Assembly (NCBI GenBank): GCA_018671895.1
Contig: JABHGV010000060.1
Location: 1-41,799, forward strand
DNA length: 41,799 bases
Direction: 5' to 3'
Source: Rhodospirillaceae bacterium
GTDB taxonomy: Bacteria; Pseudomonadota; Alphaproteobacteria; Rhodospirillales; JABHCV01
This document shows positions 1 to 41,799 of this stretch, piece after piece (within the stretch, counting starts at the first letter, position 1; each line of letters starts with the position of its first letter). Under the pieces are notes generated by a model. It saw only the letters and a program-made list of their open reading frames with translations, had not been told where the DNA came from and did no database searches. A program made the translations under genes and the position numbers.

Positions 1-21
1 ATCTAATCGAAGCCGCAGCAG

Positions 22-1251
22 ATGGCGGCCTTGCCAGTTGAGGAGAAAAAAGCAGATAAGCCCAAAGAAAATGGGGGAGAAGAGGTCGGATTTATCCAGT
101 CTCTGATGAACAAATATCTTGGTAAAGACCGGGCAAAAACCCCTGACCTGACACCCATCGCTGTTCCAATGACACCCGAGCCAACGTCGGAGCCGATAGC
201 TGCAACTGAGCCTGTCAAACAGGCGATGAACACGCCAACCGCGCCGGTCAGTCCTCCCGACGTCACCGGTCCGCCGCCGCCGATCAAGGGCAAGGTGATG
301 CCCGACACCGTTGAAGGTGCCCCCCTGAGAAGCCTTCCCATTGGCGAGTTGGATGCGTCTCAGGTGGTCTCAGTTGCCCCCTCTGCCAAGTCTAAAAGAA
401 TGCCGGAAGCGGTTCCAATGGTCGAGGTTATGGCGCAACCAATTCCCGACGAGCCCATCGGCAGGACGGCCCCGCCAGGCAAGCACCGCGACGATAGCGG
501 TTGGTTCGACCGGTTCACCTCGTTCTTTGCATTCGGCGACGGTGAACAGGACAAAGATGCTGAGAACGCCAAGGGTACAACAGAAAATTCAGGCGGCGAC
601 TGGCAGGTCAAGGAAATCGAACAGGCGCAAATCGCCCCCCGACCGCCGACCAAGAAAAACCAGGCGGAAATTCCAAAGCTGCGTCTTGACGGCGTAATCC
701 TGACCCTTGGGCGCACGACATCGCTGGGCAAGGCCCCGCCCCCACAGGCCCCGGCTCCGTGGTTCTACAAGTCGTGTATCAACAAGAAACTCGGCTCGAT
801 TATTTTCTGCATAGAGCCGCTGGACTGGCCCGAAGAAATCAAGGCCCGGTTCATTACCGATTCTGTCATGTACGAAGGCACCCAGACCATCGTTCGCTAT
901 GACGAAGGCTCGGCCACCTATTTCCATACCCTGTTCCCATCCGGGTCTTATGAGAGCATCGTCAAGTTTTTCACCCGGCGTTATGGACCGCCAACGAAGG
1001 TCCTGAACCGATCGATCGCGCCGCTGGCGTCCCCCAGAATGGCCAACCCGACGGTTATCTGGCAAAGCCGGGCACCAGTGACCAATCTATTGACGACCCT
1101 GGAAATCCGGTACTTCGATGATGCCCGCGGCGGCTTCCCCGATACCAAACGCGGTGCCGTCTATCTGTATCATGAATGGTCGCAACCGGTTTTCCCGCAG
1201 CTGTCATCGGTCGAACTGATGCTGCTGCGTGCCGAAAAGAAAGTCCGTTAG
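22..1251 (+). CDS. Proline-rich protein of unknown function
   Basis: I do not recognise this 409-residue protein. Roughly residues 1-245 are low-complexity, rich in Pro, Glu, Lys and Ala, and look disordered; there is no signal peptide or membrane segment. From about residue 245 to the end (beginning with APWFYKSCINKK) the composition becomes that of a folded domain with many aromatic residues (WFYK, IFCIEPLDWP, YHEWSQP) and two cysteines. An in-frame stop at 4-6 means the gene is complete in the window. No clear Shine-Dalgarno precedes the ATG; another frame running from position 3 to a stop at 39-41 could be the tail of an upstream gene overlapping this start. The 3' end lies 2 bases from the convergent next gene. 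A scaffold or adaptor role is possible but unsupported. Confidence 0.75.
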   Translation: MAALPVEEKKADKPKENGGEEVGFIQSLMNKYLGKDRAKTPDLTPIAVPMTPEPTSEPIAATEPVKQAMNTPTAPVSPPDVTGPPPPIKGKVMPDTVEGAPLRSLPIGELDASQVVSVAPSAKSKRMPEAVPMVEVMAQPIPDEPIGRTAPPGKHRDDSGWFDRFTSFFAFGDGEQDKDAENAKGTTENSGGDWQVKEIEQAQIAPRPPTKKNQAEIPKLRLDGVILTLGRTTSLGKAPPPQAPAPWFYKSCINKKLGSIIFCIEPLDWPEEIKARFITDSVMYEGTQTIVRYDEGSATYFHTLFPSGSYESIVKFFTRRYGPPTKVLNRSIAPLASPRMANPTVIWQSRAPVTNLLTTLEIRYFDDARGGFPDTKRGAVYLYHEWSQPVFPQLSSVELMLLRAEKKVR

Positions 1252-1253
1252 AA

Positions 1254-2030
1254 CTAAAAACGTCTGCGTAGATAAGCCAGATAGACCTTCAATAAACGCC
1301 CGGGGCCGGCGACCTGAACCCTTGTATGGGCGGCGTCGTATCCGGACTGCGCCAAGCGGCGAAGGTAATATTCACCAAGCACGGCCGGAAGCAACACCGG
1401 CATCATCTTTCTTTCCGTCTTTCCCGCCCTGCTCCGGGCATCAGCAATCAACCCGGCAGCCGTGGCGGCCACCTGTTGGGGTAGCATGGTGATATAACGT
1501 CGCCCCTGGGCCTGATGAAACGGCATGGCGCGCAACAGCCCGGTTAATGCCCAGGCCGTGCCGATGGGCCGCACCAGCGTATCAACGTGCTGACGGTCCA
1601 GACTCAGCACCTTTGCCATCAACTGGTTCAGCGCCCCGCCAGTGGCCTCGGCGTAGGACTCGAGCCCATGGATGTCTTCGAACGCCACCTCTGTCAGGTC
1701 GCCTTCGCGGGCATCAAGAATTTCATCGAACAAGCCCTTGTCCAGTGAATGCTCCGTGACTGCATCGGCCAGCATCCGCCCAATGGGATGGTCCGGCACC
1801 TGTCCCTGATAGATGCCGTCGATGGATTGACGCCACCATTGCAACCGCATCTGGCCCAGCAACGCCTCGCTGACCAGTTCGGGAATGCGGGCGAGTTCCA
1901 GATTAAACGCCAGCAGCGCCAACAAAGCCGTTCGCCTGTCGGGGCTGGCGAACATGGCGCACAGGTAGCGCTCACCATCCAGACGGCGGACGGTTTCCAG
2001 TTCGGCTTCATTGGGCATGACAGTATTCAT
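1254..2030 (-). CDS. Squalene/phytoene synthase-like protein, NDUFAF6 type
   Basis: This 258-residue protein belongs to the squalene/phytoene synthase superfamily, in the branch related to the mitochondrial complex I assembly factor NDUFAF6. Visible are the family block ELVSEALLGQMRLQWWR near residue 60 and the central DAREGDL segment; the second aspartate-rich motif of true synthases is not obvious, so condensation of prenyl diphosphates is doubtful. The ATG at 2030 is preferred: the frame stays open to 2219, but that would consume the whole AT-rich divergent intergenic region. In alphaproteobacteria this gene commonly follows secDF and an Mth938-like gene; here that set lies about 2 kb away (4340-7720). 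A role in respiratory complex assembly is inference from homology and context. Confidence 0.8.
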   Translation of the reverse strand: MNTVMPNEAELETVRRLDGERYLCAMFASPDRRTALLALLAFNLELARIPELVSEALLGQMRLQWWRQSIDGIYQGQVPDHPIGRMLADAVTEHSLDKGLFDEILDAREGDLTEVAFEDIHGLESYAEATGGALNQLMAKVLSLDRQHVDTLVRPIGTAWALTGLLRAMPFHQAQGRRYITMLPQQVAATAAGLIADARSRAGKTERKMMPVLLPAVLGEYYLRRLAQSGYDAAHTRVQVAGPGRLLKVYLAYLRRRF

Positions 2031-2225
2031 TTTTCGAATCGATCCGTACGCTTGGTCGGAAAAACACCTGAAAATTGATAAAAACGGGGTGAAATCCGTT
2101 GAAAACGAACAACTTTTGTCAAATAAGTTGAAAAATACAAATTGTGTCGTATATACAGTGCCGAACATTAGAATTATTTTACATATCAATCTATCAAACC
2201 AATATATCAGAAGGAACACATCGCC
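2031..2225. promoter_or_regulatory. AT-rich divergent intergenic region
   Basis: This 195-base stretch separates two divergent genes and is markedly more AT-rich than its surroundings. It contains the 8-bp palindrome GTATATAC at 2149-2156 and ends with the Shine-Dalgarno AGAAGGA (2208-2214 region) ahead of the urate-hydroxylase-type gene. It presumably carries both promoters, but I cannot place convincing -35/-10 pairs. Confidence 0.4.
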
Positions 2226-2828
2226 ATGTCAGGCATCCTTACAAATCTTAAAAACACCGTCATTGCAGGCATCGTCCTGACCATTCTTATGATTCTGCTG
2301 CTGGGTGCTACGTCCGGTGACGAATTCCTGTTCGACGCCACTTACCAGGCCTTCGGCCTGCGCTGGCTGCACGTTCTCAGCGGCATTATGTGGATCGGTC
2401 TGCTGTGGTACTTCAACTTCGTGCAGATCCCCAACATGCCGAAAATCCCCGACGACCAAAAACCGGCCATCGGCAAGGTCATCGCACCGGCTGCCCTGTT
2501 CTGGTTCCGCTGGGGCGCCATGGCAACCATCATCACCGGCCTGCTGCTGGCGATGGTTAACGGCTACCTCGTCGAATCGCTGACCCTGGACGGACTGTCC
2601 GGCTCCAAGAGCATGGCCATCGGCATCGGTATGTGGTTCGGCATCATCATGTGGTTCAACGTCTGGTTCGTCATCTGGCCGAACCAGAAGAAAGCACTGG
2701 GCATCGTTGAAACTGACGCCGACGCCAAAGCGGCTGCGGCACGCACAGCAATGCTGTTCTCGCGTACCAACACCCTGCTTTCGATCCCCATGCTTTATGC
2801 CATGGTATCGGCGCAGAACCTGTACTAA
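2226..2828 (+). CDS. Urate hydroxylase (PuuD) N-terminal-type membrane protein
   Basis: This 200-residue integral membrane protein resembles the membrane domain of the bacterial urate hydroxylase PuuD (Urate_ox_N family). It shows about four to five hydrophobic segments, the family signature LHVLSGIMWIGLLWYFNF around residues 48-65 with a conserved histidine, and the WPNQKKALG segment near residue 158. Full-length PuuD continues into a cytochrome c domain with a CxxCH haem site; that part is absent here and the gene ends cleanly. A strong AGAAGGA Shine-Dalgarno precedes the ATG, and a terminator follows 22 bases after the stop, so it is a single-gene unit. No purine-catabolism genes are adjacent, so urate oxidation is not assured; a haem or quinone-linked redox role is equally possible. 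Confidence 0.8.
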   Translation: MSGILTNLKNTVIAGIVLTILMILLLGATSGDEFLFDATYQAFGLRWLHVLSGIMWIGLLWYFNFVQIPNMPKIPDDQKPAIGKVIAPAALFWFRWGAMATIITGLLLAMVNGYLVESLTLDGLSGSKSMAIGIGMWFGIIMWFNVWFVIWPNQKKALGIVETDADAKAAAARTAMLFSRTNTLLSIPMLYAMVSAQNLY

Positions 2829-2850
2829 ACAACAGGCTCAACAAATTAGC

Positions 2851-2883
2851 AAAGGCCCGGTGGAAACACCGGGCCTTTGCTTT
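2851..2883 (+). terminator. Rho-independent terminator
   Basis: The sequence AAAGGCCCGGTG, a GAAA loop and CACCGGGCCTTT form a perfect 12-bp stem followed by GCTTTG. It sits just after the PuuD-like gene and ends its transcript. Confidence 0.9.
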
Positions 2884-3019
2884 GCCTGCAATAGAATGAA
2901 GTTGTAAACTCTCACTGGGACACTAAGTTTAATTCTAAGCCCATTCTTTGCGAATGGATATTCCTGAAATTTTTGACAATCAGGAAAACGCAGTTTTATG
3001 AATTTTCCCAAGGGTCAGT

Positions 3020-4318
3020 ATGACAACCAAAAATGAAATGCAATTAAACGGGCTTGATCAAGACTGGTCATCCAGGCTCGAACTTCTTGAACAGGTTCAT
3101 AACCTTATTGCCGTTTGCCGCGACGATCGCATTCTCTACCTCAATTCCGCAGGGGCAAAAATACTGGGCTTGCAGAAAAATGACCGAGCCTATAATGCAA
3201 AATTGGCTTCCTTCTTTCATCCCGACTTCAAAGACATCGCCGCACTGGGTCTGGATGTTTTTGCGGAAGACGAAACCGTCATATCGGTAAAATTACTTCG
3301 CCCCGACGGGATCGAGGTGGATGCCGAAATCTGGGTCACACGGCTCAATTTTTCCGGCGAAACAACCTATCTGGTTGAGGCACATGACATCACCAGCCAT
3401 ATGCGCGCCGCGCGTGCCCTCAGGTCTCGCGAGCAGCGGCTCGAAGGTATCCTCAACACCGTCGCCGACGGCATCATGTCGCTTGACGATCACGGGAACA
3501 TCCAGTCGTTTAACCCGGCTGCCGAAAAAATATTTGGATTCACCTACGATGAGGTGATCGGCAGCAACGTCCGCATTCTGATGCCCGTCCCGGTGGAAGG
3601 TGATAACTTTGGCACCGATTGGGCGAAAACCCTTGCACCCGACCGTGAAGTTGTCGGCCAGCGCAAGGATGGTAATACATTCCCCATGGAAATGGCGGTG
3701 CGCGAGATGCGTCAGGGCGAGAACCTGAGCTTTACAAGCATCGTTCGCGACATCACCGCACGCAAGGAAGCCGAGGAAAGGGTCTATAATCTGGCCCACT
3801 TCGATCCGCTGACCGGGCTGCCAAACCGTCACCTGTTGGGTGACCGTCTGGAAGAATCAATCAAGAGGGCAAGCCGCAGCAAAAGTGAAGTCGCCCTGAT
3901 GTTTATCGATCTGGATAAATTTAAAGTCATCAATGACAATCACGGTCATGCTGCCGGGGACGAAGCCCTGAAAATAGTTTCCCAACGTCTTGTCACCAGT
4001 GCCCGGCGAACAGACACCATCGCACGTGTCGGCGGCGATGAGTTCGTGGCCATCCTGGAAGACCTGCATTCCATTGACGAAGCAGAATTGATTGCACAAA
4101 AAATGATTGCCGCGATCTCTGACCCTATGGAAATCAAGGGCAATGAATGCTCACTTGGTGCCAGTATCGGCATCTGCGTTTACCCGGATCATGCCGATGA
4201 CATCCCCGGTCTTATGCATTGCGCCGATCAGGCCATGTACGTTGTGAAACAGGAAAGCGGTGACTCGAACTTCAGACTGTATTCGGCTGACGACGAAAAG
4301 GCACCTGCCGCCGACTAA
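3020..4318 (+). CDS. Diguanylate cyclase with two PAS domains
   Basis: This 432-residue soluble protein makes cyclic di-GMP from two GTP. A first PAS-like domain covers about residues 15-130, a second PAS with a PAC-like end (FTSIVRDITARKEAEE) covers about 140-255, and a GGDEF domain runs from about 260 to 422. The catalytic motif RVGGDEFVAIL is intact. The residues RRTD lie five residues before GGDEF and form the allosteric I-site, so product inhibition is expected. No EAL domain and no membrane segment are present, so it senses a cytoplasmic signal, perhaps redox or a small ligand. It stands alone on the plus strand and interrupts the usual neighbourhood of secDF and the NDUFAF6-like gene. 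Confidence 0.93.
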   Translation: MTTKNEMQLNGLDQDWSSRLELLEQVHNLIAVCRDDRILYLNSAGAKILGLQKNDRAYNAKLASFFHPDFKDIAALGLDVFAEDETVISVKLLRPDGIEVDAEIWVTRLNFSGETTYLVEAHDITSHMRAARALRSREQRLEGILNTVADGIMSLDDHGNIQSFNPAAEKIFGFTYDEVIGSNVRILMPVPVEGDNFGTDWAKTLAPDREVVGQRKDGNTFPMEMAVREMRQGENLSFTSIVRDITARKEAEERVYNLAHFDPLTGLPNRHLLGDRLEESIKRASRSKSEVALMFIDLDKFKVINDNHGHAAGDEALKIVSQRLVTSARRTDTIARVGGDEFVAILEDLHSIDEAELIAQKMIAAISDPMEIKGNECSLGASIGICVYPDHADDIPGLMHCADQAMYVVKQESGDSNFRLYSADDEKAPAAD

Positions 4319-4339
4319 GACCATTCGTCATCACAGGAA

Positions 4340-4723
4340 TTATTGCACAGCAACAAGCGCGGCTGCCGCGATGCGGTCTTCGGCCAGCAACACGTTGAAG
4401 GTACGGCACGCGGCACCGGTGTCCATCCATTCCAGAACAATCCCGGATTTCCTCAGGCCTTGCCTCAACCCATCGGGCTCGGCTGTGAATTCAAGCCCAC
4501 AACCAACCAGCAGAATTTGAATATCCGATGCCTTGTCGGTAACCGGGCGCAAGCTTTCAAGGTTGATATCACCGACAGTAGCAACCGGCCAGTCAATGGC
4601 GTTTTCAAGGAAAACGATCAACGAGCCTTCGCGGCGCTTTCCCTGAATACGGAAACCGCCATCGCCATAGCCCTGAATTAACTGACGTCCGGGACTGACT
4701 TGCGGGGTGATATCCAGCGACAT
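4340..4723 (-). CDS. Mth938/NDUFAF3-like protein
   Basis: This 127-residue protein belongs to the Mth938-like (DUF498) family, whose mitochondrial member NDUFAF3 helps assemble respiratory complex I. The fold-defining blocks are visible: QLIQGYGDGGFRI near residue 14, the DIQILLVGCG strand near residue 70, and the TGAACRTFNVLLAEDRIAAA C-terminal block. The start at 4723 is chosen because AAAGGGG lies at the right distance and because it leaves 13 bases after the secF stop; an upstream start would overlap secF. It is the last gene of the yajC-secD-secF operon. A role in inserting or assembling membrane complexes is inference from this linkage and from the mitochondrial homologue. Confidence 0.88.
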   Translation of the reverse strand: MSLDITPQVSPGRQLIQGYGDGGFRIQGKRREGSLIVFLENAIDWPVATVGDINLESLRPVTDKASDIQILLVGCGLEFTAEPDGLRQGLRKSGIVLEWMDTGAACRTFNVLLAEDRIAAAALVAVQ

Positions 4724-4736
4724 AAAGCGAGCCCCT

Positions 4737-5672
4737 TTAAGCTTCTTCTGTGGTGGCCTCGCCAGACATATCGCCGCTGCGGCGTGAAACATTCAGGTAA
4801 AGCAACAACGGCACAGCCAGACAGATCGACGAATAGGTGCCGACGATGACACCCCAGATCATGGCAAAACTGAACCCGCTGATAACCTCGCCACCCAGCA
4901 GATAAAGCGACAGCAGGGCCAGCAAGGTCGTGACCGACGTCATCACTGTGCGCGACAGGGTCTCGTTGATGGACTTGTTCAGCAGATCCGTCATGTTCAT
5001 AGTCTTGTAACGGCGTAGGTTCTCGCGAACACGGTCATAAACGACAACGGTATCGTTGATCGAATAACCGGCGATGGTCAGGATAGCCGCCACCGTCGAT
5101 AAATTGAATTCCAGCCCCAGCAAGGCAAATATACCGATGGTACTGATGACGTCGTGGACCAGGGCAACAACCGCGCCAAGGCCGAACTGCCATTCGAACC
5201 GGAACCAGACATAGACCAAAATGGCGAAGATAGCTGCGGCAACGGCCGACACACCGTCCCAGAACAGTTCGTCACTGATTTTCGGGCCAACGAATTCAGT
5301 GCGCCGGTATTCGATTGCACCACCGAGCGCCGCCTTGACTTTTTCGATGGCAGCAGCCTGTGCCTTCTCGCCACCATCTTGCGCCTGAATGCGGATCAAG
5401 ACCTCGTTCGGTGCACCAAATTCCTGCAAGCCGACCTCGCCCAGCCCTAGACCGGACAGGGATCCACGCATCGCCTGCACATCGGCCGGACCGTCAGTGG
5501 TCTTGACCTCAATCAGGATACCGCCCTTGAAGTCGATGCCGTAATTCAGCCCCTTGGACGCGAACAACCCGATGGAGGCAATCACCAAAAGCACCGAGAA
5601 AACGAAAAAAATCTTCTTCCGGTTAATGAAGCCGATGTTGATATCGGCGGGTATCAGGTGAAGTCCACGCAT
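4737..5672 (-). CDS. secF: Protein translocase subunit SecF
   Basis: SecF partners with SecD and uses the proton motive force to help pull secreted proteins across the inner membrane after SecA action. The 311-residue length is typical. A first transmembrane helix (FFVFSVLLVIASIGLFA, near residues 22-40) is followed by the signature GLNYGIDFKGG, a periplasmic P1-like domain to about residue 130, and five further helices including TIAGYSINDTVVVYDRVREN, the conserved SecD/SecF motif in helix 4. It lies 22 bases downstream of secD on the same strand and is followed by the Mth938-like gene, so the four genes are probably one transcript. Confidence 0.97.
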   Translation of the reverse strand: MRGLHLIPADINIGFINRKKIFFVFSVLLVIASIGLFASKGLNYGIDFKGGILIEVKTTDGPADVQAMRGSLSGLGLGEVGLQEFGAPNEVLIRIQAQDGGEKAQAAAIEKVKAALGGAIEYRRTEFVGPKISDELFWDGVSAVAAAIFAILVYVWFRFEWQFGLGAVVALVHDVISTIGIFALLGLEFNLSTVAAILTIAGYSINDTVVVYDRVRENLRRYKTMNMTDLLNKSINETLSRTVMTSVTTLLALLSLYLLGGEVISGFSFAMIWGVIVGTYSSICLAVPLLLYLNVSRRSGDMSGEATTEEA

Positions 5673-5694
5673 CTGTTTTTCCTAGATCGGCCTA

Positions 5695-7266
5695 CTAAAT
5701 CGGCAAAGTGTCAGGGCGTTTACGGCGCAGCCAACTGGCAACCATCAAACGGGTCAGCATGATCGCGGTGAACAATGAGGTAACGATGCCGATGGCCAGC
5801 GTCACGGCAAAACCGCGAACCGGGCCAGACCCGAACTGATACAACAGAATAGCGGCGATCAGGGTGGTCACGTTGGCATCAATAATGGTGGTAATGGCCC
5901 GTGAATAACCGGCATCAATGGCCGATATGGGGGTCCGTCCAGCGCGGATTTCTTCGCGAATACGCTCGAACACCAGCACGTTGGCGTCGACCGCCATACC
6001 GATGGTCAGAACAACACCGGCAATACCGGGCAAGGTCAGCGTCGCTTGCAACAACGACAATGCCGCACCAATCAACATACTGTTCACAAACAGGGCAACG
6101 TCGGCCATCAACCCGAAACGGCCATAGACGACGACCATAAAGATAATCACCAGTGCCATGCCAATCATTGACGCGGTCTTACCGGCGGCGACTGAATCGG
6201 CGCCAAGGCCGGGGCCAACGGAACGTTCTTCCAAAATGGTCAAAGGCGCAGGCAAAGCACCGGCCCTCAACAACAAAGCCAGGTCCTGGGCGCTTTGTAC
6301 CGTAAAGTTTCCGGATATCACGCCGGAGCCGCCAAGAATGGGCTCGCGAATAACCGGGGCGCTGATTACCTTGCCATCAAGAATAATGGCAAACAGCTTG
6401 CCAACATTTTCACTAGTCGCTTTGCCGAACAACTTGCCGCCAAGGGTGTCGAAGCGAAAGCTGACAACCGGTTGGTTGTCTTGAAACGACGGCTGTGAAT
6501 CGATCAGTGTGTCACCGCTGACCATCACCCGCTTTTTGATCAGGTACATGCGCGGACGCCCATCGGGACCGACTTCATCGACCGACGGTGCCCGGAAAGA
6601 ACCTGGCGGGGTTTTAATGCTCCGAATGGAATTCTGGCGCGAATCGACCAGATGGAATGCCATTTTTGCGGTCTTGCCGAGCAGACGCTTGACCCGTTCC
6701 GGATCATCAAGGCCGGGCAGTTGAACCAGAATACGGTCTTCGCCTTGGCGTTGAATGGTCGGCTCGCGCACGCCGGTTTCATCAATACGACGCCGGACGA
6801 TCTCGATGGATTGCTCAATCGCCGCCGTACGACGGTCACGGATCGACTGTTCCGTCATCGCGATAACAATGCGCCCGCCATCCGCCGTTTCAACCGTGGT
6901 GCCGGTATCCAGTTTCCTGAGCAGCCCGACCGCTTCGTCCAGACGCGCCACGTCCTTGATGATCACGGTGGCGTTCATTCCATCCAGTCCCAGCCCCTGA
7001 TATCGAATGCGGTTTTTACGCAGCTCGACACGCATGGAATCGACCATTGCCTCGACCCGTTCACGAATGACGGTATCGACCTCGACCTCAAGCAGAAGAT
7101 GCGAGCCGCCCTGAAGGTCGAGCCCAAGGCTGATCTGCTGATTGGGCAACCAGTCAGGAAGGCTTCCGGCCTGTTTTGCGGTCAGGAAGTTTGGTGAAAC
7201 GAAAACGAGACCCAGCACACAGATGCCGAGAATCATAATGATTTTCCACTTGGCGAAATGGATCAT
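5695..7266 (-). CDS. secD: Protein translocase subunit SecD
   Basis: SecD is the larger partner of SecF in the accessory Sec translocase complex. It has 523 residues. The sequence shows the N-terminal helix (KIIMILGICVLGLVFVSPNF), the hallmark GLDLQGGSHLLLEV near residue 48, the large periplasmic domain with the RIDETGVREPTIQRQG segment near residue 160, and the C-terminal six-helix region with TIGMAVDANVLVFERIREE, which carries the conserved aspartate and arginine used in proton coupling. It follows yajC by 28 bases and precedes secF by 22, the common alphaproteobacterial order. Nothing looks truncated. Confidence 0.97.
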   Translation of the reverse strand: MIHFAKWKIIMILGICVLGLVFVSPNFLTAKQAGSLPDWLPNQQISLGLDLQGGSHLLLEVEVDTVIRERVEAMVDSMRVELRKNRIRYQGLGLDGMNATVIIKDVARLDEAVGLLRKLDTGTTVETADGGRIVIAMTEQSIRDRRTAAIEQSIEIVRRRIDETGVREPTIQRQGEDRILVQLPGLDDPERVKRLLGKTAKMAFHLVDSRQNSIRSIKTPPGSFRAPSVDEVGPDGRPRMYLIKKRVMVSGDTLIDSQPSFQDNQPVVSFRFDTLGGKLFGKATSENVGKLFAIILDGKVISAPVIREPILGGSGVISGNFTVQSAQDLALLLRAGALPAPLTILEERSVGPGLGADSVAAGKTASMIGMALVIIFMVVVYGRFGLMADVALFVNSMLIGAALSLLQATLTLPGIAGVVLTIGMAVDANVLVFERIREEIRAGRTPISAIDAGYSRAITTIIDANVTTLIAAILLYQFGSGPVRGFAVTLAIGIVTSLFTAIMLTRLMVASWLRRKRPDTLPI

Positions 7267-7294
7267 GGTTGAATGGTCCTGCTTACAAGGGTGC

Positions 7295-7720
7295 TCAGCT
7301 TTTACCGCCGAGCAGCCCTTTCAGCTTGGAAGCGCCGCTTTTCGGTTTGTCGTCGCCGCCCTTGTCGCCGGAATCTTTTTTCTTGTCTTTCTTATCATCA
7401 TTGACAGGTTCGGTCTTCGACAAAACAACCGCAACAAGACTGCGCTGAACGCGGACTTTGATGTCAGGGGCGATCTCGACGGTCAGTTCGGCATCGTCAA
7501 TCACCTTGGAAACGGTGCCGATGATGCCGCCACCGGTGACGACGCGATCACCACGACGAATCGATTCCAGCATGCCCTTGTGTTCCTTGGCCTTCTTTTG
7601 CTGCGGACGGATCAGCAAGAAATAGAAAACGACAAAGATCAGGACCAGCGGGAACATCGCCTCGAGACCTCCGCCTTGGGCAGCCCCAGCGGATTGTGCA
7701 TAGGCGGTCGAAACGAACAT
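7295..7720 (-). CDS. yajC: Preprotein translocase subunit YajC
   Basis: YajC is a small single-span protein that associates with SecDF and AcrB-type pumps. The 141-residue product has the typical short periplasmic N-terminus (STAYAQSAG), a transmembrane helix (FPLVLIFVVFYFLLIRPQQKK, about residues 23-43) and the conserved cytoplasmic part with RRGDRVVTGGGIIGTV. It is longer than usual: from about residue 105 there is a Lys/Asp/Gly-rich tail. AAGGGAG precedes the ATG. It is the first gene of the sec operon; a hairpin with a short T run lies in its leader at 7753-7769. Confidence 0.96.
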   Translation of the reverse strand: MFVSTAYAQSAGAAQGGGLEAMFPLVLIFVVFYFLLIRPQQKKAKEHKGMLESIRRGDRVVTGGGIIGTVSKVIDDAELTVEIAPDIKVRVQRSLVAVVLSKTEPVNDDKKDKKKDSGDKGGDDKPKSGASKLKGLLGGKS

Positions 7721-7752
7721 GGACTGGTCACTCCCTTGGAAATCTTAAAACA

Positions 7753-7769
7753 CCGGGCAAAATGCCCGG
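7753..7769 (-). promoter_or_regulatory. Hairpin plus short T run in the yajC leader
   Basis: The perfect inverted repeat CCGGGCA-AAA-TGCCCGG reads on the minus strand as a stem followed closely by GTGTTTTAAG, 33 bases before the yajC start. It looks like a weak terminator or attenuator inside the leader. There is no minus-strand gene immediately upstream for it to end, so either it limits read-through into the sec operon or it is a relic of a lost gene. Confidence 0.45.
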
Positions 7770-7896
7770 CAAGCAAGCGGACTATACCCGCCCCGGCGGT
7801 TTGTGCAACCCATATCAGCGGACATTTTGTTACCCCTCAAGCGGCGGACAGGCGGCGGCCCGCAGTACGTCCACAAACGCCATCCTTGTTGATTTC

Positions 7897-7936
7897 ATTC
7901 CATTAGTTGGAATAATATCCGATCTAGTGGAATAAT
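7897..7936. promoter_or_regulatory. Operator-like repeats before the XRE-DUF815 gene
   Basis: Directly upstream of an HTH-containing gene lies the palindrome ATTCCA-TTAGT-TGGAAT (7897-7913). The half-site recurs 21 bases on: TAGTTGGAATAAT at 7904-7916 and TAGTGGAATAAT at 7925-7936. This arrangement, just before the Shine-Dalgarno CAGGGA, is what an autoregulatory XRE-type repressor site would look like. Binding by the adjacent protein is inference. Confidence 0.5.
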
Positions 7937-7949
7937 TCAGGGAACTCCC

Positions 7950-9017
7950 ATGACAATGGATAACAATTTACGCACCCTTCGCAATGCCGCCGGATTGACT
8001 CAGGCCGAACTGGCGGCCCGTGTCGGAGCCAGTCAGGGACAGATCGGGCGATTAGAGCGCAACCATCGACGTCTCAGCGATGACTGGGTTAAACGCATAT
8101 CCGATGCCCTCGGCATTTCAACCGATTCCTTGACCCTAACCAGCCCTGCCGACACAAACGATATCGAAAGCCTGCTGCCGACCCTGGAACGCATCGCAAA
8201 GGCACTGGAAAGACTGTCGCCCGACCCCGTGCACATGACAGATTTTGATGCCGCCGATGCTTTCGTCTGGCAAGCGGACGATGATTGGCTGGCTCCGGTA
8301 ACATCCGTCAACCGAGTCGATTTTGGGTTGTTGAAGGGAATTGATCACCAGTCTGACATCTTGCTCGCCAACACCATCAACTTCGCCCAAGGTCTGCCAG
8401 CCAACAACGCGCTGTTATGGGGGGCGCGGGGCACCGGTAAAAGCTCTCTGATCAAGGCGGTGCACGCCAAAGCCATCGATGGCTCAACAACCCGGGTGAT
8501 GCTGGTCGAAATTCATCGTGAAGACATCCCCACCCTGCCCCAATTGCTTACCTTATTGCGTGAAACGGACCGACGCTGTGTGCTGTTCTGCGACGACCTG
8601 TCGTTCGACGGTGAAGATGCCGGCTACAAATCCCTGAAGGCGGTGTTGGAAGGCGGCATCGAAGGACGCCCGGACAATGTCATTTTCTACGCCACGTCGA
8701 ACCGCCGACACCTGATGCCGCGCGACATGATCGACAACGAACGCTCGACTGCCATCAATCCATCGGAGGCGGTCGAGGAAAAGGTCTCGCTGTCGGACCG
8801 GTTCGGCCTGTGGCTTGGCTTTCATAATTGCGACCAGCAAACGTATCTAGACATCATTGATGGGTATGTTGCCCATCACCGCCTTGACGTTCCCGGCGAC
8901 GCGTTGCATGCACGCGCCAACGAATGGGCCGTTACGCGCGGCGCACGTTCGGGGCGTACCGCATGGCAGTTTATTCAGGATCTGGCAGGGCAACTTGGCC
9001 AGCGGCTAGACGTGTAA
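7950..9017 (+). CDS. XRE-type HTH fused to a DUF815 AAA ATPase
   Basis: This 355-residue protein has two parts. Residues about 6-62 form a Cro/C1-type helix-turn-helix (RTLRNAAGLTQAELAARVGA, then SQGQIGRLERN). After a linker, residues about 98-352 match the DUF815 family of AAA ATPases common in alphaproteobacteria: VNRVDFGLLKGID near 120, Walker A GARGTGKSS at 158-166, Walker B VLFCDDL at 211-217, and the sensor-like YATSNRRHLMPRDM. The usual DUF815 protein lacks the DNA-binding domain. The ATG at 7950 has CAGGGA upstream; an alternative ATG is at 7956. It is divergent from yajC, the expected location for DUF815. An ATP-dependent DNA-associated or regulatory function is inferred; the substrate is unknown. 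Confidence 0.88.
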   Translation: MTMDNNLRTLRNAAGLTQAELAARVGASQGQIGRLERNHRRLSDDWVKRISDALGISTDSLTLTSPADTNDIESLLPTLERIAKALERLSPDPVHMTDFDAADAFVWQADDDWLAPVTSVNRVDFGLLKGIDHQSDILLANTINFAQGLPANNALLWGARGTGKSSLIKAVHAKAIDGSTTRVMLVEIHREDIPTLPQLLTLLRETDRRCVLFCDDLSFDGEDAGYKSLKAVLEGGIEGRPDNVIFYATSNRRHLMPRDMIDNERSTAINPSEAVEEKVSLSDRFGLWLGFHNCDQQTYLDIIDGYVAHHRLDVPGDALHARANEWAVTRGARSGRTAWQFIQDLAGQLGQRLDV

Positions 9018-9076
9018 CGGAACGACAAATCCTATAGACTCTGTCGTAGATAGAGATTCTTACAGGCTTGGCTGCG

Positions 9077-10114
9077 ATGTTAAGAGCGACTTTCACCCGT
9101 GCGATGATGATCGGATTAGCCATTATACCGGTGGTATTCCTGTCTTCTGGTGCCCGCGCCGCCGATTGCGTCGATTTCCCGCAAGTTGCGTGGTGGAACG
9201 ATCTGACCCACGGCAAGGTCATCGCCTACGTCAATCAGAACCATAGCGGGGACTGGTCCGGATATATCGACAAATGGGCGCGTCAATTAACCAAGGTTCA
9301 GGCCCTGAAAGGGCTTGGCAAGGGAATTATCATCCCGAGCACCGGTGCCAAATTGGAAGGCATCGCACTTGACGATTACGTCAGCAAGCTGAAGCAGCGC
9401 GTTGAAATCAACACCTGTCTGGCCCTGCAAGCAGGCGCAAAAAATATCATTGCCAAGGCCGATGATATCGCAGCGAAAGCCCGGGCCGGTACTCCCCCGG
9501 CAGACCCGGAGTTTTCGCCTGAGGAGGCAGAAACTCTGGAGCAGGAACCCGACCTGTCCTCTCTTCCGGAACTGGAACCGGAACCCATGACCTTTGTTGA
9601 AGCGGTCAATGCGTTCAGGGACGACGAGCACGAAACGGCGATCAAGGCATTCAAACTGATGGCAAATGGCGGCGACGCCAATGCCCAGAACGCGTTGGGT
9701 TACATGTACCGGCGCGGTCTTGGTGCCGACAAGGACACGCTGCAATCCATGTTCTGGTATCGCAAGGCCGCCAAGCAAGGCAGCGCTGTGGCCCAATACA
9801 GTCTGGGTGAAATCACCCGCAAGGAAGGCCAGACCAAGGTCCAAAAGGCAGCAGCACTGGAGTGGATTACCAAGGCCGCAAAGCAGAATTACGGCGATGC
9901 TCAATTCACCCTCGGTCTTATCTTTTTCCAGGGCGAAGGCATTACCAAGGATATCAATGAATCCTATTTCTGGTTGGCGCTCGGCAATGAAAACAGCCAT
10001 GACAAATCAAGCCAGCTACTGGCCCATGTCGAAACCCTGATCGATGAAGACGCCAAGCTGGAACAAGACCAGAAAATTGAAAACTGGCTGTCGAAAGACA
10101 AGTCGGCGCAATAA
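9077..10114 (+). CDS. Secreted Sel1-repeat (TPR-like) protein
   Basis: The 345-residue product starts with a clear Sec signal peptide (positively charged RATFTR, hydrophobic MMIGLAIIPVVFL, cleavage after GARA), so it acts in the periplasm. Residues about 30-130 are a mixed domain with a Trp-rich beginning (VAWWNDLTHGKVIAYV). A Glu/Pro-rich linker follows (about 140-175). From about 180 to 320 come Sel1-like repeats, for example NAQNALGYMYRRGLG and AQYSLGEITRK and AQFTLGLIFFQGEGI. ATG 9077 is chosen over TTG 9068 because the signal peptide starts there and ACAGG lies at suitable distance. Sel1 proteins usually scaffold protein contacts; the partner is unknown. It converges on nlpD. Confidence 0.88.
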   Translation: MLRATFTRAMMIGLAIIPVVFLSSGARAADCVDFPQVAWWNDLTHGKVIAYVNQNHSGDWSGYIDKWARQLTKVQALKGLGKGIIIPSTGAKLEGIALDDYVSKLKQRVEINTCLALQAGAKNIIAKADDIAAKARAGTPPADPEFSPEEAETLEQEPDLSSLPELEPEPMTFVEAVNAFRDDEHETAIKAFKLMANGGDANAQNALGYMYRRGLGADKDTLQSMFWYRKAAKQGSAVAQYSLGEITRKEGQTKVQKAAALEWITKAAKQNYGDAQFTLGLIFFQGEGITKDINESYFWLALGNENSHDKSSQLLAHVETLIDEDAKLEQDQKIENWLSKDKSAQ

Positions 10115-10129
10115 CGCCGCCCTCTGCCT

Positions 10130-11038
10130 TTAAGACAAATGCTTCAACGGGTCGACCGCCCGCTTGCCCTTGCGAAGCTCGAAATGCAATTGCGGTGACT
10201 TTACGCCGCCCGATGACCCGACCTTGGCGATGGTCTGCCCCTTCATTATTTTCTCGCCGCGTTTCACCAGCAATTTCTGGTTATGGGCATAAGCCGTAAT
10301 CCAGCCGTCAGAATGTTTGATCAAAAGCAGATTGCCGAACCCGCGCAATTCATTTCCGGCATACGCAACGACACCGTTTTCAGCCGCCTTGACCGATGCC
10401 CCGACCGGGGCCTGAATATTGATGCCGTCGTTTTGCAGGCCCTTTTCCTTGGCCCCGAATTTCGACATCACCCTGCCCTTTACCGGCCACGTGAACCGAC
10501 CGCTGCGCTTCGGCGGTCTCGATACGGCTTTCGATGCCGTCTGGCGGCTGGCTGTAATTGTCTTTCGCTTCGCCGCCGTCGGTTTTTGCCACGCCACTTT
10601 TGCGGTGTTGGTTCCCGAACCGCCACTTGGCAGGCGCAGTTTTTGTCCGACCCGGATCGTATAGGGCTTGCGAATGCCGTTGATACGCGCGATGGCATAC
10701 ATGTTGGCGTCATAGCCTTCGGCGATGGTGCTCAAGGTGTCACCCCGTTTGACGACGTGAATGCGATCGCGCATCAGGACGATGCGTTGCCCAACTTTCA
10801 GCACATAAGGCGGTCTCAGGCTGTTGGCTTCGATGATGTTGCGGGCCGATACACGGTGGCGGCGCGACAGGCCATAGACCGTATCACCTTTGCCGACAAT
10901 GACCGCACTGGCACCAACGAATGAGCTAGAACTGACGAGCGGACGATTGGCCGAACGCGGACCATCAGGCGGCGGCCACTCGGCCCAACCGCAGGCGCTG
11001 AGCGTAAACAGCAGAAAAATGGTGCTCAAACGAATCAT
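10130..11038 (-). CDS. nlpD: NlpD-like lipoprotein with LysM and degenerate LytM domains
   Basis: This 302-residue lipoprotein probably activates a cell-wall amidase at the division septum, as NlpD does. The start at 11038 gives a lipoprotein signal (STIFLLFTLSAC with lipobox LSAC). Two LysM domains follow (GDTVYGLSRRHRVSARNIIE and GDTLSTIAEGYDANMYAIAR), then a Lys/Ala/Thr-rich linker, then an M23/LytM domain (about residues 195-300). In that domain the zinc-binding HxxxD is replaced by NDGIN and the first His of HxH by Gln (PQLHFEL), as in non-hydrolytic NlpD/EnvC proteins. It follows surE and pcm in the same order as in gammaproteobacteria. Upstream in-frame codons are only a translated repeat and are excluded. 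Confidence 0.88.
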   Translation of the reverse strand: MIRLSTIFLLFTLSACGWAEWPPPDGPRSANRPLVSSSSFVGASAVIVGKGDTVYGLSRRHRVSARNIIEANSLRPPYVLKVGQRIVLMRDRIHVVKRGDTLSTIAEGYDANMYAIARINGIRKPYTIRVGQKLRLPSGGSGTNTAKVAWQKPTAAKRKTITASRQTASKAVSRPPKRSGRFTWPVKGRVMSKFGAKEKGLQNDGINIQAPVGASVKAAENGVVAYAGNELRGFGNLLLIKHSDGWITAYAHNQKLLVKRGEKIMKGQTIAKVGSSGGVKSPQLHFELRKGKRAVDPLKHLS

Positions 11039-11067
11039 TGCGGGATTATCGCACAAAGACAGACTGG

Positions 11068-11087
11068 ATTCCCGCCTTCGCGGGAAT
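11068..11087. repeat. 20-bp palindromic repeat of the dRS3 type
   Basis: ATTCCCGC-CTTC-GCGGGAAT is a perfect 8-bp-arm palindrome that fits the ATTCCC-N8-GGGAAT form of the dispersed dRS3 repeats known from Neisseria and seen in many other proteobacteria. Its translation produces the familiar FPRRRES peptide, which explains the false N-terminal extension of nlpD. It lies alone in the pcm-nlpD gap. Confidence 0.75.
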
Positions 11088-11211
11088 GACGGACAAAAAT
11101 ATGGCTCCTGCACCCAATCTTGTTTTAACTTCCAGAGGCCTCGCCGCAGGAGGCGCGCCACATATGGTCAGGCTTCCAGAATCGTTGCCCCGCAGGACAC
11201 CATAAAAAAAA

Positions 11212-11847
11212 CTACCCTTGATCGCCCTCGACCAGGGGCACGAATCGGGTAATGCCCAACTCTTCGGTCTCGACACCGTCTTCAGTACGGGTGACGCGCA
11301 ACAGCCGCTGGTCATGTTCATCCCGGCCATCATTGACCGGCACCACCATGATGCCGCCGACGGCCAGTTGCTCGACCAGCATCGGCGGAATGTCGTGGGC
11401 CGCGGCGGTGACGATAATACGCTCGAAGGGTGCCTGTTCGGGCCAGCCGTGGCTACCGTCGCCGCATTTTGTCGTGATATTGGTCAGGCGCTGGGCGACA
11501 AAACGTTCTTCGGCCCCTTGCATCAACTCGCGATAGCGCTCGATGGTGTAGAGCCTGCGACACAACAGCGCCAACACCGAAGACTGATAGCCCGACCCGG
11601 TGCCAATTTCCAAAACCTTCATCCGGTCGGTCAGGTTCAGCGCCTGTGTCATCAGGGCGACGGTCAGCGGCTGGCTAATGGTCTGATGGTGACCGATGGG
11701 CAGGGCGATATTCTCATAAGACTTGTCGCGAATGGCCTCGGGCACGAAATCTTCGCGCGGTACCCGTTCCATGGCCTGCATGACCTGCTTGTTGTCGATG
11801 CCGCCACGGCGCAGCGCCAGAATCAATTGCGCTCTGCTGTCTTCCAC
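11212..11847 (-). CDS. pcm: Protein-L-isoaspartate O-methyltransferase
   Basis: Pcm repairs spontaneously damaged L-isoaspartyl residues by S-adenosylmethionine-dependent methylation. The 211-residue protein carries the family motifs: the substrate loop HHQTISQPL near residue 53, SAM motif I VLEIGTGSGYQS near residue 78, and the conserved IIVTAAAHDIPPMLVEQL near residue 145. It starts with GTG overlapping the surE stop by one base (TAGTG), which implies translational coupling. The next gene, nlpD, is 173 bases away. A second, divergent PCMT-family gene lies at 40051-40701. Confidence 0.95.
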   Translation of the reverse strand: MEDSRAQLILALRRGGIDNKQVMQAMERVPREDFVPEAIRDKSYENIALPIGHHQTISQPLTVALMTQALNLTDRMKVLEIGTGSGYQSSVLALLCRRLYTIERYRELMQGAEERFVAQRLTNITTKCGDGSHGWPEQAPFERIIVTAAAHDIPPMLVEQLAVGGIMVVPVNDGRDEHDQRLLRVTRTEDGVETEELGITRFVPLVEGDQG

Positions 11848-12626
11848 TAGAAAAATTCTTTCAGTTTTTTCAAGGTCGCTCGGTGCGTCATGTCGACGCT
11901 CAACGGTGTGATCGCCACGGCCCCCCGGTTGACGGCTTCAAGGTCGGTGCCTTTCAAAAACCTGTCTTCGACACGCTGCGGGCCAACCCAAAAATACGGC
12001 TCGCCGCGCGGATCGGTACCGTGTTGCAAATCACCACCGATCTTGCGCCGCCCCTGTCGCGTCACTTCAATGCCGCTGACCTTATTCGCTGGTACGTCGG
12101 GGAAATTAACGTTCATCAGCACCGTCGGCTGAAAATCGACACGCGCCAGACCCTTCAGAATTTTTGGCAGCCAGTGTTCAGCCGTCGACCACTTGGTCGG
12201 GTGTCCGTCCTCAGTCACCTGCGACAGCGCAACTGCTGGCAGTCCCATCAGGGTCCCTTCAAGGGCTGCGGCCACTGTGCCGGAATAGGTTACGTCTTCG
12301 CCCAGATTGCCGCCCCGGTTAACACCAGACAGTACCAAGTCCGGACGCTTGTCCTTCATCACTTCGTTGACGCCCAACAGCACACTGTCGGTCGGCGTAC
12401 CATTGATGGCAAACCGACGGGCCGAGACCTTGCGAATACGCAGCGGCTGACGCAGGGTCAGGGAATGGGCGGCGGCGCTTTGTTCGGTTTCCGGTGCAAC
12501 GACCCAGACCTCGCCTGCCAGTTTGCGCATGGTGCGCTCCAGCATTTTCAGCCCCGGCGCATTAATGCCGTCATCGTTGGAAATCAGCACCCGCGCCTTC
12601 GACAGTTTGGGCACCCGCTTAAACAT
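11847..12626 (-). CDS. surE: 5'/3'-nucleotidase SurE
   Basis: SurE is a metal-dependent survival phosphatase acting on nucleoside monophosphates. The 259-residue protein has the N-terminal metal-binding [14 protein letters not shown], the conserved [11 protein letters not shown] near residue 98, the [21 protein letters not shown] block and C-terminal DMTHRATL. The start at 12626 is selected because the nucleotide-binding strand follows at once and the gene then overlaps the end of serS by 8 bases; the longer frame is antisense-like sequence within serS. It is coupled to pcm downstream. Confidence 0.95.
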
Positions 12627-13896
12627 CGCCGCCGATAACCTTGAGGCCGCCCATATAGGGCTGCAACGCATCGGGCACGACGATGGAACCATCGGCCTGC
12701 TGATAATTCTCGAGCACCGCAATCAGAGTGCGCCCAACCGCCAGTCCCGATCCGTTCAGGGTATGGACGAAACGCGTCGACTTCTCGCCGGTCGCACGAC
12801 AGCGGGCCTTCATCCGTCGCGCCTGAAAATCGCCACAGGTCGAACAACTTGATATTTCCCGATAACGGTCCTGACCGGGCAACCAGACTTCCAGGTCATA
12901 GGTCTTGCGCGCCCCGAAACCCAAATCGCCTGTGCACAGCGTCACCACCCGGTACGGCAGCTCAAGCCGTTGCAAGACGGCCTCTGCACAACCAGCCATG
13001 CGTTCCAGCTCGGCGTCTGATTGGTCGGGCGTCACCACCGAGACCATTTCGACCTTGGAAAACTGATGCTGGCGGATCATGCCGCGGGTGTCCTTGCCCG
13101 CCGACCCTGCTTCGGAACGGAAGCACCATGTCATCGCGGTATAGCGGCGCGGCATGGTTTCCTCGTCAAGAATTTCACCGGCGACGATATTGGTCAGCGG
13201 AACTTCCGCCGTTGGAATCAGCCACAGGTCATCTTCGGTCTTGAACAGGTCTTCGCCAAACTTTGGCAGCTGGCCGGTTCCGTACAGCGCACTGTCGCGA
13301 ACCAACGCCGGTGGATTGACTTCCAGTAATTCGTGTTCTGTCGTGTGCATGTCCAGCATCAGCGACATCAGGGCACGTTCCATGCGGGCCAGCGGGCCAG
13401 ACAACAACACGAACCGGGCACCTGACATTTTCGCCGCGGTTTCGAAGTCCATCAACCCCAGCGCTTCGCCCAGGTCGAAATGCTCTTTCGCCTCGAAATC
13501 TAAACTTGGCGGCGTTCCCCATGTGCGTTCTTCGCGGTTGTCGTCTTCGTCCGCCCCGTCTGGCACATCGTCCAGCGGCAGATTGGGAATTCCCATCAGC
13601 ACATCGTTCAGTTTGTCCGTTGCTATACGCGCCTCTTCCTCGGCTTCGCTTTGCGCCTGTTTGGAACGCGATACCTCGGCGATAATTTCAGACGCATCCT
13701 CGCCACTGGCTTTGGCGACACCAATCTGTTTCGACAGCTTGTTGCGCTCGGCCTGAATTTCCTGGGCCCGGGTCTCGGCATCGCGGCGCGTTTTGTCCAG
13801 TTCGATCAGACCAGCCGACATGCCGTCCAGCTTGCGTCGGGCCAAACCCGCGTCGAAAGCCTCGGCATTATCCCTGATCCATTTAATATCGAACAT
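12619..13896 (-). CDS. serS: Seryl-tRNA synthetase
   Basis: SerS charges tRNA-Ser (and tRNA-Sec). The 425-residue class II synthetase begins [15 protein letters not shown], with the N-terminal long coiled coil covering about residues 25-100. The catalytic core shows motif 2 with [14 protein letters not shown] and the [10 protein letters not shown] strand, and motif 3 with [18 protein letters not shown]. It follows tatC by 6 bases and overlaps surE by 8, so it is inside the same minus-strand operon. Confidence 0.98.
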
Positions 13897-13902
13897 GCGC
13901 CC

Positions 13903-14796
13903 CTATACCTTTGCTTCGTCGTCGTCTTTGTCTTTGCCTTTGTTTTTGTTTTTGTCTTTGTCCTTGTCTTTGTCTTCTTCGTCATCGGTGTCGGCTTCAT
14001 CGTCCGGGTCTTTCCGATCGCGCTCTATCATTGCAACAGAAATAATGGAAATTTCGTATAGCAGGATTGTCGGCAGGGCGAGACCGATCTGGCTGATGAC
14101 ATCGGGTGGTGTCAGGATGGCGGCGGCAACGAAAGCCAGAACAATGGCGTAACGGCGCTTGTCGCGCATGCCCTTGGCGGTAACGATGCCGACCCGACCC
14201 AACAGGGTCATCAGGACCGGCAGTTCGAAACACAGGCCGAAGGCGAAAATTAACTGCATGACCAGCGACAGGTATTGGTCGACCTTGGCTTCCAGCTGGA
14301 TCGGCAGCGTGCCCGCACCGCCGACAGACTCAAAGCCTAAGAAAAATGACCATGCCATCGGAAAAATTAAGTAATAGACCAGCGCCCCACCCATGAAGAA
14401 AAGCACCGGGGTCATGACCAGGAATGGCAAGAATGCCTTTTTTTCATCCTTGTACAGACCCGGCGCGATAAATAGCCACATTTGCATGGCAATGAACGGG
14501 AACGACAAGAACAGGGCGGCGAAAAACGCCACCTTGATATAGGTGAAGAACGCTTCGTGCAGCGCGGTAAAGATTAGCCGGCGATTATTTCCCGTGCCGT
14601 CCATGTCGCCCATAACATCGGCCAACGGCTTGACCAGAAAGTTATAGATATCGGGCGCAAAGAAGTAACAGATGAAAAACAACACGATCAGGGCCGCAAA
14701 CGATTTCATCAATCGCCCGCGAAATTCAATCAGATGCTCCAGCAAGGGGGCCTTGCTGCCATCAATATTCTCCAATGATTCCTGTTGTTCTGCCAT
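13903..14796 (-). CDS. tatC: Twin-arginine translocase subunit TatC
   Basis: TatC is the six-helix core of the Tat pathway that recognises twin-arginine signal peptides and exports folded proteins. The 297-residue protein shows the N-terminal [12 protein letters not shown], the FEXP-like region, the [13 protein letters not shown] block (written here as [15 protein letters not shown]) and the [14 protein letters not shown] helix. The C-terminus is unusual: the last ~35 residues are almost only Asp, Lys, Glu and Asn in short repeats. Its ATG overlaps the tatB stop (ATGA), so translation is coupled. Confidence 0.97.
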
Positions 14797-15236
14797 CAGG
14801 CGTCCTTGTCGTCCTTCGTCGTCTCCACGTTACTTTCTTCTACGGGAGCGTCGAGTTCCTCTACAGAAGCGTTGAGCTCCTCAACAGGAGCATCAAGTTC
14901 CTCTACAGGATCATCGAGGGATCCGGCCTTGTTTAATTCATCGGTAACGTCGGTCATGTCCAGGTCTTTGGCAATGTCACCATCGGGGTCCAGGGCCTCT
15001 TCGATAGAGTTGGGGATATCGTCACCACCAACATCGGTGATCTGTTTGCGAATGTCTTCCAGATCAGCCTCGCGGACAACATCGTCGATGCCATTCTGAA
15101 AGTCGCGGGCCATCATCCGGCCTTTGCGCAAGAGGCCCATAACAGCACGCAGTGTGCGCGGCAAATCCTTCGGGCCAACGACGACGATGACCAGAACGGC
15201 AACGATGAATAATTCCTGCCAGCCGATGTCGAACAT
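14796..15236 (-). CDS. tatB: Twin-arginine translocase subunit TatB
   Basis: TatB works with TatC as the twin-arginine signal receptor. The 146-residue protein begins with the typical [27 protein letters not shown]: one membrane helix, then the amphipathic helix. After about residue 60 it becomes acidic. Near the C-terminus a short repeat of the form [21 protein letters not shown] occurs about four times (DNA 14835-14915), which is not part of the conserved domain. It is followed by tatC with an ATGA overlap and preceded by tatA. Confidence 0.95.
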
Positions 15237-15297
15237 GGCGGACTCATACTCCAGTCATGGGGAAATTAGGCCGGGAATTCACCCGGCCATGAAAGAC

Positions 15298-15555
15298 TTA
15301 ACCGTTTTTGGCTTCGTCGGACTGCTTGGCGGTATCCACCGTTTCGGTTTTATCCGAATCCAGGGTTTTTGTAGCTTCTTCGCCATCGCCACCTTCGCCA
15401 CCTTCGCCACCTTCTTCGTCCTTCATACCCTTCTTGAAAGACTTCAGGCCTTTGCCGAAATCACCCATCAGCGCGGAAATTTTTCCCTTGCCGCCGAACA
15501 GCACGAGGACAACCGCCAAAACGATTAACCAATGCCAAATACTGAATGCGCCCAT
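15298..15555 (-). CDS. tatA: Twin-arginine translocase subunit TatA
   Basis: TatA oligomerises to form the transport conduit. The 85-residue protein starts [27 protein letters not shown], a single membrane helix with the FG hinge, then the amphipathic helix ([16 protein letters not shown]). The tail is Glu/Gly-rich (repeats of EGG encoded by 9-bp DNA repeats near 15390-15415). It lies 61 bases upstream of tatB. The 97-base gap to scpB upstream contains no clear terminator. Confidence 0.96.
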
Positions 15556-15652
15556 AATATTTTTCTCTCTTAAATTCGCTTAGTTGTTAAGGTCGGCGGA
15601 TAATGGCAGAAACCCGGTAACAGGGCAACGCCGCCGCCATCAATGCTGTATA

Positions 15653-16351
15653 TTAACCTGCGTCCGGGTCAAGGGGCTCTGGTGCTTCGTTCTCGTCGCC
15701 TTCCGCCAAATGCGGGGCCAGCGGCAGAATACCGTTTTCAGGTTCTTCGTCTGTCTCGCCACGCGCTTCGTCGGCCGTTGCTGCGACCGTGCCGCTGACA
15801 CGATAGGCGTCTATGGCCGGGCGTTTATCCAGTAACCCGGCGGCTTTCAACTCGTCCGTGCCCGGCAGGTCCTTGATGCTTTCCAGTCCAAAATGGTCAA
15901 GGAACACATCCGTCGTCCCCCATGTTGTCGGGCGGCCCGGCGTTTTCCGTCGACCACGGGGGCGGACCCAGCCTTCCTCGAACAACGTATCCAGGGTTCC
16001 CTTGGACAAGCTGACACCACGAATTTCTTCAATTTCGCCACGGGTGACAGGCTGGTGATAGGCGATTATCGCCAGCGTTTCGATGGTCGCGCGCCCAAGC
16101 TTGCGCTGCACATCGATTTCCCGATTCAGCAAAGTGGTCATATCGGGTGCCGTGCGAAACGCCCATGAACCACCGGCCTTGACCAGATTAATGCCGCGAT
16201 CAGCGTAATGTTCCTGCAACTGGACCATCAACGGCTCGATGTCCGTTCCTTCAGGCAAGCGGTGGGCAAGCGATTTCTCGGCCACGGGTCCCTCTGATGA
16301 AAACAGGTACGCCTCAATTAATTTCAGGTTCTGGTTCAAGGCGTCACTCAT
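15653..16351 (-). CDS. scpB: Segregation and condensation protein ScpB
   Basis: ScpB is the winged-helix subunit (kite) that, with ScpA, completes the SMC condensin ring for chromosome organisation. The 232-residue protein contains the conserved LIEAYLFSSEGPV start and the signature TIETLAIIAYHQPVTRGEIE near residue 95, followed by RGRRKTPGRPTTWGTT. The last ~50 residues are an acidic, poorly conserved tail. The start codon overlaps the scpA stop (ATGA). Confidence 0.95.
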   Translation of the reverse strand: MSDALNQNLKLIEAYLFSSEGPVAEKSLAHRLPEGTDIEPLMVQLQEHYADRGINLVKAGGSWAFRTAPDMTTLLNREIDVQRKLGRATIETLAIIAYHQPVTRGEIEEIRGVSLSKGTLDTLFEEGWVRPRGRRKTPGRPTTWGTTDVFLDHFGLESIKDLPGTDELKAAGLLDKRPAIDAYRVSGTVAATADEARGETDEEPENGILPLAPHLAEGDENEAPEPLDPDAG

Positions 16352-17187
16352 CCGTTATCGTTTCCTGCATTGGTTTCGGCTTCAGTCCCGGTATCGGTAT
16401 CGGGTCGGCTTTTCAGGTCATCTTCTGAACTGCGGATGTAGATTTGCCCGAAAGTAGCGTTCTGACGCAACCGTAATTTTCCTTCCCGCGCCATTTCAAG
16501 GCTGGCAGCAAAGGTCGAGGCTATGGCCGAACGCAGCCCAAGGCCGTCTTTCATACCCTTGGGCAGGTATCCCGACAACACCTGCCAGTCGGGTGTTTTG
16601 CCAACCAGCGTATGCAATCGTTCCAGCGCATCATCGACACTGTAGATATCCCAGGCCTCGATATGCAGCGTTCCATCTGAATTTTGGCGTTTCTGTGATC
16701 CATAGCATTTCAACAGATCGAACAGGGTCACGTCGAAAATCGTGTTCTGGCTGGTGGTGAATTTTTCTGGCTCGCCGCGGGAAAAGAAGTCTTGGCCCAG
16801 CCTGCCCCGGGCCATCAATCGGGCACCCGCATTCTGCATGGATTCAAGACGCTTCAACTGGAAGGCCAGTGCGGCGGCCATTTCCTCGCCGCTGGGTTCG
16901 CCTTCTTCGGAAAGGTCGGGCAGCAACAATCGCGATTTTAAATAGGCCAGCCACGCCGCCATCACCAGATAGTCGGCCGCCAGTTCCAGATTGGTTTTAC
17001 GGACCTCGGCGACAAACGCCAGATACTGGTCGGCCAGTTGAACGATGGATATCTGGGTGATATCGACTTTCTGGTCACGGGCCAGCGTCAGCAGCACATC
17101 AATGGGGCCTTCGAAACCGTCAATATCGACGACGAAGGCGGATGCGCTGTCATCGGACGGCGTCTCGGCCAGATCAAATTCGTCCAT
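16348..17187 (-). CDS. scpA: Segregation and condensation protein ScpA
   Basis: ScpA is the kleisin that links the SMC heads. The 279-residue protein has the N-terminal FEGPIDVLLTLARDQKVDI block near residue 25, then AADYLVMAAWLAYLKSRLLLP, and the C-terminal winged-helix segment (REGKLRLRQNATFGQIYI). I start it at ATG 17187; the frame also allows TTG 17202, which lies inside a tandem repeat. Four 14-bp repeats, each carrying GTGGAAA on the coding strand, occupy the space immediately upstream and probably supply the ribosome binding site. Coupled to scpB. Confidence 0.94.
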   Translation of the reverse strand: MDEFDLAETPSDDSASAFVVDIDGFEGPIDVLLTLARDQKVDITQISIVQLADQYLAFVAEVRKTNLELAADYLVMAAWLAYLKSRLLLPDLSEEGEPSGEEMAAALAFQLKRLESMQNAGARLMARGRLGQDFFSRGEPEKFTTSQNTIFDVTLFDLLKCYGSQKRQNSDGTLHIEAWDIYSVDDALERLHTLVGKTPDWQVLSGYLPKGMKDGLGLRSAIASTFAASLEMAREGKLRLRQNATFGQIYIRSSEDDLKSRPDTDTGTEAETNAGNDNG

Positions 17188-17189
17188 AT

Positions 17190-17245
17190 TTTCCACGTTC
17201 AAATTTCCACGTTCAGATTTCCACGCTCAGATTTCCACGCTCAGA
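17190..17245 (-). repeat. Four tandem 14-bp repeats before scpA
   Basis: Units at 17190-17203, 17204-17217, 17218-17231 and 17232-17245 share the plus-strand form TTTCCACGYTCARA; units three and four are identical, the others differ at one or two bases. The array begins at the stop codon of the site-2 protease gene and ends 2 bases before the scpA ATG, so it fills the entire intercistronic gap. On the mRNA each unit reads TCTGARCGTGGAAA. Confidence 0.9.
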
Positions 17246-17927
17246 TTACCCCGGTCACGGACAGGATCAGGTCCATCACATAGGCCGATGGTTCACCGAC
17301 CAGCCAGCGAAATATATTCAGATCAAGCCCCATTCTGCCTCCCAGCCACGGCAAAAGAAAGATGCCAGCGATAATAATAATGAAACCGGCCCGCTCGAGC
17401 CGTGCCAGGGGTCGGGCCAGCGACATCGGCAACACCCCGACGGCAACCCGCCCGCCATCAAGTGGCGGAATTGGCAGCATATTGAACACGGCCAGCAAGC
17501 AGTTGATCCAAATGGAATTTTTAAGGTTATGGGCGGACCAGATGCCGAAATCCTCGGGCATCATATGCAGGGTATGAAACAACAGGGCCGAAACAATGGC
17601 GAGCGCGATATTGACCCCCGGTCCGGCCAGTGCCACCAGCACCATATCGCGGCGTGCATTGCGCAATCGTGCGAAATTAACAGGCACCGGTTTGGCGAAT
17701 CCGAACATCATCCGCCCGCCGGATGCCAACAGCATCAATGCCGGCATGATGATGGTGCCAAACAAGTCGATGTGACGGAATGGATTGAACGTCACCCGGC
17801 CCATGCGCAACGCCGTATCATCGCCCAGTTTCCAAGCGACAAAGCCGTGCGCCGCCTCGTGCAGGGTAATCGCCAGCAACAGCGGCAGCGCCCACACCGA
17901 AATAGTGAACATCAAATCGCCTGACAT
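17241..17927 (-). CDS. Site-2 protease family membrane metalloprotease (M50)
   Basis: This 228-residue polytopic protein is an M50-family intramembrane zinc protease. The catalytic motif HEAAHGF (HExxH type) lies in the first helix near residue 23, and the third zinc ligand region NMLPIPPLDGGRV lies near residue 143. About five membrane segments are visible and no PDZ or CBS domain is present, so it is the minimal type whose substrate cannot be guessed. ATG 17927 has AAGGA at ideal spacing; ATG 17912, which overlaps the nagZ stop as TGATG, is an alternative. It lies between nagZ and scpA, a common alphaproteobacterial arrangement. Confidence 0.92.
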   Translation of the reverse strand: MSGDLMFTISVWALPLLLAITLHEAAHGFVAWKLGDDTALRMGRVTFNPFRHIDLFGTIIMPALMLLASGGRMMFGFAKPVPVNFARLRNARRDMVLVALAGPGVNIALAIVSALLFHTLHMMPEDFGIWSAHNLKNSIWINCLLAVFNMLPIPPLDGGRVAVGVLPMSLARPLARLERAGFIIIIAGIFLLPWLGGRMGLDLNIFRWLVGEPSAYVMDLILSVTGVI

Positions 17928-18934
17928 AACATTCCTTCAAGCCGTCGGGTGGCAGCATCATGCCCTTCGGACATTGGTGTCAGGCTGTCCCGGCGCAAGG
18001 TTTCTGCAGCATTAATTCTGGACAGGGAAATCTCGCTCAATTGCGATGCCGCCCCGGCGACGGCCTGCATTTCGTCCATATCGCCATTACAGTGAAGCGC
18101 GACGTCGCACCCGGCCTTCAATGCCGCTAGTGTGCGCTCAGCCATCGTTCCCGACAGCGCCTGCATGGAAAGGTCATCGGATACCAGCACCCCGGCAAAG
18201 CCGAAATCATTTCGGATCATGTCGATAACTGTGGGCGAACAGGTTGCCGGGTTCTCGGCATCAATGGCCGTATATAAAACATGCGCCGTCATCGCCCAGG
18301 GGGCATCTGCAAGTTTGATAAACGGTTTGAAATCGGTCGAACGCAGATCGTCTATATCGGTATCAACACGGGGCAGCGCCTTGTGACTGTCGGCATCGGC
18401 CCGACCGTGACCCGGAATATGTTTGACCACCGGCAGCACGCCCCCGGCCAGCAGGCCTTCGCAAACGGCGCGGGCCAGTTCGGCGATACGCACCGGATCA
18501 TCGCCATAGGCACGATCACCAATGATCGGGTCGGCCCCTGATTGCGGCACATCAAGCACCGGTGTGCAATCCACGGTTATGCCCAGTTCCGACAGTTCAT
18601 TGGCGATCAAACGCGCGTTCAGGCGGGCCGCATCGGCGCCGATATTTTCAGGCAGTCTGGCGAATACTTCTGCCGCCGGAGAATCGCGCCAGTGCGGCGG
18701 GGTCAGCCGTTGTACCCGCCCACCTTCCTGATCGATCAACACCGGTGCATCGGCGCGACCGACGGACTGACGCAGATCATCAACCAAAGCACGGATCTGA
18801 TCGGGGTTGGCGCAATTACGCTTGAACAGAATGAAACCGAAAGGATTTGAATCTGCAAAAAAATGTCTTTCTGTGTCATCGAGTGATTCACCTGCACACC
18901 CGAACACAGTCGCCAACAGGGCTTTGGAAGGCAC
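17912..18934 (-). CDS. nagZ: Beta-N-acetylglucosaminidase NagZ
   Basis: NagZ removes N-acetylglucosamine from anhydromuropeptides during cytoplasmic peptidoglycan recycling. The 340-residue glycoside hydrolase family 3 protein shows the LIDQEGGRVQRL strand, the loop VVKHIPGHGRADADSH with its catalytic histidine near residue 172, and the nucleophile strand GVLVSDDLSMQAL near residue 245. It starts with GTG preceded by GGAGA, 2 bases after the SPOR gene. The 3' end overlaps the M50 gene. Confidence 0.95.
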   Translation of the reverse strand: MPSKALLATVFGCAGESLDDTERHFFADSNPFGFILFKRNCANPDQIRALVDDLRQSVGRADAPVLIDQEGGRVQRLTPPHWRDSPAAEVFARLPENIGADAARLNARLIANELSELGITVDCTPVLDVPQSGADPIIGDRAYGDDPVRIAELARAVCEGLLAGGVLPVVKHIPGHGRADADSHKALPRVDTDIDDLRSTDFKPFIKLADAPWAMTAHVLYTAIDAENPATCSPTVIDMIRNDFGFAGVLVSDDLSMQALSGTMAERTLAALKAGCDVALHCNGDMDEMQAVAGAASQLSEISLSRINAAETLRRDSLTPMSEGHDAATRRLEGMLCQAI

Positions 18935-18936
18935 GA

Positions 18937-19932
18937 TCAGTCTCCGGGCCTGACGATCAGGCAGGCGACCTTTCGTTCGACCAGGTTTTTACACAGCGCC
19001 CGAGCAACGTCCTCGCCGGCGATGGGTCCTGCACGCAGGCGAAAATAGACACCCTTGCCGGGGCCTAAGTCGGCGCGCACAACCGTCATGCTGTATGAAC
19101 CCAACAGGTCGTTGTTCTTTTTCAGCAGGCGCTTCCATTCATTGGCCGCCAGCTCTTCGGAACGCACAGCACCCAATTGCACCTTGTAGGCAAAGCTCGA
19201 AATATCCGTCTGGGGAGGCTGTTCAGGCTCCATTACCTCGACGGACGGCTTTTGCGCCGTCTTTACCGTATCGGGCAACGTCGTTGGTTGTTGTATCGGC
19301 GACGGAACCGCCTTGGCCACCGGAGTTGGGGCCGAAGCCGGTTTCGGATCAGGCTTAACAACAGGCTTAACAATAGGCTTGGGCTCGGCTTTGGCGACGG
19401 CCTTCGGGGCCGGTTTCGGCACGGGTTTGGATTCAGGCACTGAATTCAGTAAATCCGGTTTGGCCTCAATTTTTGGCATCTCGGCCTTCGGCTTCTCTAC
19501 TTTCGCCGGTTCAACTTTCGGCGGTTCCGGTTTCGGGGCCGGTGGGGCCAGCGGAGTTTCCGCCGGAGGCAGCAGACGTTCCAGACGGGGGGCCTTTGTC
19601 GCGCCCTTCATACGGTCATAGACAAGCTTGTCGCGGTCCGGAATGTTCATGCCGCCGGGATTTTCCGGGCGCACCTTGACCGGTCCCTCGACGGCGCGAA
19701 TGATCGGGAATTCATCCATGTCGGCACCCTTCAGCAGGGTGTCCTTGTAATACCAAGCCGCGCCAGCGCCGCCGCCAAGCACCAGCAACGCCAGAAACAC
19801 GATCAATCCGGTACGCTTCGGGCTGGTCCGTTCTATCGGTTCGAACTCAATGGCATCGGTCGGGTCTGGCACAATCGTGTCGTCCTCAGGCCCGTCCTGA
19901 TCTGCCGGGGTTGGGTCGTCATCAGCGACCAT
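18937..19932 (-). CDS. SPOR-domain membrane protein
   Basis: This 331-residue bitopic protein probably binds glycan strands stripped of peptides at the division site. After an acidic cytoplasmic N-terminus, one membrane helix is visible (TGLIVFLALLVLGGGAGAAWYY, near residues 42-63). A long Pro/Lys/Ala-rich linker (about 95-245) contains repeated KPxPK-type motifs. The C-terminal SPOR domain follows (FAYKVQLGAVRSEELAANEW, ending in CKNLVERKVACLIVRPG). ATG 19932 overlaps the argS stop as TGATG and is preferred over TTG 19935. With nlpD and nagZ it makes this block rich in cell-wall and division functions. Confidence 0.92.
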   Translation of the reverse strand: MVADDDPTPADQDGPEDDTIVPDPTDAIEFEPIERTSPKRTGLIVFLALLVLGGGAGAAWYYKDTLLKGADMDEFPIIRAVEGPVKVRPENPGGMNIPDRDKLVYDRMKGATKAPRLERLLPPAETPLAPPAPKPEPPKVEPAKVEKPKAEMPKIEAKPDLLNSVPESKPVPKPAPKAVAKAEPKPIVKPVVKPDPKPASAPTPVAKAVPSPIQQPTTLPDTVKTAQKPSVEVMEPEQPPQTDISSFAYKVQLGAVRSEELAANEWKRLLKKNNDLLGSYSMTVVRADLGPGKGVYFRLRAGPIAGEDVARALCKNLVERKVACLIVRPGD

Positions 19933-21686
19933 CAACGCATCTCCTCAACAGGCACGACTCCAATTACCTCTAACCCCGATGCGATCACGAACGCGGCCCC
20001 TTTGACAAGGGCTAATCTGGCCCGGGTCAGGTCGGGATCGTCAGCCAGAATAAAGCGCAACGAGGCGTCATCCTTGCCCTTGTTCCACAAGCCGTGGAAT
20101 TCTGCTGCCAGTTCCCCCAGATAATAGACGATCCGGTGCGGCTCATGCGCTTCCGCCGCGCTTTCAACAATGCGTGGCCAATTCGCCATGCGCTTGATTA
20201 GCGCCAGCTCCACCGGATCGTTCAGCCTGTCCAGCGGGGCTGCGGCCAGGGCCGCATCACTCAATGCATCTGCGCTTAAGTCTTCTGCGGCATGTCTGAG
20301 CACCGAATGAATTCGGGCATGGGCGTACTGCACGTAAAACACCGGATTGTCGCGGGACTGTTCCATCACTCCGGCAAGATCGAAATCCAGGCCCATATCG
20401 TTCTTGCGGGTCAGCATGATAAAACGGACGACGTCCTTGCCGACCTTGTCGATAACGTCGCGCAGGGTGACGAACGTCCCTGCCCGCTTCGACATCTTCA
20501 CCGGCTTGCCGTCTTCCATCAGGTTGACCAGATTGCACAGCTTTACATCCAGTTCGCCGGCTCCGTCCGTCAACGCCTTGACCGCGGCGCTGACACGCTT
20601 GACATAGCCGCCGTGATCGACCCCCCAGACGTCGATCATGGTGTTGAATCCGCGCTGCTGTTTTTCGCGGTGGTACGCCATGTCGGTGGCGAAATAGGTC
20701 CATGACCCGTCGGATTTCTTCACCGGGCGGTCACTGTCGTCGCCATAATCTGACGACTTGAACAGGGTCTGTTCGCGTTCCTCCCAGTCATCGGGCAGCT
20801 TGCCTTTCGGCGGCTCCAGCGTGCCCTGATAAATCAGGCCGCGGCCTTCCAGGTCGGCAATTGCATCGGCGACAGCACCCGACGCCACCAGTTCGCGTTC
20901 CGACGTAAACCTGTCATGGGTAATGCCCAGGGCTTTCAAATCAATACGAATAATATCCATCATGGCGTTGATGGCGAAATCGCGCACCGGCTGCATCCAG
21001 TCATCTTCAGGCGCATTCTTCCACTTGTCGCCCTCGATTTCGGCCAGTCGCTGACCGGTCGTAATCAGATACTCACCGGGGTACAGGCCGTCGGGAATCT
21101 CGCCGATATCGTCGCCCAGCGCTTGCCGGTAGCGCAGATGCAGTGAACGGGCCAGCACGTCGACCTGTGCGCCTGCATCGTTGATATAATATTCACGGGT
21201 GACGTCAAAACCGGCCTTGGTCAGCATGTTGGCCAGCACATCGCCAACAACGGCACCGCGCCCGTGGCCGACATGCATCGGCCCGGTCGGGTTGGCCGAT
21301 ACGAACTCGACGTTGATTGTCTCGCCACCGCCAATGGTCGAATCTCCGTACGACGTTCCGACGGCCAAAATTTCAGAAAGCTGCTGATGCCAGAAGCCGT
21401 CATCCAGAGTCATGTTGATGAACCCGGGACCTGCAACATCGGCGGAAACGATGTTGTCTTCGCCCAGCAGTTTCTCGACCAGCTTTTCGGCCAGGTCACG
21501 CGGTTTCATACCGGCCGGTTTCGCCAGCAGCATGGCGGCGTTAGTGGTCAGGTCACCATGTCCGGCCTCGCGCGGTGGCTCGACATTAATACGCGCCGTC
21601 TCAATGCCCTCGGGCAGAACGCCGTCGGCAACCAGTCCACTGACATTATCAATCACACGGTTTCTGAAGTGTTCGAAAAGGTTCAT
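19932..21686 (-). CDS. argS: Arginyl-tRNA synthetase
   Basis: ArgS charges tRNA-Arg. The 584-residue class I enzyme has the HIGH-type motif in [17 protein letters not shown] near residue 132, the KMSKRAG motif near residue 395 and a C-terminal DALR anticodon-binding domain ([15 protein letters not shown] onward). It overlaps dgt by 4 bases (ATGA) and is followed by the SPOR gene with a one-base overlap. This dgt-argS-SPOR order is standard in alphaproteobacteria. Confidence 0.98.
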
Positions 21687-22867
21687 GCGTTTTTAGCCTG
21701 CACATCAAAGAGTTCACGGTATTCATCCAGCGCGAAGCGATCGGTCATGTCGGCAAGATAGTCAGCGACGACCCTGGACGTGGTTTCCTTGTCCTTGCCG
21801 TCAATTTTCCGCTGCCATTCCATCGGCAGGCATCCCGGTTCGTTGACCAAAAGCTTGAACAGGTCGGTGACCACCCTTTTTGCCTTGCTGGTCATGCGGT
21901 TGAGCTTGTAGTGGCGATACATGTTTTCATGCAGGAATATGCGTAAAGCTGCATCGTTTGCGCGCATGGTCTGGGAAAAGCCTGCAATAGAATGCGATGC
22001 ATTGCGGATGTCTTCGGACGATTTCGGGTTCAGGTCCTGTAGTCGACGACCTGTCTCGGCAAGCAAATCCTCAACCATTGCGCCGATCATGCGACGCACG
22101 GACTCAAACACCAGTCGTGAATCATCGAGATCCGGATAGGCCTTTTTAACCTCGAAAAAGATGGGACCGACCAACGGCACGTCATTCAAGTCATTGATAT
22201 TAAACAAACCTGCGCGGATTCCATCATCGATATCGTGGTTGTTATAAGCGACGTCGTCAGAAATGGCCGCGACCTGGGCTTCCGGCCCGGCAAAGGTATG
22301 AAGTTCCAGATCGTGCGCTGCATTGTATTGGGCAACCGCAGTCGGCAGATCGTCTTGCCCCTTAGCCATATTGAGCAACGGCCCGTTATGCTTGACCACG
22401 CCTTCCAGCGTTTCCCAGCTCAGGTTCAGCCCCTGAAAATCTGCATAACGGGATTCCAGTAGCGTCACCACGCGCAATGACTGGGCGTTATGATCGAAAC
22501 CGCCGTAGGGCGTCATCATTTCCCTGAGAGCCTCTTCACCGGCATGACCAAACGGCGGATGCCCAAGGTCATGAGCCAGCGCCAGCGCCTCGCCCAGATC
22601 CTCGTTCAAATCCAGCGAACGGCAGACGGAACGGGTAATCTGCGCGACCTCCAGAGAATGGGTCAGACGGGTACGGAAAAAGTCACCCTCGTGATTGACG
22701 AACACCTGAGTCTTGTATTCAAGACGCCGGAACGCGGCGGAATGAATGATACGGTCGCGATCACGTTGAAAGCATGTACGGGTCGCGCTTAGCGGTTCGT
22801 CGAACAGCCGTCCACGACTGTCATCGGGATGACAGGCATATATGGCAAGGGAGTGTCGTGTCGTCAT
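21683..22867 (-). CDS. dgt: dGTP triphosphohydrolase-like protein
   Basis: This 394-residue HD-domain protein hydrolyses dNTPs to nucleosides and triphosphate, or acts in nucleotide-pool control. It shows the family start [26 protein letters not shown], the metal motif [12 protein letters not shown] and the paired [19 protein letters not shown] near residue 115, plus [14 protein letters not shown] near residue 208. The length fits the type 2 (shorter) subfamily. Its ATG at 22867 begins the long minus-strand operon running towards nlpD. Confidence 0.95.
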
Positions 22868-22905
22868 GCCCGGAACCTACCGTGCAGATGGCTATCGGGC
22901 AACGC

Positions 22906-22943
22906 AAAAGCGGAGCCCCCGTTTCCGAAGACCCCGCTTTTTT
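22906..22943 (-). terminator. Terminator downstream of gap
   Basis: On the minus strand AAAGCGGGG-TC and CTCCGCTTTTG form an imperfect GC-rich hairpin ending in TTTTG, 17 bases after the gap stop. On the plus strand the same hairpin ends in a run of six T. It separates gap from dgt. Confidence 0.75.
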
Positions 22944-22959
22944 GTTGTCGAGCTAAACC

Positions 22960-24015
<1,056 letters not shown>

Positions 24016-24016
24016 T

Positions 24017-24134
24017 TAAGCGGTTTATTAGCATTACTGAATGAAAACGGAAACCGCTTATCCGGGGGGGGCATACACACCCATACAGGTAGGGTGCGGG
24101 TTGTAAACGGTCAAACGTTGGAGGCAAGCGCTTG
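24017..24134. promoter_or_regulatory. AANCGNTT operator-like sites between gap and erpA
   Basis: Three 8-mers of the form AANCGNTT, the usual core of LacI/GalR-family operators, lie in the divergent gap-erpA region: AAGCGGTT (24018-24025), AACCGCTT (24052-24059) and AAGCGCTT (24126-24133, within the perfect palindrome CAAGCGCTTG). The first two also form a 10-bp inverted repeat (24017-24026 with 24051-24060). A run of eight G is at 24064-24071. A sugar-responsive repressor of gap is the likeliest reading; no such regulator gene is in the window. Confidence 0.5.
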
Positions 24135-24205
24135 ATCTTGTTAATGATGACTATCCATACTAAATAAGATAGGTAACAACACCGACAGACAAAAGAGACC
24201 CTGAA

Positions 24206-24538
24206 ATGAGCGAAACATTGACCATATCCGATAGCGCTGCAAAGCGTATCTCCGACCTTATCGAAGCCGAAGGCACCCCCGGCATGCGACTGCGTGTCTC
24301 GGTATCGGGCGGTGGGTGTTCCGGATTCCAGTATGGATTCGGCCTCGACGACCAGAAAAACGACGACGACCTTGTCTTCACCAAAGACGGAATCGAGATC
24401 ATCACCGATGAAATGTCCATTGGATTCCTGGGTGGATCGGAACTGGATTTCGTCGAAGAAATGATCGGCTCGTACTTCGCCATGAAGAACCCCAACGCCA
24501 GTTCGACCTGCGGCTGCGGTTCGTCTTTTTCCGTCTAA
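24206..24538 (+). CDS. erpA: Iron-sulfur cluster insertion protein ErpA
   Basis: This 110-residue A-type carrier passes Fe-S clusters to target enzymes. The three cluster-binding cysteines are present: one in VSGGGCSGFQYGF near residue 35 and two in the C-terminal CGCGSSFSV. The length and the block DEMSIGFLGGSELDFVEEM fit ErpA rather than IscA. It is divergent from gap. The last base of its stop codon abuts a terminal inverted-repeat element, which now separates it from xthA. Confidence 0.95.
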   Translation: MSETLTISDSAAKRISDLIEAEGTPGMRLRVSVSGGGCSGFQYGFGLDDQKNDDDLVFTKDGIEIITDEMSIGFLGGSELDFVEEMIGSYFAMKNPNASSTCGCGSSFSV

Positions 24539-24805
24539 GGGGGGAAACTCACTTATTCTGTGAGCTTTGGTTTGAGCAGAAATGTCGCGAGATTAGGAAT
24601 TTGGCCGAAGGACATGTAGGCATATTCGAGGACATAATGACGCTAGCTCGCGGCATTTATGCCAAATCCCGTTCGGGACGGGGCTCTTTTTTCAACGGAC
24701 GTTGTCCCTAAACCCTTGTGATGATGGCATCACGGCGACTTTAGCTCCTAGTCCGGCAAAAAAATGGCTCCCGCGAAAGCCATAAAATAAGTGAGTTTCC
24801 CCCCT
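24538..24805. mobile_element. MITE-like element or deleted insertion sequence
   Basis: The ends are perfect inverted repeats: AGGGGGGAAACTCACTTATT at 24538-24557 and its complement at 24786-24805. The body has no full-length gene. Internal paired segments include 24580-24591 with 24647-24658 and 24599-24605 with 24661-24667, in interleaved order. A hairpin plus T run on the minus strand at 24758-24783 resembles a terminator. A 29-codon minus-strand frame (24553-24642) ending in the left repeat could be the tail of a lost transposase. TA-like bases flank both sides, but no clear target duplication can be proven from one copy. Confidence 0.75.
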
Positions 24806-25579
24806 ATGATGAAAATCGCCAGCTGGAACGTTAATTCGGTCAAGGCACGGCTTGAGCATCTGTTGCGCTGGCTGAAAGAGGCATCCCCCGACATCGTCCT
24901 GTTGCAGGAACTGAAGTGCATCGAGGATAAGTTTCCGGCCCTTGAAATCGGTGATGCCGGGTATAACGTCGTGGTTTCCGGCCAAAAGACCTACAACGGC
25001 GTCGCCATCCTGTCGAAGTTTCCCATCGATCTTGAATTGACCGCCCTGCCCGGCGACGAGACTGACGAGCAGGCCCGATATATCGAGGCCTTTAGCGGCG
25101 GCGTACGCGTCGGCTGCATATACCTTCCCAACGGCAATCCGATCCCCGGCGAAAAGTTCGATTACAAACTGGACTGGATGGAACGCCTGTACGCACATAC
25201 GCAGAGTTTGCTGAATAACGATGAAGCCTTCGTGCTGGGTGGCGATTACAACGTCATCCCCGAGGACGGCGACGTTTATGACCCGAAAATGTTTGCCACC
25301 GACGCCCTGTTCCAGCCTGAATCACGCGCCGCGCTGCGCAAGATTATCAATCTGGGCCTGACCGACGCCTTCCGTGCGACGACGCCCGAGACCGGGCTGT
25401 ATACATGGTGGGGCTATCAGGCCGGTGGCTGGCCAAAAGACCATGGCGTGCGTATCGATCACCTGTTGCTCAACCCGCAGGCCGCCGACCGACTGGATGG
25501 CTGCGGCATCGACCGGACACCGCGCGGCTGGGAAAAACCATCCGACCATACGCCGATCTGGTGCAGCCTTCGGGAATAA
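24806..25579 (+). CDS. xthA: Exodeoxyribonuclease III
   Basis: XthA is an apurinic/apyrimidinic endonuclease and 3'-5' exonuclease of base-excision repair. The 257-residue protein has the EEP-fold motifs: MKIASWNVNSVKARL, the metal-binding LLQELKC, the GVAILSK strand, the LGGDYNVIP motif with catalytic Asp/Asn near residue 150, and C-terminal RIDHLLLNP and SDHTPIW. Start ATG 24806 (or 24809) directly abuts the inverted-repeat element, so the bases where a Shine-Dalgarno should be are CCCCCC. GTG 24791, inside the element, is an alternative but also lacks one. Confidence 0.95.
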   Translation: MMKIASWNVNSVKARLEHLLRWLKEASPDIVLLQELKCIEDKFPALEIGDAGYNVVVSGQKTYNGVAILSKFPIDLELTALPGDETDEQARYIEAFSGGVRVGCIYLPNGNPIPGEKFDYKLDWMERLYAHTQSLLNNDEAFVLGGDYNVIPEDGDVYDPKMFATDALFQPESRAALRKIINLGLTDAFRATTPETGLYTWWGYQAGGWPKDHGVRIDHLLLNPQAADRLDGCGIDRTPRGWEKPSDHTPIWCSLRE

Positions 25580-25586
25580 GGGCTGG

Positions 25587-27440
25587 CTACTTCTCGACTT
25601 GCGAAACGTCCCTGACGGCACCGCGCGCGGCGCTTGTCGTCAACGCCGCATAGGCCCTGAGAGCAACCGATACCTTGCGTTCACGCGGTTTTGCCGGTTT
25701 CCAGGCATCGTCGCCTTTGGCCTGCGTCGCCTTGCGTCTGGCATCCAGCTCATTATCGTTCAGGTCGACGCTGATAAGACGGTTTGGAATATCGATGTCG
25801 ATGATATCGCCACTTTCGATCAGACCGATGGCACCGCCTTGGGCCGCTTCCGGCGATACATGTCCGATGCACAGCCCTGACGTTCCGCCCGAGAACCGGC
25901 CGTCGGTGATCAAGGCGCATTCCTTGCCCAACCCCATGGATTTCAGATAGCTGGTCGGATACAGCATTTCCTGCATGCCGGGTCCGCCGCGTGGGCCTTC
26001 GTAACGGATGATAACAACATCACCGGATTTAACCTCGCCGCCGAGAATTTTGGCGATCGCCTCGTCCTGGCTTTCACAGATGAAGGCCGGGCCGCGGAAG
26101 GTCAAATTGTCTTTATCGACACCGGCTGTTTTGACGATACAGCCGTCGATGGCAAGATTGCCGAACAGCACGGCAAGACCGCCGTCTGCGGAATAGGCAT
26201 TTTCAGCATTGCGGATGCAGCCCGTTTCGCGGTCATCGTCCAAATCATCATATTGTTTCGATTGGCTGAATGCTTCTTGAGTCGGCACCCCACCCGGCGC
26301 CGCCAGATAGAACTTATGCACGCTGTCGTCGTTGACGCGTTTGATATCCCATTTGTCGATGGTATCACCAATGGTGCCACCATTGATGTGCGGCACATCG
26401 CGGTTAATCAATCCGGCCCGGTCCAGTTCACCCATAATCCCCATGATGCCACCGGCCCGGTGAAAATCTTCCATATGGAAGTCCGGCGTCGACGGAGCCA
26501 GTTTTGATAAGTTTGGAACCTTGCGCGACATGCGATCCATATCGGCCATGGTGAAATCGACGCCTGCCTCTTCGGCCATGGCGAGCAGATGCAGAACCGT
26601 GTTGGTCGACCCGCCCATGGCAATATCGACGGCCATGGCGTTCTCAAACCCCTGGAAGCTGGCAATGGAACGCGGCAGCACGGACTCGTTGCCGTCTTCG
26701 TAATAGGACTTGGTGATGCCGACGATGGATCGCCCGACCTCGAGGAACAGTTCCTTGCGCCCGGCGTGGGTCGCCAGTAATGATCCGTTTCCGGGCAGTC
26801 CCAGACCGATGGCCTCGGCCAGGCAGTTCATGGAATTGGCCGTAAACATTCCTGAACACGAACCACAGGTCGGGCACGACGAACGTTCGTATTCCATCGC
26901 CTGCTCGTCAGTGATGTCGGGGTTGGCGGCCTGAACCATTGCATCAATCAGATCAATGGAACGTTCCTTGCCATCGACAACCATTTTTCCGGCTTCCATC
27001 GGCCCACCGGAAACGAAAATCACCGGAATATTGACGCGCAGCGCCGCCATCAGCATACCCGGCGTAATCTTGTCGCAGTTCGATATGCAGACCATGGCGT
27101 CGGCACAATGGGCATTGACCATGTATTCCACCGCGTCGGCGATAATCTCGCGACTGGGCAGTGAATACAGCATGCCGTCATGGCCCATGGCGATACCGTC
27201 ATCGACGGCAATGGTGTTGAATTCCTTGGCGACACCGCCCGCAGCCTCGATCTCGCGGGCCACCATCTGGCCCAGGTCTTTCAGGTGAACATGGCCCGGA
27301 ACGAACTGGGTAAAGGAGTTGGCAATGGCAATGATCGGCTTGCCGAAATCATCATCGGTCATTCCGGTGGCGCGCCACAGGCCGCGCGCACCCGCCATGT
27401 TGCGGCCGTGGGTCGATGTTCTGGATCTGTAATCGGGCAT
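25587..27440 (-). CDS. ilvD: Dihydroxy-acid dehydratase
   Basis: IlvD converts dihydroxy acids to the keto acids that precede valine, leucine and isoleucine. The 617-residue protein has the cluster-binding cysteines in [12 protein letters not shown] near residue 124 and [21 protein letters not shown] near residue 195, and the C-terminal [21 protein letters not shown] with the catalytic serine. It is convergent with xthA (7-base gap). It stands alone without ilvBHC. The leader on the minus strand has mutually exclusive hairpins at 27508-27537 and an AAGCGGTT site. Confidence 0.98.
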
Positions 27441-27501
27441 CTTCGGTCATCCTTAAGGTCGTTCACCAACACCATACATAATTGGCGATGACAGTTGTTG
27501 A

Positions 27502-27537
27502 AAGCGGTTTCTCGGGCAGCGAGAAAGTTCAACTTTC
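27502..27537 (-). promoter_or_regulatory. Overlapping hairpins upstream of ilvD
   Basis: TTTCTCG (27508-27514) can pair with CGAGAAA (27520-27526), and GAAAGTT (27523-27529) can pair with AACTTTC (27531-27537). The two stems share bases 27523-27526, so only one can form at a time. The 8-mer AAGCGGTT (27502-27509), also found upstream of gap, overlaps the first arm. The arrangement may be an attenuator or simply nested operator dyads; there is no T run. Confidence 0.35.
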
Positions 27538-27564
27538 TTGTGCTTTATATTTTCCTAATCCCGC

Positions 27565-27813
27565 TCAATGAATGTTCGGCAATATGGCGATGGCATCGCC
27601 CTCTTTCAGCCTGATATCGCCCCAGACCGGCGGCGAAGGATGGGTAATCCCGTTGAGCAGCATCAGCCGGCATTCATCGAAGGGAACGCCGAAAAGCTCG
27701 GCGATTTCCCGTGCCGTGGCGTTATCGGGGACCTCGACTTCGGCCGCATACCCTTCGGCACCATCGGGCAGGAATTGGGTGAAATGGCCCCATAATTTCA
27801 AGGTGATCATCAT
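27565..27813 (-). CDS. MoaD/ThiS-like ubiquitin-fold protein without GG tail
   Basis: This 82-residue protein has the beta-grasp pattern of the MoaD/ThiS sulfur carriers: MITLKLWGHFTQFLP at the start, VEVPDNATAREIAELFGVP in the middle and DIRLKEGDAIAILPNIH at the end. Functional sulfur carriers end in Gly-Gly, which is activated by an E1-like enzyme; here the protein ends in NIH, so sulfur transfer by the usual chemistry is unlikely. Two adjacent ATG codons (27813, 27810) are possible starts with no clear Shine-Dalgarno. No molybdopterin or thiamin genes are nearby. Function unknown. Confidence 0.8.
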   Translation of the reverse strand: MMITLKLWGHFTQFLPDGAEGYAAEVEVPDNATAREIAELFGVPFDECRLMLLNGITHPSPPVWGDIRLKEGDAIAILPNIH

Positions 27814-27995
27814 CGGATAAGTCTATCGCGAACCTTGCTTAAACACCGAACCCAATTTCCGCATGGCAGAAATATAATCTAAAACCGGGGTTTCCCGTTT
27901 CCCTGCCAGGTTGCAATCGATACAATCGGTCGTGAATCGTTGGCCTGAACAAGGGCCGACGATATTTTTTGACTGGCAGATTGATCCTTTTATCC
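27814..27995. other. Intergenic region without a supported gene
   Basis: This 182-base divergent gap separates the MoaD/ThiS-like gene from the receiver gene. Short minus-strand frames are present, one with several Cys residues, but none has a Shine-Dalgarno or recognisable motif. Promoters for both flanking genes are expected here, but I see no confident -35/-10 pair. Confidence 0.4.
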
Positions 27996-28424
27996 ATGAG
28001 CACGCCACAAGACGCAAAACTTATGGAGAGCCTGAGCCTGCTGGTCATTGAGGACAGTTCCTTTGTTCGCAAGGTCATCAAGACTGCGCTTGCCAGTTTT
28101 CATGTCAGGCAAATCATCGAAGCCGAAGATGCCGTTGCGGGTCTCGAGATTCTGTGGAACATGGGTGACAACATCGACGTTATTTTGCTGGATCGTGAAA
28201 TGCCGGTGCTTGATGGCATTGAATTTGCCAAATTGGTGCGCCGTGACAAGGGACTGCCCAATATGAATATTCCCATCGTCATGATTTCGGGGCATGTAGA
28301 CCGGGCAAAGGTTCTTGAGGCACAAAACGCCGGTATTGACGGATTTCTGGCGAAGCCATTTTCACCGAACGATCTGAAAGAGCGGATTGTCTTCACCCTG
28401 AACAACAAGACGGGCCAAGGCTAA
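27996..28424 (+). CDS. Single-domain response regulator (CheY-like)
   Basis: This 142-residue protein is a lone receiver domain. The acidic pocket is in LLVIEDSSFVRKV (residue about 20), the phospho-accepting aspartate is in VILLDREMPVLDG near residue 65, the Thr/Ser switch is in IVMISGHVD and the conserved lysine is in GFLAKPFSPND near residue 118. No output domain follows, so it must act by protein contact or in a phosphorelay. ATG 27996 has no good Shine-Dalgarno; ATG 28023 is the alternative. It converges on the histidine kinase at 28445-30745, 20 bases apart, and is its probable partner. Confidence 0.92.
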   Translation: MSTPQDAKLMESLSLLVIEDSSFVRKVIKTALASFHVRQIIEAEDAVAGLEILWNMGDNIDVILLDREMPVLDGIEFAKLVRRDKGLPNMNIPIVMISGHVDRAKVLEAQNAGIDGFLAKPFSPNDLKERIVFTLNNKTGQG

Positions 28425-28444
28425 CATCACCATTAGACAGAGCT

Positions 28445-30745
28445 TCAGGCCACGTTGATCAGTCGTGATTGGGGAATGTTCACCGTGACCGTCGTGCCAA
28501 CGCCCTTCTCGCTTTTCAGATCAAGGGTTCCATCGTGCAATTCAACCAGTGACTCGGTTAACGGCAGCCCAAGCCCGGTCCCCTCTTCCTTGCGATTCAG
28601 TCCCCCGTCGACCTGACCGAAGGCGCTCATCGCCGTTATGATTTCATCATCGGTCATGCCGATACCGGTGTCGCTAACGGTAATATCAACCCCCCCATTG
28701 TCAGCATGAGTTGCTGATATGGTGACGCTGCCGCCCTTTTCAGTAAATTTGACGGCATTGCTGAGGAGGTTCAGAAAAACCTGCTTGATACGACGTTCAT
28801 CAACAAGAATTTCCGGCAAGTCAGGTGCGACTTCCATATTCAGGATGATGCCCTCGCTGTTGGCTCTGGGTTCAACAAGACGCAGGGACGATTTGAGAAT
28901 CCGGCCAATGGGGACTTCAATTTCATGGAGGTTTACTTTTCCGGCTTCGATGGCTGAAACATCCAGAATATCGTTGATCAGTTCCAGAAGATGATTTCCC
29001 GATGCGTTGATGTCACCGGCGTATTCCAGATACTTATCGTTGCCCAGTTTGCCAAACAGTTGCCCCAGGAAAGCCTGTGAAAAGCCGATGATCGCATTCA
29101 GCGGCGTCCGCAATTCATGACTCATATTGGCCAGAAGTTCGGTTTTCGCACGGTTGGCGAATTCCGCCTGCTTGGTCGCATCCAGCAATTTACGCTCTGC
29201 ATCTTTGCGAATGGAGATGTCTTCATGGGTGGCGACAAAATGGGTCGTCTCGCCCATTTCATTCTTGATCGGGGCTATGGTCGCATAGGCCCAGAAGCCC
29301 TCTCCGTCCTTGCGAATGTCCCTGATTTCTCCACGCCATGACTTCCCATTCAGAATTCTGTCCCAGATATCTGCATGAGTCTCGGGCGGGGTTTCCTGCG
29401 ATTTTAAAATACGGGGATTCTTGCCGATGACTTCACTGAGCTTGTACTGAGTCATTCGCGAAAAGGTCTCGTTGACATACTCAATGTTGCCACTTTTATC
29501 CGTGATAAACACCATGCTCGGGTTTTGCTGAATGGCCGATGACAAGACATGCAGTTTCTGACTCGTCTCGGCGATGAAGGCTTCGGCCTCGACCTGTTCC
29601 GTAATATTGGTGCCGATACCACGATATCCCTTGAATTCACCGTCGTCGTCAAAGATCGGTTTGCCACTGATGCGGACGTGAATCGCTTCGTCATCACCTC
29701 TTTTCATTAAATACCTGAAGTCCCTGAAGGACCGCCGATTTTCCATGTCGCTCATATGCTGCGCCCACAATTCATCGTCATCTTCGGCGCTCATTTCTTT
29801 ACGATGACGACCGATCAAATCATTTGCTTTGGGTGTTCCATGATTTTCCGAACTCTCTGATATGTAGCTAAACCGCAAATCCGAATCCATTTCCCACATC
29901 CAGTCAGAACCGGCCTCTGCGATGTCGCGCAGCCTTTCCTCGTTTCTGGCGAGTTCGGCTGCAGTGCGCTTTTGTTCGATTACCTTGTCGCTAAGTTCTT
30001 GTGTGCGTTCATTGACACGCATTTCCAGATCGATATTCAGGGCGCGCAATTCGATATAGCTGTCGTAAATTGTCTCCTGCATGTCGTTAAAGGCATCGAC
30101 AAGCTGATCAATCTCATCGGGCTGGTTCAAAAACGGTCCGCGATTGACCGTTACGGGGACCGGTTTCTTGGTAAAGTCTATTTCCCGGGATGCCGTGGCG
30201 ATGACATCCAGGTGACGCGTCAAAAGCCAATAAACAAGCAAGTACATGAAGATGGCGACGAGGAACGTTTTGATGCCATTGGAAACAAGGATCAGCCAGA
30301 CCCTGTCGAAAATGCGACCATAGACCTCGCTTAAGCCAACGGTAATTTCAAGAACCCCGATTTCCTGATTCTTGCCCCGGAATTCCTGAACCAGGGGATA
30401 GTTTTTGGTAATCAGGTTTTCATCGTTGATCTCGCCTTCAGATGCCAGAACAAGACCGTTTTCGTCACGGACTTCCGCATAAATAAAATTTGGAAATTCA
30501 ATAATGCCACTGACGAGCAGGTTCAGCCTGCCAACATCAGCTTCCCAGACATTTTCCGAAACCGATTTGATGTAGCTTCTTTCAACCTGATCGAAACGCG
30601 TGTCGATGGCATCGATGTCGCGTCCATACTCCGTGTATAGCTGAACCCCTGTCGTAACAATCGTGATCAACGTCGAAAACACCACAAGCGAAGCGATGAT
30701 CTTCCAGGCAATCTTGTTGGCGTGAGGCAGATAGAATATGGACAT
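28445..30745 (-). CDS. Membrane PAS-domain sensor histidine kinase
   Basis: This 766-residue kinase has a first membrane helix (IIASLVVFSTLITIVTTGVQ, about residues 15-36), a periplasmic sensor domain to about 155, a second helix (IKTFLVAIFMYLLVYWLL, about 160-178), a HAMP-like and coiled-coil stretch to about 290, two PAS domains (about 290-405 and 415-535), a HisKA domain with the phospho-accepting histidine in ANMSHELRTPLNAIIGF near 555, and an ATPase domain with LLSNAVKFTEKGG, DTGIGM and GTGLGLPL. No receiver is fused. It begins 4-8 bases after the solute-binding protein gene, so both are probably one transcript. Confidence 0.95.
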   Translation of the reverse strand: MSIFYLPHANKIAWKIIASLVVFSTLITIVTTGVQLYTEYGRDIDAIDTRFDQVERSYIKSVSENVWEADVGRLNLLVSGIIEFPNFIYAEVRDENGLVLASEGEINDENLITKNYPLVQEFRGKNQEIGVLEITVGLSEVYGRIFDRVWLILVSNGIKTFLVAIFMYLLVYWLLTRHLDVIATASREIDFTKKPVPVTVNRGPFLNQPDEIDQLVDAFNDMQETIYDSYIELRALNIDLEMRVNERTQELSDKVIEQKRTAAELARNEERLRDIAEAGSDWMWEMDSDLRFSYISESSENHGTPKANDLIGRHRKEMSAEDDDELWAQHMSDMENRRSFRDFRYLMKRGDDEAIHVRISGKPIFDDDGEFKGYRGIGTNITEQVEAEAFIAETSQKLHVLSSAIQQNPSMVFITDKSGNIEYVNETFSRMTQYKLSEVIGKNPRILKSQETPPETHADIWDRILNGKSWRGEIRDIRKDGEGFWAYATIAPIKNEMGETTHFVATHEDISIRKDAERKLLDATKQAEFANRAKTELLANMSHELRTPLNAIIGFSQAFLGQLFGKLGNDKYLEYAGDINASGNHLLELINDILDVSAIEAGKVNLHEIEVPIGRILKSSLRLVEPRANSEGIILNMEVAPDLPEILVDERRIKQVFLNLLSNAVKFTEKGGSVTISATHADNGGVDITVSDTGIGMTDDEIITAMSAFGQVDGGLNRKEEGTGLGLPLTESLVELHDGTLDLKSEKGVGTTVTVNIPQSRLINVA

Positions 30746-30752
30746 CACGGTT

Positions 30753-31502
30753 TCAGTTGCCGCCGGGTTTGCTTAAAGATGTCAGAGTCTGATCAAAAAT
30801 CTTTTGGTATGTGCCGTCGGCTTTCATGTCTTTCAGCGCTTGTGCCATTTTATCCACCAGGTGTTCATGTTTTTTGTTCATGTACATGAACATGTCGACA
30901 CTGGCCAAAGGCGGTTCGTGCACCTTGACCTGAACGCCGGTGTGGGCGGCCCGGAACAGGCCTTGCCAACGTTCGTAAAGAACCACATCAACTCGCTTTT
31001 TATCGAGCATGGAAAACATTTGCGAGGGGTCCTTGACCGTCGTTTTATCCTGTCCGGGAACAAGATTTTTCTCGAAAATTTGCCAGCCGTTGATATAGGC
31101 GACCACATAGGGTGAAAGATTATTCCAGTCATTCGTCGATAAATCGATACCTCGGGAATAGGCGACGAAATCATTGGCGATCAGGCGTTCGGGAACGCGC
31201 ACCAGATTGGGGAACTTTTTTTCTAGCCCGGCGATCCGCATGGCGACGCCATGATCGACATTGGTATTGGCGTTCAGCAGGGCGCGTGCCGAGGCATCAT
31301 ACATCGCAACCCTGCCCTCCAAGCCGATACGGCGAAACACTTCGGCCACGATCTGGTCCTGGAAACCGTTTCGTTCAGGTGTTGCGTACGGTGCGCCGGT
31401 GCTGGTGTTCAGAACATAAACATGTTGTTCGGCCTCGGCAGGTCCAAGGTCGCCAATCAGAAACAACGACAGCACGATTGTGCCCAGTGTATTGCGATAC
31501 AT
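30753..31502 (-). CDS. Periplasmic solute-binding protein, family 3 type
   Basis: The 249-residue protein begins with a signal peptide (LGTIVLSLFLIGDLGPAEA, cleavage near residue 25) and has the family 3 pattern: VLNTSTGAPYATPERNGFQDQIVAEVFRRIGL at the start, GIDLSTNDWNNLSPYVVAYINGWQIF in the middle, and a C-terminal EHLVDKMAQALKDMKADGTYQKIFD, the classic end of amino-acid-binding proteins. GGGGAGG stands just before ATG 31502, which fixes the start. No ABC permease or ATPase gene is adjacent; instead the histidine kinase follows, suggesting that the ligand-loaded protein informs the kinase. Ligand unknown. Confidence 0.9.
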   Translation of the reverse strand: MYRNTLGTIVLSLFLIGDLGPAEAEQHVYVLNTSTGAPYATPERNGFQDQIVAEVFRRIGLEGRVAMYDASARALLNANTNVDHGVAMRIAGLEKKFPNLVRVPERLIANDFVAYSRGIDLSTNDWNNLSPYVVAYINGWQIFEKNLVPGQDKTTVKDPSQMFSMLDKKRVDVVLYERWQGLFRAAHTGVQVKVHEPPLASVDMFMYMNKKHEHLVDKMAQALKDMKADGTYQKIFDQTLTSLSKPGGN

Positions 31503-31621
31503 GTTGCCTCCCCTCAACAGATATCAGACTTATAAAAAGGATACGTTTTGATAATATACACTCGACACTGTTTGGGAAAGGTGCCCGTTACACGAGAACT
31601 CAGGTCTACCCATAACCAGCG

Positions 31622-32242
31622 TTAATCCTCGAGCCCTTCCAGGATTTCCTCGCGCTTCCTGTCGAACTGTCTTTTCAGTTTGCTTTGCAGGGATCGGTGT
31701 TCTTCCTTCAGTTCCTTTTCCATGCGTTTGATGCGTCGGGTCAGGTCTTCGACCCTGTGGATGGTGCGCTCGCGCTGGCGGGCCTGATGACGGCGGAAAT
31801 ATTTCATCAACCGCCATTCCCCGACGATGGCCAACAGCACGATACCGGTAATGGCGAAGATGGTTGCGACGACCAGGTAATGAACCTTGTCATAGGCGAA
31901 CAAGACGCCCCAAAAGCCGATGGTGGTCAGCGAAGCGGCAACCGTAAACAGCAACCGCTTCGACACCTCTTCACCTTCATTCTGGGCGTTTTCAGCCCCC
32001 ATGATGGCGTTGGTTATCTCGAACCGCGCCATGTCCTGCCATTGCTTTAGCGACATGCCCTCGGCGATGGTGCGGCCCTCGCGGATGAATTGTTCCAGCC
32101 GTTTGACGACGAAGTCGGCCCGTTGCTCCGGGTTCGGGTGGCCGGTCTCGTCGGGCGGCGGGTTGGAGTCCTCAAAGTCAGGTATCTCCAGTTTCGGCGG
32201 CGTCTTGTTTTCTTCTTCTTTGTCGTCGTCGACCAAATTCAT
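31622..32242 (-). CDS. Two-span membrane protein with C-terminal coiled coil
   Basis: I do not recognise this 206-residue protein. Residues 1-45 are acidic and Pro-rich, 45-100 are helical with charged residues, two membrane segments lie at about 105-125 (LLFTVAASLTTIGFWGVLFA) and 130-150 (YLVVATIFAITGIVLLAIVG), and residues 155-206 are an Arg/Lys/Glu-rich coiled coil. The start at 32242 has AAGGGTG upstream and avoids overlap with the preceding gene. It is the third gene of a small operon behind DUF302 and another membrane protein. Confidence 0.75.
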   Translation of the reverse strand: MNLVDDDKEEENKTPPKLEIPDFEDSNPPPDETGHPNPEQRADFVVKRLEQFIREGRTIAEGMSLKQWQDMARFEITNAIMGAENAQNEGEEVSKRLLFTVAASLTTIGFWGVLFAYDKVHYLVVATIFAITGIVLLAIVGEWRLMKYFRRHQARQRERTIHRVEDLTRRIKRMEKELKEEHRSLQSKLKRQFDRKREEILEGLED

Positions 32243-32291
32243 TGCAAGCGCACCCTTAAGGGAATCACAACAGACTGAAAACATAGCATAT

Positions 32292-32684
32292 TTAGCCGTC
32301 TCCCCGCGCCAGCCGATTGCGGTATTCATTCAGCGCCCGGCGATAACGCAAGCGTCGACGCATATGGTCGCTGAACAGGGCTCGCACCTCGTCGCCAACG
32401 AACCCCGGCAGCGCCAGCAGGACATTGACGATCAGCGGGGCCGTAAACATGGACAACTGAAAGACGACGACGGCGACCAGCACGCCAATGACGATTCCCA
32501 GCGCCAGCATATCGATCCCCTTGATGACACCCCACAGGGACCACAAGGCCAGCGGCACACCAACGCCCAGGCCGACAACCATATTGGCGTCATCGGATAG
32601 CCGCCAAGGTTCATTCAGCCCTTCTACGTCTTCGGCGACGAGACCGAAATCTTCCAGCTTCGGGGGCTCGGGCTTCGATCTCAA
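32292..32684 (-). CDS. Small membrane protein of unknown function
   Basis: This 130-residue protein has a hydrophilic N-terminus, two closely spaced hydrophobic segments (ANMVVGLGVGVPLALWSLWGV and MLALGIVIGVLVAVVVFQLSM, about residues 33-80), a third weaker one (LIVNVLLALPGFV) and a basic Arg-rich C-terminus (HMRRRLRYRRALNEYRNRL). No in-frame ATG is well placed; the start appears to be TTG at 32684, overlapping the DUF302 stop as TTGA. It sits between DUF302 and the two-span protein. Function unknown. Confidence 0.7.
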   Translation of the reverse strand: MRSKPEPPKLEDFGLVAEDVEGLNEPWRLSDDANMVVGLGVGVPLALWSLWGVIKGIDMLALGIVIGVLVAVVVFQLSMFTAPLIVNVLLALPGFVGDEVRALFSDHMRRRLRYRRALNEYRNRLARGDG

Positions 32685-33067
32685 AGACCCGCGATGACCT
32701 CTTGCAGCATCGCCCGCACTTCGCCTGCGATACCGCCCAGGTCGGGATTTTCAATGGCCTGCATGGACGCCATCGGATCGACGGCGGAAACCTCGATGGT
32801 GCCGTCATCGGCCTGTTGGACGACAACGTTGCACGGCAGCATGGTGCCGATCTTGTTTTCCGCCTGTATCGCCTTGTAGGCATAGCCCGGATTACACGAA
32901 CCCAGAATGGTGTACGGGTTGATGTCCTTGTCGATTTTTTCCTTCATCGCTTTTTGCACATCGATGGTGGTGAGCACGCCAAAACCCTTGTCTTTCAGGG
33001 CGGCGGTAACGGTTTCGATGGCATCATCGAAGGACTGATCAACGGTGGTGGTGAAGTGATAACTCAT
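32681..33067 (-). CDS. DUF302 family protein
   Basis: This 128-residue soluble protein is a DUF302 member: SYHFTTTVDQSFDDAIETVTAALKDKGFGVLTTIDV at the start, the conserved YTILGSCNPGYAYKAI near residue 52 with one cysteine, and the LLPCNVVVQ-type strand (here MLPCNVVVQQ) with a second cysteine near residue 79. The family is often found in sulfur, metal or redox contexts, but its biochemical role is not settled. It is first in a three-gene minus-strand operon and divergent from hspQ. Confidence 0.9.
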   Translation of the reverse strand: MSYHFTTTVDQSFDDAIETVTAALKDKGFGVLTTIDVQKAMKEKIDKDINPYTILGSCNPGYAYKAIQAENKIGTMLPCNVVVQQADDGTIEVSAVDPMASMQAIENPDLGGIAGEVRAMLQEVIAGL

Positions 33068-33162
33068 GATATTGGAGAACTTTCATTGGTTAGTGCCTGA
33101 AAACTGGCTAAAATATAGGTCCGCTACTTGCCAAATGAAACCCCGAGGCCCAAATTAGCACC

Positions 33163-33510
33163 ATGATGACACATAACGAGATCACCATTCGGACGGCCAA
33201 GTACCGCATCGGCGATGTGGTGCACCATCGCGTCTATCCGTTTCGCGGCGTGATCTTCGATGTCGATCCGGTTTTCGACAATACCGAGGAATGGCTGGAA
33301 TCGATCCCTGAGGACGTGCGGCCTTCCAAGGACCAGCCGTTCTATCATCTGCTCGCCGAAAATGACGAGACGACCTATGTCGCCTATGTATCAGAACAGA
33401 ACCTGATTGCTGACGAAACCGGCAAGCCGGTCGCGCACCCCGAAGCGATGGAATTCTTCGAAGCCTTCCAGGACGGTCATTACGTTCTGTCCAGCGACCA
33501 TGCCAACTAG
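33163..33510 (+). CDS. hspQ: Heat shock protein HspQ
   Basis: HspQ (YccV family) binds hemimethylated DNA in vitro and acts as a specificity factor for Lon protease. The 115-residue protein contains KYRIGDVVHHRVYPFRGVIFDVDP near residue 13, DNTEEWLESIPE, and the block DQPFYHLLAENDETTYVAYVSEQNL near residue 58, all typical. Two adjacent ATG codons are possible. It overlaps the DinB gene by 11 bases, implying coupled translation. Confidence 0.94.
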   Translation: MMTHNEITIRTAKYRIGDVVHHRVYPFRGVIFDVDPVFDNTEEWLESIPEDVRPSKDQPFYHLLAENDETTYVAYVSEQNLIADETGKPVAHPEAMEFFEAFQDGHYVLSSDHAN

Positions 33511-34015
33511 CATCAAGACCCAGTACAAAATGCTGGCTGATTTCAATCAATGGGCCAACATCCACATCTATGACAGTTCCGAGATGCTGAGCAGCGATGA
33601 TTATTTCATGGATCGCGGCGCATTTTTTGGTTCGGTACACAACACACTCAATCACCTGCTGCTGATCGACAGGCTGTGGGGAGCCCGCATCGCTGGCGAA
33701 GCACCGCCCACCATCACCGGGCTGGACGATGTTCTGTATGATGCTTTCGATGAATTGCGCACGGCCCGCATCGCCGAAGATGAAAAGCTGATCAAGCTGG
33801 TTGATGACTTGTCCGAAGACGATCTGACCGAGACGGTTTCATACAAGATGAGCAACGGCACAGCGATGCAGACGGAACGTTGGCTGATGCTGAGCACGCT
33901 GTTCAATCACCATACCCACCACCGCGGCCAGGTCCATTGCCTGCTGACCCAAAGCGATATCAGCATCCCGGCGCTCGATATCATTTATTACGCGAAAGAA
34001 GCGGGTTTGACTTAA
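33500..34015 (+). CDS. DinB family putative metal-dependent hydrolase
   Basis: This 171-residue four-helix protein belongs to the DinB/YfiT superfamily. The metal-binding histidines are visible: the first in FFGSVHNTLNHLLLIDRLWGAR near residue 46 and the pair in LFNHHTHHRGQVHCLL near residue 138. Members act as thiol-dependent S-transferases or remain unassigned. ATG 33500 overlaps hspQ; sequence upstream of it in frame is antisense-like. Its stop shares TTAA with that of the convergent amidohydrolase. Confidence 0.9.
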   Translation: MPTSIKTQYKMLADFNQWANIHIYDSSEMLSSDDYFMDRGAFFGSVHNTLNHLLLIDRLWGARIAGEAPPTITGLDDVLYDAFDELRTARIAEDEKLIKLVDDLSEDDLTETVSYKMSNGTAMQTERWLMLSTLFNHHTHHRGQVHCLLTQSDISIPALDIIYYAKEAGLT

Positions 34016-34875
34016 GGCCCAAAAAGCCTTTCGGCGTTTTTGTGGGCGATCAGCTCAGTAACATCCATTGGCAACAGTGACAGCCAGACCCGTTGCCCGG
34101 CGACAAGGGCCTCGTACTCGTGCCAACGCTCGGCAATATAGGTATCAGTACCGACCAGGAAACGATCGGCATGACGGATCAGCAGATCGCGCCACGCCGG
34201 GTCCAGTTGATCACCATCCATGATGTCCTTTTCACGCAGCGACAATTCCGCCCAGACGTTTTCGTGGGCATCCAGCATCGCGCCGACAGCGGCAGCAGAC
34301 TCATGAAACCCGGCATGCACCCAGATCACCTTGATTTCGGGCTCGGCTTTCAGGATCGCTTCGAGAACCGCGGCGTCGCTGTGTGGCTGAATATAAAGTC
34401 CGCGTGCCGCCGCCATGCGCAGATGCTCGCGCACGGTCGGGGTTTCGACATTTTCAGGCCGCACAAGATGCACCTCGCCCAACCCCACATGCAGGCCCCG
34501 GTCCAGTCGTTCTTTCGTATAGGCAACCAGTTCCGGCATCTTGTACCAGGCACCAAGGGTAGTCGCCGTAATGTAGGGGCGGAAAAATGGAACCACCCGG
34601 TCGGGCGCGGCATCCAGCAGTTTCAGGGTGCCATCATCGGGCGTCGAGGAAACCAGCGAACGGCGCACCCCGGCGGCGTTCCAGTTACCGATCACGTCCT
34701 TGACCTGAAACTCGTCCCAGGACGTTCGGTTGTAATGAACGTGGGCATCGAAGATCGGACCGTCATAGGGTTGAGGCTGGGACTTCACGGGGTCCGCCCC
34801 CGCATCGGCGGCAAGCACAAGCATGCCCAAAACGAGCGTCAGAAATTGGGAACTTCTCGCCACTGAAACGGACAT
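34012..34875 (-). CDS. Secreted amidohydrolase-superfamily protein
   Basis: This 287-residue protein has a signal peptide (SSQFLTLVLGMLVLAADAGA) and a TIM-barrel amidohydrolase pattern: the metal motif FDAHVHYN near residue 42, the strand GLGEVHLV near residue 140, VIWVHAGFHES near residue 190, and FLVGTDTYI near residue 245 with the final aspartate. It resembles the amidohydrolase-2 (metal-dependent TIM-barrel) group; the substrate cannot be told. AAGGGAGGT before ATG 34875 fixes the start and rules out TTG 34893. It lies between dinB and valS. Confidence 0.88.
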   Translation of the reverse strand: MSVSVARSSQFLTLVLGMLVLAADAGADPVKSQPQPYDGPIFDAHVHYNRTSWDEFQVKDVIGNWNAAGVRRSLVSSTPDDGTLKLLDAAPDRVVPFFRPYITATTLGAWYKMPELVAYTKERLDRGLHVGLGEVHLVRPENVETPTVREHLRMAAARGLYIQPHSDAAVLEAILKAEPEIKVIWVHAGFHESAAAVGAMLDAHENVWAELSLREKDIMDGDQLDPAWRDLLIRHADRFLVGTDTYIAERWHEYEALVAGQRVWLSLLPMDVTELIAHKNAERLFGP

Positions 34876-34926
34876 CGCGACCTCCCTTGGCAAACGTGTG
34901 CGCTATAGAGCCTTCAGCCTCTTAAC

Positions 34927-37578
34927 TTATAGAGCCTTCAGGCGCTCCAGCGCTTCCTTGACCTTGTCCAGCGTCGTTGCCGCTTCGTCGCGGCGTTGGC
35001 GTTCGGTTTCAACCACGGCGGGCGGTGCCTTGTCGGTGAACTTCTTATTCGCCAATTTTTTGTCGTGCTTGGTGATATCGGCCTCAAGGCGGGCGATTTC
35101 CTTCTCCAACCGTGCGGCCTCAGAATCAACATCGATGATCCCGGCCAACGGCAGCACAAAGGTCGCCTCGTCGATAACATCTTGCACCGCGCCCTTGGGC
35201 ACGTCGCCGTCGAGCAAGTCGGCGCTTTCCAGACGCGCCAGCGTACAAATCAGGCCCTTGTGGGTTTCAAGTCGGGTCGCCACCGTGTCGTCGGCGTCTT
35301 TCAGCGACATCGGAATTTTCGCCCCCGGATTGACGTTCATTTCCGAACGCACGGTGCGAATCTGGCTGATCAAGCGCACCACCCAGTCCATTTCGACGGC
35401 CGCATCGTTATCGATGTAGCTGTCGTCCAGGTCCGGCCATGGGGCTTCGATCAGCGACGTGGTTTCGTCGCCGGACAACGCCTGCGCCAGTTCTTCGGTA
35501 ATGAACGGCATGATCGGATGCAGCATGTGCAACAGTTGATCCAGAACCCAGGCCGTGGTGGCGCGGGTTTCGGCCTTTGCGGCGGCGTCATCGCCCTGGA
35601 ACACCGGCTTTGCGAATTCCAGATGCCAGTCACAGAAACTGCCCCAGGCGAACTGATACAAAGTGCTGGCCAGATCGTTGAAGCGATAGCCTTCCAGCGC
35701 ACGGGCGGCATCGATGGCGGCCTCGGCGGTCTTGCCGACAATCCACTTGTTCAGGGTCTGGGTGCAGGATTTGGGATCGAAATCCGCATCAAGCTTGCAC
35801 TCGTTCATTTCCGTGAACCGGGCCGCGTTCCACAGCTTGGTGCAGAAGTTCCGGTATCCCTCGACCCGGGATTCCGACATTTTTACGTCGCGGCCCTGTG
35901 CCGCAAATGCGGTCAGGGTGAATCTCAGCGCATCGGCGCCGAACTTATCGACCAGATCCAGCGGGTCCATCACATTGCCCTTGGACTTGGACATCTTCTG
36001 GCCCTTTTCATCACGCACCAGGGCATGGATATAGACCGTGTCGAACGGCACTTCGTCCATGAAATGCAGGCCCATCATCATCATGCGAGCGACCCAGAAA
36101 AAGATGATATCAAACCCGGTGACCAAAACATTGGTTGGATAGTAGCGCGCTACCTCTGGCACATCTTCAGGCCAGCCGAGCGTCGAGAACGGCCACAGGG
36201 CGGACGAAAACCATGTATCGAGAACATCTTCGTCGCGTTTTAATTCAACCGTCTTGCCATAGTGCTTGTCGGCCGCTGTCTGGGCGTCTTCTTCGTTCAG
36301 TTCGACGAAAATCTCGCCGTCCGGTCCGTACCACGCCGGCACCCGGTGTCCCCACCAGATTTGCCGCGACACACACCACGGCTGGATATTGCGCATCCAT
36401 TCGAAATAGGTCTTTTCCCAATTCGCGGGCACGAATTTCGTTTTGCCCTGCTCGACCGCCTCGATCGCCGGACCCGCCAGCGTGGCGGCATCGACAAACC
36501 ACTGATCGGTCAGCCACGGTTCGATAACGACACCGGAACGGTCGCCATACGGCACCGTCATCGGGTTTTCCTCGATTTTGTCGAGCAGGCCGAGACCCTC
36601 GATTTCCTTGAGGATGGCGTCGCGCGCTTCAAACCGGTCGAGACCGCGCAGGTGTTCAGGCGCGTTCTCGTTAATGGCGGCGTTCAAATCGAGCACGTTG
36701 ACGACTTCAAGATCATTGCGGCGTCCGACCTCGAAATCATTGAAATCGTGGGCCGGGGTGATCTTGACCGCGCCGGAGCCTTTTTCCGGGTCTGCGTATT
36801 CGTCAGAAACGATGGGAATCTTGCGCCCGACAATGGGTAGCACACAGAACTTGCCGATCAGATCGGCATACCGTTCATCATCGGGATGCACTGCGACACC
36901 GGTATCGCCCAGCATGGTTTCCGGACGCGTCGTGCCGACGGTGATGAATTCGCCGTCGCGGCCCTCTATCGGATACTTGATGTACCACATGGAACCGGTG
37001 GTCTCGCGCTGTTCGACTTCCAGGTCAGAAATCGCCGTGTGCAGCAGCGGGTCCCAGTTGACCAGCCGCTTGTCGCGATAGATCAGGCCCTGCTTGTGCA
37101 GTTCGACGAAAACTTTCTGTACGGCGTCCGACAGGCCGTCATCCATGGTGAAGCGTTCGCGTGACCAGTCGCACGAAGCACCAAGGCGGCGCAACTGACC
37201 GGTGATGCTTCCGCCGGATTCTTCTTTCCATTTCCAGATGCGTTCGATGAATTTATCGCGGCCAAGGTCGTGGCGGGTCAGATTTTCCGCCTCCATCTGG
37301 CGCTCGACGACCATCTGGGTGGCGATACCGGCGTGGTCCATACCCGGCTGCCACAGCACATCGAGACCCTTCATGCGCTGATAGCGGATCATGATGTCCT
37401 GCAGAGTGTTGTTCAGCGCATGGCCCATGTGCAGGCTGCCGGTCACATTGGGCGGCGGAATGACGATGGTATAGGTGTCGGCATCGGGTCGTTTTCCGCA
37501 CTCGAAAGCCCCCCGGTCTTCCCAGGCTTTGTAATGTTTTTCTTCGACCCCGGCGGGGGTATAGGTCTTTTCCAGCAT
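34927..37578 (-). CDS. valS: Valyl-tRNA synthetase
   Basis: ValS charges tRNA-Val and edits mischarged threonine. The 883-residue class I enzyme has the HIGH-type motif in IPPPNVTGSLHMGHAL near residue 43, the editing domain in the middle third (TVGTTRPETMLGDTGVAVHP), the KMSKSKGNV motif near residue 530, the anticodon-binding domain and a C-terminal coiled coil (IARLEADITKHDKKLANKKF). ATG 37578 begins MLEKTYTPAGVEEKHY, the usual family start; the longer frame adds unrelated residues. A terminator separates it from popZ upstream. Confidence 0.97.
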   Translation of the reverse strand: MLEKTYTPAGVEEKHYKAWEDRGAFECGKRPDADTYTIVIPPPNVTGSLHMGHALNNTLQDIMIRYQRMKGLDVLWQPGMDHAGIATQMVVERQMEAENLTRHDLGRDKFIERIWKWKEESGGSITGQLRRLGASCDWSRERFTMDDGLSDAVQKVFVELHKQGLIYRDKRLVNWDPLLHTAISDLEVEQRETTGSMWYIKYPIEGRDGEFITVGTTRPETMLGDTGVAVHPDDERYADLIGKFCVLPIVGRKIPIVSDEYADPEKGSGAVKITPAHDFNDFEVGRRNDLEVVNVLDLNAAINENAPEHLRGLDRFEARDAILKEIEGLGLLDKIEENPMTVPYGDRSGVVIEPWLTDQWFVDAATLAGPAIEAVEQGKTKFVPANWEKTYFEWMRNIQPWCVSRQIWWGHRVPAWYGPDGEIFVELNEEDAQTAADKHYGKTVELKRDEDVLDTWFSSALWPFSTLGWPEDVPEVARYYPTNVLVTGFDIIFFWVARMMMMGLHFMDEVPFDTVYIHALVRDEKGQKMSKSKGNVMDPLDLVDKFGADALRFTLTAFAAQGRDVKMSESRVEGYRNFCTKLWNAARFTEMNECKLDADFDPKSCTQTLNKWIVGKTAEAAIDAARALEGYRFNDLASTLYQFAWGSFCDWHLEFAKPVFQGDDAAAKAETRATTAWVLDQLLHMLHPIMPFITEELAQALSGDETTSLIEAPWPDLDDSYIDNDAAVEMDWVVRLISQIRTVRSEMNVNPGAKIPMSLKDADDTVATRLETHKGLICTLARLESADLLDGDVPKGAVQDVIDEATFVLPLAGIIDVDSEAARLEKEIARLEADITKHDKKLANKKFTDKAPPAVVETERQRRDEAATTLDKVKEALERLKAL

Positions 37579-37651
37579 GGCGGAACGGTCTCGGTTCAAA
37601 AATGGTTCTAAATGTTGATGCTCAATAGCATCGGCGGGGGGATGAATAAAC

Positions 37652-37690
37652 AAAAAACCGGGCGATCCGTCTAGGAAACCGCCCGGCTTT
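37652..37690 (-). terminator. Rho-independent terminator after popZ
   Basis: On the minus strand GCCGGGCGG...CGCCCGG forms a 7-bp GC stem (37658-37664 with 37680-37686) followed by six T. It lies 20 bases after the popZ stop and before valS. Confidence 0.85.
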
Positions 37691-37710
37691 AAACTGTTTT
37701 AATGACGATG

Positions 37711-38436
37711 TCAGAGACCGAGGGTATCGGCCCGATTGACCATTTTGTCGATTTCGCGCTTGACCAGCCGTTCGATCAGATACGGCAAGTTGCGATCAAG
37801 CCATTCACGCAGCAACGGGCGCAGCATTTCGCGGACCATGCCTTCAAGGGTTACATCCTTGTCGCCAATGCCCATTTCGCGGCGATCCATGATGGCGCGA
37901 GCCAGTTCAGACAATACGTCAGAAGACATTTGCGCGGCCTGTCCCGATACCAGGGTATCTGCGGGCGCGACCATTGCTTCGGTTAATTCGAGGACATCGT
38001 CCAGGTCGACAGAAGCGGCAACAGGCTCTGGCATGGGTTCAGGCATGGGTTCAGGCATGGGTTCCGGTTCCGGTGCAGGCGGTTCCATAACATCCGTCGG
38101 TGTGGGCATGGGTTCGGGCTCGGGCTCTGGCTCAGGTTCTGCCATTTCAATTTCGGGTTCGGGCTCTGGTTCTGGCTCTGGTTCGGGCTCTGGTTCTGGC
38201 TCTGGTTCCGGCTCGGGTTCCGGCTCAGGTTCCGGCTCAGGTTCCGGCTCTTCCATGGCCGCAGCCATTTCGTCTTCAGCCGGTTCGGGCTCGGGTTCAG
38301 GAGCAGCCTCTTCAGCCGCCGCAGCAGCGTCAGCTTCCTCTTGCTCTTCCTCGGACAAAATCCGACGAATAGAAGCCAAGATATCCTCCATCGAGGGCTC
38401 TTGGCCTGCTTCTTCCTGTCCAGTTTCTTCGCTCAT
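37711..38436 (-). CDS. popZ: Polar organising protein PopZ (DUF2497)
   Basis: PopZ forms a polar matrix that anchors the chromosome origin and polarity factors in alphaproteobacteria. The 241-residue protein has the conserved N-terminal helix [19 protein letters not shown] (residues about 12-30), a long disordered middle with more than thirty Glu-Pro dipeptides (about 60-150), and the C-terminal oligomerisation region [36 protein letters not shown] 38436 gives the family-typical start; GTG 38475 is less likely. Its position beside valS matches Caulobacter-type gene order. Confidence 0.92.
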
Positions 38437-38608
38437 GAAAAAATCATCCGCGTGGTCTTCCCCCTTGGCGCACACCGAATCCGGTTGGCTGGATAAAGAC
38501 TAATTGAGATGCCCTCCTAGCGCTACAACAAGGTGTGAACCGAATTCACATACCAAGTAAACCTGAAAAGTTCTTTATTTTTCGTTACCTTACGCGGTCC
38601 GAAAAAGA

Positions 38609-39979
38609 TTACTCGGCTTTATCGATTGCGCCGCCGAACCACTTCCAGCGCACATCTTCGTAATTTTTGGCCGAATCGTAGACATCAACAGGCAGTTGAA
38701 GATGGGCGGCAGTCAGTTCACCGACTGCGCTTTTCAAGCCAAACCTGGCAACCAGTTGATCGCGCTCGGCACCAACAAGGTTGACTCTGGCATCCAGCAA
38801 TTCCTGCTCGGCATCCAGCACATCAAGCACCGTACGAGATCCAACGGCGGCTTCCTGACGCAGGCCTTCCAGCGCTACTTCGGCGGCCTTGATCTGGGCC
38901 CTGAATGAAATCATACGGGCGCTGACGGTCTGAATGTCTTCCCACGCGAGGGTGACTTCTTCGACGGCGTTGCGGCGCGCCTGATCCAGATCCCGACGGC
39001 GTTGCGATGCCGTTTGGCGGGCCGCGCGCAGCCGGGAATAAACAGAGCCCGACTGATACAGCGGCACACTGAGGGTCATTTTCGCCGCATATGTATTTAT
39101 CGACGTACTCTCGCCCGAGGCATTCAGGCTGCGACTGGCCGACCCGCTGAGGTCGAGCGACGGCAGCAACTCGGCCTTGACCGCATCGATACTATTGTCA
39201 GCGGCGCGTTCCGTGTAATAGGCCGCGACAACCGACGGGTTGTCCTCGGTCGCCAGTTTCAGGGCTTCATCAAAATTCGCAGGTAACGTCAGGGTGGTGT
39301 CCGGACGGCTGAGTTTGCCCGGCGTCTCGCCAATGACATTGCGATATGTTGCGCGCGCCGATTTCAGGTCGCCTTCAGCCTTGATCCTGTCTGCCGTGGT
39401 TCCCGCCAGTCGGGCTTCCGCCTGATGAACGTCGGTACGGGTAATCTCGCCGACGCTGAAACGATCGCGGGTTGCTTCCAGCTGACGCGCCAGTACTTGT
39501 TCATTGTTGATGGTCAGGTCGAGCACCGCCTGGGCACGAAACACCGAGGCAAAGGCAGAGACCGCAGACAACAAAATGTCTTGTTCGACCCCTTGCAGGC
39601 TCGCCCGTTCAGCCAGCACCGAATTGTCGGCATTGCGCGTCGCCGCCAATGTTCCGCCACCGGCAAAGATGGATTGCGAAAGAGTAACGCTGGCCGAATG
39701 GGGTTCGCGCTGTTGGTTCCTGTCGGTTGCGGTCGAGCTTTCGATTTCCGAATACCCCGAACTGCCCGACGCTGCGATGGTCGGGCGATACCCGGACAAC
39801 GCCTGGGTGACGCCTTCATCGGTCGCGCGCAAGTTGGCGCGCTGCCCCAACAGGGTCGGATTGCCGCTATAAGCAGAGGCCAGAGCCTCTTCGAGGGTTT
39901 GCGAATGGCCGGTTGTCGGCAGACCGTAACCAACCGCGATAATACTCAAGCCCAATGCAATGGAAAAACGCGAATTCAT
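38609..39979 (-). CDS. tolC: TolC family outer membrane channel protein
   Basis: This 456-residue outer membrane efflux protein forms the exit duct for type I secretion or multidrug pumps. A signal peptide (SIALGLSIIAVGYGLPTTGHS) is followed by LEEALASAYSGNPTLLGQRANLRA, and the two repeated halves are each visible: SVGEITRTDVHQAEARL near residue 185 and AAVGSRTVLDVLDAEQELLDARVNLV near residue 385, the TolC hallmark. No inner-membrane pump genes are adjacent, so the partner is encoded elsewhere. The PCMT-family gene precedes it. Confidence 0.95.
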   Translation of the reverse strand: MNSRFSIALGLSIIAVGYGLPTTGHSQTLEEALASAYSGNPTLLGQRANLRATDEGVTQALSGYRPTIAASGSSGYSEIESSTATDRNQQREPHSASVTLSQSIFAGGGTLAATRNADNSVLAERASLQGVEQDILLSAVSAFASVFRAQAVLDLTINNEQVLARQLEATRDRFSVGEITRTDVHQAEARLAGTTADRIKAEGDLKSARATYRNVIGETPGKLSRPDTTLTLPANFDEALKLATEDNPSVVAAYYTERAADNSIDAVKAELLPSLDLSGSASRSLNASGESTSINTYAAKMTLSVPLYQSGSVYSRLRAARQTASQRRRDLDQARRNAVEEVTLAWEDIQTVSARMISFRAQIKAAEVALEGLRQEAAVGSRTVLDVLDAEQELLDARVNLVGAERDQLVARFGLKSAVGELTAAHLQLPVDVYDSAKNYEDVRWKWFGGAIDKAE

Positions 39980-40050
39980 CTTTAAGAAAGTTCCTAGAGT
40001 TGCGAATCAGAACATACCATATGTTGCTGAATGTTCGCACAGACCATAGC

Positions 40051-40701
40051 TCAGAACGAAAAAGTTTCCTCAGCCCCAAAACCGGGTAATTCCGGGGTGC
40101 CGGCATCGAAAATCTGCCGTGATGAAACAACGCCGCCATAGTTGGTCATCAGCGTCGCCTTGCCAAGCGGACCAGAGCCGACAATGGCAACCAGTCTGCC
40201 GCCTTCGGCCAGCTGTGCCGACAGGGCGGCGGGTATTTCACCGACCGAGCCATTGATGAAAATAACGTCATAGGGCTGTTGGCTGGGATAGCCTTCGGCC
40301 AGGGGGCCTTCGACCACGGCGACCGTATCGATGCCCTGTTCCAGAAGCTTTGCGTTGGCCTGATCGGCGGCCGCCTTGTCATCTTCCAGCGCGACAACGG
40401 TTCCGGCCAGTCGCGACAATACGGCGGCTTCATACCCCGACCCGCATCCAACGACCAGGGCAATGTCCTCGCCGGTGGTGTCCGCTTCTTGTAGAAGGCG
40501 GCCCAGAATCATCGCTTCCATCATGTAGCGCCCGTCGCCCATGGCCAGCGCCTCGTCGACATAGGCAACGCCTTCGAGCCCCTGGGGGACGAATTTCTCG
40601 CGCGGCAAATCGGCAATAGCGTCAAGAATTTTCGGGTTGGTGACCCGGTTCGGCTTGACCTGGCTTTCGACCATATTGTGGCGGGCTGCGGCGAAATCCA
40701 T
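40051..40701 (-). CDS. Divergent PCMT-family methyltransferase
   Basis: This 216-residue protein has the protein-isoaspartate methyltransferase fold: MDFAAARHNMVESQVKPNRV at the start, SAM motif I in LVVGCGSGYEAAVLSRLAG near residue 77 and a late LAEGGRLVAIVG strand. The substrate-binding loop with HxTISxP, intact in pcm at 11212-11847, is not present here; the corresponding region reads ALAMGDGRYMMEAM. Substrate is therefore uncertain. ATG 40701 has CGGAG at good spacing and matches the usual family start. It lies directly upstream of tolC. Confidence 0.88.
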   Translation of the reverse strand: MDFAAARHNMVESQVKPNRVTNPKILDAIADLPREKFVPQGLEGVAYVDEALAMGDGRYMMEAMILGRLLQEADTTGEDIALVVGCGSGYEAAVLSRLAGTVVALEDDKAAADQANAKLLEQGIDTVAVVEGPLAEGYPSQQPYDVIFINGSVGEIPAALSAQLAEGGRLVAIVGSGPLGKATLMTNYGGVVSSRQIFDAGTPELPGFGAEETFSF

Positions 40702-40778
40702 GATGGCTCCGTTCATGCTGATACTTCGTGGAAACTGTTGTCGTTTATATAATCCCAGAGGCATGCAAAAGACAATGC

Positions 40779-40811
40779 TATAGAGCGGCCATAGAGCGGC
40801 CATAGAGCGGG
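40779..40811. repeat. Three tandem 11-bp repeats
   Basis: TATAGAGCGGC, CATAGAGCGGC and CATAGAGCGGG follow each other without gaps at 40779-40789, 40790-40800 and 40801-40811, upstream of the PCMT-family gene. Confidence 0.85.
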
Positions 40812-40954
40812 GTAAGGACGGATATAGAATGAGATTTGGCTGCGATGCCGCCCCCTATCGTTCCCCTTGACCGTCCGGGGGTGAAAGTCTAAGTTCCCCC
40901 ACCTTCATTGACGGGATGCAAATCCTTGATGCGAAGGGTAGCCGCTTACGGATC

Positions 40955-41028
40955 GGCGCGGTGGCGGAGAGGCTACGCAGCGGCCTGCAAAGCCGTGTAC
41001 ACCGGTTCGAATCCGGTCCGCGCCTCCA
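40955..41028 (+). tRNA. tRNA-Cys (anticodon GCA)
   Basis: A 74-base cloverleaf: acceptor GGCGCGG pairs with CCGCGCC, discriminator T, encoded CCA at 41026-41028. The anticodon loop CTGCAAA carries GCA at 40987-40989, and the T loop reads GGTTCGAATCC. The CCA is genome-encoded. A possible promoter, TTGACC at 40867-40872 with TAAGTT 17 bases later, lies upstream but is weak. Confidence 0.95.
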
Positions 41029-41053
41029 AGCCCCTCTAAGACGAGGGTCCTGA

Positions 41054-41129
41054 TCCGGCATAGCTCAGTTGGTAGAGCAGCTGACTGTTAATCAGCTTGT
41101 CGCAGGTTCGAGTCCTGCTGCCGGAGCCA
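41054..41129 (+). tRNA. tRNA-Asn (anticodon GTT)
   Basis: A 76-base cloverleaf: acceptor TCCGGCA pairs with TGCCGGA, discriminator G, encoded CCA at 41127-41129. The D arm has AGCTCAGTTGGTAGAGC, and the anticodon loop CTGTTAA carries GTT at 41087-41089. It lies 25 bases after tRNA-Cys and is probably co-transcribed with it. tRNA-Asn 3' ends are frequent integration sites. Confidence 0.96.
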
Positions 41130-41136
41130 ATTAAAA

Positions 41137-41182
41137 CAAGGGGTTAGAGAGTTTTCAGAAACTTCTCTAGCCCTTTGTTTTT
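41137..41182 (+). terminator. Terminator after the tRNA pair
   Basis: CAAGGGGTTAGAGAGTTT and AAACTTCTCTAGCCCTTTG form a long stem with a few G-T pairs and one bulge, followed by TTTTT. It ends the tRNA-Cys/tRNA-Asn transcript. Confidence 0.9.
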
Positions 41183-41552
41183 GTCTTGGTAGACACATAG
41201 CAGACACCAGAACCAACACCAGCCTCTACAGCCCTCTGCAGCCCCCTATGACGCCGTGACACCCATGACGGCGATTCCCAATGAACTTATCCAGACCCGG
41301 GGTAGGCAGGGGGGATGGGGGTGCCACTGTTCATAATAAAACAGACCCTGAAATTATCTCGGAGAAATTTGGTGGATCGGAATTCCGTGGGCTGTGGAAT
41401 TTAAACGAAGCTTCGAAGGTCTGCTTTACCCCCTATAAGCAGACATAATCAGAGGGTGGCTTAGACTTCTGCTTTTAGCCAGAAGCAGACATTGTGATGG
41501 AGTTTGAAGGCTATCTGGGAAATGTCGGTAATTTCTTCTTACACTTTCTTTC
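41183..41552. other. Palindrome-dense gene-free region
   Basis: No coding frame is supported here. The base composition is more AT-rich than the core genes. It contains the inverted repeat CGCCGT/ACGGCG (41252-41273), AAATT-A-TCTC-G-GAGA-AATTT (41351-41370), GGAATTCC (41379-41386), CGAAGCTTCG (41406-41415), GTCTGCTT/AAGCAGAC (41419-41444) and TCTGCTT/AAGCAGA (41468-41489). The last two hairpins share the same arm sequence. No second copy of the tRNA-Asn 3' end is visible, so an attachment site cannot be shown. Confidence 0.6.
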
Positions 41553-41799
41553 TCACCGTTTTTTGTTAGCCCCCGCCTTGATGCTACTTAACACAGAAGC
41601 ACGGTCATGGACATTTTTGATCATCTTTAAGGTGTCTTGGGCTTCCTTGATATACCCAGCATCAGCCTGCGCTATCGCGAGATCTCTAAGCGCAACTTCA
41701 AGGAGACCGGCGTCTTTAATCATCTTTAAGGTGGCGAAGGCTTCCTTGGCCTCACCAGCTTTTGCCTGCGCTATCGCTATACCTACAAGCGCCCAATTA
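41553..41799 (-). CDS. 3' fragment of a tandem helical-repeat protein
   Basis: A minus-strand frame enters from beyond the window and ends at TGA 41553-41555; 81 residues are visible. They form two 33-residue repeats beginning AIAQAKAGEAKEAFATLKMI and AIAQADAGYIKEAQDTLKMI, then a short basic tail (SSIKAGANKKR). The AIAQAxAGxxxEA pattern is that of TPR-like repeat proteins built from near-identical units. The DNA of the units is also repeated (ATCATCTTTAAGGTG occurs at both). The start and any N-terminal domain lie outside. It follows the tRNA-adjacent region, so it may belong to an accessory island. Confidence 0.75.
   Translation of the reverse strand, partial: NWALVGIAIAQAKAGEAKEAFATLKMIKDAGLLEVALRDLAIAQADAGYIKEAQDTLKMIKNVHDRASVLSSIKAGANKKR

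Follow-up and report, generated by a model that had tools for sequence, protein, structure and literature searches.

What occupies the junction between two packed genes in the window, the whole 41,799-nucleotide stretch of a Rhodospirillaceae genome that was analyzed here? The upstream gene is of erpA type (24,206–24,538, plus strand; Pfam PF01521) and the downstream gene is of xthA type (24,806–25,579, plus strand; Pfam PF03372). A first, sequence-only reading had proposed an element of 266–268 bp with inverted ends of 19–20 bp, filling the gap from the last base of one stop codon to the next start codon, and direct reading bore this out. The element (copy E01) covers 24,538–24,805 on the plus strand (268 bp), and its left end (AGGGGGGAAACTCACTTATT; 24,538–24,557) and right end (24,786–24,805) are exact 20-bp complements forming a terminal stem. 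Its first base is the final base of the erpA stop codon TAA, and the base after it is the A of the xthA ATG, which begins directly after E01; the erpA stop codon and both proteins are left intact. The internal segments, described earlier as pairing in interleaved order, are instead nested: inside the terminal stem lie a left hairpin arm (approximately 24,576–24,662; alignment columns 39–128), a small central hairpin around CCCGTTCGGG (approximately 24,667–24,678), and a right hairpin arm (approximately 24,682–24,769; alignment columns 149–241), all given on the plus strand. The left arm has the tip AAGGACATG-TAGG-CATATTCGAG (24,608–24,630) and the internal-loop motif TAGGA (24,594–24,598) opposite GACGC (24,639–24,643), and the right-arm tip is GTGATGATGGCATCAC (24,718–24,733). 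Within 24,791–24,805, the right end also holds an in-frame GTG that could extend xthA upstream, and at loci L003 and L403 the downstream open frame likewise reads into the element. Near the end of the window stand two closely spaced tRNA genes (40,955–41,126; Rfam RF00005).

The element is one of many in its genome (G000; 2.5 Mb, 98 contigs). A DNA search with E01 returned 11 matches with 76–100% identity, E01 included, after two further rows corresponding to E01’s own end repeats had been left out; two diverged copies of the same length were found by the end pattern and one more by the tip pattern, giving at least 14 dispersed copies. Among the 40 genomes searched, DNA-level matches occurred in two, G000 itself and G019. 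All five other genomes of the same taxonomic family contain erpA, and in the four in which the junction was readable the element is absent, with 0 nt (G002), 3 nt (G005), 65 nt (G004, counted by eye), and 85 nt (G003) between the erpA stop codon and the xthA ATG; in the fifth (G001), the erpA match lies too near the contig end to read xthA. Because the four readable relatives lack the element at this junction, E01 was gained there, and the same-place conservation expected of a host cis-regulatory RNA was not found in these four genomes. Copy E10 (L010:1492–1793) is 302 nt long owing to a longer central hairpin (GGGTGAAGGGGGCGACTTCCCCCGAGCACCC). Three end-like sequences in G000 stand alone, with no partner (L023:1501–1515, L034:1501–1515, and L044:1501–1515); at L044, approximately 35 nt of a right end survive. 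All three resemble what a deleted copy would leave behind.

We investigated the distribution of the family using the exact tip pattern AAGGACATG-N3-7-CATATTCGAG. Within the order, 14 of 317 genomes contained it (the reversed control gave 0), as did 2 of the 398 genomes of a phylum sample; G000 is counted in both. At least 110 stretches of the GTDB contig collection also carry it. The pattern was absent from viral contigs, and blastn against plasmids and phages gave no match to the element. Apparent chance matches in coding sequence of Ruminiclostridium, Acetatifactor, Clostridia, and one Spirochaetaceae contig were dropped; nine of the 110 loci were dropped as chance-like before the gene-neighbour count, leaving 101. 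Among the matches listed, relatives of the element occur in Alphaproteobacteria and, mainly in a one-arm form, in Myxococcales and Deltaproteobacteria. The collected loci yielded 82 matching end pairs (chance pairs included), from which a filter on length (262–272) and ends retained 54 two-arm copies, or 52 after removal of near duplicates.

The two-arm copies are nearly constant in length (mostly 264–271 bp) and carry neither a transposase gene nor a conserved frame, and their long stem, closed by the ends AGG...CCT, encloses the small central hairpin and both hairpin arms. They thus lie below the 500 bp by which miniature inverted-repeat transposable elements (MITEs) are delimited, and they have the terminal inverted repeats and many dispersed copies of such elements. 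Among the copies that fell outside the length filter, E10 measures 302 nt and L074, which has an insertion within its right arm, 329 nt. There are also shorter derivatives in which the two ends and the left tip are retained and the right arm is wholly or partly lost (L155, L065, and L060; 137, 159, and 214 nt, respectively). In the Rhodospirillales metagenome-assembled genome (MAG) G066, 40 of 124 candidate copies were scored. The one-arm form is a single hairpin of approximately 160–175 nt with CTAG-type ends. The Myxococcales MAG G317 has 14 near-full copies of it, besides partial copies and further subfamilies; it was also seen in a second Myxococcales MAG, in MAGs of Deltaproteobacteria, and, a single time, in a MAG of the Alphaproteobacteria. 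These one-arm hairpins of other groups bear the same or a closely similar tip. The end repeats of the subfamilies are very unlike one another (AGGGTCCAAACTCAC, AGGGTCAGGACCCATT, AGGGCCTGTTGACA, AGGCTGTAGTTTCC, and AGGCGGCGTGGACA), yet they match within each copy, and inside one genome unlike end repeats are found on elements whose tips are identical or closely alike. The ends of E01 differ from their own subfamily consensus (AGGGTCCAAACTCACTCATT) alike on both sides (TCC to GGG). In several copies a TAGG-type motif lies approximately 55 nt from either end, and L138 has a right tip similar to its left one (both by eye); the two halves of the element look homologous in inverted orientation.

The target site could be read from the flanks. 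In G066, 38 of the 40 rows, two of which have a left flank in common, carry T before AGG. After CCT, the base is A in 26 of 31 cases, and a single neighbouring repeat accounts for four of the five exceptions. In the TGGTGCTC subfamily of G317, CTAG stands on both sides of 6 of the 10 copies with script-delimited ends. The targets are YTA/TAR, equal to insertion into TA within YTAR, although the YTA..TAR flanks of most recent copies, which a duplication of TA would give, are equally explained by insertion between T and A. Across the 52-copy set, the inner A and T are almost fixed and the outer T and A are present in 34 and 43 copies, respectively; E01 has AA on its left. At the locus of the L163 copy, G068, which belongs to the genus of G066 and is strongly diverged from it (approximately 69% identity), has a continuous sequence without the element. 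In G066, a repeat of approximately 71 nt (TATGTATCGTGAATC...GGGCTGGGGAGGTGCG) or its start abuts an element end, left or right, in at least eight places (L310, L317, L329, L334, L337, and L405–L410); this may be another repeat, one for which the element’s end is the target.

The fold of E01 is far more stable than its composition accounts for: its minimum free energy is −117.6 kcal/mol, whereas 200 dinucleotide shuffles gave −78.5 ± 4.6 kcal/mol (z = −8.6) and none of them reached so low a value. In an alignment of 23 representatives with less than 86% identity, ten helices comprised 85 pairs, of which 74 showed compensatory change, including all 16 of the lower helix of the left arm; all larger helices of both arms covary. 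Paired cells reached 89.3%, versus 63.4% in shuffles (0 of 500 as high) and 38–45% in slid controls, margins that are large even though kinship can inflate the shuffle control and an alignment-derived structure tends to beat slid ones. Rfam searches, including a lax search of the element alone, matched no family, the sole lax match being a sub-threshold snoRNA at the element edge. The sequence-only reading had held that a single copy conserved in place with compensatory changes across relatives would favour a structured RNA over a mobile element. The compensatory changes are real and strong, whereas the single-site copy is not what was found: the changes lie across a dispersed multicopy family, and the element is therefore both mobile and structured.

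The most constant letters in the family are the AGG/CCT ends and the left tip, GGACATG-loop-CATATTC. The tip core is constant across the 52-copy set, a constancy that is partly sample selection because most of these copies were found with the tip. When the count was limited to copies recovered through overall similarity or through their ends, the exact core GGACATG/CATATTC was present in 13 of 13 copies in G000, 18 of 30 in G066, and 12 of 18 in G317. Of the 12 changed G066 copies, 11 have CCTATTC in common, a change that is uncompensated and that occurs in copies that have moved. The C·A mismatch of the tip is retained in 13 of 13, 29 of 30, and 13 of 17 readable copies, respectively (one of the 18 G317 copies gave no tip), and in two G317 copies it has turned into C–G. 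In other G317 subfamilies, AGG/CCT replaces ATG/CAT in the tip stem, and the C·A mismatch and its neighbours are unchanged. The tip is thus strongly, though not absolutely, kept. Several internal-loop letters, namely AG and A of TAGGA and CGC of GACGC, are also near-constant (47–51 of 52 copies).

We then compared paired and unpaired positions in copies of different age. In 31 copies of G066, a set chosen for a recognisable tip and right end in which the most decayed copies are missing, 77 of 2,014 unpaired cells had changed, and approximately 3,100 paired cells contained 142 one-sided breaks, 31 GU pairs, 6 one-sided standard changes, 7 both-sided standard (Watson–Crick) changes, and 1 other both-sided change. 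Paired and unpaired bases had changed about equally, indicating that inserted copies decay nearly as neutral DNA. In 11 older G000 copies, we counted 39 both-sided standard and 9 other both-sided changes, 60 one-sided breaks, 25 GU pairs, and 21 one-sided standard changes, with 99 of 649 unpaired cells changed. Since stems decay approximately as fast as loops in the recent G066 copies, the fold seems, on the simplest reading, to be maintained in the lineages that move and not by the host.

The strands and the genomic setting were examined for signs of an RNA. Both strands of the 52 two-arm copies fold equally well (plus strand lower in 23 of 52), and the wobbles of the terminal stem are AC 42 and GT 23, so there is no sign of the plus-strand RNA as the selected form. 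A single RNA strand for the whole two-arm element was rejected on this terminal-stem count and on cluster-weighted wobbles that differ between the arms (left arm, GT 19.5 and AC 14.1; right arm, GT 11.5 and AC 29.7, with GT 22 and AC 2 at the base of the right arm). In 30 one-arm hairpins, with the tip left out, the tip strand has GT 57 versus AC 11, although these copies are not independent. A strand-specific single-stranded form of each arm is suggested by these counts, no more. In G000, the genes on both sides run in the direction of the left tip at 11 of the 14 copies, and at no copy do both run against it; two further copies sit between divergent genes and one at a contig end. Most of these neighbour genes have Pfam support. 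By a crude gene caller, six G000 copies leave no more than 7 nt to the gene on either side, one of them in a hisH–hisA type pair. The orientation bias is absent in G317 (++ 9, −− 8), and G066 shows a weak opposite trend (++ 2, −− 8). We read the G000 setting as showing which insertions persist when a genome is compact, namely those that do the least harm. The orientation bias of the old G000 copies nevertheless exceeds what mobility alone explains, and a secondary RNA-level role in these copies is possible.

We also searched for an enzyme that could move the element. The sequence-only reading took a 29-codon minus-strand frame as a possible last trace of a transposase. This frame has 35 codons from its ATG (24,549–24,656), matches no Pfam family, and stays open at the corresponding position in no more than 20 of the 52 copies; it therefore gives no support for a transposase remnant, which we rejected. 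No transposase-bearing relative was found, and none of the copies that were read is long enough to contain a transposase. Of the two identities first offered, a MITE agrees with the multicopy state, the empty sites in relatives, and the TA-type target, whereas an internally deleted insertion sequence is not supported, the frame being unconserved and no transposase-bearing relative having turned up. Of 15 carriers, 8 have DDE_3 (IS630) genes, whereas G000 has none. Sixteen of the 18 DDE_3 loci were compared, and no end matched within three mismatches; two gave weak matches at four to five mismatches. Assignment as an IS630/Tc1-mariner derivative was not supported, no DDE_3 transposase with closely matching ends having been found in the loci compared. 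Y1_Tnp occurs in 4 of 16 carriers and was not found in G000, G317, or G066 (98% complete), and REPIN/RAYT membership was likewise not supported, the arms of approximately 90 nt also exceeding REP units of 20–40 bp (PMC3733652, as excerpted). An IS-size element bracketed by any of the 11 ends tried was not found in 2.7 Mb of partly overlapping sequence, short of whole genomes, the lone IS-size end pair being the outer ends of two neighbouring copies. Among the 101 loci, no transposase was recognised by eye in the 40 largest shared clusters of neighbour genes, taken from partial sequence. Gene neighbours, DDE_3 loci, and the end-pair scan, with 40 of 124 G066 candidates scored, thus gave no autonomous insertion sequence sharing the ends, as in type II MITEs, or more than the ends, as in type I. 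One IS630-like element in a CTAG target was seen in a Myxococcales MAG (L377:1373–2506); it starts with TAGTGCACC and has only TAGTG in common with the hairpin elements of that genome.

RUP and Correia elements are MITEs of IS630/Tc1-mariner type, and IS630 reportedly prefers TA in 5'-CTAG-3', the preference named in a 1991 title by Tenzen and Ohtsubo. Such MITEs and IS630/ISY100 (PMC2170065, in part) resemble the present family in being short and gene-less, with terminal inverted repeats and TA beside both ends, and IS630-type elements are described in the same source as duplicating TA; the present family differs in that the end repeats vary by subfamily while the internal tip and fold are kept, and in that no IS630 with matching ends was found. 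MITEPsy1, a 100-nt MITE of IS5 type, targets CTAG or YTAA, and the IS5-type end GAGGGTGTAGACAAAAT resembles by eye our AGGGCCTGTTGACAA subfamily (PMC3189936); a 4-nt duplication is reported for it, and the available portion of that source makes no mention of arms or a tip. REPINs and BIMEs (PMC3116915, in excerpt) share an inverted hairpin pair as the moving unit and movement in trans, but the hairpins here are much longer, the target is of TA type, and no Y1 transposase was found in the two carriers with most copies. A “Transposase-resistance” motif is named in a further source, seen in excerpt (PMC2864571). No published description of the family was recognised in the literature searched, largely at the level of listings, and we found no name for it, as the first reading had surmised.

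We consider the family to be, with reasonable probability, non-autonomous, MITE-like transposable DNA that is conserved in structure and moved by a predicted TA-targeting transposase acting in trans, with the fold being part of what is recognised. The conserved part is the fold and tip more than the end repeats, and the element works like a MITE. As DDE_3, Y1_Tnp, and end-pair searches found no mobiliser, this enzyme, like its recognition of the fold, is something we infer; it would cut at AGG/CCT and insert into TA, and by target and end anatomy it may be of IS630/Tc1-mariner or IS5 type. The folded arms and tip would be recognised or would bring the ends together, in which case mainly well-paired copies would move. 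E01 landed on the stop/start junction of the packed erpA–xthA pair. A bolder version, in which the substrate is recognised by its folded single-stranded shape, with stems of any pairing sequence, an apical tip with the C·A mismatch as an address label, a functional arm on either strand in the two-arm form, and an enzyme common across phyla, seems unlikely to us. Parvovirus terminal repeats and integron attC sites are DNA-processing substrates whose folded shape matters beside their sequence; the likeness is an analogy only, no related enzyme or sequence having been found.

Four other explanations must be weighed against the reading of a structure-recognising transposase. If the covariation were mutational, template switching would keep long palindromes matched without selection on pairing, a mechanism that is known (PMC8794818, in part; see also PMC7202029). 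Both-sided changes far exceeding one-sided standard-pair changes (532 versus 68 cells, hand-summed), the TCC to GGG replacement on both ends of E01, the mismatch turned into C–G in two G317 copies, and the scarcity of GU intermediates, which could mean DNA template switching and not selection, all point this way. However, the C·A mismatch stands in all 13 G000 copies, nearly all G066 copies, and most readable G317 copies, and the 7 both-sided Watson–Crick changes versus 142 one-sided breaks of recent G066 copies show that in-place repair of the arms is slow. Template switching may contribute to the matched changes (PMC8794818), and as the whole explanation we regard it as improbable, if the least so of the four. 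Nearly as improbable is an ordinary MITE whose IS630- or IS5-type transposase needs the terminal repeats only, with the arms as palindromic passengers. The YTA/TAR target and the gene-less multicopy form are usual for MITEs, stem-loop transcripts and intergenic copies are described as typical of them (PMC10969869, in excerpt), and a G066 sub-lineage (11 of 30 copies) moved with an uncompensated change in the tip. Passengers should drift, yet all larger arm helices covary and the tip core is intact in all 13 diverged G000 copies found without it; unlike end repeats accompanying the same or a closely similar tip inside one genome also speak against it.

An RNA with a host function that had spread by duplication, such as an operon spacer, attenuator, or stability element, would account for the co-directional setting in G000 and for the excess of GU over AC on the tip strand of one-arm forms. 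We judge it decidedly unlikely: the neighbours are unrelated, the range is patchy, Rfam gave no match, the terminal stem lacks a plus-strand wobble bias and the strands are equal in folding energy, the orientation bias does not recur in G317 or G066, and recent copies decay near-neutrally. Slightly less probable still is a REPIN/BIME-like element, that is, single-stranded DNA moved by a Y1 (RAYT) transposase with the two arms as an inverted hairpin pair. Such a pair is known as a moving unit (PMC3116915, as excerpted), and the strand-specific wobbles of the non-independent one-arm copies would agree with it, but Y1_Tnp was not found in G000, G066, or G317 and the units are several times longer than REPs (PMC3733652, in part). 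Nor is there a leading/lagging insertion bias, since the tip strand is the G-rich strand in about half of the copies (20 of 38 in G066 and 12 of 25 in G317); a lagging-strand bias was rejected.

The usual definition of a bacterial miniature transposon rests on its end repeats. In this family the internal fold and tip are kept while the ends differ, and this holds for elements of Alphaproteobacteria, Myxococcales, and Deltaproteobacteria. Should movement require the fold, the family would allow a direct test of whether a chromosomal transposase recognises structure. In addition, strong covariation, which is often taken as proof of functional RNA, can stem from mobile DNA.
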